This document shows, in pieces, positions 1-63,406 of a stretch of DNA of 63,406 nucleotides. Position 1 is the first letter of the stretch; each line of letters begins with the position of its first letter. The DNA comes from Clostridiales bacterium (lineage in GTDB: Bacteria; Bacillota; Clostridia; Peptostreptococcales; Anaerovoracaceae). Below the pieces are notes generated by a model. The model did no database searches. It was not told the origin of the DNA and saw nothing but the letters and a program-made list of their open reading frames with translations. The stretch is from NCBI GenBank assembly GCA_009782285.1, contig WRJK01000002.1:1-63406 (forward strand). The letters are read 5' to 3'. Position numbers and translations under genes: made by a program.

Positions 1-1
1 C

Positions 2-3000
2 GACAACACAGGCCCTGAAAAAGTCACTGGCTTGTCTTACACCGCCACAGCCGTCACTGTCACCCTGCGTTGGAACGACGTCAGCGACAACGATTTCCGC
101 TTCTTCCGCGTGGAAAGGAAAAATGCTGAGACAGGACAGTATACCCAAATCACTGATGTCTATACTACCCTAGGCGCAAACATCTATACTTTGTCGCCGG
201 ACACGGAATACATCTATCGGGTAGTCGCCTATGATCACCTAGGCAACCGTGGCATTCCCTCAGACGACATAACAACGCGAACCGACTTGGATGTTACTTG
301 CCCGGTTATCACCTCTATAACGCCCCAGCCGGGATACTTTGCCCACCAGTTAAACGGCAGCATCAGGGCAGAAGACGATCACGCTGTCAGTTTCATAGCT
401 GTCCAGATATCGACTGACTTAGTCAACTGGATAGATGTCGATTCCCGCACATACGCTACCGGCAGCAGGGTGCAAACGCTTAGCTTTACCATTGATTTGG
501 ATCCATACCCAGAAGGATTCATCTATGTCAGAGGCGTGGCAGCAGACCCGTCCGGCAACGTAAGCGACCTTTCAGGCAATGCGCCATATGTGCAGCATGT
601 GGTGGACAGAACGCCTCCGGAAGCGCCAGCTAACGTTGCTGCAAGAGGCGACAACGGGTACATCGAAATATCTTGGAGCCAAGGGTCTGAAACCGATCTT
701 TTCAGGTACAGCGTTTACAGGTCTTTGGAACCGGAAGACGGCTATGTCAGGATCGCAAACAGCTTAAACACGCTGAACTACATTGACAGGACGCCTGTGG
801 ACTATACCACATACTACTACAAGGTTTCGGTAAATGACCTTGCGGGCAACGAAAGCGCACTCTCAAACTCCGCCGAGGCTCAATCCACACCGGATACGGA
901 AGCCCCGATCGTATACATCCTAAGCCCAGCTGACGGCGCCACCATCGGAAACGGATACAAAACATTGCAAGCACTGGCACGGGACAACAGGTTGCTGTCT
1001 TCAGTCCATGTTGAATACGCCGTCAACGGCTCTGATGCTTGGACCACGCTTGCCTTAGTAGACGTTGTAAACGCAGCGGAGCGCTACACATCGCTGACCT
1101 TGCCAATCGAAACGCTTGCCAGCGGTGATTCAATCACTGTGCGTACTTGGGCTGTCGACGCAGCGGGAAACACCAGCGAGAAGATTGCAGCGACGTACAG
1201 CATAAACAAGCATGCGCCTTCTGTTTTGAATCCAGCGGCTGTCTATGACGGCGAAGAACAAGCTGTACACATTACTTGGCAGAGCGACCTTTCCGAAGAC
1301 CTAGCTGGATACCGGATTTACCGGGGGATTTCCGGCAGCGGCAGTTTTTCGCTGATCGGCTCAAGGGGGGCGGTAAATGGCCAAACTGATTATTCTTATT
1401 CAGACTATGGCATTTCTGCCGAAAGAACGCTTTATGCTTACCGCATCACAGCAGTCAGCCTTGTGGGCAACGAAGCAAGCTTCGACACAAACACAGTTGA
1501 AACACCAAACAGAACCGCTCCGGTTGCCGTCATCTCCTGCGACACCACGATGGAAGTCGGTGTGGAGTACGAGTTTGACGCTTCATTGTCAACAGACACG
1601 TCAGGTATCGCTTCTTACGAGTTTGACTTTGGCGACGGCACCGTCAGCGCCAACAGGCATGCTGTCCACAGGTATGAATCGACCGGGGCGTATGTCGTGA
1701 CACTAAAAGTAACCAATGCAGACGGGCTGACTGGTTATGCACAAAGGCAAGTCACCGTCCGGGAGCGTTCTCTTCTGGGATATGCCACAATACGAGTAGT
1801 CGACGGCGACGGCCGCCCCGTGCCCGGCGCACCGGTGTATTTTGATTTGGGCGAGGCAAACCAGATCATCAAACCCACCAATAGTGCGGGCTATGTGACG
1901 TTTTCGGCAGAGGCTGGTTCGCATACGGTCGGTTCTGTTATTGCAGACAACCAATGGCTGCCGGCAAAGAAGACGCTAATTGTCGTAGCGGGGCAGACTG
2001 CTGAAGTCACGCTTACCCTTGTCCGCAAACAGATGATCGAGGGTTTTTTCGAGATACACCGTATGTCCTTGGAGGAAATAGTCGCCGCAGGCATAGACAT
2101 ATCGGATCCTGCAAATCAGTACATCGTCAAATTCGATGTTTATCTCAAATATGGCAATCAGAGCGTACCTATGCCGATATATTACAACCCAATAACGGGG
2201 ACTACGGATCCAGCGTCGCGGGTTGTTATCGACACCGACGGTGAGGGCAGCAAGCTTTTTATCCCCTTTGTCTTTGGCCGGATAACGGAAATCGGAGGCG
2301 GTGGCGGATCTGATCAAGGCGGCAACGACGCTTGGTATTCGCCGCAAAATTACTCTGTGGCGTATCTGGTGATACCGGTGGGCGTATCCGCCCTCAAGGA
2401 TTTCTTCCAAGTAGACCTGCACATCATCAATAACGCCGGCAGCGAATTCAGGATGCTGGACAACGTGGTCACTCTGAATTACCCCAAGGGCCTTACACTG
2501 GTAGATTCGCTGATAAGCTCCTCCGGCAGGGTAGTCCGCATCCCGGAGATCGGCGGTCAGACTGAAGAAGTGATCACTTGGGTGTTGCGCGGGGACGAAC
2601 TGGGCTCATATCATATTTCCGCAGACTTTATTGGCATGCTGGCAGAATTCAATGTACCGATAACAGCCCATTTCGCTGCCAGTGAACCTATTCAAGTGCT
2701 TGGCCTCAGCGGAGTGGAGGCTAGAGTGGAAGTGCCGGACAGCATCAGGTATTGCGACGACGGCTGGGAATTCTTCAACCTGACTTTGCTCAACCACAGC
2801 GACAGGGATATTTACATGCCTAATATTTGGGTGCGCACCGGTGAATTCGAGGGCGAAAACGGAGAAGAAATAAAGACGGAGCTAATCTACAGGGAACATT
2901 TTGACTCTGCCGGAGCTGCCATTGCCGAGCAGGATTTCTCTGGGCGTTTGTTCTTCAAATCGGGTATATCCGCCTTGCTTGAAGATGATGAAAGCCTGCG

Positions 3001-6000
3001 CACACTCAAACCGGGTGAACGCTTCACGGCGCATTACCGTGTCCTTGACCAAGATTATCTGAGCCCATCGGTTCTGCTCGAATACTTCTATGTGCTGCTC
3101 ACTAATTCGTACGGCTTGGAAATCACCATACTGCCTTGCGATCCTGAATACTTCGGTGCTCATTCCCTAGGTGATGGCTTGTATTGGAGCTACAAGAGGC
3201 GTGACCAATCCATGCTGATCTATACGGAATCCCCTGGCAACGGAACGCTGCCGGACAACTTCGGCGAGTCGGCTCCCTGGCAAGAACTGCCCTTCCTTAT
3301 CAACAACAACGCAATCAGGCAGCTGAAAGTTGACAATATCGGAAAAATCGGGGAGAACGCCTTTAAGGGCTTTGCGGGCTTGACCACGCTGGCTGCCAGT
3401 GCCGGCGAAATCGGCACAAATGCGTTTAAGGATTGTACCAGCCTGACTTTTACCAGTATTTCCAGCCGTGAAATCGGGGACGATGTGCTGCTGGGGTGCA
3501 ATAAACTGAACAGCCTCAGCGTTTCTGGAAATATCCACCAAGAATCCTTCAGGGGCCTTTCCAGCGTAACGGCAGTCGAAGCTTTCGGTACGATCGATGA
3601 CTATGCTTTCCGAGACTATGCCAATCTTGAGAGTGCATTTTTATCCGGCACTTTTGGCAGCGGCGTGTTTGAGGGTTGTGGGAAGCTGCAATCCCTGAGA
3701 GTGGACGGAAGCATCCCGGCGGGGGCTTTCCGTGGCATGTCAAGCCTGAAAACGGTGCATACGGGCAATTACACCTCCTTCGGCGCATACGCCTTCGAAA
3801 ACTGTTCGAACATTGAAACGATAACGATCGTCAACAGAACCGCAGCAATAGCAACCACTGCCTTCTCCGGCTGCGACAAGAACAAACTGGTCATCCGCTG
3901 CTACGAAAACAGCACAGCCCACAGCTTCGCCCTGCAAAACGGATACAAATTTGAGCTGTTGCCAGAATCCTATGAGAAAGTTTCCGCGACCTTCACAGAC
4001 CTTAATCAGGACACCACAATACAATTCGAATGGAGCTTAGAGTACTTTTTTCAAGGTTCACTGGTATATGAAAACAAACTCGCTATTGCAGGTTTGATCC
4101 TCAGTGCCCAGTCTGAAAACAGTGCCGGCAATATGGATGAACGCGAGAGGAAAATCAGTAAAGCGCTTGTTAACGACTTAGGATTGGCGAAGTCTTTTTC
4201 GCCAGATGATCTGAAGAACATGCACTATCGCGACGACGACAGAACAGACGCTGCATTCACGATAGCTGCAACAGAATACGTACGCAATGGCGAGAAATAC
4301 AACATCATTACTGTTGTGGTCAAAGGTACCACTGATGGAAAAGATTGGGAGATAAATTTAACGCCGAAAGAGTTTGAAAGAGTTGCGGACAGGATATACA
4401 TTAGCCTACGCAATTTCATGGCAACCAGAGGCACTTCCATTGCTGACGCCAACAATCGGTTTTTCATCACGGGCCATAGCCTCGGTGGTGCTGTTGCAGG
4501 TTTGCTTGCAGTTAAGCTGATGGATAGCGGAGCCTCAACAAACCAAGTATTTGCATATACCTTTGCCTCTCCCTTAAATGCTTCGAATTTCAACAAACTC
4601 GCCAAGCAAAACATAAAAAACATCCTCAACAAAGATGATATTGTCATTCACTTGTCACCTGAGCAGATAAATGGTGCAATAATCGGGGCAATAGGCAGTG
4701 GGTTAATTGGTGGAGTGTTAATTGGTGGAGGGATAATTGGTGCCATAATTGCAGGTGCCCTGAGTGCAAGGCACGGGGTTGATATGTTTTACGAAGGGAA
4801 AAGCAGCAGATTTAACGAAGCTTTTTATACTTTGACAGGAAAGAACTGGTTGACAATTCAAGGTCAGCGTGAGCACTTCACTTCAACGTACATGGCCTAT
4901 CTTTTATCAGGTGAAACAATTAGCCCGGGCTACAATGGAAAAAATCGCCTTGTCACTGTTTACTGCCCTGTCGATGTGGAAGTGTACAACGCGTCAGGTG
5001 AGCTGGTTGGGGCAATTGTTGACAATGCTGTGGCTTGTGCCGAGGATCCAAATGTGCAGGTTTACGCAGTTGGCGACACGAAGCTTCTGTATTTCACTGA
5101 CGAATCCGACTATGCGATAAAGCTTATTGGAACGGACGAGGGGGAGATGGCTTATGTTGTCCGTGATTTCGCTTATGATAACGACGAGGCAACGGTAAAC
5201 AACAAGGTTTTCGAGAGCATCGCCCTTACCCCCGGCAAAACTATGACAAGCCAAGTTGGCGGCCACATCAGCACACAGGGCATCCAACTGTTCGTCCTTG
5301 ACGAAGAAGGGCAGCCGGCTTTGGAAATACAAACCGACGGTACCGAGATACCTGTTGCCGGTGGTGGGAATCCCTCTGTAAGCATTTCCGCAGCGCCAGT
5401 CAGCTACCTCAACAGGGACATAGAATACACTCTGTCCATTGCAAACGCAAAGGACGTACTCGCTGTTAGTCTGGATTTTGAGATTGACGGCAATATGCTG
5501 ATCAGCAATGGCATGGCCGGGCTTTCCGGCTTTGAGCTCATTGGCAACATCCTCTGGTTCAATACAGGCGGCAACCTCTGGAAGGGCTCCGCAACAATAG
5601 CTCTCCCTTCAGAAACCACTGCCGGCTTGACGTCGGAAGCCCCTGTTGACATCGCAAAGTTTGCCTTCGCCCCAAAAGGGTTTGGCAACGCAACCATGGC
5701 ACTGTCAAGCGTCAAAGTTTCCGGCATCTTGGACGGTACGGCAGGGCAGCTCGCCTCAACCATTGGAAATGGCACGGCTACGACTGTAGTTGCCAGATCA
5801 AAATACGACCTGAACAGGGACGGAATAATCGACGCCCTCGACCTTGGCATCATGCTGCTATACTGCGGATTTGACTGCGACGGCGCAAACTGGGATAAGC
5901 TGGTCAAAGTCAACGACGCTTGGGGCAACGGCGTTACTGCGAGCATGTGCGACGTAAATTCAGACGGCTTGGTTGACATGCTTGACCTCATAGATTTGTT

Positions 6001-6019
6001 CATCCATTACACGATATAG
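2..6019 (+). CDS. Giant secreted FN3/PKD/LRR/lipase protein with cohesin-like and dockerin tail (5' partial)
   Basis: The reading frame is open to the left window edge, so start and signal peptide are missing; 2005 residues are visible (numbered from nt 2). In order I see: several fibronectin type III-like repeats (about 1-500), a PKD domain (about 500-577, with FDFGDGT), Ig-like stretches, BspA-type leucine-rich repeats (about 1110-1313, repeated 'xAFxGxxxL' units), a class 3 lipase domain with GHSLGG and nucleophile Ser1493, a glycine-rich hydrophobic stretch (about 1557-1592), a cohesin-like beta-sandwich (about 1797-1931) and a two-loop dockerin (about 1936-2005, DLNRDGIIDALD and DVNSDGLVDMLD). 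The last two modules are shared with eight peptidases in this window. Likely an extracellular adhesive hydrolase of lipids or esters. The lipase fold is family knowledge; substrate is unknown. Confidence 0.9.
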   Translation, partial: DNTGPEKVTGLSYTATAVTVTLRWNDVSDNDFRFFRVERKNAETGQYTQITDVYTTLGANIYTLSPDTEYIYRVVAYDHLGNRGIPSDDITTRTDLDVTCPVITSITPQPGYFAHQLNGSIRAEDDHAVSFIAVQISTDLVNWIDVDSRTYATGSRVQTLSFTIDLDPYPEGFIYVRGVAADPSGNVSDLSGNAPYVQHVVDRTPPEAPANVAARGDNGYIEISWSQGSETDLFRYSVYRSLEPEDGYVRIANSLNTLNYIDRTPVDYTTYYYKVSVNDLAGNESALSNSAEAQSTPDTEAPIVYILSPADGATIGNGYKTLQALARDNRLLSSVHVEYAVNGSDAWTTLALVDVVNAAERYTSLTLPIETLASGDSITVRTWAVDAAGNTSEKIAATYSINKHAPSVLNPAAVYDGEEQAVHITWQSDLSEDLAGYRIYRGISGSGSFSLIGSRGAVNGQTDYSYSDYGISAERTLYAYRITAVSLVGNEASFDTNTVETPNRTAPVAVISCDTTMEVGVEYEFDASLSTDTSGIASYEFDFGDGTVSANRHAVHRYESTGAYVVTLKVTNADGLTGYAQRQVTVRERSLLGYATIRVVDGDGRPVPGAPVYFDLGEANQIIKPTNSAGYVTFSAEAGSHTVGSVIADNQWLPAKKTLIVVAGQTAEVTLTLVRKQMIEGFFEIHRMSLEEIVAAGIDISDPANQYIVKFDVYLKYGNQSVPMPIYYNPITGTTDPASRVVIDTDGEGSKLFIPFVFGRITEIGGGGGSDQGGNDAWYSPQNYSVAYLVIPVGVSALKDFFQVDLHIINNAGSEFRMLDNVVTLNYPKGLTLVDSLISSSGRVVRIPEIGGQTEEVITWVLRGDELGSYHISADFIGMLAEFNVPITAHFAASEPIQVLGLSGVEARVEVPDSIRYCDDGWEFFNLTLLNHSDRDIYMPNIWVRTGEFEGENGEEIKTELIYREHFDSAGAAIAEQDFSGRLFFKSGISALLEDDESLRTLKPGERFTAHYRVLDQDYLSPSVLLEYFYVLLTNSYGLEITILPCDPEYFGAHSLGDGLYWSYKRRDQSMLIYTESPGNGTLPDNFGESAPWQELPFLINNNAIRQLKVDNIGKIGENAFKGFAGLTTLAASAGEIGTNAFKDCTSLTFTSISSREIGDDVLLGCNKLNSLSVSGNIHQESFRGLSSVTAVEAFGTIDDYAFRDYANLESAFLSGTFGSGVFEGCGKLQSLRVDGSIPAGAFRGMSSLKTVHTGNYTSFGAYAFENCSNIETITIVNRTAAIATTAFSGCDKNKLVIRCYENSTAHSFALQNGYKFELLPESYEKVSATFTDLNQDTTIQFEWSLEYFFQGSLVYENKLAIAGLILSAQSENSAGNMDERERKISKALVNDLGLAKSFSPDDLKNMHYRDDDRTDAAFTIAATEYVRNGEKYNIITVVVKGTTDGKDWEINLTPKEFERVADRIYISLRNFMATRGTSIADANNRFFITGHSLGGAVAGLLAVKLMDSGASTNQVFAYTFASPLNASNFNKLAKQNIKNILNKDDIVIHLSPEQINGAIIGAIGSGLIGGVLIGGGIIGAIIAGALSARHGVDMFYEGKSSRFNEAFYTLTGKNWLTIQGQREHFTSTYMAYLLSGETISPGYNGKNRLVTVYCPVDVEVYNASGELVGAIVDNAVACAEDPNVQVYAVGDTKLLYFTDESDYAIKLIGTDEGEMAYVVRDFAYDNDEATVNNKVFESIALTPGKTMTSQVGGHISTQGIQLFVLDEEGQPALEIQTDGTEIPVAGGGNPSVSISAAPVSYLNRDIEYTLSIANAKDVLAVSLDFEIDGNMLISNGMAGLSGFELIGNILWFNTGGNLWKGSATIALPSETTAGLTSEAPVDIAKFAFAPKGFGNATMALSSVKVSGILDGTAGQLASTIGNGTATTVVARSKYDLNRDGIIDALDLGIMLLYCGFDCDGANWDKLVKVNDAWGNGVTASMCDVNSDGLVDMLDLIDLFIHYTI

Positions 6020-6059
6020 AACAGGCAAGGCATCAGAAAAAAACAGGCTTCAAAACAAG

Positions 6060-6088
6060 AGAGCCGGGGGTGTAAAGCCCTCGGCTCT
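6060..6088 (+). terminator. Hairpin after the giant lipase gene
   Basis: AGAGCCG (6060-6066) pairs with CGGCTCT (6082-6088), with an additional G/C run inside. It lies 40 nt after the stop codon and before the promoter of the next gene. The following U-tract is poor, so termination strength is uncertain. Confidence 0.55.
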
Positions 6089-6103
6089 GCTGAAACTTGT
6101 TGG

Positions 6104-6132
6104 TTGACAACAATGCTCAAGTATATTATAAT
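6104..6132 (+). promoter_or_regulatory. Sigma-A-type promoter of the M6 peptidase gene
   Basis: TTGACA (6104-6109), 17-bp spacer, TATAAT (6127-6132): both hexamers are perfect consensus. The ATG follows at 6164, after a GAGGTG ribosome site. Confidence 0.85.
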
Positions 6133-6163
6133 CCTTTAAAACAACCGAACGAGGTGAAGTCAG

Positions 6164-8164
6164 ATGAAAAGAATGCGTTTTATGACAATAGTACTGATTG
6201 CTGCTGCAGCATCGCTGATTGCGGCCAGCGCAACCGCCTTTGCAGTCCCGGCAGCCCCCGGCAGTGCGGTTTTCGTGCAGCCTGACGGGAGTGCCATAAC
6301 GGTGCACAAAGAAGGGGACGAATTCCTGGGATGGACTGAGGACGGCGAGGGAAACCTGATAGTGTTCGATGTCGGCCAAAACGCTTACTGCTATGCCCGA
6401 TGGACAGACGAGGGTCCTGCTTCTACAGGGGCACCGGCAAGCTCGCTGTTGGGCAAAACGCCGCTGGCTAATATGATGATGCAAAGGCACCGGACAAAAG
6501 CGCGCAACATCCCTCAAAACGTTTTGGACATGGCGCAGCAGGCACGAGAGGCAGCGACGGCTGCGCGTTTGGAAAGCTGGCCAGTCCTTACTGACACTCA
6601 AATGCGCTTGGATCCCGCCCCTGTGAGGGCGCCTATTTCGAGCCTGAAACGCCAATTGCTGATGATCCATGTCACTTGGAGCAACAGGGCCGGCATCAAC
6701 ACTCCCAAACTCAACGGCAGGCAAATTTACGATGTTGTGTTCAACCCGAACACGAAATCCGTAAACAATTACTACAGGGAAGTGATTGGCACGGATGAGG
6801 ACATCATCCTGCCGGCAGAGGTAAAGTCGCCTTTGGACGGGGCGCAGGGCATCATTGAAGTTACGCTGCCCGGCGCACATACAAACCCCGGCAACAACAC
6901 GGAGGGTACGCGAGCACTGGTGGAGTCTGCCATAACGGAGGCATGCACCCTTGGACTGGTGAACATGAAGGATTATGACAAGAACAACGACGGCTTGCTG
7001 GCAGCAACGGAATTGACCATCGGCTTTATTGTTGATGGTTACGAGTCAACTATAGCATCTGCCCACGGCCCAAGTATTTGGGGATTTGCGTTTCTATATC
7101 CTTTTTCTGGATCCATTACGAACGGGGTCACCATTGAAAGCTGTTTTGGGCAGGGCGCGTTCCATGCGTCTGCAGGTGATGCGGCGAAGGACATAATGAC
7201 CATTGGCATAATATGCCATGAGCTTGGGCATTCGGCATACAAGTTCAACGACACATATGACGTTGGGTACCTGACCGACATTAACCGAGCCGAAGGTCAA
7301 GGCTTCTGGTCGCTTATGGGGAGGGGCAACTGGGGCAGCCTTCCCAGTGAGAAACTCGGAACAAGGCCGGTTTACCCCGATGCATGGAATTTGGTTTATG
7401 GAAATTTCGTGGCTCCTGGAGTGATCTCAGATGGCGAAAGTGCTGCGTTAACCAGCCATCATGACATTTACAAGGTGCCCACTACTAATCCCAACCAGTA
7501 TTTTCTGCTTCAGCAGAGGAAGTACGGCATGACGGAAAACTATGATCAGGGTGCGTTTAGCATAATGGGCAGCACTTCGAGTAGCGAGGGCGGGATGCTT
7601 ATTTATCACATCGATGACGAAGTCTTCCTTCTCATATCTCATTCAAAACCGGGGCACAACCGAGCTGGGATCGAAGAAGCTCACGGCGGAGTGCAGCATT
7701 TGCAGCAGCGGGGCTTGTACCATTACGGAGACGTGGGGGATCTTTGGGGAAGGGAAAAAACTGAATTCTCGCATACAAGCGACCCTGGAAGCGGGCTGTA
7801 CAGCGCTTTCACCGAGGACTTGGTCCCTCCGGATCAGAACACGCCCTCTGGTGTTGCAATTACTAACATATTATGGGACAGCGCGGCCGGAACCACCAGT
7901 TTCACGATGGGGAAAGCCAGCCCCGTAATGCTCGGTGACGTTGACGGCAACGGCCGGGTCGCCCCGATGGACGCCACTCTGCTGTCGCGCTACCTAGCAG
8001 GTTGGCCGGGTATCGTGATAGACAGGGCTGCCGCAGACGTGGACGGTGACGGCGAAGTAACGCCTTTTGACTTGGCAATACTGCAAAGGCACATAGCAAA
8101 CTGGCCAGGCTACGAGACGCTCCCGTATCAGCCGAGCCCCTCCGGCACATTGCCTGCATATTGA
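6164..8164 (+). CDS. Secreted M6-family metalloprotease with canonical type I dockerin
   Basis: 666 residues. The start has a GAGGTG site upstream and gives a signal peptide (KR followed by a long Ala/Ile-rich stretch ending TAFA, about residue 27). The zinc-binding HELGH is at residues 352-356 and is followed by a downstream region typical of M6 (immune inhibitor A-like) peptidases, including GFWSLMGRGNWG. The C-terminus (about 585-650) is a textbook dockerin duplication, with DVDGNGRVAPMD and DVDGDGEVTPFD loops each followed by an LxRxxAxWPG helix. This dockerin differs clearly from the variant in the other secreted proteins here, and there is no cohesin-like domain before it. Role: extracellular protein degradation, probably docked to a scaffold encoded elsewhere. 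Its 3' end overlaps the convergent small gene by 37 nt. Confidence 0.92.
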   Translation: MKRMRFMTIVLIAAAASLIAASATAFAVPAAPGSAVFVQPDGSAITVHKEGDEFLGWTEDGEGNLIVFDVGQNAYCYARWTDEGPASTGAPASSLLGKTPLANMMMQRHRTKARNIPQNVLDMAQQAREAATAARLESWPVLTDTQMRLDPAPVRAPISSLKRQLLMIHVTWSNRAGINTPKLNGRQIYDVVFNPNTKSVNNYYREVIGTDEDIILPAEVKSPLDGAQGIIEVTLPGAHTNPGNNTEGTRALVESAITEACTLGLVNMKDYDKNNDGLLAATELTIGFIVDGYESTIASAHGPSIWGFAFLYPFSGSITNGVTIESCFGQGAFHASAGDAAKDIMTIGIICHELGHSAYKFNDTYDVGYLTDINRAEGQGFWSLMGRGNWGSLPSEKLGTRPVYPDAWNLVYGNFVAPGVISDGESAALTSHHDIYKVPTTNPNQYFLLQQRKYGMTENYDQGAFSIMGSTSSSEGGMLIYHIDDEVFLLISHSKPGHNRAGIEEAHGGVQHLQQRGLYHYGDVGDLWGREKTEFSHTSDPGSGLYSAFTEDLVPPDQNTPSGVAITNILWDSAAGTTSFTMGKASPVMLGDVDGNGRVAPMDATLLSRYLAGWPGIVIDRAAADVDGDGEVTPFDLAILQRHIANWPGYETLPYQPSPSGTLPAY

Positions 8165-8349
8165 AAAAGGGCTAATGTATCAACCTTTTTTTCGTAGTCA
8201 CCCATCGCACGTATTACATCGTCTCGATTTCTGCTGTGAAGCACTACCTTGCCGCTTAAAACAGCACCCATGTCATTTTCCTCACAGTCAATCGCGTAAA
8301 TCCATTCTCCGTCAAATTTCTCATTGATCTCTTCAATTGACATATGCAT
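8128..8349 (-). CDS. Small conserved hypothetical protein
   Basis: 73 residues. GGAGG lies 7 nt before the ATG at 8349. The composition looks like a real cytosolic protein: EEINEKFDGEWIYAIDCEE, a VVLHSRNRDDV segment and a terminal YAGNVPEG. It resembles short proteins common in anaerobic bacteria with 'DGEW...SGxVxxHSKxRxxV', which are often encoded beside small aspartyl-protease-like or antitoxin-like genes; that resemblance is from memory and the function is not established. It overlaps the 3' end of the M6 peptidase gene on the opposite strand, and its start lies 50 bp from the divergent promoter of the next operon. Confidence 0.68.
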   Translation of the reverse strand: MHMSIEEINEKFDGEWIYAIDCEENDMGAVLSGKVVLHSRNRDDVIRAMGDYEKKVDTLALFQYAGNVPEGLG

Positions 8350-8399
8350 CAGCTCGCCTCCAACTTGAAATCCACTCGGTTTCGGCTGATAAATAGTAT

Positions 8400-8429
8400 T
8401 TGACTAAATGCCTACATCTATTGTATATT
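8400..8429 (+). promoter_or_regulatory. Promoter of the DUF4129-MoxR-DUF58 operon
   Basis: TTGACT (8400-8405), 18-bp spacer, TATATT (8424-8429), 22 nt before the ATG at 8452. This is the only good promoter ahead of five overlapping genes. Confidence 0.7.
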
Positions 8430-8451
8430 AATAGACGGGGTGGTTAAAACC

Positions 8452-9333
8452 ATGTATAATTTTACGATGCAGCCGATGCGAATAATCGGCATCCTCGACC
8501 AGACTTTCAAGCTGTACCGCGACAATTTTAAAGCCATCATTTCGTTTTCGCTTCTGATTGGCGGGACTGTACAGCTTGTCGTATCACTGCTTCAGCTGGG
8601 TGCCGGAGCAGCATCGACGGGAACGCTCTTTGGTGAACTGATGTCCGGGCGGTCTTTTCTTGAGGGGCTCGAAAATTATTCGGATGCAGTGCAATCCAGT
8701 TCGTTGTCCAGCATTGTTTCCCTGATCACGCAAGTTTTTATTGTTTACCCTATTGTTTATGGAGGCATTACTCTTACTGTCCTCTTATTGACGCATGGTT
8801 CAACGGACCACAGGTTTCTAGCGCAAACCATGTCGCGCTACGGCAAGCTGCTTGGGACATTTTTTGCTGCTTTAATCATTTGTGTACTGCTTGCACTTGT
8901 TTATACCGTCAGTTTGAGTTTGTTTGTATTAAGCTCTGGTCTTTTTGCCTTGGCAGTATTTATGGTAATTCTAGCAGTAGCGGTTTTGCTGATCCTTGCG
9001 ATATGCTTCTTTGCGTATCCTGTTGCCATTCGGGAAAGCCGTTACGGCTTTTCTTGGATTGGCCGCGCCTTAAAACTGTTCGGCCGCAGAAAAGCTAAAA
9101 CAATCGGATTGCTGCTGCTCGTCGGCCTTTTGGTGACTGTTCTGAACTTTATTTTTGGAGTGGTATTTGCACTTTTTCTCCCTCCGGTTGCCAGTATCAT
9201 CGGCATTGTTCTGGTTTCTGCCCTTTTGACGCCGATTCCAATAATTGCAATGACCTTGCTCTATCTGGACATCCGCATAACGACTGAGGGGTACGATTTG
9301 GAAATCCGCGCCGCTTCCTTGAAAAATGAATAA
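8452..9333 (+). CDS. Polytopic membrane protein, first gene of the MoxR/DUF58 operon
   Basis: 293 residues from the ATG at 8452, which sits a suitable distance after GGGGTGG; a GTG at 8440 is in frame but would overlap that ribosome site. About six hydrophobic helices alternate with short polar loops. The opening 'MxPMRIxGILDQTFKLYRDNF' is typical of membrane proteins of the glycerophosphoryl-diester-phosphodiesterase membrane-domain type that sit next to DUF4129/MoxR genes. No catalytic motif is visible. Its 3' end overlaps the next gene by 8 nt, so it is very likely co-translated with it. Role unknown; possibly assembly or insertion of cell-surface components. Confidence 0.82.
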   Translation: MYNFTMQPMRIIGILDQTFKLYRDNFKAIISFSLLIGGTVQLVVSLLQLGAGAASTGTLFGELMSGRSFLEGLENYSDAVQSSSLSSIVSLITQVFIVYPIVYGGITLTVLLLTHGSTDHRFLAQTMSRYGKLLGTFFAALIICVLLALVYTVSLSLFVLSSGLFALAVFMVILAVAVLLILAICFFAYPVAIRESRYGFSWIGRALKLFGRRKAKTIGLLLLVGLLVTVLNFIFGVVFALFLPPVASIIGIVLVSALLTPIPIIAMTLLYLDIRITTEGYDLEIRAASLKNE

Positions 9334-9919
9334 CATGCCTTCGGAACAACAAATCGCAGAGGCGATGGAGAGAATTTTAAGCCGAAAGGAATTTGGCGGC
9401 CAAAGCTATGACCCTATCGGGGACTCGGTCGCCATGTCGGCGATGAATTCACTCCCTAGAATTATGGACTCCATAAGCGGGTTTGGGCTGGCTGTGATGG
9501 TTGTTTTGGTCGCGGCTTTGGTTTTCTGCTTGGCGCGGCTGGTTTTTTTAGAGCGTAGGCGGCGTTTTTCAGACCGTTCAAGGCCGTTGCCTGCCGGGCA
9601 AACAGCTGCGGAAGACCCCTTTGCCCATGCCGAGGAATTGGCTCGCGTGAAGGATTGGGCAGGTGCGCTGCTTGCCTTGTACAGCCTGCATCTGCACACG
9701 CTGCACAATCAAGGCTGGATACTTTGGGACGAAAGCAAGACCGGCATGCAGTACAAATGGGAGCTGGTTGGAAACAGGTACGGGGACGTAGAAGGTTTTG
9801 ATGCTTTCCGCAGGGTGTTCAACAGGGTGCGCTTCGGCGGTTATTCCGAACTGAGGGAGACCTACGAGGCCTTTTTGGCGTACTGCCGCAAGAGGCCGGA
9901 GCGGAGGCAAGCGGCATGA
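9326..9919 (+). CDS. DUF4129 domain protein
   Basis: 197 residues: one transmembrane helix at about 49-72, then a cytosolic or external domain with AxxLARVKDWAGALLALY and LxxxGWILWDESKTGMQYKWEL, the signature region of DUF4129. DUF4129 proteins lie in operons with MoxR ATPases, DUF58 and transglutaminase-like proteins; their biochemical job is not known. It overlaps the next gene by 4 nt (ATGA). Confidence 0.82.
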   Translation: MNNMPSEQQIAEAMERILSRKEFGGQSYDPIGDSVAMSAMNSLPRIMDSISGFGLAVMVVLVAALVFCLARLVFLERRRRFSDRSRPLPAGQTAAEDPFAHAEELARVKDWAGALLALYSLHLHTLHNQGWILWDESKTGMQYKWELVGNRYGDVEGFDAFRRVFNRVRFGGYSELRETYEAFLAYCRKRPERRQAA

Positions 9920-10689
9920 GAAGAGAAAGGCTGGTTTGGATCGTTGCAGCGCTGTTGTTTTTCGGAGCGGTTTTTTTAGCCGTTCGGATGCCTGCCTCAG
10001 ACGGTAAGCCTTATTCCAGTTACAGCGCAAAACCTGACGGCACTAAAGCAGCGTATCTGTTATTAGAGGATCTCGGATTTAACGTGAAGCGCAACACTAG
10101 CAGTGAATGGCGTGGCGACGGCGTCCTTGTTGCTTTGGGAAGCGACTATCTGATTGATTCAGGTGGAGCTTTGATACTGCCCGGGGATTATCGTTTTACA
10201 AATTCGCGAATACGCAACAATGCAGACGAGTTCGTTGCGCAGATGTGGCCTTACCATGGCAGCACCATCGTATTTCAAGAGTACGGCAGGAGCCATTACC
10301 CCCAAACCAGCCGAGCAAAGGAAGATATGAGCTTGTGGTCTATTTTGCCTGCTTGGATGCGCACAGCTCTCTTGGGAATTGGGCTGGCAGCATTTTTCCT
10401 GATGTTTTTCTATGGGCAGAGGCTTGGGGAACCTCTTTTATTGGAAAAGCTGACTGCCAGAAAGCCATTGGAAGGCGTTTATGCAATGGCGATGGCACTC
10501 GAAAAAACCTCCACCTACAAAGAGTGTGCAAGCTATTACTACAAATACTGTGCGCGTTACGGCGCACCATGGGACAAAGACGGATATCTGGCTGCGGCTG
10601 TTGACAGGCTGTCCAGTGAGGGGGCTGCCAGCAAGCTGGTGTCTGAGATCGACAAAAGGAAAAAGGAAGAACGCTATGAAAGCACGTGA
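9916..10689 (+). CDS. DUF4350 domain protein
   Basis: 257 residues with a signal-anchor helix (about 8-25), an external-type domain beginning 'PYSSYSAKPDGTKAAYLLLEDLGFNVKR' (typical of DUF4350, which resembles a GATase/ThuA-like fold), a second membrane helix at about 150-172, and a C-terminal cytosolic helical tail. The gene order membrane protein, DUF4129, DUF4350, MoxR, DUF58 is widespread in Gram-positive bacteria. It overlaps the MoxR start by 14 nt, indicating translational coupling. Confidence 0.8.
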   Translation: MRRERLVWIVAALLFFGAVFLAVRMPASDGKPYSSYSAKPDGTKAAYLLLEDLGFNVKRNTSSEWRGDGVLVALGSDYLIDSGGALILPGDYRFTNSRIRNNADEFVAQMWPYHGSTIVFQEYGRSHYPQTSRAKEDMSLWSILPAWMRTALLGIGLAAFFLMFFYGQRLGEPLLLEKLTARKPLEGVYAMAMALEKTSTYKECASYYYKYCARYGAPWDKDGYLAAAVDRLSSEGAASKLVSEIDKRKKEERYEST

Positions 10690-11617
10690 AGTTTCTGAAA
10701 CCCTTATGAGCGAGATGACCCGTGTGGTAGTGGGTCAAAGCGAACTGTGCCACATGATGGCGGTCTGCCTGATCGCCGGGGGCCATATGATCATTGAGGG
10801 TGCCCCGGGCCTAGGCAAGACTTTGGCTGCCCGCACAATGGCAAAAATAGTGGATGTGCCGTTTAAAAGGGTGCAGTTCACATCGGATTTGATGCCGTCT
10901 GACATCATCGGCACAAATGTGTACGACGCCTCAAGCGGCAGGTTCGTGTTGCGCCAAGGCCCTTTGTTCACCAGTTTTTTGCTGGCTGACGAAATCAACC
11001 GCACTCCGCCAAAAACCCAAAGCGCATTGCTTGAAGCCATGGAAGAAGGCCGTGTCACCATTGACGGCATGTCTTACGATTTGCCGCAACCTTTTATAGT
11101 GCTTGCCACCGAAAACCCTATCGAGTATGAGGGGACCTATCCGCTGCCGGAAGCGCAGCTCGACCGTTTCATGTTGAAACTGATGGTGGGCTACCCCGAA
11201 CACCAAGAATCGAAACGCCTGCTTAACAATGTGCAGAACGGGTTCAACGCGCAAGTGCTGCAGGATGTAAGGCCGCTTCTCTCTCCACAGGATGTGATGT
11301 CGGCAAGGGCGGAAGTGAACGAAATCCGAGTGGAGGACACGTTGCTTGACTATATTCTCCGCATCATTGAAGCAACCCGCAAGGATTCTGCCGTGTATTT
11401 GGGTGCCTCCCCTCGAGCGGGCATTGCAATGTTGCAGGCTGGTAAAGCTATGGCTGTGATGGAGGGACGGGATTTTTGCGTCCCCGAAGATTTCAAAGCC
11501 ATTGCCAAACATGCCCTGCGGCACCGTCTGCTCCTCACGCCGGACGCGGAAATAGAAGGGCTCACTGCGGATAGAGTGCTGGACAAGGTGCTGACCACAG
11601 TGCCGGTGCCGCAATGA
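10676..11617 (+). CDS. MoxR-family AAA+ ATPase
   Basis: 313 residues from ATG 10676, preceded by AAAGGAAGA; the frame stays open further upstream but that part is only the shadow of the DUF4350 gene. Walker A is GAPGLGKT at about residues 42-50, Walker B/DEIN is LLADEINR at about 102, sensor 1 is ATENP, and the MoxR-typical EGTYPLPEAQLDRF follows. MoxR ATPases act as chaperone-like remodellers for von Willebrand/DUF58 partner proteins. It overlaps the DUF58 gene by 4 nt, so the pair is almost certainly functional together. Confidence 0.93.
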   Translation: MKAREVSETLMSEMTRVVVGQSELCHMMAVCLIAGGHMIIEGAPGLGKTLAARTMAKIVDVPFKRVQFTSDLMPSDIIGTNVYDASSGRFVLRQGPLFTSFLLADEINRTPPKTQSALLEAMEEGRVTIDGMSYDLPQPFIVLATENPIEYEGTYPLPEAQLDRFMLKLMVGYPEHQESKRLLNNVQNGFNAQVLQDVRPLLSPQDVMSARAEVNEIRVEDTLLDYILRIIEATRKDSAVYLGASPRAGIAMLQAGKAMAVMEGRDFCVPEDFKAIAKHALRHRLLLTPDAEIEGLTADRVLDKVLTTVPVPQ

Positions 11618-12936
11618 ACCGCGCAGGAATCACCTTGCGCTTTGTGGCGCTGCTGTTTTTCGCTCTGTGCTTGAGCCTTGTGTGCATGGCTTTGCTGAGG
11701 GTTGGAGTGTGGATTGCTGCTCTGCTCTACGGGCTTGCGGTTTTAGCTGCTTTGCTGGATTTTCTGCTGACGCCAGGCACCAGATGGTTTGAAACAACGC
11801 GGCAGCTGCCCACGTCTTTTGAACAGCGCAAAGACAGCGATGTTCTAGTCACAGTCCACTCCAAGGGCCCTTGCGGCATCCGTTTGCGCTTGTCGGACAG
11901 CCCGCCCAAGACCTTTCGCTCCGATGGCAAAGCGCAGGATTTGTTTTTGGAAAGCGACTGCGCCACCTGCAGCTATCCGGTTACGCCGACGCGCAGAGGC
12001 GTGTTTGCTTTTGGCAAGTGCTATCTGGAGGTTCATGGCAGATGGGGACTTGCCTCCAAGCGGTTTTCCATGGAATGCAAAGGGGAAGCGGAAGGCTCGG
12101 TTTATCCAAATCTTTCCGCTATGCGGCACTACCGCATGCTTGCGGAGCACCGTCAGCTCTCCCGCGAGGACAGCTCCCTTCACAAGGTGAGAGGCATTGG
12201 CTCTGAATTCGCTGGCATTCGTGAATACGCCCCTGACGACGACTGGCGCAAGGTAAACTGGAAAGCCACCGCAAGGGCGGGAAAGCTGATGACAAACATC
12301 TACGACGTTGAGAAAAACCGGGACGTTATCCTTGCAGTCGACACTGGGCGGTGGATGCAAGCATCCAACGGGGAAGTGACCAAACTTGACCGCGCTTTGG
12401 AAATGGCTGCTGCGCTTATGCAGGTTGCGCTGTCTTCCGGAGACAAGGTGGGGCTTTTGATGTACCATATGGATGTGGTCCTATATCTTCCACCTGACAA
12501 AGGCCCTAGGCAGTCTGCCAAAATCCTGTCTTCCTTGTACAGCGCACAGGCGACCCAATGGCCAACCAGCACTGCTGCCTTAAGCAACATGCTGCGGCGG
12601 AAGCTTACCAAGCGGGCTTTCGTCTGCGTGTTGACATATTTTGACAGTACCGAAGAGGCGGCTGTTGCTTTGTCGGAACTTGCGCCTATACTGCGCAGGC
12701 ACTCTGTCCTTTTCAGTTCCCTAGCTGACGAAGGGCTGGACGAACTGGCAGCAAAGGAGGCCTCGGAGCCTTTCGACGTGTATCTGAAAGCAGCGGCGGT
12801 TCACCGCAAACAATCGGTGCTGGCTGCGGCAGAGCTGCTGAACAAGAGCGGCGTAGGGGCTTATGCGGCAGAACCGTCTGAACTGCTTACCCGTTCGGTG
12901 CGGCACTATCTTTCGGTGAAAGGGCGGCCCCAGTAA
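11614..12936 (+). CDS. DUF58 (vWA-like) protein, MoxR partner
   Basis: 440 residues. Two hydrophobic helices near the N-terminus (about 8-28 and 32-50), then a beta-rich region and the DUF58 core with GSEFAGIREYAPDDDWRKVNWKA, followed by a vWA-like fold containing AVDTGRWM (a MIDAS-like position) and SSGDKVGLLMY. DUF58 proteins are thought to be the adaptor or client of MoxR. The last 50 nt overlap the convergent SpoIIM-like gene. Confidence 0.9.
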   Translation: MNRAGITLRFVALLFFALCLSLVCMALLRVGVWIAALLYGLAVLAALLDFLLTPGTRWFETTRQLPTSFEQRKDSDVLVTVHSKGPCGIRLRLSDSPPKTFRSDGKAQDLFLESDCATCSYPVTPTRRGVFAFGKCYLEVHGRWGLASKRFSMECKGEAEGSVYPNLSAMRHYRMLAEHRQLSREDSSLHKVRGIGSEFAGIREYAPDDDWRKVNWKATARAGKLMTNIYDVEKNRDVILAVDTGRWMQASNGEVTKLDRALEMAAALMQVALSSGDKVGLLMYHMDVVLYLPPDKGPRQSAKILSSLYSAQATQWPTSTAALSNMLRRKLTKRAFVCVLTYFDSTEEAAVALSELAPILRRHSVLFSSLADEGLDELAAKEASEPFDVYLKAAAVHRKQSVLAAAELLNKSGVGAYAAEPSELLTRSVRHYLSVKGRPQ

Positions 12937-13852
12937 CCCACAAGTACAAGGCTAGGGGCAGTATGGTCAAAAGAGCGACGAAAAGCTTGATTTCAGCCTG
13001 AATGGGCAGTGGGGTGAAGAACCCTTCAATAAGGGCGGCGACAATCAGCATGACTACCACCATGCCCATAAGGCCAAGTGCGCTGCGTGCTGCCATGACG
13101 AGGGCGTCCTTTCGGCGGTAGGCTCCAGGGCGGATCAAGCTGTAGCCGATTCGCAGGCCCGCTCCTCCGGCAATGAAAATCGCTGTCAGCTCCCAGATGC
13201 CATGGGGCAGGATCAAGGACCAAAAAAAGAGGGATTTTCCATAACCCGCAAAGAGGCTGGCCAGTGAGCCAAGCAAAAAACCGTTCATTGCCAATACATA
13301 GATCGTACCCACGCCACAAGTAATACCTAAGCCAAAAGCGAGGATGGCGACATAAATGTTGTTTACCATGATGAGGTTGGACACAACCGCGCTCCCGCTT
13401 TGGCCTTCAAGGTCGGCAGCCTCTGTCTTCAGCTGATCGGCAGAAATGCTGGAATAGCTTTCGGGCAGAAAGGCGTCGAGATACTGCGGGTTTAAAGAGC
13501 AGATTGCAAAGCTGACGATAGCGGCGCACAGAAACACGGCTGCAGATATCTGGATGGCGCGGGCATTGCTTCGCAGGGAAAGGGGCAAAACCCGGCTGAA
13601 AAAACGGCTGGTGCCGCGAGGTTTTGCATTTGCGTAGATCGCAACATGGGCTCGGGCAGCCAAATCCTCGAGGTAGCCGCAGAGGCGGCTGCCTTGGTAA
13701 TGGTAACGGGCATAGTTCAGGTGGCCGCTCGTTATTCGGTACAGGCTTGCCAACCGCTCGATGTTTTTAAAACTATTTGCTTTGTTTTTCAACGAGGTTT
13801 CCAGATCTTCCCAGATCGTGGAGTTCTGTTTGATAAATTCAGCCTCAGTCAT
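12887..13852 (-). CDS. SpoIIM-like (DUF95) integral membrane protein
   Basis: 321 residues starting at ATG 13852 (MTEAEFIKQNS), preceded by a modest AGGGAC site. A cytosolic N-terminal helical domain (about 1-100) is followed by roughly six membrane helices, including the characteristic NNxxVAxLAFxxGITCGxGTIYxLxxNGxxLG and PHGIWELTAIFIAGGAG motifs of the stage II sporulation protein M/DUF95 family. In many Gram-positive bacteria this gene and RDD genes flank MoxR/DUF58, as here. The family name does not prove a sporulation role in this position. Only 44 bp separate it from the divergent RDD gene. Confidence 0.88.
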   Translation of the reverse strand: MTEAEFIKQNSTIWEDLETSLKNKANSFKNIERLASLYRITSGHLNYARYHYQGSRLCGYLEDLAARAHVAIYANAKPRGTSRFFSRVLPLSLRSNARAIQISAAVFLCAAIVSFAICSLNPQYLDAFLPESYSSISADQLKTEAADLEGQSGSAVVSNLIMVNNIYVAILAFGLGITCGVGTIYVLAMNGFLLGSLASLFAGYGKSLFFWSLILPHGIWELTAIFIAGGAGLRIGYSLIRPGAYRRKDALVMAARSALGLMGMVVVMLIVAALIEGFFTPLPIQAEIKLFVALLTILPLALYLWVTGAALSPKDSAAPNG

Positions 13853-13896
13853 ATTTTGTCCCTGCTTTTGTATTTTTTTCGGAAAGGAGTGGTATT

Positions 13897-14616
13897 GTGG
13901 ACGATTATCGGCTTCACACACCGGAACAGGTAGACATCACTTATACGGTGGCGGGCCTTGGCTCCCGCTTTTCAGCGTTGTTGATCGACATGATCATCCA
14001 AGGCTTAGCCCTTTTGCTGCTGGTTGCGTCTCTAGGCGGCTATACGGTCAGCGAGGAATATATTGCCGTGTTCATATTGGCTTGCGCCGTAGTTGTTTAT
14101 GGCTACTTCTTTATTTTCGAACTTATGCTGAAAGGAAGAACGCCCGGCAAGGCACTGCTAAAGATACGTGTGGTGCGCATGGACGGCCGTGCCGCCGACG
14201 TCTCTTGCATCCTGCTGCGGAACTTGCTACGCATAATCGATTTTCTGCCCGCCTTTTATCCTGTCGGGGCGATTACCATGTTTATGCACAAGGACAGCCG
14301 CAGGCTGGGGGACTTGGTTGCCGGAACCATAGTCATTGTCGAGCGGAAAAAGGATTCCTTAAACAGTATTCTAGCGGAAAAAGACGCTGTTGTCAACACA
14401 GCCCTAAGCAATCAGGAGTATGCCGTCATCCGCGATTTCTTTGCGCGCAGAAACAAGCTGGACAAAGAGGCGCGAAAGCGTCTTGCCGCTGCCATCGCCG
14501 CTCCCCTCTATGCCAATTGGGATGCAACAGAGGCAGAAAGACAGGATCCCGAACGCTTCTTGCACCGTGTGCTTTATGCCAAGGAGGCATTGCCGCCTGC
14601 AGACACCTTGCTTTAA
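13897..14616 (+). CDS. RDD-family membrane protein
   Basis: 239 residues from a GTG start with AAAGGAG 8 nt upstream. The N-terminal half is an RDD domain with three membrane helices (GSRFSALLIDMIIQG, a second helix, then GRTPGKALLKIRVV and RxxLRIIDFLP). The C-terminal half is a soluble, charged helical tail. RDD proteins are membrane proteins of uncertain transport function. Its association with the MoxR/DUF58/SpoIIM cluster is the common context. Confidence 0.88.
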   Translation: MDDYRLHTPEQVDITYTVAGLGSRFSALLIDMIIQGLALLLLVASLGGYTVSEEYIAVFILACAVVVYGYFFIFELMLKGRTPGKALLKIRVVRMDGRAADVSCILLRNLLRIIDFLPAFYPVGAITMFMHKDSRRLGDLVAGTIVIVERKKDSLNSILAEKDAVVNTALSNQEYAVIRDFFARRNKLDKEARKRLAAAIAAPLYANWDATEAERQDPERFLHRVLYAKEALPPADTLL

Positions 14617-14637
14617 AGCTCATCGCTGCCGATGAAC

Positions 14638-15453
14638 TCAAAGCCCCATGTCTTTCAATCCCTCCACAATCTCAACATAAACTTCCCTGATGTCGCAAAC
14701 CCCGTCCCCTTTAGGCTTTTTCGCAAAGTTTCTCCTGCGGAGATCTACCTCGTCAACATGGGATATGCCCCTGCCGCCTGTCCCGCGCAATATGCCTCTG
14801 AAGTTTGTCCATACTGCCGACTCAGCTGTGACCAATCCGTCGTTTTCGCCTTCGACCAGCCCGACTATCAGGTTGGGCCAAAACATGATCAAGTCGCTGA
14901 AGGGGTTTTTCATAACAGGTGCGAAGCTCTGATAGTAGACAGAACTGACGTCTGGGTTTTTCTCGTTGAATTCTTTCATGTACCCTGTGGAAAATTGCCT
15001 GCTCGCCGTAAAAAAGTCAGGGTTTTTGTCACCCAGCACCCGGCAGAACAGATTCACCACTGCCGCAGACGCCCTGAACATCCCTGCCGGCAGCTTGCAG
15101 AGCAGGTCGATGGTCTTTGACCCGTGGTGGGGCGTGGCAACCGTAGTCAAGCTTGCCACTTTTCCAGCCATCCTCAAGGAAGAAATCATATAGCGGGCGT
15201 CAAGCCCGCCTTTTGAGTGGGCAACAATATTGACTTTGCCGCTGCCTGTCTCTGCGAGGGCTTGGTTGACGTTGCCCGCCAGTACTTCTGCATTGTATTC
15301 AATGCTCCCCCAGCTGTCCTGATGCCCATAAAAAATCGCCGCCCCTTCTTTTTTAAGTGCCGCCGGAATCCTTCCCCAGTAGTTTATGTGCCTCTTGTCG
15401 CGAAAACCCGCACCGTGCACCAGCACGACAGGGTATTTGGTATTGCAAACCAT
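14638..15453 (-). CDS. Alpha/beta hydrolase, lipase-like
   Basis: 271 residues, no signal peptide. It opens with YPVVLVHGAGFRDKRHINYWGRIP (oxyanion-hole HGxG) and has the nucleophile elbow AHSKGG (Ser at about residue 79-80), followed by TTVATPHHGS. These are features of triacylglycerol lipase/PGAP1-like hydrolases. A charge-relay Asp (ENDGLVT) and His (GISHVDEVD) are visible in the C-terminal half. It is a paralogue of the upstream gene, both ending LKDxGL, and starts 2 nt after that gene stops, so the two are cotranscribed. Substrate unknown; likely an intracellular esterase or lipase. Confidence 0.85.
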   Translation of the reverse strand: MVCNTKYPVVLVHGAGFRDKRHINYWGRIPAALKKEGAAIFYGHQDSWGSIEYNAEVLAGNVNQALAETGSGKVNIVAHSKGGLDARYMISSLRMAGKVASLTTVATPHHGSKTIDLLCKLPAGMFRASAAVVNLFCRVLGDKNPDFFTASRQFSTGYMKEFNEKNPDVSSVYYQSFAPVMKNPFSDLIMFWPNLIVGLVEGENDGLVTAESAVWTNFRGILRGTGGRGISHVDEVDLRRRNFAKKPKGDGVCDIREVYVEIVEGLKDMGL

Positions 15454-15455
15454 AG

Positions 15456-16820
15456 CTACAGCCCTTTGTCTTTCAGCCTACTGACCAAATCCACGTAGAA
15501 CTCGCAAACGTCAAAGCCGTCCAAGTCTTTTCGCATGAGGTCTATCATGTCGCCATGGGATATCCCCTGTTTGCCTTCAGATGCAACAACACCGAGAAAA
15601 TCCCCCCACTCCATGGAATCAACAGCCACCAGTCCGTCGTTGTCGCCCTCTGCGTGCTTTATGATGCTGTAGCCAAGGCTGAGCGGAAAAACTGCGCTTT
15701 TCTGCGACTCCATCTTTGAACCCACGCTTTGGTAGCAGACCTTGGGGTCGTTCGGCATGCGCTGGTTGAGCGCGGCGCATTCGGCGTCTGTGAGGGTCGC
15801 GAGGCCGCCCATGAAGTCAGGGTTTTCGTCACCTAGGATTGTGAACAGCGTTTCATAGTTCTTTTTTATGTACTGCAGCGCTTTTCCCGGAACAAGCTCA
15901 AGGATTTTCCTTACATGGTTGCAGCCGAAATGCGGAGTGCAGACGGTGGTCAGCGAAGCCACGTAGTCCCCAGCGCCAAGGCAGCTTATGGCGTACCTGC
16001 TGTCCAGCCCTCCCTTCGAGTGGGCAATGATGTTGAGTTTCTCGCATCCCGACTCCAAAACGATCCTCTGAATGCACTCTGCAAGCTGAGCACCGCACTC
16101 TTCAACAGGCGCCGAAGACTTCTGGTTTCCGTAATAGCAGGTGGCACCGTTCGCTTCAAGCTCTTTCGGGATGCGGCCCCAATAGTTGAAGTTCTTCCAA
16201 TCGCGGAAGAATATCCCATGCACCATGAGAAGCGGGTATTTCGTCTTGCACACCTCTTTTTGTCGCCTGCTTTCGTTTGTGTCGATTTTCTCCGAAACAA
16301 AAACGTACTCTTTTATGGCTGAGCTGCACAGCTTCTTTAGCCATTTAATATTAAGCACGGGCATCCACCAGAAAAAGACAAGCAGCAATTTTGTCGAAAG
16401 GTCAGCTTGCTTGGATGCCACAAAGATGCGCACAAAACCATTTACGACCAAAATGCCCATCAGTGCTGCGCACACAACGGCGTTGCTGATCAGTGCCGCA
16501 ACATGCACGGCCGTTTCTCCTGCGCTGCGGGCGAGGACGGCGATCGCAACGTACCCTGCAACCTCAAGCAGCAGGCAGGCCATTGCCGTTAGTATGCATT
16601 CCCTGCCGCCTATCAATACCCGAAGCCGCTGCCTGCCTGATCGTTTTTCCCTGCCAAAAGGGAACACATTGAAGCGGACGTAGAAGGCAAACAATGCAAG
16701 TACAGCCAATGCCTTGGCAGGTGCAGGGAAGTCAAAAAAAGCGAACAAAAGCACGCTGTTGAAAAGCAACAGCAGCAAAATGCAATTTACGGCTCTTTGC
16801 GGTAGTTTTTGTAGTGTCAT
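15456..16820 (-). CDS. Membrane-anchored lipase-like alpha/beta hydrolase
   Basis: 454 residues. The first about 170 residues hold four to five hydrophobic helices; the rest is a hydrolase closely similar to the downstream gene (LLMVHGIFFRDWKNFNYWGRIP, AHSKGGLDSRYAIS, TTVCTPHFGC, EGDNDGLVA, QGISHGDMIDL). Ser of the AHSKGG elbow is the probable nucleophile. The pair looks like a tandem duplication in which only this copy has kept, or gained, a membrane domain. No clear ribosome site of high quality; the ATG at 16820 is the first Met. Confidence 0.83.
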   Translation of the reverse strand: MTLQKLPQRAVNCILLLLLFNSVLLFAFFDFPAPAKALAVLALFAFYVRFNVFPFGREKRSGRQRLRVLIGGRECILTAMACLLLEVAGYVAIAVLARSAGETAVHVAALISNAVVCAALMGILVVNGFVRIFVASKQADLSTKLLLVFFWWMPVLNIKWLKKLCSSAIKEYVFVSEKIDTNESRRQKEVCKTKYPLLMVHGIFFRDWKNFNYWGRIPKELEANGATCYYGNQKSSAPVEECGAQLAECIQRIVLESGCEKLNIIAHSKGGLDSRYAISCLGAGDYVASLTTVCTPHFGCNHVRKILELVPGKALQYIKKNYETLFTILGDENPDFMGGLATLTDAECAALNQRMPNDPKVCYQSVGSKMESQKSAVFPLSLGYSIIKHAEGDNDGLVAVDSMEWGDFLGVVASEGKQGISHGDMIDLMRKDLDGFDVCEFYVDLVSRLKDKGL

Positions 16821-16921
16821 TGTTCAGTGTCCTTTTCTGTATCGTTGCTGTAATTATAACGCAAAATGGTGAATATCGCAAGCCATTGCACCAGCCTGAC
16901 AGGGAAAACAGGTAAAAAATG

Positions 16922-16950
16922 TTGAAGTTTTTTTGACAATACTGTATAAT
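16922..16950 (+). promoter_or_regulatory. Promoter of the chemoreceptor gene
   Basis: TTGAAG (16922-16927), 17-bp spacer, TATAAT (16945-16950). AGGAGG and the ATG at 16991 follow. Confidence 0.75.
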
Positions 16951-16990
16951 ATAATTAGTGTGTTATTTTTTTATGGCAGGAGGCTTAATT

Positions 16991-18703
16991 ATGAAAAACA
17001 TGAAAGTAGCGAAAAAACTGATTGTGAGCTTCTTAATCGTTGTGGTTCTGACTGGTATCGTTGGCGCTATAGGCATTGTGGGAATGATGCGGATCAATGC
17101 GTCAATGGACAACATGTATAGCAAGCAGACGGTTCCGATGCCTTATATGACGAAGATCGCGGAGATGATGCAGCGCCAGCGCGCTTGTGTTCGCGACATG
17201 ATCATCGGTGCCGCCATTAACAACCCCTCCCTTATAGACGATGCTAAAAACCGGGCTGACGGATACCATGAGACTTTGTCTGCAAATTTGGACCCCTATC
17301 GCGATAGCATAGTGAATCCTGAGGCATACGCGATTTTTGACGAAGCCCGCAAATTGTACGAAACAAACTTCATGGAGTGCAAAGAAAAGATTTACGCGCT
17401 TGCCAAGGGCGGCGCCGACGCAGCTGAAATATATAAAACTCTCACTGGTTACACCGACAACATCAACAAGGTCGTCGATAACTTCGACAAGGTTTTAGAC
17501 ATGAAGGTCGACGCGGCTGCAACCGCCAACACCAGCGGTGACAATTTGTTCAAGCTATTGATGATAATCATTGCTGTGTCCCTTTTAGTGTCGGCTGGAA
17601 CCGCGCTGGGCTTGGCATTCTACATCTCTGGCTTGATTTCTAAGCCCCTCGCCATACTTTCCACTTTTATGAAGAAGGCGGGCACTACAGGCAACATTGC
17701 GATCACTAGCCAAGACGCTGAGCTCATTCAAAACTATGCGAATGTCAAGGATGAAATCGGTGAGACAGTTACGTCTGCCGCAGCGTTTATCGACCATGTC
17801 ACAGCGGCTGCCAAACATTTGAAATCCATTGCAGAAGGCGACTTGACCGTCGAGGTGCGTAAACTGTCTGATGAGGATACTATCGGAAACTCAGTAGATA
17901 ACATGGTTGAGCACTTCAATGAAATGTTCAGCGAGATAAATTCGGCAACGGCGCAAGTTACAACCGGTTCCAAGCAAATTGCAGATGGTGCGCAATCGCT
18001 TGCCCAAGGCTCGACTGAGCAGGCGGCATCTGTTGAGGAATTGTCGTCATCCATTGCTGAGATAGCGCAAAAGACGAAGGCGAACGAGGAGATCGCCCAC
18101 AGAGCCGCAGAACTTGCCAATACCATTATGTTAGACGCTAAAAAAGGCGATCGCCAAATGGATGAAATGATTGCCGCTGTCAAAGAAATCAGCGACGCAA
18201 GCCAGTCTATCGGCAAAATAATAAAGACTATCGATGACATAGCCTTCCAGACCAACATTCTCGCCCTGAACGCCGCCGTTGAAGCTGCCCGTGCAGGGCA
18301 GCACGGCAAAGGCTTCGCAGTCGTAGCGGAAGAGGTGCGCAACCTAGCCGCAAAGAGCGCGGACGCTGCCAAGGAAACTGGCGACATGATTCAAAACTCG
18401 ATGGACAAGGCTGAACTAGGCGCACGCATCGCAGAAGAAACTGCTGACAGCCTCAAGGGAATCGTATCCGGGATAACCGAAAGCAGCCAGCTCGTCGGAA
18501 ACATTGCAAGATCGTCAGAAGAACAGTCAACGGGCATAGGGCAGATCAATATCGGCATAGACCAAGTGGCTCAGGTAATTCAGCAAAACAGCGCGACAGC
18601 AGAGGAAAGCGCTGCCGCGTCAGAGGAAATGAGCAGCCAGTCCACCATGCTGCAGGAGCTTGTTTCACACTATAAACTCAAAGGCGCTAACTCATTGTTT
18701 TAA
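16991..18703 (+). CDS. Methyl-accepting chemotaxis protein
   Basis: 570 residues from ATG 16991, which has AGGAGG upstream. Membrane helix 1 at about 8-31, an extracellular four-helix-bundle-type sensor (about 32-185), membrane helix 2 at about 188-212, a HAMP-like region, then the coiled-coil signalling domain with the near-invariant hairpin tip [23 protein letters not shown] and [15 protein letters not shown] that binds CheA/CheW. Ligand unknown. It implies that the organism is or was chemotactic. Its 3' end overlaps the convergent unknown gene by 17 nt. Confidence 0.95.
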
Positions 18704-19943
18704 CTCGCAGCGACCCTGCAACGGGAACCACGTCAGCCGCATTGAACAGCACGATGTTTGACCCGGGCTCCCCAATCAAATCCATCCGTGTGCTGGGGTA
18801 GCATATGCCTGCACACCCATTCTTCTCCAAGAAATCCGTAAGAATGCCGTAGGATCTGCGGCATTTTTCTATGTGTTTTGGGTTGAAACCCTCTACGTCG
18901 TCCATAGGGGCAATGACAGCATCGTACAGCTGTTTCAAAAAATACTGCCCGCCTTGCACCTTTGCGTCGATATCAATGCCAGTCCGTGCTTTCTTTATTG
19001 CTTTCTTCACTAATTCGTCGCTAAACTCTAAGTTCTCGTCCATGAGGCTAATAAATGCATCAAGATACCTGCCCGTTTTCAAAGCGTCGAAATTATCGAT
19101 CACGTCAAGCTCGTCGTCATAGGAAAGGTCAAGATTTAGCAACTTCTTCTTCTTGCCAGATTTAGAGGCGGTAAAATCGGCAAAAGTGACCGTTTCTCCT
19201 TCTTTAAGCATTATTTCTTCGCAACACGTTTTCTCAACATATGTGAAAGTGCTGTCGAATTCAACATCGTCGTCATAATCAGCTGAAAAGCAAACGTACT
19301 TCTTTCCTTTCGGGTTCCACCAGCCTATTGCACTGGCCTTTTTCCCAGCTTCAATTGCCCCCGCCAAGACATCCTCCTCGCTGGCCCATTCACCGCCCCT
19401 GCCCCGGCACAGACTCTTGATGGAGCCAAGGCTGACCACAAACCTGTCAAAATGCCCCTGCATGGTTTCTTTATAAAAAGTGTCAAGCAAATCAGCAATG
19501 CTGTGCGTATAGTCCTTGTCAGAACTGAATTCCTCAAGAAAATATAATTCGACGTTATCCATGATTTCATCAAAATTGTCGTCAGCTGTTATTTCGTATA
19601 TCTCGTCTATAATGCCGCCGAATGCGCTAGCGATTTCATAGTCGTGTTCGCTTTCGTCTTCAAATAAACCACTGCTGATTTGGCAAAGCACTATTATGTA
19701 CGCTTTGATCAAATATGGCTCTTGGCCGATCAGGTCTGGATCTTGCCCTATCATTTCAGCTGCTGACTTCATAAACTTGTTGAAACCGTATAAAAATGTG
19801 GCTAAAAGCTGCTCGTCAACGTGTGGCCATAGGGTGTTGCGGATAACTCTGCTCATTTCTTTGAGCAGGTCGTCGTATTCCGGTATAAGCCGCTCCAAGC
19901 AATCCAATTCATTGAGCATGCTCGCTCTGTAATCTGGCATCAT
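18687..19943 (-). CDS. Uncharacterised acidic protein next to the BrxC-like fragment
   Basis: 418 residues, not recognised. No signal peptide or membrane helix; strongly acidic, with many D/E pairs and short helical segments. A basic cluster ([10 protein letters not shown], about 263-272) divides two halves. The C-terminal part contains [14 protein letters not shown] and a hydrophobic strand [17 protein letters not shown]. The start has CTCC-type complement (GGAGGG) 6-10 nt upstream on the coding strand. It follows the BrxC-like gene after 21 nt on the same strand, so the two are probably one transcript. It might be a partner of that fragment; nothing in the sequence proves this. Confidence 0.7.
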
Positions 19944-19964
19944 TTTGTTTCCCTCCTAAATCGT

Positions 19965-21710
19965 TCAGGTTATTTGGATTCCATCATTGCCTTCTAAAGC
20001 ATCATACAATTTCTTTCTTGTGATGTCAAGGTAGTTGTCCACATCTTCGCGATTTTGCAGCCGTTTTACGGGAAAAATGTCATATCGGCGGATCTGCACC
20101 ACTTTTTGCAGCTTCTGCGAAACTCCGTCTTTTGTACGGTATGGCACTGCTGATTCCCGAAGGGATGCCTCCAGCTGTTTGCAAACGGTGTCTCTGTAAT
20201 TCAGCAACTGCGTCGTTATCGCGTCAAGTGCAGTCAAACTGGCTGCGCTCGCCGCCTTTTGCTTGTACTCGTCAAATCGCCCGTCTGACCGGGTGACCTC
20301 CTCACGGGTTTTGCTGCTGATCCCTGCAAGCGTGTGTACGTCGCCCATGCACTGCGTGATTAGCCCTCGCACTTCACTTTTCTTCTGCTCAAGCAGCATT
20401 TCGTAGGCTTTGCGGACGCTAGTGGCCAATTCGGCCAAGTCTTTCATCCTGCCATAAGGCTTTGGCATCGCAAGAATGCTTTTTATTTCGCTCGCCTTTT
20501 CAATGGTACCCGTGTCCATCGCGAAATAACCGCGCTCGTTTTGCATACGCTCTACAAGCTGCTGCGCTGTGTCGAATACTGCCTTTTGCTGCGACTTCGG
20601 ATCGAAGAATGTCTCTGCAGCTTCCATGTCCGTAAAACTGCTGCGAATGTCAGCTTGCTTGTCCAGCAAGCGTTGCAAGAATGCGGCGTTGTCTTTCTGT
20701 TGCGAGAGAATATCCTTCACCAAGCTGCACACAGTTGCGACGGCCTCCTTTTCCGGGTAACTGCTTTTGCTGTACTCGTGCTGCAGCAAGTTTTGGCAGT
20801 AATGCAGCTTGTGTTCAAGCGTTTCGGTTAAAAAACTGACCAGCCCGTCTGCGTCTTTTGCCATGTCCGTTATCCCAAACCAATCGCTCATGAACGCTGC
20901 TGCCCTCTGCAAAAGATCGTCAGGCAACGTAATGCGACGCACTACAAACGCTTTGTCGGTCTCTGGTTGTTTCCTTAGACAATCGACGATTCGAACGTCG
21001 TTTTTCGCCATCACAGTACCATTGTACCGCAAAGTAACCTGCTGCTTGGCAATCAGCTTCGCCAAAAGTGCAGCAATGTCAACCTCTCGCCAACCGTAGG
21101 GAATCGATTGGTATCGGCGCTGGATGCTGCTGACCGATGCAAGTAGATGATCTTCGGTTTGCTGCTTGATCCATTGGTATATTTCATCCAAAGCATATTC
21201 GTTGTCTGCCCCGGTTCCGGGCATGCTGATTTGCTTCGGTTCGTCCCCAAGCATCCTCAGTACATCCTTGTCGCCCTCGCTGAAAGCATTTACAAGGTTC
21301 AGCTTTGAATATGCGCCTTCGATTAGGAGCTTCATGGCGGTGCTCAGCTTGCTTGCGGCACTGCCGCCCTGCATCTCTATCTTTTCGCCATAGACGTAAA
21401 ATACAGCGTTTTCAATCATGCTTCCTATTTTCTCTGCCTGACAGGAGTCCTCAAAGCACGAGGTCTGCCCTGACAGGAGGGCGATGGCCTCAAAGTTCGC
21501 CTGCGAGTCTATCAGCAGCTTCTCTTCCAGGGAATGGTAATAATCGCTTGCCCCTGTGACAATATGCAAGCGGACGCCGCCACCCATTCCGCCTACGTGT
21601 GTTTCGTTAACATATTGTTCGTAATTGAAATCGTATTTGCCGTATTTGAACTTCCGATAGGGAAAAATCTCCCCAAATACGATTTGCGCAATTTTTTGTT
21701 CTATCTTCAT
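19965..21710 (-). CDS. Orphan C-terminal part of a BrxC-like (BREX) protein
   Basis: 581 residues beginning at an ATG with its own AGGAG site. The opening (IAQIVFGEIFPYRKFKYGKY, then DFNYEQYVNETHVG), the following HIVTGASDYYHS, and the central QRRYQSIPYGWREVDIAALL with an adjacent NEYALDEIYQWI match, from memory, the second half of BREX system P-loop protein BrxC. Full BrxC is about 1200 residues with an N-terminal P-loop ATPase. No Walker A is present here and no other brx/pgl genes are nearby, so this is either a remnant given a new start or a free-standing C-terminal domain. The latter is favoured by the intact 581-codon frame and the ribosome site. It is preceded by a strong terminator. 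Confidence 0.72.
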   Translation of the reverse strand: MKIEQKIAQIVFGEIFPYRKFKYGKYDFNYEQYVNETHVGGMGGGVRLHIVTGASDYYHSLEEKLLIDSQANFEAIALLSGQTSCFEDSCQAEKIGSMIENAVFYVYGEKIEMQGGSAASKLSTAMKLLIEGAYSKLNLVNAFSEGDKDVLRMLGDEPKQISMPGTGADNEYALDEIYQWIKQQTEDHLLASVSSIQRRYQSIPYGWREVDIAALLAKLIAKQQVTLRYNGTVMAKNDVRIVDCLRKQPETDKAFVVRRITLPDDLLQRAAAFMSDWFGITDMAKDADGLVSFLTETLEHKLHYCQNLLQHEYSKSSYPEKEAVATVCSLVKDILSQQKDNAAFLQRLLDKQADIRSSFTDMEAAETFFDPKSQQKAVFDTAQQLVERMQNERGYFAMDTGTIEKASEIKSILAMPKPYGRMKDLAELATSVRKAYEMLLEQKKSEVRGLITQCMGDVHTLAGISSKTREEVTRSDGRFDEYKQKAASAASLTALDAITTQLLNYRDTVCKQLEASLRESAVPYRTKDGVSQKLQKVVQIRRYDIFPVKRLQNREDVDNYLDITRKKLYDALEGNDGIQIT

Positions 21711-21731
21711 AGCTCCTCATTAGGTTCTGAT

Positions 21732-21765
21732 GCGAAAGCCCGGATGGTTTCAGCCGGGCTTTCGC
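21732..21765 (-). terminator. Strong hairpin between the M28 gene and the BrxC-like gene
   Basis: GCGAAAGCCCGG (21732-21743) pairs perfectly with CCGGGCTTTCGC (21754-21765) around a 10-nt loop. It lies just after the M28 peptidase stop and should separate that transcript from the BrxC-like gene. Confidence 0.75.
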
Positions 21766-21779
21766 TCAATTGTGTTCTG

Positions 21780-24635
21780 TTATTTGGTATAGTGTATGAA
21801 TAGGTCGAGCAAGTCGAGCATGTCAATCACTCCGTCTCCGTTGACGTCGCACATGCTTGCAGTGACGCCTTTTCCTCTGGAGTCGTTGACTTTTACGAGG
21901 GAATCCCAGTTCGGGGAGTCCTTGTCAAAGCCGCAGTACAGCAGCATGATGCCTAGGTCGAGGGCATCGACCTTGTTGTCCCTGTTGAGGTCGTATTTCG
22001 AAAATACTCGCTGGTCGATGTTCGTCGTTGCCTCGCCCACTTCAATTCTGGCACCGATGTATTGTGTCACGTCGTCAACAAGGCCGACCGCTTTGAAGCT
22101 CGTCAGGGTCATGGAGGCGTCGCAAACGGCTCTTGGCGCGAAAACAAATTCCGCGATGTCCACCGAATCCCAAGTCTTGAACCCGCTTGAACCGCCGGCA
22201 GGGTATCCGATAGTGACTGCGCCCTTCCAATTGCCGTCGCCTGCATAGCTCCAAAGTATGCCGTCAACGGAGGTGAAACCGTTCATAGTCACCAAGTCTT
22301 TACCAGCCAGCAGGTTGCCGTCTATTTCAAATTCGACTTCAACAGCCAGCAGGTTTTTCGCGTCGCGGATCGACAAGGTGTAGCATACGTCTTTGTCAAT
22401 GTCGCTTTCCTCGTCTGCACAGATGCTGGCTTTCACGACGTCAGCGTCGCTGCCGAGATCGTAGTCTGCGAAAAGCTTTGTGGTGAAAGTCGGGTTCTTC
22501 GCCGGGTCGTTGTTGTCAGAGATGCCTGCTCCGCTGCCGGTCACTCGAGTAACCGCAAGGTCAGCCACTGCTGCCGGGATGCCTTGGGTGATGGGATCAC
22601 CCGGCGTGAACGTAACGGTGCTGTTTCCGAAAGCCACGTCCACCTTGTCGTATGCGCCCCACAGCTGTTTCGCATTATAGAGTGTCACTGTCCTGTCAGT
22701 GTCGTCAATTGCAAGTTTCGCCCGCTTTGTCAATTGGAAATCGACAGCTTTCTGGATACCGTTCGCCAGCAAGTTGGTGGTTTTGAGGTGTCGCTCGTAG
22801 TTGTAGTCGTCTAGGTTGTCCAGTGCCGAATGGTACTTGTACCCGTAGACCTGGACATTTGAGCTGCTTATCGAGAAATTCCCGCCTCTGGCAACAGAGC
22901 TGGGCCTGCATGCGTCTATTCCGAAGTAAGCCCATGATGCGTGGTCGGACGCGCCCCAGTTGTTTATCCTGACGTTGTTGATCCCAACGGGCCAGTCAAC
23001 CTCCTTGGCAAAGCTGGACAGCAGGTGCGCAGCAAGGTTGAACGCTGACGTTGACGTGCCTAAGTTGTCCCCATAGCTGGCGTTCCTGTAGTTCGGGTAC
23101 TGGTAGCGCTCTTGGAACTGGAGCGTGCCGATGGCCCACGTGTCGACTAGGTCTCCAAGCACGTTTACTGCGCCTTCGCCTGACGAAGGCGTGTCGAACA
23201 TCATGTCGACGGTTACGACGTCTTTCCCTTCAGCCCGAAGCTTTTCGATAAGCGTAGTTGAAGCACTGAAATCGTGGTATTCTTCAGCGCCGGTGGCACC
23301 GAATATGATTTCGATGTTACCAGTGTCCACGTCCTTGAAACGCCTGGCAAGCTCCAAGGTAGCTGCCACGCCGGTTGCCGTGTCAGTTGCACCTGGGGCA
23401 CCCTTGACAGAGTCGATGTGAGACTGGTACACCATGACGAGATCCGGGTTGTCCGGGTCTGCGGCAGGTTTTCTCGCATAGGCCATCCAGCCTATTTCGG
23501 GGTCAATCCTGTAGATTTTCGATATTTTTCCTGCTTCGCCCGCAACTTTTGCCTTCTCCAAATCAACCAGCGTCAGGCCAATGACTGAAGTTGTCGTTGT
23601 TGTGTAGCTGCTTACGCTGAGCGGAGTGTCGTTGTAGGTATAGCCAACCGGGTTGGACGTGCTCCTTGTGTTGTCGGTTCTTGCGACAAAAAGCCCCGTC
23701 ACATCGACTGTTGAAGTATACGCAGCTTTGATGTTTGCTATGGCGTTGTTGATCATCGTTCCTGTGACAGCCCTGTCAAACCGGAGCGTACCGAAGACCT
23801 TTCCTCCTGCAGCTATCACGTCGCTTTCTGCCGGGGTTGAAGTAACGCTGTTCGTTGAATTGGCAAAATTCCCGAAGTCGTAGAAAAGCCCGCCTTCGAA
23901 GTTCCTGAAACTTGCTGAGTTCGGGTAGGGGTTCCCTATGGCGGCGGCGCCGCTTGGGACGTCAGCTTCGATCACGCCGTATTGAGTATGGTCGTTCATG
24001 AACAAATACCCGTACTGGGTGAGGTTGCTTGGGTTCATCTGAAGGCCTTTGGCCGGCACCCAGTTGAACATGTACTCTTCCAAAACAACTTCGTAGACGT
24101 TGTCGCCGCCGTCAATTTTCTCGTACTGCTCTTTCATGTACTCGCATGCACGGTATTCGGCAATAGTCCCTGATGGCCTCGGTCCTATGACGTTGATAAG
24201 GTATTCTATTGTCTCCTGCAAAACGCAGCCGTCCGGTTTTTGCGTAATGTGCAATGTCAGCTCTTTCGTCGTCACCGGCGTCCCTACGCCGTCGCTGAGC
24301 GTTGCCGTGAACTTGTATTTGCCGTCGATGCTGGGCTGTACTGTGGAATCAACCGCCACTGCAGCAATGAATGCCGGAGCGTTTGATGAGTCTGTTATCG
24401 TTGCTGTTATTCCGCTTCCAGAAAGAAGCCCGTCAACCAACGCGGCAGCCTTCGCTTTCGCGGCAGCTGCATTGCCAGCATCTTCGCTGCTCGCCTTGAA
24501 TACAGCTGTTTCAAGCTTTGTCGCCATCGCAGCCAGTTCAACGTCTCCCGCTGCGGCAGAAAAGCCTAGCGCCCCTATTCCTGATGAAAACACAAGGGCG
24601 ATCACAAGAAACAGGCTTAAATACTTCTTTTGCAT
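21780..24635 (-). CDS. Secreted M28 aminopeptidase with PA, cohesin-like and dockerin modules (copy 1)
   Basis: 951 residues; ATG 24635 with GGAGGT upstream and a signal peptide ending near residue 28. An Ig-like N-terminal region (about 30-150) is followed by an M28 zinc peptidase with an inserted PA-type domain (about 250-365). Metal site residues visible: SHIDSVKGAPGATD (His about 405, Asp about 414), GAEEYHDF (Glu about 449-450), and WGASDHA (His about 563). The C-terminus holds the cohesin-like domain (about 745-870) and the variant dockerin (about 880-951, DLNRDNKVDALD, YCGF, MCDVNGDGVIDMLD). M28 enzymes remove N-terminal amino acids. It is a tandem duplicate of the neighbouring gene, including part of the 5' leader. 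Extracellular peptide breakdown is the likely role. Confidence 0.93.
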   Translation of the reverse strand: MQKKYLSLFLVIALVFSSGIGALGFSAAAGDVELAAMATKLETAVFKASSEDAGNAAAAKAKAAALVDGLLSGSGITATITDSSNAPAFIAAVAVDSTVQPSIDGKYKFTATLSDGVGTPVTTKELTLHITQKPDGCVLQETIEYLINVIGPRPSGTIAEYRACEYMKEQYEKIDGGDNVYEVVLEEYMFNWVPAKGLQMNPSNLTQYGYLFMNDHTQYGVIEADVPSGAAAIGNPYPNSASFRNFEGGLFYDFGNFANSTNSVTSTPAESDVIAAGGKVFGTLRFDRAVTGTMINNAIANIKAAYTSTVDVTGLFVARTDNTRSTSNPVGYTYNDTPLSVSSYTTTTTSVIGLTLVDLEKAKVAGEAGKISKIYRIDPEIGWMAYARKPAADPDNPDLVMVYQSHIDSVKGAPGATDTATGVAATLELARRFKDVDTGNIEIIFGATGAEEYHDFSASTTLIEKLRAEGKDVVTVDMMFDTPSSGEGAVNVLGDLVDTWAIGTLQFQERYQYPNYRNASYGDNLGTSTSAFNLAAHLLSSFAKEVDWPVGINNVRINNWGASDHASWAYFGIDACRPSSVARGGNFSISSSNVQVYGYKYHSALDNLDDYNYERHLKTTNLLANGIQKAVDFQLTKRAKLAIDDTDRTVTLYNAKQLWGAYDKVDVAFGNSTVTFTPGDPITQGIPAAVADLAVTRVTGSGAGISDNNDPAKNPTFTTKLFADYDLGSDADVVKASICADEESDIDKDVCYTLSIRDAKNLLAVEVEFEIDGNLLAGKDLVTMNGFTSVDGILWSYAGDGNWKGAVTIGYPAGGSSGFKTWDSVDIAEFVFAPRAVCDASMTLTSFKAVGLVDDVTQYIGARIEVGEATTNIDQRVFSKYDLNRDNKVDALDLGIMLLYCGFDKDSPNWDSLVKVNDSRGKGVTASMCDVNGDGVIDMLDLLDLFIHYTK

Positions 24636-24763
24636 AATTGGTAACCTCCAAAATTGTTTATTTTGCCACTTTTATTCTGTCGTTGCGGTTCGACCTTTTC
24701 AGCCGCTTTGCTTCGCGCAAAGTGGTTAAGCGTTTTGTGCATCCCTCCTTTCGAACAGATCCT

Positions 24764-27625
24764 TCAAATCCTAGTGTAATGTATGAACAGGTCAATCAGG
24801 TCAAGCATGTCGATCATGCCGTCCCCGTTGACGTCGCACATCTTGGCTGTTACACCCTTGCCCCTTGAATCGTTGACCTTGACGAGCGAACCCCAGCTTG
24901 AGGAATCCTTGTCAAAGCCACAGTACAGCAGCATGATGCCTAAGTCAAGCGCATCGACAACGTTGTCCCTGTTGAGGTCGTATTTCGAGAAGGTGCGCTG
25001 GTCGATGTTCGTCGTTGCTTCGCCCGCTTCAATTCTGGTATCGATGTACTGTGTTTCATCGCCAACAAGGCCGACTGCTTTGATGCTTGTCAATTTAATT
25101 GTTGCATCGCCAACTGCCCTCGGAGCAAAAACGAATTGTGCGATATCCACTGAATCCCATGTCTTAAACCCGTTTGAACCGCCGGCAGGGTATCCAATTG
25201 TAGCTGCGCCTTTCCACTTGCTGTCGCCCTCATAGCTCCAGAGTATGCCGTCCACGGACGAAAACCCGGAAAGCGCAACCAAGCCTTTGCCAGCCAGCAG
25301 GTTGCCGTCAATTTCAAATTCAGCTTCAACAGCAAGCAGGTTTTTCGCGTCGCGGATAGACAAGGTATAGCTGACGTCTTTGTCGATGTCGCTCTCCTCG
25401 TCTGCGCGGATGCTCGCCTTGACGATTTCAGCATCGCTTCCCAGATTGCAGTCTGCGAAAAGCTTTGTCGAAAAAGTCGGGTTTTTTGTTGGGTCGCTGT
25501 TGTCCGAAATGCCCGTTCCACTGCCAGTCACGCTGGTAACAGCCAAATTTGCAACTGTTGCCGGAATGCCTTGCGTAATGGATGCTTCTTGTGAAAACGC
25601 AACGATTTCATTGCCAAAAGCAACCTCGACTTTGTCATATGTGTTCCATAACTGCTTTGCGTTGTAGAGTGTCACTGTCCTGTCAGCGTCGTCAATTGCA
25701 AGCTTCGCCCGCTTGGTCACTTGAAGGTCGACAGCTTTTTGGATGCCGTTCGCCAGCCAGTTGGTGGATTTGAGGTGGCGCTCGTAGTTGTAGTCGTCAA
25801 GGTTGTCCAGCGCAGAGTGGTATTTGTACCCGTAAACTTGGACATTTGAGCTGCTTATAGAAAAGTTCCCACCCCTGGCAACAGAGCTGGGCCTGACCGC
25901 ATCTATCCCAAAGTAAGCCCACGCCGCATGGTCGGATGCTCCCCAGTTGTTTATCCTGACGTTTTTGATGCCCACTGACCAGTCGATTTCCTTGGCGAAG
26001 CTTGACAGCAGGTGCGCCGGCAAATTGAACACCGACGTTTCTGTGCCAAAGTTGATGCCATAATTACCTCTTCCGTAGTTCGGGTACTGGTACTGTTCTT
26101 GGTATTGAAGCGTACCGATAGCCCACGTATCGACAGGATCTCCAAGCACGTTCACAGCGTTTTCGCCTGACGAAGGAGTGTCAGCCATCATATCGATTGT
26201 CACAACGTCCTTCCCTTCGGCGCGCAATTTTTCAATCAGTGTGGTTGAAGCGTCAAAGTCGTGGTACTCTTCGGCACCGGTTGCCGCAAATATCAATTCG
26301 ATATTCCCTGTGTCCACGTCCTTGAACCGCCTTGCCAGCTCAAGGGTAGCCGCAACGCCCGTTGCCGTGTCGGTTGCACCGGGGGCGCCCCTGACGGTGT
26401 CGATGTGCGACTGGCACACAATTACGAGGTCTGGGTTGTCCGGATCGCTGGCAGGTTTCTTGGCGTAGGCCAGCCAGCCTGTTTCAGGAACCGATCTGTA
26501 AACTTTTGAAATAGCGCCTGCTTCGCCCGCCGATTTGACTTTCTCCAAGTCCACCAAGGTCAAGCCAATAACCGAAGTTGTTGCGGTGGTGTAACTGCTT
26601 ACGCTTAGGGGAATATCATCATAGGTATAGCCGACCGGGTTGGAATTGTTCCTAGTGTTGTCGTTTCTGGCAACGAACAGCCCAAGCACATCAACATCCG
26701 AAGTGTAAGCTGCTTTAATGCTTGCGATAGCGGCATTGATCATCGTGCCTGTGACAGCTCTGTCAAACCGGAGCGTCCCGTAGACTTTACCGTCCATGGC
26801 TGTCACATCGCTTTCTGCCGGGGTTCCTGAAACCGTGTTCGCTGCATAGTTGAATGACCCGAAATCGTAAAAAAGGCCACCGTCAAAATCTCTGAAGCTG
26901 GCTGAATTAGGGTACGGGTTCCCAACTGCTGCGGCTCCGCTTGGAACGTCTGCTTCAATCACGCCGTATTGGGTGTATGAATTCGTATACAAATACCCGT
27001 ATTGATTGAGGTTGTTCGGGTTCAATTGTATGCCTTTGGCCGGCACCCAGTTGAACAAAAACCCTTCCAAAACGACTTCGTATGCGTTGTCTCCACCGTC
27101 AATCTTCTCGTACTGCTCTTTCATGTACTCGCAAGCGCGGTATTCGGCAACCGTCCCTGACGGCCTCGGACCTATGACATTGACCAAGTGCTCAATAGTC
27201 TCCTGCAGAACGCAACCGTCCGGTTTCTTCGTAATGTGCATTGCCAGCTCTTTTGTCGTCACAGGCGTCCCAACGCCATCGCTGAGCGTTGCCGTGAACA
27301 TGTATTTGCCGTCGATGCTCGGTTGAACTGCTGAATCAACAGCCACCGCCGCGATGAATGCCGGGGAGCTTGCCGAGTCTGCAATGTCGGCTGTAATTCC
27401 GCTTCCGGAAACGAGCCCCTCAACGAGCGCGGCTGCCTTCGCCTTCGCGGCAGCGGCATTTTCCGCATCTGCACTGTCTGCCTTGAAAACAGCCGTCTCA
27501 AGCTTCGTCGCCATTGCGGCAAGTTCGGCGTCCCCCGTTGCGGCAGAATAGCCAAACACACCTATCCCCGATGAAAGCACAAGGGCTGCCACAAGGAGCA
27601 GGCTTAGAAATTTCCTCTTTTGCAT
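24764..27625 (-). CDS. Secreted M28 aminopeptidase with PA, cohesin-like and dockerin modules (copy 2)
   Basis: 953 residues, nearly colinear with the following copy along its full length. ATG 27625 has GGAGGT upstream; signal peptide to about residue 28. Same zinc ligands (SHIDTVRGAPGATD, GAEEYHDF, WGASDHA) and same tail (cohesin-like, then dockerin DLNRDNVVDALD, YCGF, MCDVNGDGMIDMLD). The catalytic core is better conserved between copies than the leader, PA insert and dockerin linker. The promoter is the 34-bp repeated element at 27703-27736. Only 128 nt without a clear promoter separate it from copy 1, so the two are probably cotranscribed. Confidence 0.93.
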   Translation of the reverse strand: MQKRKFLSLLLVAALVLSSGIGVFGYSAATGDAELAAMATKLETAVFKADSADAENAAAAKAKAAALVEGLVSGSGITADIADSASSPAFIAAVAVDSAVQPSIDGKYMFTATLSDGVGTPVTTKELAMHITKKPDGCVLQETIEHLVNVIGPRPSGTVAEYRACEYMKEQYEKIDGGDNAYEVVLEGFLFNWVPAKGIQLNPNNLNQYGYLYTNSYTQYGVIEADVPSGAAAVGNPYPNSASFRDFDGGLFYDFGSFNYAANTVSGTPAESDVTAMDGKVYGTLRFDRAVTGTMINAAIASIKAAYTSDVDVLGLFVARNDNTRNNSNPVGYTYDDIPLSVSSYTTATTSVIGLTLVDLEKVKSAGEAGAISKVYRSVPETGWLAYAKKPASDPDNPDLVIVCQSHIDTVRGAPGATDTATGVAATLELARRFKDVDTGNIELIFAATGAEEYHDFDASTTLIEKLRAEGKDVVTIDMMADTPSSGENAVNVLGDPVDTWAIGTLQYQEQYQYPNYGRGNYGINFGTETSVFNLPAHLLSSFAKEIDWSVGIKNVRINNWGASDHAAWAYFGIDAVRPSSVARGGNFSISSSNVQVYGYKYHSALDNLDDYNYERHLKSTNWLANGIQKAVDLQVTKRAKLAIDDADRTVTLYNAKQLWNTYDKVEVAFGNEIVAFSQEASITQGIPATVANLAVTSVTGSGTGISDNSDPTKNPTFSTKLFADCNLGSDAEIVKASIRADEESDIDKDVSYTLSIRDAKNLLAVEAEFEIDGNLLAGKGLVALSGFSSVDGILWSYEGDSKWKGAATIGYPAGGSNGFKTWDSVDIAQFVFAPRAVGDATIKLTSIKAVGLVGDETQYIDTRIEAGEATTNIDQRTFSKYDLNRDNVVDALDLGIMLLYCGFDKDSSSWGSLVKVNDSRGKGVTAKMCDVNGDGMIDMLDLIDLFIHYTRI

Positions 27626-27702
27626 GATATCATACCTCCAATAAATTTCTGCCGATTTTGTTCTGTCGTTGTGGTTCGATGAATTGTGTCCACTTTTTAA
27701 TC

Positions 27703-27736
27703 ATTATACTATACCGCGCCACAGTGAGCAAGATTT
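27703..27736 (-). promoter_or_regulatory. 34-bp repeated promoter element, copy in front of the M28 genes
   Basis: On the minus strand TTGCTC (27731-27726), 17-bp spacer, TATAAT (27708-27703), 78 nt before the M28 ATG. The whole 34 bp matches 31832-31865 at 32 of 34 positions, including the spacer. The stop codon of the HNH-TIR-NB-ARC gene (27704-27706) lies inside the -10 hexamer. Confidence 0.75.
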
Positions 27737-30700
27737 ATTGCAAGGAAAAGGAGAATGCTGCTGATGAATTTGCAGTCCTGCCTCCGATGTCTGAGGATAT
27801 TGTTTTGAACAAACTTGCCTTTGAAGCCACTGCTCAAACGGCTCGTCCATGCCTGCGCTGTTGTATGCGGATTTCATGTTGCTACGTACAGTGATCGTCT
27901 TCGGATGCTTTTCACCAAGTCGCTGAAGCATTATCGGATAGCATTTGCTGTACAACTCAAGAGCCTTGCCGTAGTCGCCTTGGCTGCAGTAGACGCTCGC
28001 GATGTTGTTGTAACTCTCCGCCGTGGACGGGTGCTCCTTGCCCAGCACTTTTTCACTGATTGCCAAAGCTTTATGGTGCCACTCAAGCGCCGTGCCGTAG
28101 TCGCCTTGGTTGTAGTAGACGCTCGCGATGTTGTCGTAACTCACCGCCGTGGACGGGTGCTCCTCGCCCAGTGCTTTTTCACGGATTGCCAAAGCCTTAA
28201 GGTACAACTCAAGAGCCTTGACGTAGTCGCCTTGGCTGTAGTAGACGAGAGCGATGTTGCTGTAACTCGCCGCCGTGGACGGGTGCTCCTCGCCCAGTGC
28301 TTTTTCACGGATTGTCAAAGCCTTATGGTGCCACTCAAGCGCCGTGCCGTAGTCGCCTTGGCTGTAGTAGACGCTCGCGATGTTGTTGTAACTCTCTGCC
28401 GTGGACGGGTGCTCCTCGCCCAGCACTTTTTCACTGATTGCCAAAGCCTTATGGTGCCACTCAAGCGCCGTGCCGTAGTCGCCTTGGCGGTAGTAGACGA
28501 GAGCGATGTTGTTGTAACTCGCCGCCGTGTCCGGGTGCTCCTTGCCCAGCACTTTTTCACGGATTGCCAAAGCCTTACGGTGCCACTCAAGAGCCGTGCC
28601 GTAGTCGCTTTGGCTGTCGTAGACGCAAGCGATGTTGTTGTAACTCTCCGCCGTGTCCGGGTGCTCCTTGCCCAGCACTTTTTCACGGATTGCCAAAGCC
28701 TTATGGTGCCACTCAAGTGCCGTGCCGTAGTCGCCGCTGTAATAGAATCCATTGCCGACTTCGCTATGCAGCCAAGCGATTTTCTTTTTGGCGTCATCAT
28801 CATTCAGGATTGCTTCTGCATGTTTCGCTATATTTTGTATATGAGGTGCAATTTTGATGAAGTCGTCCCTTGACTTTCTGTTGGTATAGTCACACTTGAA
28901 TGCAGTATATGCCATATTTAGGCAAGATCGCAGCCATGTTTCATCTCTTGACTTCTTATGTTCATCGACCATCACCTCTTGAATCAGCCTGTGTATAGAA
29001 ATAAGTATTTCCTTATCGCCATAACGATTAAAATCGATCAATGAATATTGCTTTAATTCGCCTATGATGTCATTGTGCATAAGCCTGCCTATTGAAGCAG
29101 CTTCTTGCAGCTCATCCGGGAGCATGCCTCTACCATCTAAAAACACATTGAATGGGATATCGTCAGGCGCAAAATATGCACACAGGTTGAAAAACTGAAA
29201 AGCACTTGCCATTTTTACTTTACCTATTGATATTTGCCAAGTTTTTGCAATTAAATTCTTTGGATCATCATGGCTTATATTCTTGTCGAGGACTTCAAGC
29301 TTTTTGTTCACACTCCATAGGCTCATGTATCCTTCACAGGTTTCTTTGTTTTCAATCATGTACGCCGCTGTATGTTCCAATGCAAGGGGAAGCCTTCCCA
29401 GTTCCTCTACCAATGTCAAGGCGTCTTTTTCGAATGAAACTGCCGCTAGCGCATTGGTGCCTTCGAGGCGGTTTCGCAGGAAAGCGACCGCTCTGGTGGC
29501 AGAAAAGACTTTGATGTACAGTGGCTCGTGTGTTATTTTCAAGTCTTCTCGTGAAACTATTATGATATGCCCCATTACGGTTCCTTCTGGCATATATTTC
29601 CGCAACTCTTTTCCAAGGCCTTCGGCATTGTCATATATGAACAAAAAGCGGCTGTTGCGTTCAAGCCAAAGCATGCAATGCCTCAAAACATCTTTGAATT
29701 CCAGATCATCTGCCGTCGGCAAGCCAGTGCGTATTGCAAACATGCGGTATGACCGCGCAAGCTTCAATTCAGATTCGGCATTTACAACCCATACGTGACC
29801 ATATTCTTGAATGTGCTTGTGGGCATATTCGATGGCAAGCTGCGTTTTGCCAAAACCGCCGGTACCAATAATTGTAAATTTAGGGCTATCCGTTAATGCA
29901 TTGCATATTGTTTTAAGATAGTCTTCACGACCTGTGAAGTTTGGGTTCCTGTCGGGAAGGTTGTTCACAGTGGTGCAAGGGAAGCCTGGTTCATCATGTG
30001 CAACATCTGAATTCTTGCTTAGTGCCGGCAAGGGCGGCTCATTTATCGGCCGCTTAGTTCCTACTAAGGAATTTATAAGTTTTTCTTTTAAGGTGTTTTT
30101 GTCAAGTCCCCACAAGTCAATGTAAACACGCGACTTAAGCAGCCCTCTTGGATTGCAGCAGTCAAATCTTATCGGAATGAAATAATCTGCGTTAGTCCAT
30201 TCCTCAGTGCAATTTGCTGATTCCATGTATTCTTCAGTTAGTATGCACACTACTGCATTGGCAGTTTTGAGCGCATTGTTCATGCGCTCTTTAAAATTGT
30301 CACCGGGACGGAAGTCGTATTCCTGCATTATTGTTGACTTCCCAAGCTCAACGCGCAAAACCCATTCGACCCATTTAGCCCAGTCGATGTTGTTTTGCGT
30401 CTTGGTTGTGTAACTGATGAAATAGGTGTTTTGGTCGGTTCCTGAAAACTGATTGTTGCGCTCGGGTAAATTTGTTAATAAGGTGGCACCTTGCTTTTCT
30501 GCCCGAACATCAGATTCATGCTCTTTTTTCATTGAAAAGAGCACTTCTGTGGTATATCGGGAAACGTCTCGATCGACTACTATATGGCAGTTGCTGCATA
30601 AGAAAATCAGGTTTTGCTCGCTATTCACGTATGCAGCAGGTTTGGAGGCGTCATAACGGGCAGCACCCGGCTTCTCACCGAATATATGCGCGTTCTCGCC

Positions 30701-30808
30701 AATGCACGCATCATTTTCTACAAGGATTTCTTTGCACTTGGCACATCTGTTGCCGCTCTTTGTATGCAGCAGACGCTCGTCTCTCTTGCTGATGGTTGCT
30801 TTACTCAC
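27704..30808 (-). CDS. HNH-TIR-NB-ARC-TPR protein (putative antiphage NLR-like protein)
   Basis: 1034 residues from a GTG start with AGGAG 10 nt upstream. HNH-type zinc/nuclease domain 1-85 (Cys22, Cys25, AHIF His41, CSNCH at 71-75). TIR domain about 128-250, with FISYTT and the S-x-x-C-x-x-E pattern placing the probable catalytic Glu at 203. NB-ARC ATPase about 285-560, with NLPDRNPNFTGRE, Walker A GTGGFGKT (315-322), Walker B FLFIYDN (388-394), GHIIIVSR and GRLPLALEH. Then a winged-helix-like linker and seven 42-residue kinesin-light-chain-type TPRs (about 693-986). The plan sensor (TPR), switch (NB-ARC), effector (TIR/HNH) is that of NLR immune proteins; TIR domains cleave NAD+ and HNH domains cut DNA. 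Encoded 19 nt downstream of a membrane protein. The last residues are encoded by the promoter repeat of the next gene. Confidence 0.9.
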   Translation of the reverse strand: MSKATISKRDERLLHTKSGNRCAKCKEILVENDACIGENAHIFGEKPGAARYDASKPAAYVNSEQNLIFLCSNCHIVVDRDVSRYTTEVLFSMKKEHESDVRAEKQGATLLTNLPERNNQFSGTDQNTYFISYTTKTQNNIDWAKWVEWVLRVELGKSTIMQEYDFRPGDNFKERMNNALKTANAVVCILTEEYMESANCTEEWTNADYFIPIRFDCCNPRGLLKSRVYIDLWGLDKNTLKEKLINSLVGTKRPINEPPLPALSKNSDVAHDEPGFPCTTVNNLPDRNPNFTGREDYLKTICNALTDSPKFTIIGTGGFGKTQLAIEYAHKHIQEYGHVWVVNAESELKLARSYRMFAIRTGLPTADDLEFKDVLRHCMLWLERNSRFLFIYDNAEGLGKELRKYMPEGTVMGHIIIVSREDLKITHEPLYIKVFSATRAVAFLRNRLEGTNALAAVSFEKDALTLVEELGRLPLALEHTAAYMIENKETCEGYMSLWSVNKKLEVLDKNISHDDPKNLIAKTWQISIGKVKMASAFQFFNLCAYFAPDDIPFNVFLDGRGMLPDELQEAASIGRLMHNDIIGELKQYSLIDFNRYGDKEILISIHRLIQEVMVDEHKKSRDETWLRSCLNMAYTAFKCDYTNRKSRDDFIKIAPHIQNIAKHAEAILNDDDAKKKIAWLHSEVGNGFYYSGDYGTALEWHHKALAIREKVLGKEHPDTAESYNNIACVYDSQSDYGTALEWHRKALAIREKVLGKEHPDTAASYNNIALVYYRQGDYGTALEWHHKALAISEKVLGEEHPSTAESYNNIASVYYSQGDYGTALEWHHKALTIREKALGEEHPSTAASYSNIALVYYSQGDYVKALELYLKALAIREKALGEEHPSTAVSYDNIASVYYNQGDYGTALEWHHKALAISEKVLGKEHPSTAESYNNIASVYCSQGDYGKALELYSKCYPIMLQRLGEKHPKTITVRSNMKSAYNSAGMDEPFEQWLQRQVCSKQYPQTSEAGLQIHQQHSPFPCNKSCSLWRGIV
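27851..28732 (-). repeat. Seven tandem 126-bp TPR-coding repeats
   Basis: A 126-bp period is visible from the recurring GTAGTCGCC junction (for example 28601-28606 and 28727-28732). Each unit encodes DYGTALEWHHKALAIREKxL and then GxEHPxTAxSYNNIAxVYYxQG. Units 1-4 and 6 are nearly identical; unit 5 and especially unit 7 diverge. The homogeneity suggests recent expansion or gene conversion and a potential for copy-number change. Confidence 0.9.
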
Positions 30809-30827
30809 GATACTATTCTCCTGTGGT

Positions 30828-31769
30828 TTAGATCGGTGTTTTGATGTTCAACAAATATAGCTTGTTCTTTTTAGGGATTATGCTTCTTTTAACGATCATA
30901 CGCTTGCTTTCGCACGATTCAAACCGCGTCGTGGCAACCAGTTTTTTTCGCAGTGTCTGCCTGTCCGCTTCAACTATATGGACTGTCGAATTTTTGAAAA
31001 AAGTGCTGTTCGTGTCTATGACTATCTCTATTTTCCCCACGTTACGCGAATAGTTCTGCGGGTCTATGATGTAATTCTCAGTATTCTTAAGGCGTTCCGT
31101 CTTTGTCCATTCCACCCAGATCGAAAAATCAACCCTCCCGGCTTTTGGGTTGATCCCTTCGCCATCAAAGTACACCTCAATTTGCCGCAAGTTGGTTTTT
31201 GATTCCCCTTTGCTGATTATCATGTCCGCGTCCGCATTTAGATGGTCGATGGCAGACAGCTTGATGAAGTTGAAATCAGAAAAGATTGACTTCGACAGCC
31301 TCATAACATGTTTCGTGACAGGCTCACTGCTGGGGTTTTCCCCCTCAAACCTGTATTCAATCCTCTGGTATATCTCATTTGGCTTTTTGTCCGGGCAGTT
31401 GAAATTATACGTTATCGTGACCGGGTTCAGCCTGATGGAGTTGAAATCGTCCCGGTTGTATGAATCCAACACGTATTGAATTGTCGATATCATCGGGACG
31501 CCGTCATTGAACAGGTTGTCCAGAATCATAGCTTTTCTCTTCAACCTGTAATACTTGACTACCATAAAAATCAGGCAAGCAATTAGAATTGTAAGCAGAA
31601 TTGCAATGGGTATTATGACACTAACAGCAGAAATTCTTGAGATTACGTGCAGAACAATAGCAAACGGCAAGCTTATAATAGAACAGATGCTGGCCACCGC
31701 CACAAGGGGGTCCTCATAAATATTTTCCATTATTTCTCGTCTTATTGTCAAGAATTTGTGCTTGCTCAC
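30828..31769 (-). CDS. Two-helix membrane protein, operon partner of the HNH-TIR-NLR gene
   Basis: 313 residues, not recognised. GTG 31769 with GAGG 9-10 nt upstream; an in-frame ATG at 31730 (MENIYEDP) is an alternative. Two adjacent hydrophobic helices (about 24-45 and 50-72) form a hairpin, followed by a basic stretch (KYYRLKRKA) and a soluble, beta-rich domain of about 230 residues with no cysteine-rich or catalytic motif that I recognise. It is the first gene after the repeated promoter and lies 19 nt before the HNH-TIR gene, so co-expression is likely. By analogy with membrane partners in other defence operons it could be a pore-forming or anchoring component; this is inference. Confidence 0.78.
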   Translation of the reverse strand: MSKHKFLTIRREIMENIYEDPLVAVASICSIISLPFAIVLHVISRISAVSVIIPIAILLTILIACLIFMVVKYYRLKRKAMILDNLFNDGVPMISTIQYVLDSYNRDDFNSIRLNPVTITYNFNCPDKKPNEIYQRIEYRFEGENPSSEPVTKHVMRLSKSIFSDFNFIKLSAIDHLNADADMIISKGESKTNLRQIEVYFDGEGINPKAGRVDFSIWVEWTKTERLKNTENYIIDPQNYSRNVGKIEIVIDTNSTFFKNSTVHIVEADRQTLRKKLVATTRFESCESKRMIVKRSIIPKKNKLYLLNIKTPI

Positions 31770-31831
31770 GAAGTCGACCTCAAGGATAACGGCAATAGCG
31801 ATAACGATGAATTTTATCTACTTTATCCATT

Positions 31832-31865
31832 ATTATACTATACCGCGCCATAGGGAGCAAGATTT
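31832..31865 (-). promoter_or_regulatory. 34-bp repeated promoter element in front of the NLR operon
   Basis: Minus strand TTGCTC (31860-31855), 17-bp spacer, TATAAT (31837-31832), about 62 nt before the first gene of the operon. The element is the same as at 27703-27736 (two mismatches), and its distal 23 bp plus 7 more (31843-31872) recur exactly at 33398-33427. Confidence 0.75.
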
Positions 31866-31896
31866 TTGTGGGGTAAGTATTTTTGGCAATGGTTTG

Positions 31897-31925
31897 TTGA
31901 ACTCCTGTCCGCAATAGCGTAAAAT
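31897..31925 (+). promoter_or_regulatory. Promoter of the glutamate-synthase-like gene
   Basis: TTGAAC (31897-31902), 17-bp spacer, TAAAAT (31920-31925); divergent from the NLR operon promoter 30 bp away. Confidence 0.65.
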
Positions 31926-31986
31926 GGAACTATGAGGCTTGCTAAAGTACTGTTATATCTATTGTCAGGTTAGGAGGGATTTGTCC

Positions 31987-33360
31987 ATGAAAAGATACAA
32001 ATGCACACTATGCAGTCATGAATTTGACGAAAACCAAGCAACAAAAGGGGATGACGGCAGGTTGCGCTGCCCCGTCTGCAACGCAAGTGACGAGCTGTTT
32101 GCAGAAATTGAGACCGCCCCGAGTGAGTCCACTGATTTGCAGACGAGCCACAGCGAGTTTACCAGAACAGACGACAGCATCCGGTTCATGTCTGAGATTC
32201 ATCAGATGGCCCAGTCAGGCGAGTCCATCATCGAAGCCATGGGCATCAAGCAGCCTGTTCCAAGCTGGGACGACATCCTGGTCTTGGGGGCGCAGCTGGA
32301 TCCAATGCCTCTTGAACATGACGAGGAAATTGTCACTGAAACGGTCATTGGCAAAAACGCAAAGAAACCTATGGTATTGAGCGGTCCGGTCTATATTTCC
32401 CACATGTCTTTTGGGGCTCTTTCAAGAGAAGCGAAGATCGCGCTTGCGAAGGGCAGCGCTCTGGCCAAAACTGCCATGTGCAGCGGCGAAGGCGGAATAT
32501 TGAAAGAGGAAATGGAGGCATCGTACAAATACATATTTGAATATGTGCCAAACCTGTACAGCGTCACTCCCGAAAACCTTAAAAACGCAGACGCTATAGA
32601 GATCAAAATCGGTCAGGGCACGAAGCCCGGCCTCGGCGGGCATCTGCCCGGTGAAAAAGTCACAAGCGAAATTGCCGCTGTCCGTGGCAAACCGGAAGGC
32701 AAAGACATCCACAGCCCTTCAAAATTCGGAGACATAAACACCGCAGGCGATCTGAAGAAACTGATTGACCAATTGCGCGAACAGTCTGAAGGACGGCCCA
32801 TAGGCGTCAAGATAGCCGCAGGCAGGATCGAGAGCGATCTGGCGTTTTGCATTCATGGTGCGCCGGACTTCATTACTATCGACGGTCGGGGCGGCGCCAC
32901 CGGGGCAAGCCCGAAAATCATCCGCGACGCCACTAGCGTACCGACGATTTACGCACTGCACAGAGCCAGAAAATACTTGGATTCCGTGCATTCAGACATT
33001 TCTTTGGTTATAACGGGAGGCCTTCGTGCATCTTCAGATTTTGCCAAAGCTCTGGCAATGGGTGCGGACGCTGTTGCAATCGCCACAGCGGGCTTGATTG
33101 CTGCCGCTTGCCAGCAGTACAGGATTTGCGGTTCAGGGAAATGCCCTGTAGGAATAGCCACGCAAGACCTTGAATTGCGAGAAAGGCTCAACATCGACGC
33201 TGCCGCGAAGAGGGTTGCAAATTACCTGAATGTGTCATTCACTGAGCTCAAGCAGTTCGCCCGCATAACAGGCCACAAAAACGTTCATGATTTGACTGTG
33301 GACGACCTATGCACCATTAATCGTGAAATATCGGATTTCACAACCGTGCCCCATGCCTGA
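31987..33360 (+). CDS. Rubredoxin-like plus FMN-binding glutamate-synthase-domain protein
   Basis: 457 residues from ATG 31987 (AGGAGG upstream). N-terminal zinc/iron ribbon CTLC (residues about 5-8) and CPVC (about 29-32), rubredoxin-like. The remainder is the GltB-type FMN barrel: GPVYISHMSFGALSREAK, SGEGG, EIKIGQGTKPGLGGHLPG, KIAAGRIESD, TIDGRGGATGASP, and a 3Fe-4S-type cysteine cluster ICGSGKCPVGIATQD. Free-standing 'archaeal-type' glutamate synthase alpha domains of this type occur in anaerobes, but lack the amidotransferase part, so the exact substrate is uncertain. It is flanked by the exact 30-bp repeat on both sides (31843-31872 and 33398-33427). Confidence 0.88.
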   Translation: MKRYKCTLCSHEFDENQATKGDDGRLRCPVCNASDELFAEIETAPSESTDLQTSHSEFTRTDDSIRFMSEIHQMAQSGESIIEAMGIKQPVPSWDDILVLGAQLDPMPLEHDEEIVTETVIGKNAKKPMVLSGPVYISHMSFGALSREAKIALAKGSALAKTAMCSGEGGILKEEMEASYKYIFEYVPNLYSVTPENLKNADAIEIKIGQGTKPGLGGHLPGEKVTSEIAAVRGKPEGKDIHSPSKFGDINTAGDLKKLIDQLREQSEGRPIGVKIAAGRIESDLAFCIHGAPDFITIDGRGGATGASPKIIRDATSVPTIYALHRARKYLDSVHSDISLVITGGLRASSDFAKALAMGADAVAIATAGLIAAACQQYRICGSGKCPVGIATQDLELRERLNIDAAAKRVANYLNVSFTELKQFARITGHKNVHDLTVDDLCTINREISDFTTVPHA

Positions 33361-33397
33361 AGATGCCTATAACACGACTTGTCCCATGTCTGTGTCT

Positions 33398-33427
33398 CCG
33401 CGCCATAGGGAGCAAGATTTTTGTGGG
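33398..33427. repeat. Third, partial copy of the repeated promoter element
   Basis: 30 bp identical to 31843-31872, same orientation. The -35-like TTGCTC is kept, but the TATAAT half is absent, so it is not a complete promoter. It lies between the flavoprotein gene and the A+T-rich island. Confidence 0.8.
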
Positions 33428-33437
33428 ATAAAATGAA

Positions 33438-33466
33438 GGAGGGCGTCGACTTATTCGCCGCCCTCC
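33438..33466. terminator. Hairpin in the gap after the flavoprotein gene
   Basis: GGAGGGCG (33438-33445) pairs with CGCCCTCC (33459-33466) around 13 nt. Reading leftward it is followed by TTCATTTT, so it could end transcripts of the unknown minus-strand genes. The rest of the gap 33361-33623 shows no gene. Confidence 0.45.
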
Positions 33467-33623
33467 AGTATTGCTGATATGATGCCTTTTGGCTGCCCTC
33501 CAAGAATGTATGCGTACGGCTTTGAGACTGGATAATGTTCGGATAAAGCTGCTAAAATTATTTTTTGATATTTTGTTTCAAACTGTTCTTCGCAGAAAGT
33601 GGATAGTCTATCCTCTTGCATAT

Positions 33624-34001
33624 CTACGCCTTTTTCTGGAGAGCCTCCTTGTCATACCGTTTCTTGCGTCTACTTGTCATTTTCAAGTTTTTTGCGAACG
33701 AGGACGGTTCTTGCCTTGGGAGTTTTTCTTTTGATAGTATTAATTTATCGCGGACCTGCTGTAAGTCGTCTAGAGTTTCACATTCCCTAACAATGTAATC
33801 TTTTAACTGGAATACATCTCTCGCATTAATGGCAACTGGATTGGTCATGTCATTGTCGTTTATACTGTTGCTGTCCATATAGCGGAGATAGCTTGCGTGT
33901 ATTCCCGCTGCAAATTCTCGCAAAACCTCCATCTCAATAATCATGTTATAATCAACTGTCGTACTCATCGTTGTTTGTGCTTTACTGCTCAATATTGTCA
34001 T
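33624..34001 (-). CDS. Small hypothetical protein in an A+T-rich island
   Basis: 125 residues, not recognised. No signal peptide or membrane segment; mostly helical. A hydrophobic N-terminal half (DYNMIIEMEVLREFAAGIHA) precedes a charged, lysine-rich C-terminus (SRRKKRYDKEALQKKA). AAAGGG precedes ATG 34001; an internal ATG twelve codons in is an alternative start. It follows the 330-residue gene after 51 nt on the same strand. The region is visibly more A+T-rich than scpAB or the F420-ligase gene, which suggests acquisition. Confidence 0.55.
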   Translation of the reverse strand: MTILSSKAQTTMSTTVDYNMIIEMEVLREFAAGIHASYLRYMDSNSINDNDMTNPVAINARDVFQLKDYIVRECETLDDLQQVRDKLILSKEKLPRQEPSSFAKNLKMTSRRKKRYDKEALQKKA

Positions 34002-34052
34002 CCCTTTTTACTTCGTGTCTCTCCCTTTTCCAGTTTTATTATGTTTTATTAT

Positions 34053-35045
34053 TTATTTATGGAATTCTATTGTGCTAAAATATGATTTCAAATCAACATG
34101 AGTCACCTTGTCTGAAGCGGACGAGTATTTTTCAAAATTGTAAGTTTCCGGCACAGAATAGCATAATTGTATACGCCTGTTTTTCAGTGCCACTATCGCC
34201 GATGCAATTGTCGAAAGCTTAGTATTGAGTGGGATTATGATAGTATTGTGGTTGTGGTCTGCGTATTTTTCGATACTGCTCCCAACCTCTTTTACTGTAG
34301 CGTCAACATCTTTGCAATGAAAATCAAAGTACTCGCATTCTGTGCGCGCAACCATGGAAGCCCTTAACTTGCCTTGAAAATGCTTCATCACTTTTTGAAG
34401 CTCATCGCTGGCATCTTCATCTATGCTTTGTCCAATCTGCAGCTTTTCAGGATCTAACATGTCTATTATACTTGTTGCCCTTTCATGTTCAAATCCTGCC
34501 AACAGAATCAAGCAAGTAGGTACATTCGGATACAGCTGACCAGAATAACCAATAACATTCCGTAAAATTCTGCATCCTTTTGTCAACCACATCTCCTCAA
34601 TGGTATCACCAACTGAATAACGCTCTGCCTCATTGTACAAGCATGTAACCTTTTCGAATTTTTCACGATACTCATATATGAGTTTGATAATCATAAGGAG
34701 CATTTCGTGAGTAAAAGTGGTAATGTCAATAATAAGGTTTTTGTTTCCCGATTTAACTATTCCTTTGATCGTTTGGGAGATATTGCTTGCCGTATGGACG
34801 GGTTTCTCTGTTGAGGTTTCGACAAATGCATCCGCGCCAAACAGGGCTGATAGTGCCCCTTTGTTACCCTCACTGTGATTGTCGTATTCTTTGTCTACAA
34901 AAACATATGCTGCCGCGATTTTATTCCTTTCGATAGCTTCTGGAATTGACCGACAACGGCTCTCGAAACTGGCACAGCAAATGAACGTGTTGCCGCTACC
35001 TGAAATCATATTGTTCATATCCGCTAACTTACAAGTTGTAGTCAT
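34053..35045 (-). CDS. Uncharacterised protein with an N-terminal SFESRC motif
   Basis: 330 residues from ATG 35045, which has GGGGGGAGG 10 nt upstream (a TTG seven codons earlier overlaps that site). Not recognised. Alternating strand/helix pattern suggestive of a Rossmann-like fold: FICCASFESRC, AAAYVFVDKEYDNH, NLIIDITTFTHEMLLMIIKLI, EKVTCLYNEAERYSVG, NHNTIIIPLNTKLSTIA. No membrane helix. Low G+C, located directly after scpB and a 16-codon mini-ORF. Proteins of this general look occur in accessory islands; I cannot assign a function. Confidence 0.68.
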   Translation of the reverse strand: MTTTCKLADMNNMISGSGNTFICCASFESRCRSIPEAIERNKIAAAYVFVDKEYDNHSEGNKGALSALFGADAFVETSTEKPVHTASNISQTIKGIVKSGNKNLIIDITTFTHEMLLMIIKLIYEYREKFEKVTCLYNEAERYSVGDTIEEMWLTKGCRILRNVIGYSGQLYPNVPTCLILLAGFEHERATSIIDMLDPEKLQIGQSIDEDASDELQKVMKHFQGKLRASMVARTECEYFDFHCKDVDATVKEVGSSIEKYADHNHNTIIIPLNTKLSTIASAIVALKNRRIQLCYSVPETYNFEKYSSASDKVTHVDLKSYFSTIEFHK

Positions 35046-35070
35046 CGGTATTATACCTCCCCCCAAATGC

Positions 35071-35121
35071 TCATTCCAATGACTTTTTTTCTCTAATTTT
35101 CCTTATTTCCTGCACAGTCAT
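35071..35121 (-). CDS. 16-codon mini-ORF with a strong ribosome site
   Basis: AGGAGG lies 9 nt before an ATG at 35121; the product would be MTVQEIRKIREKKSLE. It begins 25 nt after scpB stops and ends 25 nt before the next gene. The sequence resembles the first residues of an XRE-type repressor, so it is either a decayed regulator or a leader peptide. Too short to be certain. Confidence 0.4.
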   Translation of the reverse strand: MTVQEIRKIREKKSLE

Positions 35122-35146
35122 TTTAATCAACCTCCTCGCCACATCT

Positions 35147-35734
35147 TCATTCCTCAAAACTCAGCGTCATCTGCCTTGAGTCCTGCTCGCTGGCGGCTTC
35201 TTCATCGCCAAGGCTGTTTTCTATGTCTTCGATTTCAGGCAGGTCGCCGATGTCGGTGAACCCGAAATTGCGGAGGAACATTTCAGTCGTACCGTACAGT
35301 ATCGGCCTGCCGATTGCGTTTGAGCGCCCTACTTCGCCTATCAGTTCTTTTTTCGCGAGCCCTTCCAGCACCCTGTCGCATTTGATCCCTCTGATGGCTT
35401 CGATTTCACCTCTTGTGACTGGCTGTTTGTATGCAATGATCGCCAGCACTTCAAGCGCCGACTGGCTGAGCCTTTTCTGCTTTACAGGCGTACACAGCCT
35501 TTCAATGTATTCGGCATTCTCTGCCTTTGTGGTGAACTGGAAGCCGCCGGCTATCTCTCTTACAACGATGCCCCTGCCCTCTTGTTCGTATTCATTTTGC
35601 AGTTCCTTGAAGCAGTCGATAGCGTCGCCCACCTTCATGTTGAACAGCTCTGCTGCGAGTTTTGCGTCTAAGGGCTCCCCCCATACGAACATCAGCGATT
35701 CAAATGCCGACTTTATCGTTTTCCTGCTGGCCAT
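35147..35734 (-). CDS. scpB: Segregation and condensation protein B
   Basis: 195 residues of typical ScpB length, with two winged-helix domains: SAFESLMFVWGEPLDAKLAAELF at the start, and LSQSALEVLAIIAYKQPVTRGEIEAIRGIKCD in the middle, the family hallmark. An acidic tail follows. ScpB dimers with ScpA and SMC form the condensin that compacts and segregates the chromosome. It overlaps the upstream scpA by 35 nt. Confidence 0.96.
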   Translation of the reverse strand: MASRKTIKSAFESLMFVWGEPLDAKLAAELFNMKVGDAIDCFKELQNEYEQEGRGIVVREIAGGFQFTTKAENAEYIERLCTPVKQKRLSQSALEVLAIIAYKQPVTRGEIEAIRGIKCDRVLEGLAKKELIGEVGRSNAIGRPILYGTTEMFLRNFGFTDIGDLPEIEDIENSLGDEEAASEQDSRQMTLSFEE

Positions 35735-36476
35735 CTTTGCTCACCCCTTCCGTGATTTTTATGTCCCCGAACGGCACGGGCTGCCTTAGCTTCACGGCTT
35801 TCAGCCTTGCCATTTCCAAAATTGCTGCAAACGTGGCAGCTATTTCGTATTTGTCGTCCCCAGGCTTTATCAGCTCCCAAAAGTTTATGGCCCGCTTTTT
35901 TTTGACCCTGAACACTGACCTGACAAAATCCATTTTCTCTTCAGTTGTCTGCCGCGCCTCCTCAGCTATCGCGTAGTTTTTCTTAATCTCCTCCACTCTC
36001 TTCTTTTTGAGCAGGAATTGGTTGAACGCCGCCACGAACTGCTTGATGTCGAGGCTCAGGTATATGTCAGGCTCGCCAGTGAACTCCGCCAGGTCCTCCT
36101 TTGGCTTTTCAAAGGTGAGCAACGCCAGTTCTTCGCATTTTTCAAGAAGCTCGGCTGCATTTTTGAAACGCTTGTACTCAAGCAGGCGCGCAACCAGCTC
36201 GCTTCTCGGGTCGCCTGTTTCCATATCGCCATCGCTTTCTGTTTTGGGCCGGGGCAAAAGCATCTTTGATTTTATCTCGATCAACGCCGCTGCAAGAACC
36301 ATGAATTCGGAAGTCAGCACGACGTCAAGGGTTTTCGCTTTTTCAATGTATTCGATGTACTGACTGGTTATTTCCGATACTTGGATGTCGTAAATGCTCA
36401 TGCGGGCGTTTTCGATAAGGTACACGAGAAGGTCGAAAGGCCCCTCGAAAATGTCCAGTTTCACCTTGTACGCCAT
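35700..36476 (-). CDS. scpA: Segregation and condensation protein A
   Basis: 258 residues from ATG 36476 (AGGAG upstream; the open frame further left has no ribosome site). It begins MAYKVKLDIFEGPFDLLVYLIE, the ScpA kleisin hallmark, then contains SEFMVLAAALIEIKSKMLLP, and ends in the winged-helix that binds SMC (EIAATFAAILEMARLKAVKLRQ). Functions with ScpB and SMC. Confidence 0.96.
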   Translation of the reverse strand: MAYKVKLDIFEGPFDLLVYLIENARMSIYDIQVSEITSQYIEYIEKAKTLDVVLTSEFMVLAAALIEIKSKMLLPRPKTESDGDMETGDPRSELVARLLEYKRFKNAAELLEKCEELALLTFEKPKEDLAEFTGEPDIYLSLDIKQFVAAFNQFLLKKKRVEEIKKNYAIAEEARQTTEEKMDFVRSVFRVKKKRAINFWELIKPGDDKYEIAATFAAILEMARLKAVKLRQPVPFGDIKITEGVSKDGQQENDKVGI

Positions 36477-36573
36477 TTTATCACTCCTGTTCCCCTCGCA
36501 ATCAACCATTTTTGCTTATTATAGCACACTTCGCCAATGTCATGCAACATTGCGATTATTTGATGTTTATTCC

Positions 36574-36602
36574 TTGAAATATTGACGAATAAAACGTATA
36601 AT
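36574..36602 (+). promoter_or_regulatory. Promoter of the first AAA/DUF4143 gene
   Basis: TTGAAA (36574-36579), 17-bp spacer, TATAAT (36597-36602), 18 nt before the GTG start. Confidence 0.75.
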
Positions 36603-36619
36603 ATCTCTGAGGTGTTGAT

Positions 36620-37915
36620 GTGTTTAGGAAAATATCAAAAAAATTATTGGATTGGAAAGAATCAGAATACAGAAAACCGTTGATTTTGCAAGGGGCAAGG
36701 CAAACAGGCAAAACATATGCGGTCATGGAATTTGCCAGGACCCAATATGACAATACGGCATATGTCAATTTTGAGTTCGACAAAGAGGCGGCAGCAATTT
36801 TTGCTGAAAGCCTAGATCCACGGGTGCTTATACCCAAAATCGAAGTTTTTACCAAGCAGACGATTACAAAAGGGAGGACGCTCATTTTTTTTGACGAGAT
36901 TCAGCTTTGCCCTTCTGCACTCACATCTTTGAAGTACTTCAACGAATTTGCACCGGATTACCATGTTGTTACTGCGGGAAGCTTGCTTGGAGTGGCAGTC
37001 AGCAGGGAAGCGTACTCGTTCCCTGTTGGAAAAGTGGACAGGTTGACCCTTTACCCCATGGATTTTGAGGAATACCTGATAGCCGCAGACGGCTTAGAGT
37101 TTTCGGCAAAAATAAAAGAATGCTTCGAAGCAAGCATTCCAATGGACAGCTTTTACCACAATATGCTGCTTGAACAATACCGGAGATATCTGGTAGTTGG
37201 CGGCATGCCGGAGTGCGTCGCGAAGTTTCTTGATACGAATGACTATGTATTTGTAAGAAACGTTCAAAAGGCTGTGCTGGAAGACTATCTGGATGACATG
37301 AGCAAGTTCAACACAAAGAGTGAAATCCAGAAAACGAGGCTGACTTACAACAGCATTACGGCGCAGCTTTCCAAAAAAAACACGAGGTTTCAGTACAAGT
37401 TGGTGAAGTCTGGCGGAAGGGCGTCAGAACTGGAAAATGCCGTGGAATGGCTGGTTCTGTCTGGCGTTGCCATTCGTGTGTACGGCATTGACACAGTGAA
37501 AAAACCGCTGGAGAACTACAAGAACATTGACAGTTTTAAAATATTCATGTCCGACACAGGCCTCTTGTGTGCGAAGAACAACGTTCTACATAATGACGTT
37601 TTGTACAACTCGACAGAGCTTCTCGATTTTAAAGGCGGCATGACGGAAAACTACGTTTGCTGCCAGCTTGCCGGCAGTGGGCATGCATGCTACACTTGGC
37701 AAAGCGACGGGGAGGCGGAAATAGATTTCGTCATCCAGCGCGAAGGGAAGCTTATACCGATAGAAGTCAAGTCGGCCGGGAACAGGAAAGCAAAAAGTTT
37801 GAAAACGTATATGCAAAAGTATAAACCCGAGTATGCCATCAAGATATCTGCCGATAACTTCGGCTTTGAAAACGGGATCAAGACTGTTCCGCTTTACGCA
37901 GCGTTCTGCATATAG
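36620..37915 (+). CDS. AAA ATPase with C-terminal DUF4143 domain (copy 1)
   Basis: 431 residues from a GTG start with GAGGTG upstream. Walker A GARQTGKT at about residues 27-34, Walker B LIFFDEIQLCP at about 91-101, TAGSLLGV, and a C-terminal DUF4143 region ending with a restriction-nuclease-like core (EAEIDFVIQREGKLIPIEVKSA). These ATPases are abundant in anaerobes and archaea; some are linked to mobile or defence functions, but the role is unsettled. It is independent of its neighbours (own promoter) and distantly related to the second copy at 58413. Confidence 0.88.
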   Translation: MFRKISKKLLDWKESEYRKPLILQGARQTGKTYAVMEFARTQYDNTAYVNFEFDKEAAAIFAESLDPRVLIPKIEVFTKQTITKGRTLIFFDEIQLCPSALTSLKYFNEFAPDYHVVTAGSLLGVAVSREAYSFPVGKVDRLTLYPMDFEEYLIAADGLEFSAKIKECFEASIPMDSFYHNMLLEQYRRYLVVGGMPECVAKFLDTNDYVFVRNVQKAVLEDYLDDMSKFNTKSEIQKTRLTYNSITAQLSKKNTRFQYKLVKSGGRASELENAVEWLVLSGVAIRVYGIDTVKKPLENYKNIDSFKIFMSDTGLLCAKNNVLHNDVLYNSTELLDFKGGMTENYVCCQLAGSGHACYTWQSDGEAEIDFVIQREGKLIPIEVKSAGNRKAKSLKTYMQKYKPEYAIKISADNFGFENGIKTVPLYAAFCI

Positions 37916-37946
37916 AAAAAAATGAAATCAGTTTTAATTTTACAAC

Positions 37947-37975
37947 TTGCCATGAAGCAAACGAGGCATTATAAT
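37947..37975 (+). promoter_or_regulatory. Promoter of the F420-ligase-like gene
   Basis: TTGCCA (37947-37952), 17-bp spacer, TATAAT (37970-37975); AAGGAGG and ATG 38013 follow. Confidence 0.7.
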
Positions 37976-38012
37976 TTGAAGGGGTACTCTTTTCACTAAG
38001 GAGGATGTTTGG

Positions 38013-39203
38013 ATGGCAAGATTTACTGGTACAGTTTCGAGGGGGCTCAGGGCCCCGATAATTAGCGAAGGCGACGACCTTAGGGAGATCGTTGTTAACA
38101 CGGTGCTGGGCGCAGCGAGCGCCGGAGAGTTCGAAATACGGGACAAGGACATAGTTGCAGTGACGGAAGCGGTGCTGGCTAGGGCTCAGGGCAATTACGC
38201 AACCATTGAGCAGATTGGCGAGGACGTCAGGGAGAAAACCGGCGGCCAAGTGCTTGGGGTTGTTTTCCCAATACTCAGCAGGAACCGTTTTTCAATTTGC
38301 CTAAAGGGGATTGCAAAAGGCACCCGCAAGATCGTGCTGATGCTCAGCTTCCCTAGCGACGAGGTTGGGAACCATCTGGTGCCTATGGACGCCCTCGACG
38401 AAAAAAACATAAACCCATATGTCGATGTGCTTTCTGAAAACGATTTCAAGGAGGCCTTCGGCGAGACGAAGCACACTTTCACGGGCATGAATTACGTGGA
38501 TTACTACAAAGAGCTCATCAAAGCCGAAGGGACGGATGTGGAAGTCGTCTTTGCGAACGACCCAAGGCGGATACTTGAATACACCGACGTGGCTCTGGCT
38601 TGCGACATACACACAAGGGCACGGACCAAGAGGCTGCTGAAAGCCGCAGGCGCGAAAACAGTCATCGGACTTGACGACATTCTGACGGAAAGCGTGTCAG
38701 GCAGCGGATGCAACAGAAAATACGGGATACTGGGGTCAAATAAAGCGACAGAGGACAAGATAAAACTCTTTCCGGAGGGCTGCGACTCCTTTGTTCGTGA
38801 AATTCAAGCCGAAATACGGGAAAAGACTGGCAGGACCGTCGAAGTTATGGTTTACGGCGACGGTGCGTTCAAAGACCCAGTCGGGAGGATATGGGAACTT
38901 GCAGACCCGGTCGTATCGCCAGGGTACACGAAGGGACTTGAGGGGACTCCTAACGAGGTGAAGCTGAAATACATTGCGGACAACGAGTTTCCGCACCTCA
39001 AGGGTGACGAGCTGAAAGCGGCCATATCAGAATACATCAGGCATAAAGGAAGCAACTTGGGGGAAGACATGGCTGCGCAGGGGACGACGCCAAGGAAGCT
39101 TGCGGACCTTGTCGGTTCCCTTTGCGACTTGACTTCCGGAAGCGGCGACAAGGGAACGCCCATCGTGTACGTGCAGGGGTACTTCGACAACTACACGGAT
39201 TGA
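38013..39203 (+). CDS. Coenzyme F420-0:L-glutamate ligase-like protein
   Basis: 396 residues with AAGGAGG before the ATG. The N-terminal half has the CofE-type pattern: RGLRAPIISEGDDL, DIVAVTEAVLARAQGNYA, and further a DPRRILEYTDVALACDIHTRAR region. CofE adds glutamate to F420-0. Many Clostridia have this longer relative without the rest of the F420 pathway, and no F420 biosynthesis gene is visible here, so the substrate may be something else. The 3' end overlaps the convergent DUF368 gene by 13 nt. Confidence 0.85.
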   Translation: MARFTGTVSRGLRAPIISEGDDLREIVVNTVLGAASAGEFEIRDKDIVAVTEAVLARAQGNYATIEQIGEDVREKTGGQVLGVVFPILSRNRFSICLKGIAKGTRKIVLMLSFPSDEVGNHLVPMDALDEKNINPYVDVLSENDFKEAFGETKHTFTGMNYVDYYKELIKAEGTDVEVVFANDPRRILEYTDVALACDIHTRARTKRLLKAAGAKTVIGLDDILTESVSGSGCNRKYGILGSNKATEDKIKLFPEGCDSFVREIQAEIREKTGRTVEVMVYGDGAFKDPVGRIWELADPVVSPGYTKGLEGTPNEVKLKYIADNEFPHLKGDELKAAISEYIRHKGSNLGEDMAAQGTTPRKLADLVGSLCDLTSGSGDKGTPIVYVQGYFDNYTD

Positions 39204-40012
39204 GCGGCCTTTTTTGAAAAAAGAAAGGTTAGCACCGCAGATAAGACCATTAAGAATATTGACATTGCCCCTTGTGCGTCTGCTGAAAATCCGGGGTAAA
39301 TCGTGAATATCGAACCTGTTATCAGCCCTAAAATGCCGCAATACAATGCTTGGGGGTGGGATCGGAGCATTGCTTTGATGAGCTTGACGCCTATTAGCCC
39401 GCCGCAGAGCACAGCTGCCCCTGCAATTGCGACGACTGCGAAGTTGAAAGTTGAAACCGCTTCGATGGCTACCGTATAAACGCCAAGGAGAAGCATGACA
39501 AGGGAGCCGCTTATCCCAGGCAGCAGCATGGCGACAGTGCTGGCCAGCACAGCGAAAAAAATCCGAAGAGAAAGGGCTGCAGAGAGGCCACCGAGCTGAG
39601 CCAGCGTCTTGTTTGTTAAAGTGCCCCTGTCAATGAAGGCAAGCGCTGCCATGATGGCAAAAGACGCCGCGAAAACAGCTGCGTTCCTAGGTTTTATCTT
39701 GTCGTATTTTGCCCGCTTATAGATCATGGGGATGCAGCCGGCGATTATTCCGATAAAACAGAAGTACATGGCCATTTCGTATTTTGCAAGCAAAAAAGCC
39801 ATCAGCCTGCTGAAGGAAAAAATGCCGCAAGCGCCGCCAAGGGCGAGAGGCCCCAGAACAGCTAAGTTTTTCCTGAAATCGACCAAGCTAACTGAGTAGA
39901 GTATCCTGTCGTAAATATTCAGCAGCACCGCTATCGTCCCAATGCTTATTCCGGGGACAATGCCGGACGTCCCTAGGATCAGGCCGTAAAGAAAGTCTTT
40001 GAAGTACTTGAT
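39191..40012 (-). CDS. DUF368 (PopT-type) membrane protein, probable ATC start
   Basis: 273 residues if begun at the ATC codon 40012-40010, which sits 5 nt after a perfect GGAGGTG. The translated start IKYFKDFLYGLILGTSGIVPGISIGT carries the conserved N-terminal signature of DUF368, including the PG-x-S motif; a later Met (39928) would remove it. About eight membrane helices follow, with a second AMLLPGISGSLVMLLLG copy. DUF368 proteins are undecaprenyl-phosphate translocases that recycle the cell-wall lipid carrier. I see no ATG, GTG or TTG in frame at the expected place. Confidence 0.82.
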   Translation of the reverse strand: MKYFKDFLYGLILGTSGIVPGISIGTIAVLLNIYDRILYSVSLVDFRKNLAVLGPLALGGACGIFSFSRLMAFLLAKYEMAMYFCFIGIIAGCIPMIYKRAKYDKIKPRNAAVFAASFAIMAALAFIDRGTLTNKTLAQLGGLSAALSLRIFFAVLASTVAMLLPGISGSLVMLLLGVYTVAIEAVSTFNFAVVAIAGAAVLCGGLIGVKLIKAMLRSHPQALYCGILGLITGSIFTIYPGFSADAQGAMSIFLMVLSAVLTFLFSKKAAQSV

Positions 40013-40104
40013 AAAATCACCTCCACCTTATGTAGTTTACATCAATAGAACCGTTAAGTCCATACTGTCGCAAAAAAAAGACGATTGAAAGAGAGGTCAA
40101 CAAA

Positions 40105-41466
40105 ATGACTGCTAAGAACAAAAATCTTGCGCTGGAAGAAGCTGCCCGAATTGTTAGCTACATTGAAAAAGATGAGCTGACTCGGGAGGAAAAAGACAGA
40201 ATAGTTAAGGATTCCATATCGAATTTCAATGAAAACGTCAATCCCGGGTGGCTTATGTACCGAAAGTCAGTGTCCACAAACGAAGCATTTGTGGAATGGA
40301 CGGATTCTGAGGAGCATTTCGAAGACCTTTACGGGACTCAGTTCATTGACTGCCTCGGTGGGTTCGGCATTTACACCTGCGGCCACAGGAACCCTGCAAT
40401 AATGAAGACAGTAAGGGCGCAGCTTGACAAATACGCCTTGCACAGCCAAGAGCTTATTGACCCTCTGAGGGGTTACCTTGCCCACCTTTTGGCCCAGATA
40501 ACGCCGGGTGACCTCCAGTACTGCTTTTTCACGAACGGCGGGGCTGAGGCTGTCGAGATGTCGCTCAAGCTTGCAAGGATAGCAACCGGAGGCAGATGGT
40601 TCATTTCAACAGTTGGCGCTTTCCATGGGAAGTCGCTCGGTGCCATCTCGATGGGCGGTAAGGGTGCTTACCGGGAAGACTACCTGCCCATGATCCAGCA
40701 GGTACAGCATGTGGAATACGGCAATGCTGACGCCATGGAAGCGGCGATTAAAAACCTCCAAGCGGTAGGCGAAAAAGTTGCCGCCGTAATAATCGAGCCA
40801 ATTCAGGGCGAAGCGGGGGTGGTCATCCCACCAATGGGGTACCTGAAAGCGGTGAGGGATATCTGCGACAAATACGGCGTGGCCATGATCTGCGACGAAA
40901 TCCAAACCGGCATGGGGAGGACCGGAACCATGTGGAGGGTGGAGGTCGAGGACGTTACCCCGGACATTATGACCTATGGCAAAGCATTCGGCGGCGGCGT
41001 TATGCCGATAACGGGCATCATCGCAAGACCTAAAATGTGGACGCAAAAACTTATCGACAACCCATGGATACTGGGGTCTCCAACGTTCGGCGGAAATCCG
41101 CTCGCATGTTCAGCTGCCATCTCAACCATTAAATTCATGCTGGAAAACGACACCCCTGGCATGTGCAGGGAGAAGGGCGATTACTTTATGGAAAGACTTG
41201 GCGTACTGCAGAAAAAATACCCGACCGTCCTCAAATCGTTCAGAGGCGCAGGGCTCCTCATCTGCATGGAATTCCCGGAAGCCGAAGTTGGCTACGAAGT
41301 GACGAAGGGTCTGTTCGCAAGAAAAGTCATGACAGCCGGCACCCTTGTCAACGCCAAGACAGTCCGCATAGAACCGCCTGCGATCCTCACGTATGAAACT
41401 ATTGACCAAGTTATAGAGAGGCTTGACGGCGCCCTTTCTGACGCGAAGGAGGCGTTCAAGCTATAG
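40105..41466 (+). CDS. Class III aminotransferase, putrescine aminotransferase type
   Basis: 453 residues with an AGAGAGGT site before the ATG. It aligns by eye with E. coli putrescine aminotransferase (PatA/YgjG): NENVNPGWLMYRKSV, FIDCLGGFGIYTCGHRNPAI, LHSQELIDPLRG, VIIEPIQGEAGVVIPP, CDEIQTGMGRTG, and the PLP lysine in TYGKAFGGG (Lys293), NAKTVRIEPP at the end. The likely reaction is transfer of a terminal amino group from putrescine or another diamine to 2-oxoglutarate. The next gene follows after 31 nt, so they form an operon. Confidence 0.9.
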   Translation: MTAKNKNLALEEAARIVSYIEKDELTREEKDRIVKDSISNFNENVNPGWLMYRKSVSTNEAFVEWTDSEEHFEDLYGTQFIDCLGGFGIYTCGHRNPAIMKTVRAQLDKYALHSQELIDPLRGYLAHLLAQITPGDLQYCFFTNGGAEAVEMSLKLARIATGGRWFISTVGAFHGKSLGAISMGGKGAYREDYLPMIQQVQHVEYGNADAMEAAIKNLQAVGEKVAAVIIEPIQGEAGVVIPPMGYLKAVRDICDKYGVAMICDEIQTGMGRTGTMWRVEVEDVTPDIMTYGKAFGGGVMPITGIIARPKMWTQKLIDNPWILGSPTFGGNPLACSAAISTIKFMLENDTPGMCREKGDYFMERLGVLQKKYPTVLKSFRGAGLLICMEFPEAEVGYEVTKGLFARKVMTAGTLVNAKTVRIEPPAILTYETIDQVIERLDGALSDAKEAFKL

Positions 41467-41497
41467 ACATCACTGCATTGTGGAGGAGTACAAGCTA

Positions 41498-43201
41498 TTG
41501 GAACCTGAATATATCAACCGTTTTGAATGCGCTGACGTAGCGTTTGTAAACGGCTCCGTAATTACAGTTGATGAAAACGACACGCTAGCCGAAGCAGTTG
41601 CGGTGAAGGGCAATCGGATACTGTATGTGGGATCAAATGACGGGCTTGAAGGCGTAACAGATGATAGGACAAGATTCATCGACCTCAAGGGAAGGACGCT
41701 TATGCCTGGAATCGTTGACACCCACTACCACGCCATACTGTCAGGGCTGGTTGAGCCGGACGCGGATGCTGCGATAATCGACACTTTTTACGAAAACTGC
41801 AAATCCATTGCAGGCATATTGGATGTTTTAAGAAAGGCGGCAGCTTTAAAAAAGCATGGGGAATGGGTTTCGATGATGGGTTATGAGCCTTCTCTCCTGC
41901 CTGAGCAGCGGCACCCGACAATCGAGGAGCTTGATGCCGCAGCTCCTGCAAACCCCGTCCAGTGCATGCACGGCGGCGGGCATGTCTGCGTGTACAACAG
42001 CAAAGCCTTGGCGTTGCTCGGGGTTTTCGGGGCAGGCGACGCTGTCAAATACCCGGTGGGCGAGGTTGAAGTCAAGGACGGGAAACTCACCGGGCTGGTG
42101 CGCGGCCATACCCACTTCAGGCTCTGGGCAGAAGTCGGATACTCAGAAGAAGCGCAAAAAAAAGCCGCGCTGAAGGCTCAAAAGCACTGCCTTGAAAATG
42201 GCATAACTTCCATCCACGACTGTGGGGAATTCGGCAAAGCGTCTTACCATATCATGCAAAAGCTCTGCACCAGCGGTGAATTCATCGTGCGCACCTACAT
42301 GATGCTCCACAGCGTTCTGGGGAAACCTTTTTCAAAGGAGGACAATGAGCACTGGCTGGGTTTGGGGCTTATGAGTGGCCTTGGCGATCCGCATTTCCGG
42401 ATTGGCAGCAGCAAGTTCATGATCGACGGCGGTTCCGGAGCGCCTTCCTGCGGCACGAGGGCGCCCTACTCCCACGACCCAAGCCTGCCTCGCGAGTTTG
42501 GCTGGCAGAGAGGCGAAGTGGCTGAGTACATAAAAAAGATCAACGATGCAGAATGCCAAGCAACTGCCCACGCCATAGGGGACTTGGCCATTGAATACAT
42601 GGTTGAAGGATATGAAAAAGCATTTGGGGCAAACCCTCGGCCAGACCTGCGTCACCGAATCGAACACTGCACGATTACTGACCAAGACCTCGTCAGCCGG
42701 ATGGCAAAGATGAACATTTGCCCTAGCGTCAACGTTTCTTCAATTTACAAATTGGGCCGAAAATTCTTGGATTTTTACGGCGAGGAAAGAAACAAGAACA
42801 TATGCGCACTGAGGAGCATGCTGGATGCGAGCATCAAGTGTTCGGTTCACAGCGACACCCCGTCATACCCTGCGGGCATGGCAACCCTCGACGCAGCCGT
42901 GAACAGGTGCGACAGGGAGAGCAGCTATCAGTGCGACAAGACCCAAGCGATATCAGTCATGGAAGCAATCAGGTGCGCAACGTACAACGGCGCTTATGCG
43001 TCCTTTGAAGAAGGAATCAAGGGCAGCATAAAACCCGGAAAGCTTGCTGACATGATCGTCCTTTCCGGCGACATACTAAGCATCCCGCCTGAAAACATAT
43101 TCAAGCTGGATGTCGATATTACAATGATTGACGGAGCGATCTGCTATTCGTCAGAATCTGAGCATTCCTCGGGCGCAACGGACTCGTCAAGGTCAAAGTG
43201 A
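41498..43201 (+). CDS. YtcJ-type amidohydrolase
   Basis: 567 residues from a TTG start with GGAGGAG 9 nt upstream; no ATG/GTG fits better. Amidohydrolase family: N-terminal composite beta domain (VNGSVITVDENDTLAEAVAVKGNRILYVG), the metal-site DTHYHA (about residue 74), central HDCGEF, HAIGDLAIEYM and RHRIEHC, then SVHSDTP and the C-terminal KPGKLADMIVLSGD. Such enzymes cleave amide or related C-N bonds at a zinc or iron centre; substrate unknown. Its pairing with a diamine aminotransferase suggests catabolism of an amide-linked polyamine or amino acid derivative. The 3' end overlaps the convergent regulator by 58 nt. Confidence 0.88.
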   Translation: MEPEYINRFECADVAFVNGSVITVDENDTLAEAVAVKGNRILYVGSNDGLEGVTDDRTRFIDLKGRTLMPGIVDTHYHAILSGLVEPDADAAIIDTFYENCKSIAGILDVLRKAAALKKHGEWVSMMGYEPSLLPEQRHPTIEELDAAAPANPVQCMHGGGHVCVYNSKALALLGVFGAGDAVKYPVGEVEVKDGKLTGLVRGHTHFRLWAEVGYSEEAQKKAALKAQKHCLENGITSIHDCGEFGKASYHIMQKLCTSGEFIVRTYMMLHSVLGKPFSKEDNEHWLGLGLMSGLGDPHFRIGSSKFMIDGGSGAPSCGTRAPYSHDPSLPREFGWQRGEVAEYIKKINDAECQATAHAIGDLAIEYMVEGYEKAFGANPRPDLRHRIEHCTITDQDLVSRMAKMNICPSVNVSSIYKLGRKFLDFYGEERNKNICALRSMLDASIKCSVHSDTPSYPAGMATLDAAVNRCDRESSYQCDKTQAISVMEAIRCATYNGAYASFEEGIKGSIKPGKLADMIVLSGDILSIPPENIFKLDVDITMIDGAICYSSESEHSSGATDSSRSK

Positions 43202-43437
43202 ACAGATTTTAGTTGCCTTTTTGGTGACCAATACTGCAAAAAAACTTGGGCGACAGTCTCAAAATCCTCTTCCAACCCCTGCGCAATAATAAAGACTTCA
43301 TCGATATCAGGCTTGCTTTTTCCTGATGTGATCTTGTTTAGCCGCTGACGCGACCAGCCTAAACGCTTTGCGAATGCTGTCTCGGAATCAAATTTTCCGT
43401 AGATCAGCCCTCTTAGTGCTAAAATTTTGTCAGCCAT
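43144..43437 (-). CDS. Small helix-turn-helix regulator
   Basis: 97 residues from ATG 43437 (AAAGGATGG upstream). Residues about 17-45 form a Cro/XRE-like HTH: SETAFAKRLGWSRQRLNKITSGKSKP, then DIDEVFIIAQGLE. A short acidic tail ends it. Transcribed from a consensus promoter overlapped by repeated operator-like sites (43463-43530), so autorepression is likely. Convergent with the amidohydrolase gene. Confidence 0.78.
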   Translation of the reverse strand: MADKILALRGLIYGKFDSETAFAKRLGWSRQRLNKITSGKSKPDIDEVFIIAQGLEEDFETVAQVFLQYWSPKRQLKSVHFDLDESVAPEECSDSDE

Positions 43438-43462
43438 TGTGACCATCCTTTCTTTGACTGTT

Positions 43463-43530
43463 TTGCCAACCAATAAATTCTATATTAATAATAACTCAAT
43501 ACATCTATGTTGTCAACTAATTGGCGACAA
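43463..43530 (-). promoter_or_regulatory. Promoter with operator-like repeats for the small HTH gene
   Basis: Minus-strand TTGACA (43516-43511), 17-bp spacer, TATTAT (43493-43488). An imperfect palindrome at 43510-43530 (TTGTC...GACAA arms) covers the -35, and a related half-site TTGCCAACCAA lies at 43463-43473 downstream of the -10. The three half-sites share TTGYC-x-x-C-x-AA, a good operator arrangement for repression. Confidence 0.65.
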
Positions 43531-43553
43531 ATAAAATTAATTTCATTTTTGTC

Positions 43554-43582
43554 TTGAATTTCCCGGCGAAAAATGATTAAAT
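43554..43582 (+). promoter_or_regulatory. Promoter of the XRE regulator
   Basis: TTGAAT (43554-43559), 17-bp spacer, TAAATT (43577-43582), starting 24 bp from the palindrome at 43510-43530, so both divergent regulators could share control. Confidence 0.55.
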
Positions 43583-43623
43583 TAAGATAAGCAGATGCAG
43601 AAGACTAGAAAGAGGACGAGGAA

Positions 43624-43980
43624 ATGAATGAGAAGATGCCCTTTGGGGAAGTATTGAAGAAAATTCGATATGAGAAAAGATTGTCACAAGAGGAATTCGC
43701 AAAAGTGCTCGGAACTTCGAAGCAGGTGATAAGCCGGTATGAGAACAATCAGCGCATCCCAAAGATAACGACCGTCGAGGACTACGCAGACAAGTTGCAC
43801 CTGCCGATCAGCTACTTTGCGACAGCAGAAATCCCACGTGGACACAAAATAGCCGAAGAATCAGGCTTGCCGTACATGACAGGAAGCCTCAAGCTGCTGC
43901 TTGAGGAATTCCAGCACCTGTCAGATGACGAGATTCAAGCATTAGTAACCTTGATAAAATTACTCAAGGCAGAGAAATAA
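43624..43980 (+). CDS. XRE-family transcriptional regulator
   Basis: 118 residues, GAGGA before the ATG. Classic HTH_3 domain at about residues 7-62: LKKIRYEKRLSQEEFAKVLG and TSKQVISRYENNQRIPK. A helical C-terminal part (about 70-118, LLEEFQHLSDDEIQALVTLIKLLK) is probably for dimerisation. Divergent from the other small HTH gene, with the operator-like region between them; a hairpin follows the stop. Confidence 0.9.
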   Translation: MNEKMPFGEVLKKIRYEKRLSQEEFAKVLGTSKQVISRYENNQRIPKITTVEDYADKLHLPISYFATAEIPRGHKIAEESGLPYMTGSLKLLLEEFQHLSDDEIQALVTLIKLLKAEK

Positions 43981-44021
43981 GCGGTCGCGCTTCCCGCTTG
44001 GTGCTTGGCGCGGTATGATCT

Positions 44022-44046
44022 GCAAGGGAAAAACCCCTTGCTTTTC
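44022..44046 (+). terminator. Terminator hairpin after the XRE gene
   Basis: GCAAGGG (44022-44028) pairs with CCCTTGC (44035-44041) and is followed by TTTTC. It overlaps the -35 hexamer of the tryptophanase promoter, so transcription through the hairpin could interfere with that promoter. Confidence 0.6.
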
Positions 44047-44066
44047 AACGTGTTCTGATGTATAAT
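44038..44066 (+). promoter_or_regulatory. Promoter of the tryptophanase gene
   Basis: TTGCTT (44038-44043), 17-bp spacer, TATAAT (44061-44066), 36 nt before the ATG at 44103. The leader is too short for a TnaC-type attenuator peptide. Confidence 0.7.
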
Positions 44067-44102
44067 ATTCCCGAATTACCACTAGTCGATAAGGAGGATT
44101 TT

Positions 44103-45491
44103 ATGGCAATAAAGTACGTACCGGAACCATTCCGCATCAAGGTCGTTGAGCCTTTGCGGATGCTGACGAGAGAAGAAAGAGAAGCAAAAATCAAAGAAGC
44201 TAACTTCAACGTGTTCAACCTGCGCGGCGAAGACTGTTACATCGACCTATTGACTGATTCGGGCACGAACGCCATGAGCCAAAACCAATGGGGCGGCTTG
44301 ATGATCGGCGATGAGTCTTATGCCGGGGCAAACAGCTATTTCAAATTGGCAGAAGCTGGCAAGGACATTTTCAACTACGGCTACATCCAGCCAGTCCATC
44401 AAGGGCGCGCTGCAGAAAAAGTCGTTTTCCCCATCTTGCTGGGCAAGGGGAAGTACGCCATATCCAACATGTTTTTTGATACCACCAGAGCACATGTTGA
44501 ACTGGCCGGCGCCCGCGCCATCGACTGCGTGGTCGAGGAGGCGAAGGATCCCGGCAAGAGGGCGAAGTTCAAGGGGAACATGGACGTGGTCGGCTTGGAA
44601 AAGCTCATCAACGAGCTGGGGCCCGAAAACGTTGGGCTTGTCGTTTTGACTGTCACGAACAATTCGGCTGGCGGCCAGCCTGTATCTATTAAAAACATGC
44701 GCGAAACAAGCGATATCTGCAAAAAATACAACATCCTCCTCGATATTGACAGTGCGCGCTTCGCTGAGAACGCGTATTTCATAAAGAGGGACGAGGAAGG
44801 CTACGCAGGCAAACCGATAAAGGAAATCGTGCGCGAGATGTTCAGCTACGCAGACCTTTTCACCATGTCAGCCAAGAAAGACGGCATAGTTAACATGGGA
44901 GGCCTCATCGGGGTTAAAGACGCAGACACTCCGCTGCTGCTGCCAATCCGGGCAAACTGCATCTCTTACGAGGGGTTTTTCACCTACGGCGGCCTAAACG
45001 GGCGCGACATGGAGGCTCTCGCCATAGGCTTATATGAGTCGATAAACGACGATTACCTGGCTTACCGCATAGGGCAAATGGAATACATAGCTTCAAAGCT
45101 TGACGATGCAGGAATAGTGTACCAGTCCCCTGTAGGCGGGCACGGCGTGTTCATTGACGCGCAGCACATGTTCCCGGATCTGCCGTACTACGAGTTTCCG
45201 GGGCAGACGCTTGCCATCGAACTCTACAAGGAGGCGGGCATCCGCTGCTGCGACATCGGTTCATACATGCTCGGCAACGACCCAGACACTGGCGAGCAGC
45301 TAAAATCGCAATTTGAATTTACAAGGCTGGCCATACCACGCAGGGTCTACACCCAAGCTCACTTTGACGTAGTGACGGATGCGCTGGTTGCCATAAAAGA
45401 GCGTGCGCACAGCATTAAAAGAGGCTACCGCATAACGTGGGAACCTCCGATCCTTCGCCATTTCCAAGCGCGCCTTGCGCCTGCAGAGTAA
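44103..45491 (+). CDS. tnaA: Tryptophanase (tryptophan indole-lyase)
   Basis: 462 residues from ATG 44103 (AAGGAGG upstream). Beta-eliminating lyase family: [71 protein letters not shown], the PLP lysine in MSAKKD (Lys259), and [11 protein letters not shown] and [13 protein letters not shown]. The [11 protein letters not shown] and [16 protein letters not shown] stretches match tryptophanase better than tyrosine phenol-lyase. It converts tryptophan to indole, pyruvate and ammonia, an energy-yielding step in amino acid fermentation. The ArsR-type regulator follows after 3 nt. Confidence 0.92.
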
Positions 45492-45494
45492 GCC

Positions 45495-45812
45495 ATGAGA
45501 CTGCGTAAAGAAACCGACGAACTTCAGGAAGAAGAAATACTGCTGGTAGCGCGGGTTTCGGATGCGTTGGCGCATCCTGCCAGAATCAAAATCTACCGGT
45601 TTATAATGAAACGCAACAAGGATAGGGTGCCTGTATGCAACAAAGACGTCGTTGCTGCTTTTGACTACTCTCAAGCGACAATATCGCAGCACCTAAAAAA
45701 ACTCGCAGAATCCGAGCTAATTCAGGTGCAAAAAAACGACAAATTTTCCATGTACTACGCCAATCTTGGCGTCCTCGTAAAATACCTGGACGCCACAAAG
45801 AAATTCGAGTGA
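45495..45812 (+). CDS. ArsR-family regulator cotranscribed with tryptophanase
   Basis: 105 residues with a winged helix: ILLVARVSDALAHPARIKIYRFIM, VCNKDVVAAFDYSQATISQHLKKLAESELIQ. No obvious metal-binding ELCVC motif in the recognition helix, so it may sense an organic ligand or redox state. Three nt after tnaA, with no ribosome site beyond the tnaA end, so probably translationally coupled and controlling its own operon. A strong terminator follows. Confidence 0.88.
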   Translation: MRLRKETDELQEEEILLVARVSDALAHPARIKIYRFIMKRNKDRVPVCNKDVVAAFDYSQATISQHLKKLAESELIQVQKNDKFSMYYANLGVLVKYLDATKKFE

Positions 45813-45830
45813 GATTTGTGTTTAATTGAA

Positions 45831-45867
45831 AAAAACCGGCGAAGCTTTCACTTCGCCGGTTTTTTTA
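45831..45867. terminator. Bidirectional terminator between the tnaA operon and the M14 cluster
   Basis: A 15-bp perfect stem (45831-45845 with 45852-45866; core ACCGGCGAAG/CTTCGCCGGT) with a 6-nt loop and T-runs in both directions. It serves the convergent ArsR-type and M14 genes. Confidence 0.9.
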
Positions 45868-45886
45868 TGGTAGTGGTGCTTGGATG

Positions 45887-47770
45887 TTATTTCGTGTAGT
45901 GAATGAACAGGTCGAGCAGGTCGAGCATGTCAATCACGCCGTCACAGTTGACGTCGCACATGCTTGCTGTGACCGGCCTGCCCCTGGAGTCATTGACTTT
46001 GACCAGGGTGTCCCAATCGGGGCTGTCAGCGTCGAAGCCGCAGTACAGGAGCATGATGCCGAGGTCAAGGGCATCGACGATGTTGTCTTTGTTCAGGTCG
46101 TATTTTGACCACACAAGCTGCTCAATGGTGGTCGTCACTGACGGGATGGCGATCGCTGAGTCAAGGTATACTGTTGTGTCGCCGTCATAGCCCACGGCCC
46201 TGAAGCCTGTCAGCGTCATTGTAGCATCGCCCTGTGCCGTCGGGGCGTATACGAACTTAGCTACGTCAGCCAGTTTCCTTGCCGTGAAACCGGTAGAATC
46301 CCCAGCCTCGTATTTCATGGTGACGGAGCCGCTCCAAGTGCCGTTTCCTGCATACATCCAGAAGATGTCGCTCATTGGCTCAAACCCGTTGATTCCTTCA
46401 ACGCCAATGCCTGCGAGAGGGCCGTCAATCACAAATTCCAGTTCGAGAGCTAGGACGTCTTTTGCGCCGTAAACCTCAAGGGTGTATTCCACGTCGCCTT
46501 CGACTCCGGAAACTTCGAGGGCTTTCAGGCCTGCTTTGGTGGTGTAGTACCAAAGCCCAGTGTTTCTAACCGACTGCACCCATTGGGTATGACGCCCGTT
46601 CGCGCTGGTGTCGTAGTCGCGGCTTGAAGGGCTCATCGTCGGCCTGGTCCCGCTGTACGGAATGTTGTAATAGATGTCCTCGTCTACGGTCAATACTTCG
46701 CCGGTGACGATGCCTTTGCAGAAAGCCATGACGCCCAAGTAGTTCTGCTTGGCGATAGCCAAGGTGTTTGCAGAGATCGCTGCGGTGTTGTTGCCATCTG
46801 ATTCAAAGAACAGCGTCGGGCAGCTGTGGTTGTACGGGTTGATGCCTTCGTAGTTGATGCCGAGGCTCATCCCGGAGACTACGCCACCGAATATTTCGAT
46901 GCCGCTGTACATGTCGATGCACGGCAAAGCGTACGGAGTCGGGAAAGCCATTCTTACGTCATCGGCTATTTCACGGAAAACGTATCCGCCCAGCTGCTTC
47001 ATCTTTGTGTTGTAGTCCTTGATGTAGGGAAGCGTCGGGCCGTCGATGTAGAGGGACGTGCCGATGGACATGGTGATCGGCATCGAACCGCTTACATACC
47101 CCGGTATCCTGCTGCCATTCGTCGGAGTGGTGTTCTTCGATCCTTGGTGATGCAGGTCAAGGGAATAATCAGGCATGATGTCGCAGAAGAGCTTGTAGTA
47201 AGCTTTTGACTCCAATGCGCCGAAAGCTACGCCTTCGCCTGCAAGGTCAACCTTCCAGTCGCGGTTAAGGTCATAGTTGGTGTACTGCCCAGGGCCGGTC
47301 ACTCCAGTCTGGCCAGGGAGGCGGTTTTCTGGCTGGACCACAGTGCCCCTCTGGTTGCGGTCTGACCCGTCCGGATTGTAGATGGGGATGGCATAGATGG
47401 TCAAATCTGCGAGGTCGGCCCTCAGTGCTGCTGACCCTATGTATTCCCATATAAAGTCCATGAAGCCAATAGTGGTGATCCTTTCGTTGCCGTGTATCCT
47501 TGCTTGGATCCAAACAACGATGTCGCCGTCGCCCATCTTGAGCACATAGAGAGGTTTGCCGGATTCGGCAGTGGCATCAGGGCCATACCTGTCCGAAAGC
47601 TTGAACAGCTCGACGTCGCTGCTCAGCGCGTCGATCTCCAGCAGTTGGCTTACCATCAGGTCATGCGTCATTATCGTGGCGCCTATGCCTTGGTCTGGTG
47701 CCGCAAATGCGGTACATGGTGCGATGCAAAGAGCAAGAACAACCACCATGCAAACAAATTTCCTTTTCAT
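45887..47770 (-). CDS. Secreted M14 zinc carboxypeptidase with cohesin-like and dockerin tail (1)
   Basis: 627 residues; AAAGGAGG before ATG 47770; signal peptide to about residue 24 (ending AFA). The M14 peptidase has zinc ligands in ARIHGNE (His93, Glu96) and SLDLHHQG (His207/208), NLNRDW-type substrate site YDLNRDWK, and a candidate catalytic Glu in LFFESDGNN. The cohesin-like domain (about 425-555) and the variant dockerin (about 558-627) follow. M14 enzymes remove C-terminal residues from peptides. First of five consecutive M14 genes; promoter with the TCTAAC/TATAAT architecture. Confidence 0.94.
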   Translation of the reverse strand: MKRKFVCMVVVLALCIAPCTAFAAPDQGIGATIMTHDLMVSQLLEIDALSSDVELFKLSDRYGPDATAESGKPLYVLKMGDGDIVVWIQARIHGNERITTIGFMDFIWEYIGSAALRADLADLTIYAIPIYNPDGSDRNQRGTVVQPENRLPGQTGVTGPGQYTNYDLNRDWKVDLAGEGVAFGALESKAYYKLFCDIMPDYSLDLHHQGSKNTTPTNGSRIPGYVSGSMPITMSIGTSLYIDGPTLPYIKDYNTKMKQLGGYVFREIADDVRMAFPTPYALPCIDMYSGIEIFGGVVSGMSLGINYEGINPYNHSCPTLFFESDGNNTAAISANTLAIAKQNYLGVMAFCKGIVTGEVLTVDEDIYYNIPYSGTRPTMSPSSRDYDTSANGRHTQWVQSVRNTGLWYYTTKAGLKALEVSGVEGDVEYTLEVYGAKDVLALELEFVIDGPLAGIGVEGINGFEPMSDIFWMYAGNGTWSGSVTMKYEAGDSTGFTARKLADVAKFVYAPTAQGDATMTLTGFRAVGYDGDTTVYLDSAIAIPSVTTTIEQLVWSKYDLNKDNIVDALDLGIMLLYCGFDADSPDWDTLVKVNDSRGRPVTASMCDVNCDGVIDMLDLLDLFIHYTK

Positions 47771-47843
47771 TTTTTTCCTCCTTTAATGAAATAAACTGTG
47801 CTAAAGCTAATTTTGCAATAACTGTAACCGTTTCATCAACTCA

Positions 47844-47877
47844 ATTATAAAATAAAATTGTATGATTACTCGTTAGA
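47844..47877 (-). promoter_or_regulatory. TCTAAC-N22-TATAAT promoter of M14 gene 1
   Basis: Minus strand TCTAAC (47877-47872), exactly 22 bp, TATAAT (47849-47844). No recognisable -35 hexamer. A second TCTAAC lies upstream at 48008-48003. The rest of the gap 47771-48086 holds only the terminator of the next gene. Confidence 0.65.
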
Positions 47878-48015
47878 TGTCGAAAATAATAAGAATTACT
47901 TTTTTTGTTTTTCTATTTTCAAAAATTTTCGTCTAGTCGGTATGCGATTCATACGAATGCTTAGTTTTTCAACTTTGACAACAATTCGCCACTGACAAAA
48001 TTGTTAGAATAATGT

Positions 48016-48053
48016 GTCAAAACCGACGAAATTGTCGCTTCGTCGGTTTTGAC
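48016..48053. terminator. Terminator hairpin after M14 gene 2
   Basis: A 15-bp perfect stem (48016-48030 with 48039-48053; core ACCGACGAA/TTCGTCGGT) with an 8-nt loop, located 34 nt beyond the stop of the gene at 48087. Confidence 0.8.
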
Positions 48054-48086
48054 GTCATACACTATACAAGATGTGTCTTTTGAATG

Positions 48087-50087
48087 CTATTTAGTGTAGT
48101 GAATGAACAGGTCAAGCAGGTCTAGCATGTCGATCACGCCGTCACAGTTCACGTCGCACATGCTTGCTGTGACTGGCCTGCCCCTGGAGTCGTTGACCTT
48201 GACCAAATTTGCCCAATCGGGACTGTCGCTGTCGAAGCCGCAGTACAGGAGCATTATGCCGAGGTCGAGGGCATCGACGATGTTGTCCTTGTTCAGGTCG
48301 TATTTTGACCATATGAGCTGCTCAATGGTTGTCGTGGCTGAAGGGATAGTGATTTCAGACCTGATGTACTTTGTCGTGTCGCCGTCGATACCAACAACCC
48401 TAAAGCCTGTCAGCGTCATAGCCGCTTCACCTTCTGCAATCGGAGCGTAGACGAACTTGGCGATGTCAGACAGTTTCTTGTGGGTGTACCCGGTTGAGTC
48501 GCCGCCTGCCTCGTATTTCATAGTGACGGAACCCTTCCAAGTGTCGTTTCCTCCGTAAACCCAGAAGATTTCGGTCATAGGTTCAAAGCCATTGATGCCT
48601 TCAACTCCGACGCCTGCGATCGGGCCGTTGATGTTGAATTCCAGCTCGACAGCCAGCACGTCCTTCGGCTGGAATATCTCAACGTTGAATTCTACATTGT
48701 CTTCAACCCCAGAAACCGCATCTGCCTTGATGCCTGCTTTCACATAATCCAAAGGCGAGAAATCTACCGGCGGGAGCCTGTGGTTCCTGTCAGTGCCATA
48801 AGTTGTGGAAATCGCGCTGAAGGTTCCGGAAGTTGCATAGGGCATGTCCCAATAGGTGTCAGGGTCATAGGTGTCAAAATCGTCATTTGCTATCATGTAG
48901 CAGACGGCTTTTGCGCCGTAATAGCTCTGCCATGCTATAGCGATGTACCTTGCTGTCAGGTTCGTGGTGTTGTTGTTTGTCTGCTGCTCAACTTCCCAGA
49001 ACCAGGCTGGGCAGGTGTACTGGTACGGGTTCCAGTTGTTGTAGTTGACTCCCAGCATCATGCCGGAAACAGCTCCGCCGTACACGTCTACGCCAGGATA
49101 GATGTTGATAGGTACGTGAGTGTAGGGCTGGCCGGCGTTTGTGCCTGAAGGATACACGAACAGATCTCTTACGTCGCCGGCAATCTGATCGAAAACGTAC
49201 TTTGTCTGCTGTTTAATCTGAACTTCGTAGTCCCTAAGGAAAGGCAGAGTAATGGCATAAAAGATGTTGTTGCTGGTAGCGCTGGCACTGAGCAAGCCCT
49301 CGCCAACCGGATCTGCCACTGCAGGGGTCCTAGGCCCACTGGCGTTCAGCGCGGTGCCCAAGGACATGGTATAGGGCAGGGAGGGGGTGCCGAAGCTGAC
49401 GGTGTTCTGGTGGTGCATGTCGATAGCTATGTCAGGCATGATGTCTGCCCATAGCCTGAAATACGCCCTTGATTCTTTCGCTACAAAGGCCACGGGGTTC
49501 CCTCTCAGCCCGAAATTCCAGTCGCGGTTCAAGTCCAAATTGCTTGAACGCACTGTGCCGTTTGCGTTCCAAACACAGGTGCCCCTCTGGGCGTTGTTGT
49601 AGTTGGGTACGCCGGCACTGGTGTAGCTGGCCCTTGAGCCGTCCACGTTGTAGATGGGGATGGCGTAGATGGTTAAATCCTCAAGGTCAGCCCTGAGGTT
49701 TTCGTCCTTCGCGTATTCCCACAGCAATTCCATCAATCCCATGGATGTCAGCTTCTCGTTGCCGTGGATCTGGGCTTCCAGCCATACAACCTTGTCACCG
49801 TGGCCAGCCTTCACAAAGTAAAGAGGCATTCCTGCTTCGCTGGTAAACTCAGGATTTCCGAACACATCTGCGATGGTGCATACTTCCATGTCGTCGCAGA
49901 GTTCAGCCATGGCGTGGATCTGGTTCACCATGACGTCCCAAGTCATTATCCTGTTACCGACTGCCAAGCCGGCGTTGGACGGCTTGTTAAGTGCAATCGA
50001 CGATGCGAAAGCTGTGCATGGTATCAGAACTAGAGCAATAACAAGCAGCATGCACAATAGTTTTTGTGATAACTTGTTGGTTTTCAT
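48087..50087 (-). CDS. Secreted M14 zinc carboxypeptidase with cohesin-like and dockerin tail (2)
   Basis: 666 residues, signal peptide ending near residue 29. Zinc ligands in AQIHGNE (His108, Glu111) and AIDMHHQN (His225/226); LDLNRDWNFG; candidate Glu in WFWEVEQQ. Cohesin-like (about 460-590) and dockerin (about 597-666) follow. It resembles genes 4 and 5 more than gene 1 (ADPVGEGLLSAS insert). It begins only 70 nt after gene 3 stops, with a perfect hairpin in between, so it is partly cotranscribed at most; no own promoter is evident. Confidence 0.93.
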   Translation of the reverse strand: MKTNKLSQKLLCMLLVIALVLIPCTAFASSIALNKPSNAGLAVGNRIMTWDVMVNQIHAMAELCDDMEVCTIADVFGNPEFTSEAGMPLYFVKAGHGDKVVWLEAQIHGNEKLTSMGLMELLWEYAKDENLRADLEDLTIYAIPIYNVDGSRASYTSAGVPNYNNAQRGTCVWNANGTVRSSNLDLNRDWNFGLRGNPVAFVAKESRAYFRLWADIMPDIAIDMHHQNTVSFGTPSLPYTMSLGTALNASGPRTPAVADPVGEGLLSASATSNNIFYAITLPFLRDYEVQIKQQTKYVFDQIAGDVRDLFVYPSGTNAGQPYTHVPINIYPGVDVYGGAVSGMMLGVNYNNWNPYQYTCPAWFWEVEQQTNNNTTNLTARYIAIAWQSYYGAKAVCYMIANDDFDTYDPDTYWDMPYATSGTFSAISTTYGTDRNHRLPPVDFSPLDYVKAGIKADAVSGVEDNVEFNVEIFQPKDVLAVELEFNINGPIAGVGVEGINGFEPMTEIFWVYGGNDTWKGSVTMKYEAGGDSTGYTHKKLSDIAKFVYAPIAEGEAAMTLTGFRVVGIDGDTTKYIRSEITIPSATTTIEQLIWSKYDLNKDNIVDALDLGIMLLYCGFDSDSPDWANLVKVNDSRGRPVTASMCDVNCDGVIDMLDLLDLFIHYTK

Positions 50088-50112
50088 TCCCTTTCACTCC
50101 TTTGCTTTTTTT

Positions 50113-50139
50113 GCCGGGCTCCCTGATAAGGAGCCCGGC
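50113..50139. terminator. Perfect hairpin between M14 genes 3 and 2
   Basis: GCCGGGCTCC (50113-50122) pairs with GGAGCCCGGC (50130-50139) around 7 nt. In the direction of the peptidase genes it is followed by A's, not U's, so it may stabilise the 3' end or attenuate rather than stop transcription. Confidence 0.6.
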
Positions 50140-50157
50140 TTGTTATATTTTCAACGA

Positions 50158-53100
50158 CTACTTCGTGTAGTGTATGAACAGGTCGAGAAGGTCAAGCATG
50201 TCAATCAGGCCGTCTCCGTTGACGTCGCACATGCTTGCCGTGACGCCGTTGCCCCAAGCGTCATTGACTTTTACTAAAGTGCCCCAATCAGCGGAATCGC
50301 TGTCGAAGCCGCAGTAAAGCAGCATGATGCCTAGGTCTAGCGCGTCAACAATACCGTCCCTGTTGAGGTCGTATTTCGACTTGGCTATGATCGAAGTAGC
50401 TGTGCCTTCGCCAATGGCGGTGGTCAGGTACCTGGTCGTGTCTCCAAAGAGGCCGACCGCCCTTGCGCCTGTCAAAGCCATAGTGGCGTTGCCGTAGCCT
50501 TTTGCGCCGTAGGTGAACACTGCGATGTCAACAGGACCTGCAGCCGTAAGCCCTGTTGTAGAGCCCGACGGAAGATCCAATGTCACTGTGCCCTTCCAGA
50601 GGTTGTCCCCGGCGTAAATCCAAAGGATGTTGTTCATGTTGTCAAAGCCGTTTAGCCCCTCAATGCCTTTCCCCGCCAGCATGTTGCCGTCGATGGTGAA
50701 TTCCAGCTCGACTGCCAGAACGTCCACTGCATCGCGGAGCGATACAGTGTATGCCACATCGTCGCTGACGTAGGTAACTGTATCAGTGCTAAGGTCTACG
50801 TACACGCAGGCAAGCTCAATGTCCGCAGCGAACGCGGAGTGTGCCGCGCCGCCGTCGAAGTTGATGACCAGCTCGGCGGTGTCTGTGCCAAGGTTCAAGT
50901 CGGCCGGATCGAAGGTGGCAGTGTAGCTGCCGCCGCCAAGGGAGTCCACTGCAACGGGCAGGCCGCCAACAGTTGCGGTCACAGCTGCGCCGTCAATAAC
51001 CCCAACCGTGCCGTCTGTGTTGTGTGTGGAGAACGGTACGGTGACTGTGCCCACTGGCCCCCAAGCTTTGTCGAAGTCAAAGGTGCTGGATATGGCAGTC
51101 GTCATCACGAAGTCTACATCTGAGTACGTGAGCTTGCGATCCATAACTTTCACATTGTTGGTCGTGTCGTATTTGCCGGATGAACTGGCGACGATCTTGT
51201 AACCGCCATTGTCGCCGTATGAGCTCTGGTGAGGTTGCTCTGACGGGTTGACCGACCAGTCATAGGCACCGTCTGCTATGTCGAGGACAGCCCTTCTTGT
51301 CCTGTCGTAGGTGTTTGCCAAGATGGTGCCGCTTGTGTTTCTCAGCCGAGCCTTAGCAACAACAGAAAGGTTGAGCTGTGCATCGAGCAGGTTGCCACTG
51401 GTGTCAACGACTTTGCCGGTGATATGCGAGGCGTATTCCCTGGCAGCGTCCATGTTAAGCATGAAAGCGCCAATGTTCCTTCTGAAATACCACTGCACTC
51501 CGCCAGCCCCTTCATTCACTAGGTCGCGGCTTAGAATCGAAACTTCGCATTTGCCGTTCTTTTGAATGTACTCGTCGATTTCCCTGCAGTAAGCGTCAAG
51601 GGCGCCCGCAACTGGAATTGTTATAGCCTGCGCGGCAGCGTCTGTTCCAAACGCCGGCCTCCAAAGGCCTATTGTTCCGGAATTGTTCTTCGAAAGGATA
51701 ACTGCGACTGCGCCCGCATCCTGCGCCGCCCTCAAAGCTGCGGAGGTGTTGGCGTTGCTGCTTCCAATGTGCATTATCAGTATTTTGCCTTCGAGCTGGT
51801 CAGCAACCGCTTGGACTTTTGCAGCAGTTCCGGCTTTGTTGGCGTCGGTGTAAGTGTCAAAGGGTCCCGTTATGACGACCGCATCAGCCGTGATTGTTGC
51901 CGCAGGTGCCCTGGTTCCTGTAAGCGTCGTTGGGTACTGCAGGTTGAACCACCTCTGGTTGCCGTAATAATCTTTAAACTCGGTCGTGGCGCCGTACCTG
52001 CCGTAGCTGGTGTCCCCGTCGGTGTCCCCGTTGTAGGGGCGTGCGAAGTTGACAGTGTTGTGCTCAAAGCAGTAGCTGAGGGAACCCAATGCACCGTACA
52101 TGTAGTCGTCAAAACCGCCGTTGGTGGCATAAAGGCCTCTTGACCTGTAATCGTTGTACAGGTTGATGTCAGCCATCCTGCGGCCTAGGTCTATGGCGTC
52201 CTGGCTGGGAAGATCGTTGTTCTGCCCCCATGGCGACAGCACCAGTTCGCTGTAAGTGTGATGGGTAATTGAAGTCATAATCATGTTGTTGAGGGCTATG
52301 GTCATCTTTGCTTCGTTTTCAGGTTCGCTCAAGGGCGCAACGCCACGGTATGTGTCGCTTGAGATCGTGCTGGCTGAACCATCGTTGTTGCCCCAATCGT
52401 AAGGATAGTTCCTGTTAAGGTCAACACCCCAGTTGCTTGCGCTGGTAGAGCCGTTGGTGTTCACGTTCTTGCGCCAAGAGCCGGGCTGGCTGGTTCCGCT
52501 GACCCGCGTGTGGTCATAGTGGGCGCCGTCCGGGTTCGACATGGGCACGAAGAATATCCTGGTGGTGTCCAAAAGCTCTGTTACCTGTGGGTCGATCTGG
52601 TATTTTGTAAGCAGAAACCAAATAGTGTTCATGAGCATCTCGGACGCCGGCCATTCCCTTGCATGGTCAGGGCTGACTTGGAAAGAGCAAGGCTTGCCGT
52701 CGTTGGCACCCGGAGTGCTGGTCACTTCAAGGCAGTAAATTGGGAAACCTTGGAAAGACGCGCCAATCACGTGCTTTTTGCAGAGCTCCGGATAAGTTTC
52801 GGCCAGATAGTTCACCTCGGAATAGTATTCCGTTACAGTTCTGAAACCGCGGCGCTCCGGATGCCCGTACTGCTCATTCATCAAAACGCCGGTCGGATCA
52901 AAATATTTGTCGTATTCGCGAGTCAAGTCGGGCCTTCTTTGTGGCAAGTTAGTCGAGCTTAACGGCCATGTATTCGCGATTGGCTGCTCGTCAGCCAAGG
53001 CTGCTGCGCCTGGCTCGTACCTGTATCCACCGAAGTCTTCAGGGCGTATGCCTATTTCGTTGACCACAGTGTACTCGATGTTGTTCTCAGCAATGTAGTT

Positions 53101-53337
53101 CATGACATAGTCCGAGGCCACCATATGGAAAGTGATGCCGATGTCGTCATCAATTTCATGGCCCAGGATGTCAAGGCCAGCCTGCCAAATAACGTCAGCC
53201 TCGTCCCAAGTGGGAACTGTCACCGCCAAAAGCGGCACTCCGCTTGCCTCAGCCGGTGCGCTGTTCGATGCTGTAACTGTGACTGCGCCGGTGAACGCGA
53301 GCGAAAGAACCAGTAATAAAACCAATAATTTCTTCAT
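50158..53337 (-). CDS. Large secreted M14 carboxypeptidase with PA, cohesin-like and dockerin modules (3)
   Basis: 1059 residues, ATG 53337, signal peptide to about residue 22. Carboxypeptidase-T-like M14 domain with zinc ligands in SPDHAREWPASE (His225, Glu228) and SITHHTYSE (His359/360), DLNRNYPYDWG and GAHYDHTR. A PA-type insert (about 480-600, with AVAVILSKN), a carboxypeptidase-regulatory/CNA-type beta domain (about 640-730), a further beta module (TFDFDKAWGPVGTVTVP, about 750-860), cohesin-like (about 865-985) and the dockerin (about 988-1059). It is closely related to the partial gene at the right edge. The largest and probably the most versatile peptidase of the cluster. Confidence 0.94.
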   Translation of the reverse strand: MKKLLVLLLVLSLAFTGAVTVTASNSAPAEASGVPLLAVTVPTWDEADVIWQAGLDILGHEIDDDIGITFHMVASDYVMNYIAENNIEYTVVNEIGIRPEDFGGYRYEPGAAALADEQPIANTWPLSSTNLPQRRPDLTREYDKYFDPTGVLMNEQYGHPERRGFRTVTEYYSEVNYLAETYPELCKKHVIGASFQGFPIYCLEVTSTPGANDGKPCSFQVSPDHAREWPASEMLMNTIWFLLTKYQIDPQVTELLDTTRIFFVPMSNPDGAHYDHTRVSGTSQPGSWRKNVNTNGSTSASNWGVDLNRNYPYDWGNNDGSASTISSDTYRGVAPLSEPENEAKMTIALNNMIMTSITHHTYSELVLSPWGQNNDLPSQDAIDLGRRMADINLYNDYRSRGLYATNGGFDDYMYGALGSLSYCFEHNTVNFARPYNGDTDGDTSYGRYGATTEFKDYYGNQRWFNLQYPTTLTGTRAPAATITADAVVITGPFDTYTDANKAGTAAKVQAVADQLEGKILIMHIGSSNANTSAALRAAQDAGAVAVILSKNNSGTIGLWRPAFGTDAAAQAITIPVAGALDAYCREIDEYIQKNGKCEVSILSRDLVNEGAGGVQWYFRRNIGAFMLNMDAAREYASHITGKVVDTSGNLLDAQLNLSVVAKARLRNTSGTILANTYDRTRRAVLDIADGAYDWSVNPSEQPHQSSYGDNGGYKIVASSSGKYDTTNNVKVMDRKLTYSDVDFVMTTAISSTFDFDKAWGPVGTVTVPFSTHNTDGTVGVIDGAAVTATVGGLPVAVDSLGGGSYTATFDPADLNLGTDTAELVINFDGGAAHSAFAADIELACVYVDLSTDTVTYVSDDVAYTVSLRDAVDVLAVELEFTIDGNMLAGKGIEGLNGFDNMNNILWIYAGDNLWKGTVTLDLPSGSTTGLTAAGPVDIAVFTYGAKGYGNATMALTGARAVGLFGDTTRYLTTAIGEGTATSIIAKSKYDLNRDGIVDALDLGIMLLYCGFDSDSADWGTLVKVNDAWGNGVTASMCDVNGDGLIDMLDLLDLFIHYTK

Positions 53338-53361
53338 GTTAAATCTTCCTCCTGTTATCTA

Positions 53362-53397
53362 TTTATATGTGTGGCACACGATGGGAACTCGTGCGCC
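53362..53397 (-). promoter_or_regulatory. Putative promoter with overlapping inverted repeat, M14 gene 3
   Basis: Minus strand TATAAA (53367-53362) upstream of the gene. An imperfect inverted repeat GGCACACGA (53373-53381) / TCGTGCGCC (53389-53397) covers the spacer and the -35 position, so it could be an operator. No TCTAAC site here, unlike genes 1, 4 and 5. Confidence 0.4.
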
Positions 53398-53414
53398 GGC
53401 TATTTTTTTCAAAC

Positions 53415-53443
53415 AAACCGGCGAAGCCGCGCTCCGCCGGTTT
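53415..53443. terminator. Hairpin after M14 gene 4
   Basis: AAACCGGCG (53415-53423) pairs with CGCCGGTTT (53435-53443), located 29 nt beyond the stop of the gene at 53473. Confidence 0.65.
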
Positions 53444-53472
53444 AATACTCTAAACTGCGCGCGGTACGCTAA

Positions 53473-55497
53473 TTATTTGGTGTAGTGGATGAACAGGTCG
53501 AGCAGGTCGAGCATGTCGATCACGCCGTCAAAATTGACGTCGCACATGCTTGCTGTAACTGGCCTGCCCCTGGAATCATTGACCTTGACCAAGTTGGCCC
53601 AATCTGCGCTGTCGCTGTCGAAGCCGCAGTACAGGAGCATGATGCCGAGGTCGAGGGCGTCGACGATGTTGTCCTTGTTCAGGTCGTACTTTGACCAGAC
53701 GAGCTGTTCGATGACTGTATTGGCTGTCGGTTTGGTGATTTCGGAGTTGATGTACTTTGTAGTGTCGCCGTCAATCCCTACAACATTGAAGCCCGTCAGC
53801 GTCATGGATGCATTCCCCTCGGCTGTTGGCGCAAAGGCGAATTTGGCAATGTCTGACAGTTTCTTGTGGGTGTATCCGGTCGAATCGCCGCCCGCTTCGT
53901 ATTTCATGGTGACAGAGCCTCTCCATTTGCTATCCCCTGCATAAATCCAGAAGATGTCGGTCAAGGGCTCGAAGCCGTTGATGCCTTCTACGCCGACGCC
54001 TGCCATCGGGCCGTCGATAACGAATTCGAGTTCAACAGCGAGGACGTCGGTGGGCTGGAATATCTCCACAGTGAAATCCACGTTCTCCTCAACGCCGGAA
54101 ACTTCATCAACCTTGATGCCGGCTTTCACGGGATCCATGAATGAGAAATCAACCGGTGCAACCCTGAGATCCCTGTCAACGCCGTACACTGTCGTTAGCG
54201 AATTCCTGTTCCCTGAGGTCATGTGCTGAACCTTCCAGTAGTCGTCCGGATCGTAGTTCTTGTAGTCTTCGGTGATGAACGTCCTGCAGAAAGCCTTAAT
54301 GTAGTAATAGACCTGCAGAGCGATGCCCTTGTACCTGTTCGTCATGTTCGTGCTGGCGTTGAACTGGTACTCGTGCTCGGTGTAGAATCCCGGGCAGCTC
54401 CATCTGTACGGGTTCCAGTCGTTGTAGTTTGGCGCCAGCATGACATTTGAGACCGTGACGCCGTAAATGTCGACGCCGGGGTAAAGGTCGATGCACGGGC
54501 CAACGTAAACGTCGCCTACGCGGGCACCGTTGGCTGTCGCCTGGCTGGTGCTATTGGGGGCTGAGCTGGTGTAGACGTGCAGATTCTTTACGTCTTCCCA
54601 CATCTTGTCGTATGACGCTTTGTGGACTTGCTTAATAATGTCGTTGTATTGCCCATTCTTGATAAATGGCAGCGTCACGGCATAGGGGATTGTTGCGGTA
54701 TTGCCGGTCAGCAAGCCTGCGCCGATGGGGTCAGCAATCGCACGGACGTCCGGGCCGCTTGGCATAAGGGCTATCCCAAGGGAGAACGTTATGGGGTTGC
54801 TGCCGACGACGTAGCTGCCCTGGTGGTGCAGGTCAAGGGCGTAGTCGGGCATGATTTCGCACCACAGTTTGTAGTAACCCAGAGTCGTTTTTGCTTGGAA
54901 GCCCAAGCCTTCGCCTCGCTGGTTCGTCTTCCAGTCGCGGTTGAGGTCAAAGCTGGTGCTGGTAATGCCGTTCCTTTGAACAACTGTGGCACCCCTTATG
55001 CCGCCGCGCCCTGCAACGCCCGTCGGGCTTATGTTGCTGCTCTCAGAGCCGCCGTCAACATTGTAGAAAGGTATGCAGTACAAGGTCAGTCCAGCGAACT
55101 CTTCCCTGAGGGCTGCGTCTTTCGCGTACTCCCACAGGAACTCCATCATGCCTACGGTGGTCAGCTTCTCGTTGCCGTGCATTTGAGCCGACATGTAGAT
55201 GACTGTGTCGCCGTTCCCCACCTTTGCAAAATAGAGTGGGAAGCCGGCGTCGCTGACGAATTCGGGGCCAAACCAGTCTGCCACGGTGTAGACGTCGATT
55301 TCGTCGCACATGTCGCCGATCTGTTTGAGCTGGCTTACCATGTCCTGCCAGCCCAGGATCCTTTGCCCTGCCATCTGGCCGGTGTTCATCTGCCAGTCGA
55401 TCGTTAGTTGTGACGCAAATGCAGTGCAAGGGGCAGCAACCATCATTGCGACAACAAACAGGCAAATCAGCTTTCTTGACAACTTACTTCTTCTCAT
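53473..55497 (-). CDS. Secreted M14 zinc carboxypeptidase with cohesin-like and dockerin tail (4)
   Basis: 674 residues, AGGAGG before ATG 55497, signal peptide to about residue 29. Zinc ligands in AQMHGNE (His107, Glu110) and ALDLHHQG (His224/225); SFDLNRDWK; candidate Glu in FYTEHEYQ. Cohesin-like (about 470-600) and dockerin (about 605-674; here the second loop reads DVNFDGVIDMLD instead of DVNCDG). It is very similar to gene 5 throughout, indicating recent duplication. Its promoter has two tandem TCTAAC sites. Confidence 0.94.
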   Translation of the reverse strand: MRRSKLSRKLICLFVVAMMVAAPCTAFASQLTIDWQMNTGQMAGQRILGWQDMVSQLKQIGDMCDEIDVYTVADWFGPEFVSDAGFPLYFAKVGNGDTVIYMSAQMHGNEKLTTVGMMEFLWEYAKDAALREEFAGLTLYCIPFYNVDGGSESSNISPTGVAGRGGIRGATVVQRNGITSTSFDLNRDWKTNQRGEGLGFQAKTTLGYYKLWCEIMPDYALDLHHQGSYVVGSNPITFSLGIALMPSGPDVRAIADPIGAGLLTGNTATIPYAVTLPFIKNGQYNDIIKQVHKASYDKMWEDVKNLHVYTSSAPNSTSQATANGARVGDVYVGPCIDLYPGVDIYGVTVSNVMLAPNYNDWNPYRWSCPGFYTEHEYQFNASTNMTNRYKGIALQVYYYIKAFCRTFITEDYKNYDPDDYWKVQHMTSGNRNSLTTVYGVDRDLRVAPVDFSFMDPVKAGIKVDEVSGVEENVDFTVEIFQPTDVLAVELEFVIDGPMAGVGVEGINGFEPLTDIFWIYAGDSKWRGSVTMKYEAGGDSTGYTHKKLSDIAKFAFAPTAEGNASMTLTGFNVVGIDGDTTKYINSEITKPTANTVIEQLVWSKYDLNKDNIVDALDLGIMLLYCGFDSDSADWANLVKVNDSRGRPVTASMCDVNFDGVIDMLDLLDLFIHYTK

Positions 55498-55548
55498 TTT
55501 TAATTACCTCCTAATAAAAATAGTGCAACTCAACTTGAGTTGACTAAT

Positions 55549-55582
55549 ATTATATAACATAATTGTTAGAGGTAGCGTTAGA
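55549..55582 (-). promoter_or_regulatory. TCTAAC-N22-TATAAT promoter of M14 gene 4
   Basis: Minus strand TCTAAC (55582-55577), exactly 22 bp, TATAAT (55554-55549), with a second TCTAAC at 55570-55565 (12 bp apart). A further pair with 11-bp spacing is at 55721-55716 and 55710-55705. The remainder of the gap 55498-55843 has only the hairpin of the next gene. Confidence 0.7.
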
Positions 55583-55764
55583 AATAATACAGCAATGGAA
55601 ATTTTATTGATATTTCCATTCAACTGCAACGGCTGCCGTTTCCCGAGAGTCCCATTGTAAAGCCGCTGTTTGCAAGCGTTTGCGCCTGATATCAATTTCT
55701 GTGCGTTAGATTATTGTTAGATTTATCTGCATGATTGAAATTATTTGAAATTCAGATTAAAACG

Positions 55765-55802
55765 CTGCCTACGAAAACAGTCTCCATTGTTTCCGTAGGC
55801 AG
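55765..55802. terminator. Hairpin after M14 gene 5
   Basis: CTGCCTACG (55765-55773) pairs with CGTAGGCAG (55794-55802), with partial pairing inside. It lies 41 nt past the stop of the gene at 55844. Confidence 0.7.
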
Positions 55803-55843
55803 TTGTTTCGTCATAAAAAGATCAACCTATTTGTTATTTAAGC

Positions 55844-57862
55844 TTATTTCGTATAGTGAATGAACAGGTCAAGCAGGTCGAGCATGTCGATTACGCCGTC
55901 GCAGTTTACGTCACACATGCTTGCTGTAACTGGCCTGCCCCTGGAATCATTGACCTTGACCAAGTTGGCCCAATCTTCGCTGTCTGCATCGAAGCCGCAG
56001 TACAGCAGCATAATGCCAAGGTCAAGGGCATCAACGATGTTGTCCTTGTTCAGGTCGTATTTTGACCATACAAGCTGCTCTATGACTGTATTAGCTGTCG
56101 GCTTGGTGATTTCAGAGTTGATGTACTTTGTCGTGTCGCCGTCAATCCCTACAACATTAAAGCCTGTCAGTGTCATGGACGCATCGCCTTGGGCCGTTGG
56201 CGCAAAGACGAAGGTGGCAATGTCGGATATCTTCCTGTGCGTGTAGCCGGTCGAATCCCCGCCTGCCTCGTATTTCATGGTGACAGCGCCTTTCCACATG
56301 CCGGCTCCTGCGTATGTCCAGAAGATGTCGGTCAAAGGCTCGAAGCCGTTGATGCCTTCTACACCGATGCCAGCCATCGGGCCGTCAATGACAAATTCGA
56401 GCTCAACAGCCAGCACGTCGACGGGCTGGAATATCTCGACAGTGAATTCCACGTTGCCTTCTACGCCGGTAACTGCATCAGCCTTGATGCCGGACTTCAC
56501 TGGCTCCATGAACGACCAATCGATAGGCGGCTGGTCGATCCTCCTGTCAATGCCGTACACTGTGTTGATGGAGCACCTTGAGCCACTGGTCATGTGCTGC
56601 ACCAAGTAGTAATCTTCCGGATCGTAGCCCTTGTAGTCTTCCGACAGGATCGTCCTTGCGGCAGCCAAGGTGTAGTAGTAGGTCTGCAAGGCGATGCCCT
56701 TGTGCCTGTTGTTAATGTTCGTGCTGGCGTTGAACTGGTACTCCGACTCAACGTAGAACGACGGGCAGCTCCACCTGTACGGGTTCCAGTCGTTGAAATT
56801 AAGGCCCATCATGGTGCCGGCTACGCCGACGCCGTAGAGGTCAAGGCCGGGGTAAAGGTCGATTGGAGAATTTACGTAAACGTCGCCGATGGCAGCGCCG
56901 TTGGCGGCTGCCTGGGTTGTGCTATTCGGGCTTGAGCTGGTATAAACGTAAAGCTTCCTTATGTCTTCGCTTATTTTGTCGTAAATGGACTTCTGTATTT
57001 GCTTGCACATGTCGTCGTAGAGCCCATTTTTGATGAAAGGCAGCGTCACAGCATAAGGTATTGTAGCCACGTGGCTAGTGTAATAACCTGCCGCAATTGG
57101 GTCAGCCACTGCGGGAACCCTAGAGCTGCTGGGCATCAGAGCCATTCCGAGGGAATAGGTTATGGGGTTGTTGTTAACGATGTAGCTGCCTTGGTGGTGG
57201 TTGTCGATTGAAAAATCAGGCATAACATCGCACCACAGCCTGTAATAGCCCTGGGTCGTCTTGGCTTGGAAGCCCATGCCTTCGCCTCGCTGGTTCATTT
57301 TCCAGTCGCGGTTCAGGTCAAAGCTGGTGCTCTGAGTAGTGCCGTCTGCTCTCCAGACCGTGCAGCCCCTGATGCCGCCTCGTCCAGCAATGCCCCTTGT
57401 GCTTATCGCCGTTGCCTCGGCTCCGCCATCAACGTTGTACATAGGTACGCAGTAGAATGTCAGATCCTTAAACTCATCTCTAAGGGCAGCACTCTTCGCA
57501 TATTCCCACATGAATTCCATCAACCCAACGGTAGTCAGCTTCTCGTTGCCGTGCATCTGAGCCGTAATCCATATGATGGTGTCGCCATCCCCTAATTTAG
57601 CAAAATAGAGGGGGAACCCGGCGTCGCTCAGGAACTCAGGCCCAAACCAGTCGGATACAGTCGCAACTTCGATCTGATCGCAGAGGTCAGCCATCTGATT
57701 CATCTGGTTCACCATTTCCACCCAGCCCATGATCCTGGATCCGTTCATTTGGTTGGTGTTCATCTGATAGTCAATGGTGAACTGGGACGCAAATGCTGAA
57801 CATGGCGCGGCAATCAATGCCACTACAAACAGCATGCATACGATCTTTCTTGTTTTTCTCAT
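55844..57862 (-). CDS. Secreted M14 zinc carboxypeptidase with cohesin-like and dockerin tail (5)
   Basis: 672 residues, GGAGG before ATG 57862, signal peptide to about residue 26. Zinc ligands in AQMHGNE (His104, Glu107) and SIDNHHQG (His222/223), with SFDLNRDWK and candidate Glu in FYVESEYQ. Cohesin-like (about 470-600) and dockerin (about 603-672) follow. It is the closest paralogue of gene 4. It is first to be transcribed from the 550-bp gap 57863-58412, which otherwise contains no gene. Confidence 0.94.
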   Translation of the reverse strand: MRKTRKIVCMLFVVALIAAPCSAFASQFTIDYQMNTNQMNGSRIMGWVEMVNQMNQMADLCDQIEVATVSDWFGPEFLSDAGFPLYFAKLGDGDTIIWITAQMHGNEKLTTVGLMEFMWEYAKSAALRDEFKDLTFYCVPMYNVDGGAEATAISTRGIAGRGGIRGCTVWRADGTTQSTSFDLNRDWKMNQRGEGMGFQAKTTQGYYRLWCDVMPDFSIDNHHQGSYIVNNNPITYSLGMALMPSSSRVPAVADPIAAGYYTSHVATIPYAVTLPFIKNGLYDDMCKQIQKSIYDKISEDIRKLYVYTSSSPNSTTQAAANGAAIGDVYVNSPIDLYPGLDLYGVGVAGTMMGLNFNDWNPYRWSCPSFYVESEYQFNASTNINNRHKGIALQTYYYTLAAARTILSEDYKGYDPEDYYLVQHMTSGSRCSINTVYGIDRRIDQPPIDWSFMEPVKSGIKADAVTGVEGNVEFTVEIFQPVDVLAVELEFVIDGPMAGIGVEGINGFEPLTDIFWTYAGAGMWKGAVTMKYEAGGDSTGYTHRKISDIATFVFAPTAQGDASMTLTGFNVVGIDGDTTKYINSEITKPTANTVIEQLVWSKYDLNKDNIVDALDLGIMLLYCGFDADSEDWANLVKVNDSRGRPVTASMCDVNCDGVIDMLDLLDLFIHYTK

Positions 57863-58067
57863 TTTTTGTTTACCTCCAAATAAAATAAGTAAGTTTGATT
57901 AACATTTCGTTTTCCAGGCTTTGCGCCCTTTTTCCATCGCTGGTTTCCGCCAGCGCCAAGACCGGCACTGCCTACTGCCCCCCTTTCACTTGCCGATGCT
58001 GCGTTAATTTGACAACCATTTTCCTGTATATAAAGAATTTTCTCAAACGCCGATATGTTCCCAAAAC

Positions 58068-58101
58068 ATTATATTCTATAGCCGTATTGATAGCAGTTAG
58101 A
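58068..58101 (-). promoter_or_regulatory. TCTAAC-N22-TATAAT promoter of M14 gene 5
   Basis: Minus strand TCTAAC (58101-58096), exactly 22 bp, TATAAT (58073-58068). Another TCTAAC is at 58215-58210. The -35 position is non-consensus. The leader to the ATG is about 200 nt. Confidence 0.65.
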
Positions 58102-58355
58102 TATGCGCAAAATAGAATTTAATTTCGCTGTTTAAAAAATCTTTTCAGATTCATGGCGGTTGTAGAACCGCTGAAATTCAAGGGTTTCTCCGGCCAATGT
58201 ATCATTATTGTTAGATTAATGCCGGATAGCTTGAGCAATCTTGAATTGAAAGAAAATTTAAACCCCTGATTCCGACATGTTCAACGTTTATTCACCGCAA
58301 AAATGTGAACCAGCTGCTGTGCGCAGAAAAGTTTTTGCCTCATTGCTGCAAATAC

Positions 58356-58384
58356 TTGACGACATGGGCAGCTTTTGTTATAAT
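58356..58384 (+). promoter_or_regulatory. Promoter of the second AAA/DUF4143 gene
   Basis: TTGACG (58356-58361), 17-bp spacer, TATAAT (58379-58384), 28 nt before the GTG start. Confidence 0.75.
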
Positions 58385-58412
58385 TACAGCAATTACGAAT
58401 GGGGGTGAGCTT

Positions 58413-59609
58413 GTGGTTCAAAGACAAGCCTATCTTGATTCCCTTGTAAGCTTTCGGGACAAGATGTTGATAAAGGTCGTTACAGGCATCAGGCGGTGCG
58501 GAAAATCCACGTTGCTAGAGCTGTATCAGGATTATTTGCGCTCAGATGGTGTCGCTGGCGAGCAAATCATTTCTGTCAACCTTGAAGAAGGTGAATTTGA
58601 TGAAATAGAAACCTACAAGCAGCTGTACAGCTTCATAAATGAGAAGATCATTCCGAACCAGAAGATGTATATCTTCATTGACGAAGTGCAGCGTGTGGCC
58701 GACTTTCAGAAGTGCGTTGACAGCCTATATGTGAAAAAGAACTGCGATGTGTATATAACAGGCTCAAATGCTTACCTCCTCAGCGGTGAACTGGCGACCC
58801 TGCTTTCAGGGCGTTATGTTGAAATCAAGATGCTCCCGCTGTCGTTCAAGGAATATGTATCTGTGTTTCCCGATGATGCGAATCGCGAACGCTTGTATAT
58901 GGACTATATCCAAAACAGCGCGTTTCCCTATGCGTTGGAAATCGCAAAACCTAAAGACAGGAGGCTGTATTTGCAAGGCATCTATGACACCATCGTGCTT
59001 AAAGACATTGTTTCCCGCAGGAAATTCCCCAACACCGCCATGCTAAAAAGCGTTTCCCGCTTTATGTTTGACAATATCGGAAACATGTGTTCCACCAAGA
59101 AAATCGCGGACACTATGACTTCAGCTGGGCGTAAAATCGCCGTTCACACGGTCGAGAGCTATCTGACCGCACTTACAGATTGCTTCATCCTCTACCAAAT
59201 CGGGCGGTACGACGTTAAAGGGAAACAATACTTGAAAACAGGCGACAAGTATTACGCCGCCGACATCGGCTTGCGATACGCTCTGCTCGGAACGAAGAAG
59301 GCAGACATGGGGCATATCCTTGAAAACGTAGTGTTCCTTGAACTGTTGCGCCGTGGTTATGAGATTCACATCGGCAAGGTCGGCAGAACCGAGGTGGACT
59401 TTATCGCTATCGGCGATGAGGGCGAGGAATACTATCAAGTCGCGTACACCGTCATAGATACGGACGGCACAACCCTGCGCCGCGAACTTGCGCCGCTTGA
59501 ATCCATAGGCGACCACAATCCGAAGTTTCTCCTGACGATGGACAACACGCCGGTCACTTCGCACAACGGCATCAAACAGATAAACGCACTCGACTGGATG
59601 TTGAAGTAG
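58413..59609 (+). CDS. AAA ATPase with C-terminal DUF4143 domain (copy 2)
   Basis: 398 residues from GTG 58413, 3 nt after a GGGGGTGAG site; the frame is open further upstream but that part lies over the promoter. Walker A GIRRCGKST at about 21-29, Walker B YIFIDEVQRV at about 88-97, TGSNAYLLSGELATLLSGRYVEI, and a DUF4143/nuclease-like C-terminus (RTEVDFIAIGDEGEEYYQVAYTV). Only 9 nt separate its stop from the remnant of hsdS on the other strand, so it may have come in with the event that truncated the R-M locus. Confidence 0.88.
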   Translation: MVQRQAYLDSLVSFRDKMLIKVVTGIRRCGKSTLLELYQDYLRSDGVAGEQIISVNLEEGEFDEIETYKQLYSFINEKIIPNQKMYIFIDEVQRVADFQKCVDSLYVKKNCDVYITGSNAYLLSGELATLLSGRYVEIKMLPLSFKEYVSVFPDDANRERLYMDYIQNSAFPYALEIAKPKDRRLYLQGIYDTIVLKDIVSRRKFPNTAMLKSVSRFMFDNIGNMCSTKKIADTMTSAGRKIAVHTVESYLTALTDCFILYQIGRYDVKGKQYLKTGDKYYAADIGLRYALLGTKKADMGHILENVVFLELLRRGYEIHIGKVGRTEVDFIAIGDEGEEYYQVAYTVIDTDGTTLRRELAPLESIGDHNPKFLLTMDNTPVTSHNGIKQINALDWMLK

Positions 59610-59618
59610 TGCCGTCGC

Positions 59619-59678
59619 TTATTGCCGATTGTATAGGCTAACCCCGTATTTGACGTCAAACAGTTCTTTAAGCTTCAT
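59619..59678 (-). pseudogene. hsdS remnant (type I R-M specificity subunit stub)
   Basis: A 19-residue reading frame, MKLKELFDVKYGVSLYNRQ, starts at ATG 59678, overlapping the end of the methylase gene as hsdM-hsdS pairs commonly do. It matches the usual N-terminus of a target-recognition domain (xLFDVKYGVxL) and then stops. The rest of hsdS is missing; the AAA/DUF4143 gene occupies the place. Confidence 0.6.
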
Positions 59679-61068
59679 AGGCTTCCCCCGCTTTCACAAG
59701 ATATGCCAGATAGTCGTTGACGGTTTTTTGGAAATCCGCTTGTGTCAAACTGCTGTAGTCCGTCTTCATATAAGCTTCGCAAAGCCACTCGTCGCTGTGC
59801 TTGACGCATTGCCGAGCGGATAGCCCGTCCTCAGCATCACGGTTGCGGTACAGCCTGAGCCATTTCTCCTCTATAACTTTCCATGTGCCGTAGCAGTCGA
59901 TTCGGCCCAGTTTTTTGCGTTTGACAAAACCGTCGTCCTTGCAGTACCCGAAGAAAGTCTCCTGCCTGCTGTCGTGTGCCCTGTGCGCCTCCCAGACCAT
60001 GACGCAGGGGTTCGTGCCAGTCGGGTAGAATATGTCATCCGGCATCGAGAACACTGCCTTCAATGTGTGCTTTTCGAACAGCCTTTCGCGCACATCTTTG
60101 AATTTTGTGCCAATGGCGCAGCTCATAGGCACGACAGCGACGCCTGTGCCGCCAACTGCAAGTATTTCAAGAAGCTGCTCGACAAACTCCAATTCACATT
60201 TGTCTTTCTGTGAGTATGGCGGGTTGATCAACCCGATGTTTGCGTTCTTCCCCTTGATTTCACATGCAATGCCCGAGTCGAAGCAGTCGCCCTTGTAAAT
60301 GTTTGACTTTTCGGCTTGGCGGATTATCATGTTCGCAATGGCAAGGGTGTAAAGGCCGTCGTCAAACTCTATGCCGAACAACTGCTCTTGGCGGATTTTT
60401 TCTGTTTCCTGCAGGTTTGCGCCACTGAACATCTTGCTCATCGCCGTCACGAGGAACGAGCCGGAGCCGCAGCAGATGTCAACGACCCGGCTGTTCTTGT
60501 TCACTCCCGCCAAGTCGCACATGAATTCAGTCAAGTGCTGAGGCGTCAGGACAATGCCCAACCCGCTACCGTCGCCGCCGGAGTACTTGATAAACTCGTG
60601 ATAAAACACGCCAAGCGCATCCACTGTGCTGTCGGCGCAGTCCATCATCGGCTTGATTTTCAGTTCGAGCTGCTCGACGTACCAGCTGATGGACTTTTTT
60701 TGAACGAGCGGGATGCCTGAGAACTTTGTATTCTCCTGCAAGGTTTTGAAAACCTGCTTTATGTAGGAGGCTCTGTCGCTTTGAATGCCGCTATTTTCCA
60801 AGACGCTTTCAATCGCGGACTGTATGTTTGACATGACCATTTTAAACGACGGCAACGCCGAATACGTCTTGCAGAAATCATCGTCCGAAAGCGCGATGAG
60901 AATGCCTGCTATGAATATTGGTTTGTGTGCTTCGACCACTTTTATCTCCCGCAGGCAGCCGTGCATCTCAATGGCAGTTTCGCGGATTTCGTCCAAGGAA
61001 TATTCCTTTTGGAGTTTTTCGCCCTTTATGAGCTTGATGTAATTTTTCGGCTCCAATACAGTACGCAT
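59668..61068 (-). CDS. HsdM-type N6-adenine DNA methylase, probably frameshifted at its 5' end
   Basis: 466 residues. HsdM helical N-terminal region (PIFIAGILIALSDDDFCKTY), SAM-binding VVDICCGSGSF (about 190-200), GIVLTPQHLTEFM, and the catalytic NPPY (about 281), followed by the HsdM target region. ATG 61068 has no good ribosome site. A better start is ATG 61115 (GGAGG 8 nt upstream), whose frame MAVERYTESLTLREM would run into this one if a tandem CATTT duplication at 61066-61075 were a single copy. Methylates adenine in DNA if active. No hsdR is visible and hsdS is a stub, so this is an orphan or inactive methylase. Confidence 0.85.
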   Translation of the reverse strand: MRTVLEPKNYIKLIKGEKLQKEYSLDEIRETAIEMHGCLREIKVVEAHKPIFIAGILIALSDDDFCKTYSALPSFKMVMSNIQSAIESVLENSGIQSDRASYIKQVFKTLQENTKFSGIPLVQKKSISWYVEQLELKIKPMMDCADSTVDALGVFYHEFIKYSGGDGSGLGIVLTPQHLTEFMCDLAGVNKNSRVVDICCGSGSFLVTAMSKMFSGANLQETEKIRQEQLFGIEFDDGLYTLAIANMIIRQAEKSNIYKGDCFDSGIACEIKGKNANIGLINPPYSQKDKCELEFVEQLLEILAVGGTGVAVVPMSCAIGTKFKDVRERLFEKHTLKAVFSMPDDIFYPTGTNPCVMVWEAHRAHDSRQETFFGYCKDDGFVKRKKLGRIDCYGTWKVIEEKWLRLYRNRDAEDGLSARQCVKHSDEWLCEAYMKTDYSSLTQADFQKTVNDYLAYLVKAGEAYEA

Positions 61069-61075
61069 TTCATTT
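61066..61075. repeat. Pentanucleotide duplication at the hsdM 5' end
   Basis: CATTT twice in tandem (AAATG on the coding strand). One copy would join the reading frame from ATG 61115 to the hsdM frame. Confidence 0.6.
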
Positions 61076-61166
61076 CCCGCAGCGTAAGGCTTTCCGTATA
61101 TCGCTCAACTGCCATCGCGAGTTCCTCCATTTATCTAGAAATATACTTGCTTATTTACATCCATTA

Positions 61167-61195
61167 ATTATAAACGATTCCGCACAAAAATACAA
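61167..61195 (-). promoter_or_regulatory. Promoter of the hsdM gene
   Basis: Minus strand TTGTAT (61195-61190), 17-bp spacer, TATAAT (61172-61167), 51 nt before ATG 61115. Confidence 0.7.
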
Positions 61196-61237
61196 GCACT
61201 TTTTTAAACATATGTTCGCAATTGAGATCCAGTTCAG

Positions 61238-61263
61238 AAAGGCGAGCCATAAGGCCCGCCTTT
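61238..61263 (-). terminator. Hairpin after M14 gene 6
   Basis: AAAGGCG (61238-61244) pairs with CGCCTTT (61257-61263), with an inner GCC/GGC pair. It is 53 nt beyond the stop of the peptidase gene at 61316. Confidence 0.6.
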
Positions 61264-61315
61264 ATCTTAATCTTTTACGTTACACCGGAGCGTGACACAG
61301 GATCGTTCCCTTTTG

Positions 61316-63406
61316 TCACTTGGTGTAGTGGATGAAAAGGTCAAGCAGGTCGAGCATGTCGATGAGCCCGTCTCCGTTCACGTCGCACATGCTTGCCGTG
61401 ACGGGGTTGCCCCATGCGTCGTTGACTTTAACCAGTGCATCCCAGTCCGCACCGTCGCAATCGAAGCCGCAATACAGCAGCATGATGCCAAGGTCGAGGG
61501 CGTCCACGACGCCGTCCCTGTTCAGGTCGTATTTAGATTTAGCGATAATCGAAATGGCTGCACCGTCCCCTACCGCCGTGGTCAAGTACTTGGTGGTGTC
61601 TCCAAACAGGCCGACTGCCCTTGCGCCGGTCAGTGTCATGGCTGCGTTGCCATAGTTCTTCGCGGTGTAGGAGAACACTGCAACGTCAACTGGGCCGGCG
61701 TCCGTCAGGCCGGTGGTGGTCCCGGACGGAAGATCCAGCGTAACCGTTCCTGTCCAAAGATTGTCCCCGGCGTATATCCAGAGCACGTTGTTCATGTTGC
61801 CGAAACCGTTCAGGCCCTCGAGGCCTTTTCCTGCCAGCATGCTGCCGTCGATGGTGAATTCCAACTCGACTGCCAGCACGTCCACCGCGTCTCTGAGCGA
61901 CACAGTGTAGTTTACGTCTTCGCTGATGTAGCTCACGTTGTCGGTTGAAAGGTCCACGTAGACGCAAGCAAAATCGATGTCAGCAGCAAATGCAGAATGG
62001 GCTGCGCCGCCGTCGAAGTCGATCACGAGCTGCGCACTGTCTGTGCCCAGAGCAAGGTCAACCGGATCGAATGTTGCCGTATAGTTGCCACCGCCCAAGG
62101 AGTTAACAGCAATGGGCAAGCCGCCGACGGTTGCGGTCACAGCAGCACCGTCAATGACGCCCTTGGCGCCATTTGGCAGCCAAGTGGAGAACGGCACTGT
62201 CACGGTGCCCACGGGCCCCCATGCCTTACCGAAGTCGAAATCTGTCGCGATGGCATTCGGCACCACGAAGTTCACGTTGCCTACGAGAGCTTTGTAATCA
62301 GCGACCACAACGTTTTTCGTGTCGCTGTACCTGCCGTTTGCGCTGGCTGTCACCGCATAGCCTTCATTGGCGAAATGCGAGCTGAAGCCGCGCTGCTGAG
62401 AGGGCGTTACCGCCCAGCTGTATGAGCCGTCGGGAGTGTCGAGGTGGGATCTCCTTACATCGACATAAGTGTTGGCCGGCAGCTGTGTACCGTTTGACGA
62501 CTGTATTTGGCTGGGGGCGTCTAGCCGCAGGTCGAGGGACGCACCGCTGACAAGGCTTGCGCCTGCTGCCGCGCTGTCGTATATATTCCCTTTTATGTAC
62601 GAGGTGTATATGCTTGCAGCTTCTATATTGTACAAGAAAGCGCCAACATTCCTTTCATAATGCTCTAAAATAGAGTTTCCGCCGGTCTCGGAGTTACCAA
62701 GAGCTGTGAGGGTCAGCTTGTTCTCGCCGCCTTTCTGCACCCATTCATGGTATTCCCGGAGCATGGCTTTTGTCGTTCCGGACACCGGGATTCTGATGTC
62801 TAGGGCATCGCCTGTGAACCCGACAAGGTTGGCTGCCGGGTTTGTGTTCGACTGGCTTGCTATGCTTGCGGTGTTTGAAGTCCCAATGTAGTAGTCAGTG
62901 TTTTCATAACCGGAGTTGGATGACGTCTGCCCACAGAAAACAACGGCAACTGCGCCGAGTGCTTGGGCTGCTTTGACGACGGCTGCGTTGGCAGTCCTTT
63001 GAGCCGCGTCTGCACCTGTAGCCCTGGGGCAAAGCAGTATCTTGCCGTCAAGCTCAGCGCCGAGAGCCTGGACTTTCGCCACTGTCGCAAACCTGTTGAC
63101 GCCATCGCTGGTGTTGTTGAAGTTTGCTTCCGGGAAAAAGACAGCCGGTGCTGTGATCTCTTCAGCAGGCGGGCCGAAAGCAGCCCCTGCAGCGGTGTAA
63201 TTGTAAGTCAGCGGTATGCGCCTCTGAACGCCGTAGAAGTCGTTGTAGGGAGCAAGTGCGCCATACCTGCCGTAGACAACGTCCTCGCCGAGGTACGGGC
63301 GGACGAAGTTGAGCGAGTTGAATTCAAAAGTGAAGCTGAGGGTGCCGGCTGAATTGTAAACGTACCCGTCGTGCTGCCCGGCAGGGGAGCCCCCGCTGGC
63401 GCTGTT
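61316..63406 (-). CDS. Secreted M14-type peptidase with PA, beta-sandwich, cohesin-like and dockerin modules (6; 5' partial)
   Basis: The frame is open to the right window edge, so about 696 C-terminal residues are visible. It parallels gene 3 from the end of its M14 domain (SFTFEFNSLNFVRPYLGED, the counterpart of SYCFEHNTVNFARPYNGD), through the PA-type insert (about 115-220), the regulatory beta domain, DFDFGKAWGPVGTVTVP, the cohesin-like domain (about 500-620) and the dockerin (about 628-696, DLNRDGVVDALD, DVNGDGLIDMLD). A GTG at 63082 is internal and not the start. The catalytic half lies outside the window, so M14 activity is inferred from the paralogue. Confidence 0.9.
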   Translation of the reverse strand, partial: NSASGGSPAGQHDGYVYNSAGTLSFTFEFNSLNFVRPYLGEDVVYGRYGALAPYNDFYGVQRRIPLTYNYTAAGAAFGPPAEEITAPAVFFPEANFNNTSDGVNRFATVAKVQALGAELDGKILLCPRATGADAAQRTANAAVVKAAQALGAVAVVFCGQTSSNSGYENTDYYIGTSNTASIASQSNTNPAANLVGFTGDALDIRIPVSGTTKAMLREYHEWVQKGGENKLTLTALGNSETGGNSILEHYERNVGAFLYNIEAASIYTSYIKGNIYDSAAAGASLVSGASLDLRLDAPSQIQSSNGTQLPANTYVDVRRSHLDTPDGSYSWAVTPSQQRGFSSHFANEGYAVTASANGRYSDTKNVVVADYKALVGNVNFVVPNAIATDFDFGKAWGPVGTVTVPFSTWLPNGAKGVIDGAAVTATVGGLPIAVNSLGGGNYTATFDPVDLALGTDSAQLVIDFDGGAAHSAFAADIDFACVYVDLSTDNVSYISEDVNYTVSLRDAVDVLAVELEFTIDGSMLAGKGLEGLNGFGNMNNVLWIYAGDNLWTGTVTLDLPSGTTTGLTDAGPVDVAVFSYTAKNYGNAAMTLTGARAVGLFGDTTKYLTTAVGDGAAISIIAKSKYDLNRDGVVDALDLGIMLLYCGFDCDGADWDALVKVNDAWGNPVTASMCDVNGDGLIDMLDLLDLFIHYTK

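What the first reader, a model, noticed from the sequence alone, without database searches (positions are those of the whole stretch)
47844..58101. Identical TCTAAC-N22-TATAAT promoters in front of three M14 genes
The distance from TCTAAC to TATAAT is exactly 22 bp at 47877-47844, 55582-55549 and 58101-58068, all lack a good -35, and additional TCTAAC copies lie 110-150 bp upstream. Two pairs are spaced 11-12 bp, one helical turn, as for OmpR/PhoB-type tandem sites. Inference: a common activator turns on the peptidase regulon.
Basis: seen in the sequence. Interest (0 to 1): 0.62.

Follow-up and report, generated by a model that had tools for sequence, protein, structure and literature searches.

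The report
Shared activator-type promoters for dockerin enzymes
Nine gene switches in a gut bacterium (its relative comes from a termite) and that relative share the same spaced DNA repeat ahead of secreted, scaffold-docking protein- and sugar-cutting enzymes, and one copy sits beside a gene for an antibiotic-regulator-like (SARP) activator, which makes it a testable co-regulated set.

Summary
TCTAAC-N22-TATAAT occurs three times in the window (shuffles: 0). It occurs only five times in the 3.1 Mb genome, and all five lie ahead of secreted dockerin enzymes. It occurs twice in a sister species, ahead of orthologues of one of these genes. Ninety-seven other relatives show no excess over a reversed-pattern control. 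A refined pattern finds nine promoters in the two genomes (control: 0) plus one pair explained by a Shine-Dalgarno sequence. Each of the nine has TCTAAC at about -40 with a half-site partner 12 bp on (weak in two), which replaces a -35. Each also has a same-orientation distal copy 113-139 bp upstream, mostly in an 11-bp-period pair. The regulon is not only M14: it includes GH36-like alpha-galactosidase/GalNAcase proteins. One site, conserved in both species, follows a gene for a SARP/AfsR-type regulator (winged helix + BTAD + degenerate GGDEF). The box register resembles AfsR's afs box. Best reading: a SARP-type activator turns on a small dockerin peptidase/glycosidase regulon by replacing -35 recognition. 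The promoter class is well supported; the identity of the activator is inferred.

The parts
47844..47877 (-). Proximal box and -10 of the promoter for M14 gene 45887-47770: TCTAAC at 47872-47877, second half site TCATAC at 47860-47865, TATAAT at 47844-47849
48003..48008 (-). Distal TCTAAC, 131 bp upstream of the proximal one
55549..55582 (-). Proximal box and -10 of the promoter for M14 gene 53473-55497: TCTAAC 55577-55582, TCTAAC 55565-55570 (12 bp period), TATAAT 55549-55554
55705..55721 (-). Distal box TCTAACAATAATCTAAC (11 bp period), 128 and 139 bp upstream
58068..58101 (-). Proximal box and -10 of the promoter for M14 gene 55844-57862: TCTAAC 58096-58101, weak second half site CAATAC at 58084-58089, TATAAT 58068-58073
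58199..58215 (-). Distal box TCTAACAATAATGATAC (TCTAAC 114 bp upstream, degenerate partner 11 bp on)
45887..47770 (-). Gene 1: M14 peptidase + dockerin, 627 aa, behind promoter 47844
48087..50087 (-). Gene 2: M14 + dockerin, 666 aa; no box of its own
50158..53337 (-). Gene 3: M14 + PA + dockerin, 1059 aa; no box of its own
53473..55497 (-). Gene 4: M14 + dockerin, 674 aa, behind promoter 55549; may head a transcript through genes 3 and 2 (inferred; hairpins lie between the genes)
   Evidence: gene spacing and intergenic hairpins read
55844..57862 (-). Gene 5: M14 + dockerin, 672 aa, behind promoter 58068 with a leader of about 200 nt

Best explanation
These are activator-dependent promoters of one regulon. 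An activator with an OmpR-class winged helix binds head-to-tail to a direct repeat, TCTAAC-N6-YCWAAC, covering about -40 to -23 in place of the -35 element and 10 bp from a consensus -10, and so recruits RNA polymerase. A second, distal direct repeat (11 bp period, same orientation, 113-139 bp upstream of the proximal one) strengthens or gates this, probably by co-operative binding or a DNA loop. The regulon comprises secreted dockerin proteins: M14 peptidases and GH36-like glycosidases. The most likely activator is the SARP/AfsR-type protein encoded beside the conserved site on contig C7 (C284 in the sister species), which would control targets elsewhere in the genome in trans. Shown: sites, spacing, conservation, gene contexts, domain make-up and predicted fold of the regulator. 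Inferred: transcription starts, activation, identity of the activator, co-operativity or looping.
For: Pattern specificity and 5 of 5 gene association; sister-species sites ahead of orthologous genes. Refined pattern: 11 hits against 0 control in two genomes, nine genuine (the pattern was drawn from sites already in hand, so the zero control matters more than the hit count). Half-site autocorrelation peaks only at +12 in the proximal box and +11 in the distal box. A distal same-strand copy is present in 9 of 9. The C7/C284 site and its distal 11-bp pair are conserved beside the regulator gene, whose product is 94% identical between the two species. Only two BTAD genes were found per genome. 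The regulator has BTAD and Trans_reg_C matches, matches AfsR by sequence, and by predicted fold matches EmbR and AfsR. The literature gives SARP repeats 11 or 22 bp apart, the 3' repeat 8 bp from the -10, and the afs box repeats at -40 to -30 and the following 11 bp, with a poor -35 (PMC10936776): nearly the same register as here.
Against: The proximal period is 12, not 11, and the gap to the -10 is 10 bp by hexamer. The second proximal half site is weak in two of nine (58068 and C164). The link to the regulator rests on one genomic neighbourhood conserved in two related species. Nine OmpR-type response regulators are also present in the genome. The site beside the regulator does not directly precede a dockerin gene: a non-coding stretch and a WG-repeat gene come first. 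The TATACT -10 there is weaker. A 50%-identical relative of the regulator (L163) has no TCTAAC pair nearby. No expression or binding data.
Confidence: 0.6

Rival explanations
1. The same promoters are activated by one of the nine OmpR/PhoB-type response regulators, phosphorylated by a sensor kinase, binding the 11-12 bp direct repeats as PhoB does at a pho box.
For: Period and position suit PhoB-like tandem binding (general knowledge); nine other Trans_reg_C proteins in the genome.
Against: None of the nine genuine sites lies beside a response regulator gene among those located, while one lies beside the SARP-type gene in both species.
Confidence: 0.25
2. Recent duplication: the promoters are alike because the M14 genes were copied with their upstream DNA, without a shared regulator.
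For: Three of the sites precede related M14 genes in one cluster.
Against: The promoters differ outside the boxes, the leaders differ in length, and the same boxes precede unrelated GH36-like genes and the regulator-side site. Genes 2 and 3 of the cluster lack them.
Confidence: 0.05
3. TCTAAC is an element of an alternative sigma factor promoter.
For: Fixed distance to the -10.
Against: A 22 bp gap is outside usual -35/-10 spacers, the -10 is the housekeeping consensus, and TCTAAC recurs as 11-12 bp direct repeats, including 113-139 bp upstream where no sigma contact is expected.
Confidence: 0.05
4. Chance coincidence of short motifs.
Against: Shuffles 0, reversed controls 0-1, two-genome conservation, distal copies in 9 of 9.
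Confidence: 0.01

Closest known systems
SARP-dependent promoters (AfsR at the Streptomyces afsS promoter)
   Same: Direct repeats one turn apart overlapping the -35 from about -40, close to the -10, poor -35; winged helix + BTAD regulator (PMC10936776)
   Different: Period 12 in the proximal box, consensus TATAAT in most, a further distal box in all nine, a Clostridia-type host, degradative enzymes instead of antibiotic genes, and a degenerate GGDEF-like domain on the candidate regulator
OmpR/PhoB response regulator tandem sites (pho box)
   Same: Head-to-tail half sites of an OmpR-class winged helix about one turn apart, replacing the -35 (general knowledge)
   Different: Half-site sequence; no response regulator gene near any site; no evidence of phosphorylation control
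Known cellulosome gene regulation in Clostridia (SigI/RsgI, LacI-type GlyR3, XydS/R; general knowledge)
   Same: Coordinates secreted dockerin enzymes
   Different: Here an activator box with a housekeeping -10 serves only a small M14/GH36 subset of the many dockerin genes

Membership tests
SARP (AfsR/BTAD) regulator, for the C7/C284 protein | OmpR-type winged helix followed by BTAD | tested here: met
   Pfam Trans_reg_C 1.7e-6 and BTAD 8.7e-15, both over cut-off; predicted fold matches EmbR and AfsR chains, E about 3e-11 to 1e-9
SARP (AfsR/BTAD) regulator, for the C7/C284 protein | Binds and activates its target promoters | not testable with these tools
   No binding or expression data
SARP-dependent promoter | Direct repeats 11 or 22 bp apart | tested here: inconclusive
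   Distal boxes peak at 11 bp, proximal boxes at 12 bp
SARP-dependent promoter | 3' repeat 8 bp from the -10, upstream repeat overlapping the -35 | tested here: inconclusive
   Hexamer to -10 is 10 bp; upstream repeat begins at about -40, as in afsS
SARP-dependent promoter | Poor -35 | tested here: met
   No TTGACA-like hexamer at 16-18 bp in nine promoters
OmpR/PhoB response regulator regulon | Response regulator gene linked to the sites | tested here: not met
   Nine response regulators in the genome, none beside any of the nine sites; linkage is not obligatory, so this only lowers the rival
Dockerin-bearing M14 peptidases | Peptidase_M14 and Dockerin_1 domains | tested here: met
   Five proteins at or over both Pfam cut-offs

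The most novel reading that the evidence does not exclude
A SARP-type activator outside the Actinobacteria controls a dispersed regulon of dockerin peptidases and GalNAc-type glycosidases through paired boxes: a distal 11-bp-period box that loops to a proximal 12-bp-period box replacing the -35. This could form a glycoprotein-degrading programme of a gut symbiont.
Probability: 0.3. Interest if true: 0.7.

Novelty: new variant of a known kind. Interest (0 to 1): 0.55.

Why it matters
It gives a defined regulon, a consensus and a named candidate activator in an uncultured gut lineage with over a hundred dockerin matches in its genome, for which I found no regulatory study. If the activator is the SARP-type protein, it extends SARP control from antibiotic clusters to extracellular degradation in Clostridia. 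It also suggests that dockerin enzymes are deployed in separately switched subsets.

Tried and rejected
Loose pattern with one mismatch: additional hits at background level (20 in all against 34 in the control), of which only C7:6295 proved genuine. C33/C250 hit: CCTAAC there is the complement of a Shine-Dalgarno GTTAGGAGG on the other strand, so rejected. C37/C271 and C313 11-bp pairs: directly ahead of a gene with ferredoxin-like cysteine motifs and of an unidentified gene, no box/-10 register, left open. C17, C23, C14, C218 and the C1/C336 hits of TCTAAC...TATAAT: other spacings, taken as background (C14 and C1/C336 not inspected). Wider relatives: 44 hits against 71 in the reversed control, no signal. 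Other BTAD proteins in the family: about 20-36% identical, no TCTAAC pairs beside the loci fetched. Second SARP gene (C5/C172): no TCTAAC box in its divergent promoter. Rfam: nothing at gathering thresholds; e-value scans gave only sub-threshold matches. Literature: no paper linking TCTAAC to a bacterial regulator was found, nor a study of a clostridial SARP, in the library held.

Full report
Observation. TCTAAC-N22-TATAAT is present exactly where stated, three times, always on the minus strand; shuffled sequence gave none. TCTAAC by itself is no more frequent than expected (11 against 18), so the signal lies in the arrangement. The genes behind the three promoters are M14 peptidases with C-terminal dockerins. 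Genes 2 and 3 of the five-gene cluster have no box.

Genome-wide test. Of five exact matches in the 3.1 Mb genome (reversed control: 1), the other two are C18:4462, ahead of a secreted dockerin protein, and C164:2180, ahead of a secreted M14-dockerin protein. My estimate: about 115 dockerin genes with 400 bp of upstream DNA each cover under 1% of the two strands, so five of five is far beyond chance. With the spacing free from 10 to 40 bp, one search lists 13 hits in this genome and its sister. Six are at exactly 22. One is the inner TCTAAC of the 55549 site, which is itself an N22 site. The other six are scattered.

Conservation. A sister species of the same genus, whose record title is 'Clostridiales bacterium isolate Nt197P4bin16' (I read the isolate name as a termite-gut assembly, which no tool confirmed), has two exact matches, both ahead of relatives of the C18 gene. 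Outside the boxes these promoters are only partly alike; the boxes, the -10 and parts of the leader stand out. In 97 other genomes of the family and order the pattern shows no excess (44 against 71 reversed; counted by hand).

Anatomy. The refined pattern YCTAAC-N8-WWAY-N10-TANNNT, drawn from the sites then known, finds 11 places in the two genomes against 0 for its reverse. Nine are taken as genuine; the remaining orthologous pair (C33/C250) is the complement of a Shine-Dalgarno sequence. Autocorrelation shows a second half site at exactly +12 in proximal boxes (mean 4.1 of 6 letters, weak at 58068 and C164) and +11 in distal boxes (4.2 of 6), and no other shift above 2.9. All nine have a distal copy in the same orientation, 113-139 bp upstream of the proximal one, and none has a reverse-orientation copy in the stretch examined. 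If the -10 is at -12 to -7, the proximal box covers -40 to -23.

Regulon. Besides M14 peptidases it includes large dockerin proteins (C18, C63, C229) whose catalytic part matches alpha-galactosidase and blood-group-A GalNAc-ase structures (only the C229 protein was searched, and no Pfam catalytic domain was matched). GH36 is my assignment from these matches. Peptidases plus GalNAc-type glycosidases would suit glycoprotein breakdown; this is speculation. Not every M14-dockerin gene is included: the C9:32948 M14 gene lacks the box, as do the sister-species M14 genes on C176.

Candidate activator. The C7:6295 site and its distal pair TCTAACGTTATTCTAAC lie just after a gene for a 391-aa protein; in the sister species the same array (C284:8331, pair at 8195) follows the orthologue, which is 94% identical. 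The protein has a winged helix, a BTAD domain and a weak GGDEF-like end. Its sequence matches AfsR and its predicted structure (mean pLDDT 83) matches EmbR, AfsR in initiation complexes, and GGDEF domains. Each genome has only two BTAD genes found; the other one has no TCTAAC box in its divergent promoter. Nine OmpR-type response regulators are rivals, but none adjoins a site.

Mechanism. In Streptomyces, SARP repeats lie 11 or 22 bp apart, the 3' repeat 8 bp from the -10, and AfsR repeats begin at -40, replacing a poor -35 (PMC10936776). The boxes here have nearly the same register. I therefore propose activator-assisted recruitment of housekeeping polymerase at promoters without a -35, with the distal box adding co-operativity or a loop. 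Promoter class and regulon: about 0.9 by my judgement. Activator identity: about 0.6.

Limits.

Noticed in passing
L155:14689-14789 and 9774-9874 (-), L004:1325-1425 (-), L062, L063, L065, L090, L147, L149: A conserved leader of about 75 nt, GGTTAACCACGTTCCC..AAAAACGAGGCTGAAAA[GTCG-AACCCCAA-CGAC]AGAACAAAAGAGGC, near the start of at least nine secreted-protein genes (several of them dockerin or M14 genes) in both species, with a small covarying hairpin; no Rfam family; not tied to the TCTAAC boxes.
   Followed up: partly
L143:8370-8830 (+) and L113 (-), downstream of 6295: A conserved, apparently non-coding stretch of about 450 nt with a compensatory change in one hairpin and a terminator-like stem follows the regulator-side site in both species.
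   Followed up: partly
window 36620-37915 (+) and 58305-59609 (+); also L113 and L145: Several AAA/DUF4143-type ATPase genes are scattered in the genome (Pfam for the two window genes; the others by resemblance); one lies between the C7 site and the WG-repeat gene in this species but not in the sister species.
   Followed up: no
whole genome: 133 dockerin matches in a 3.1 Mb assembly, including C16 stretches with many matches in one 870-residue frame.
   Followed up: no
L181:1501-1517 and L174:1501-1517: An 11-bp TCTAAC pair directly ahead of the Shine-Dalgarno of a gene with ferredoxin-like cysteine motifs, conserved in both species; register differs from the nine promoters.
   Followed up: partly
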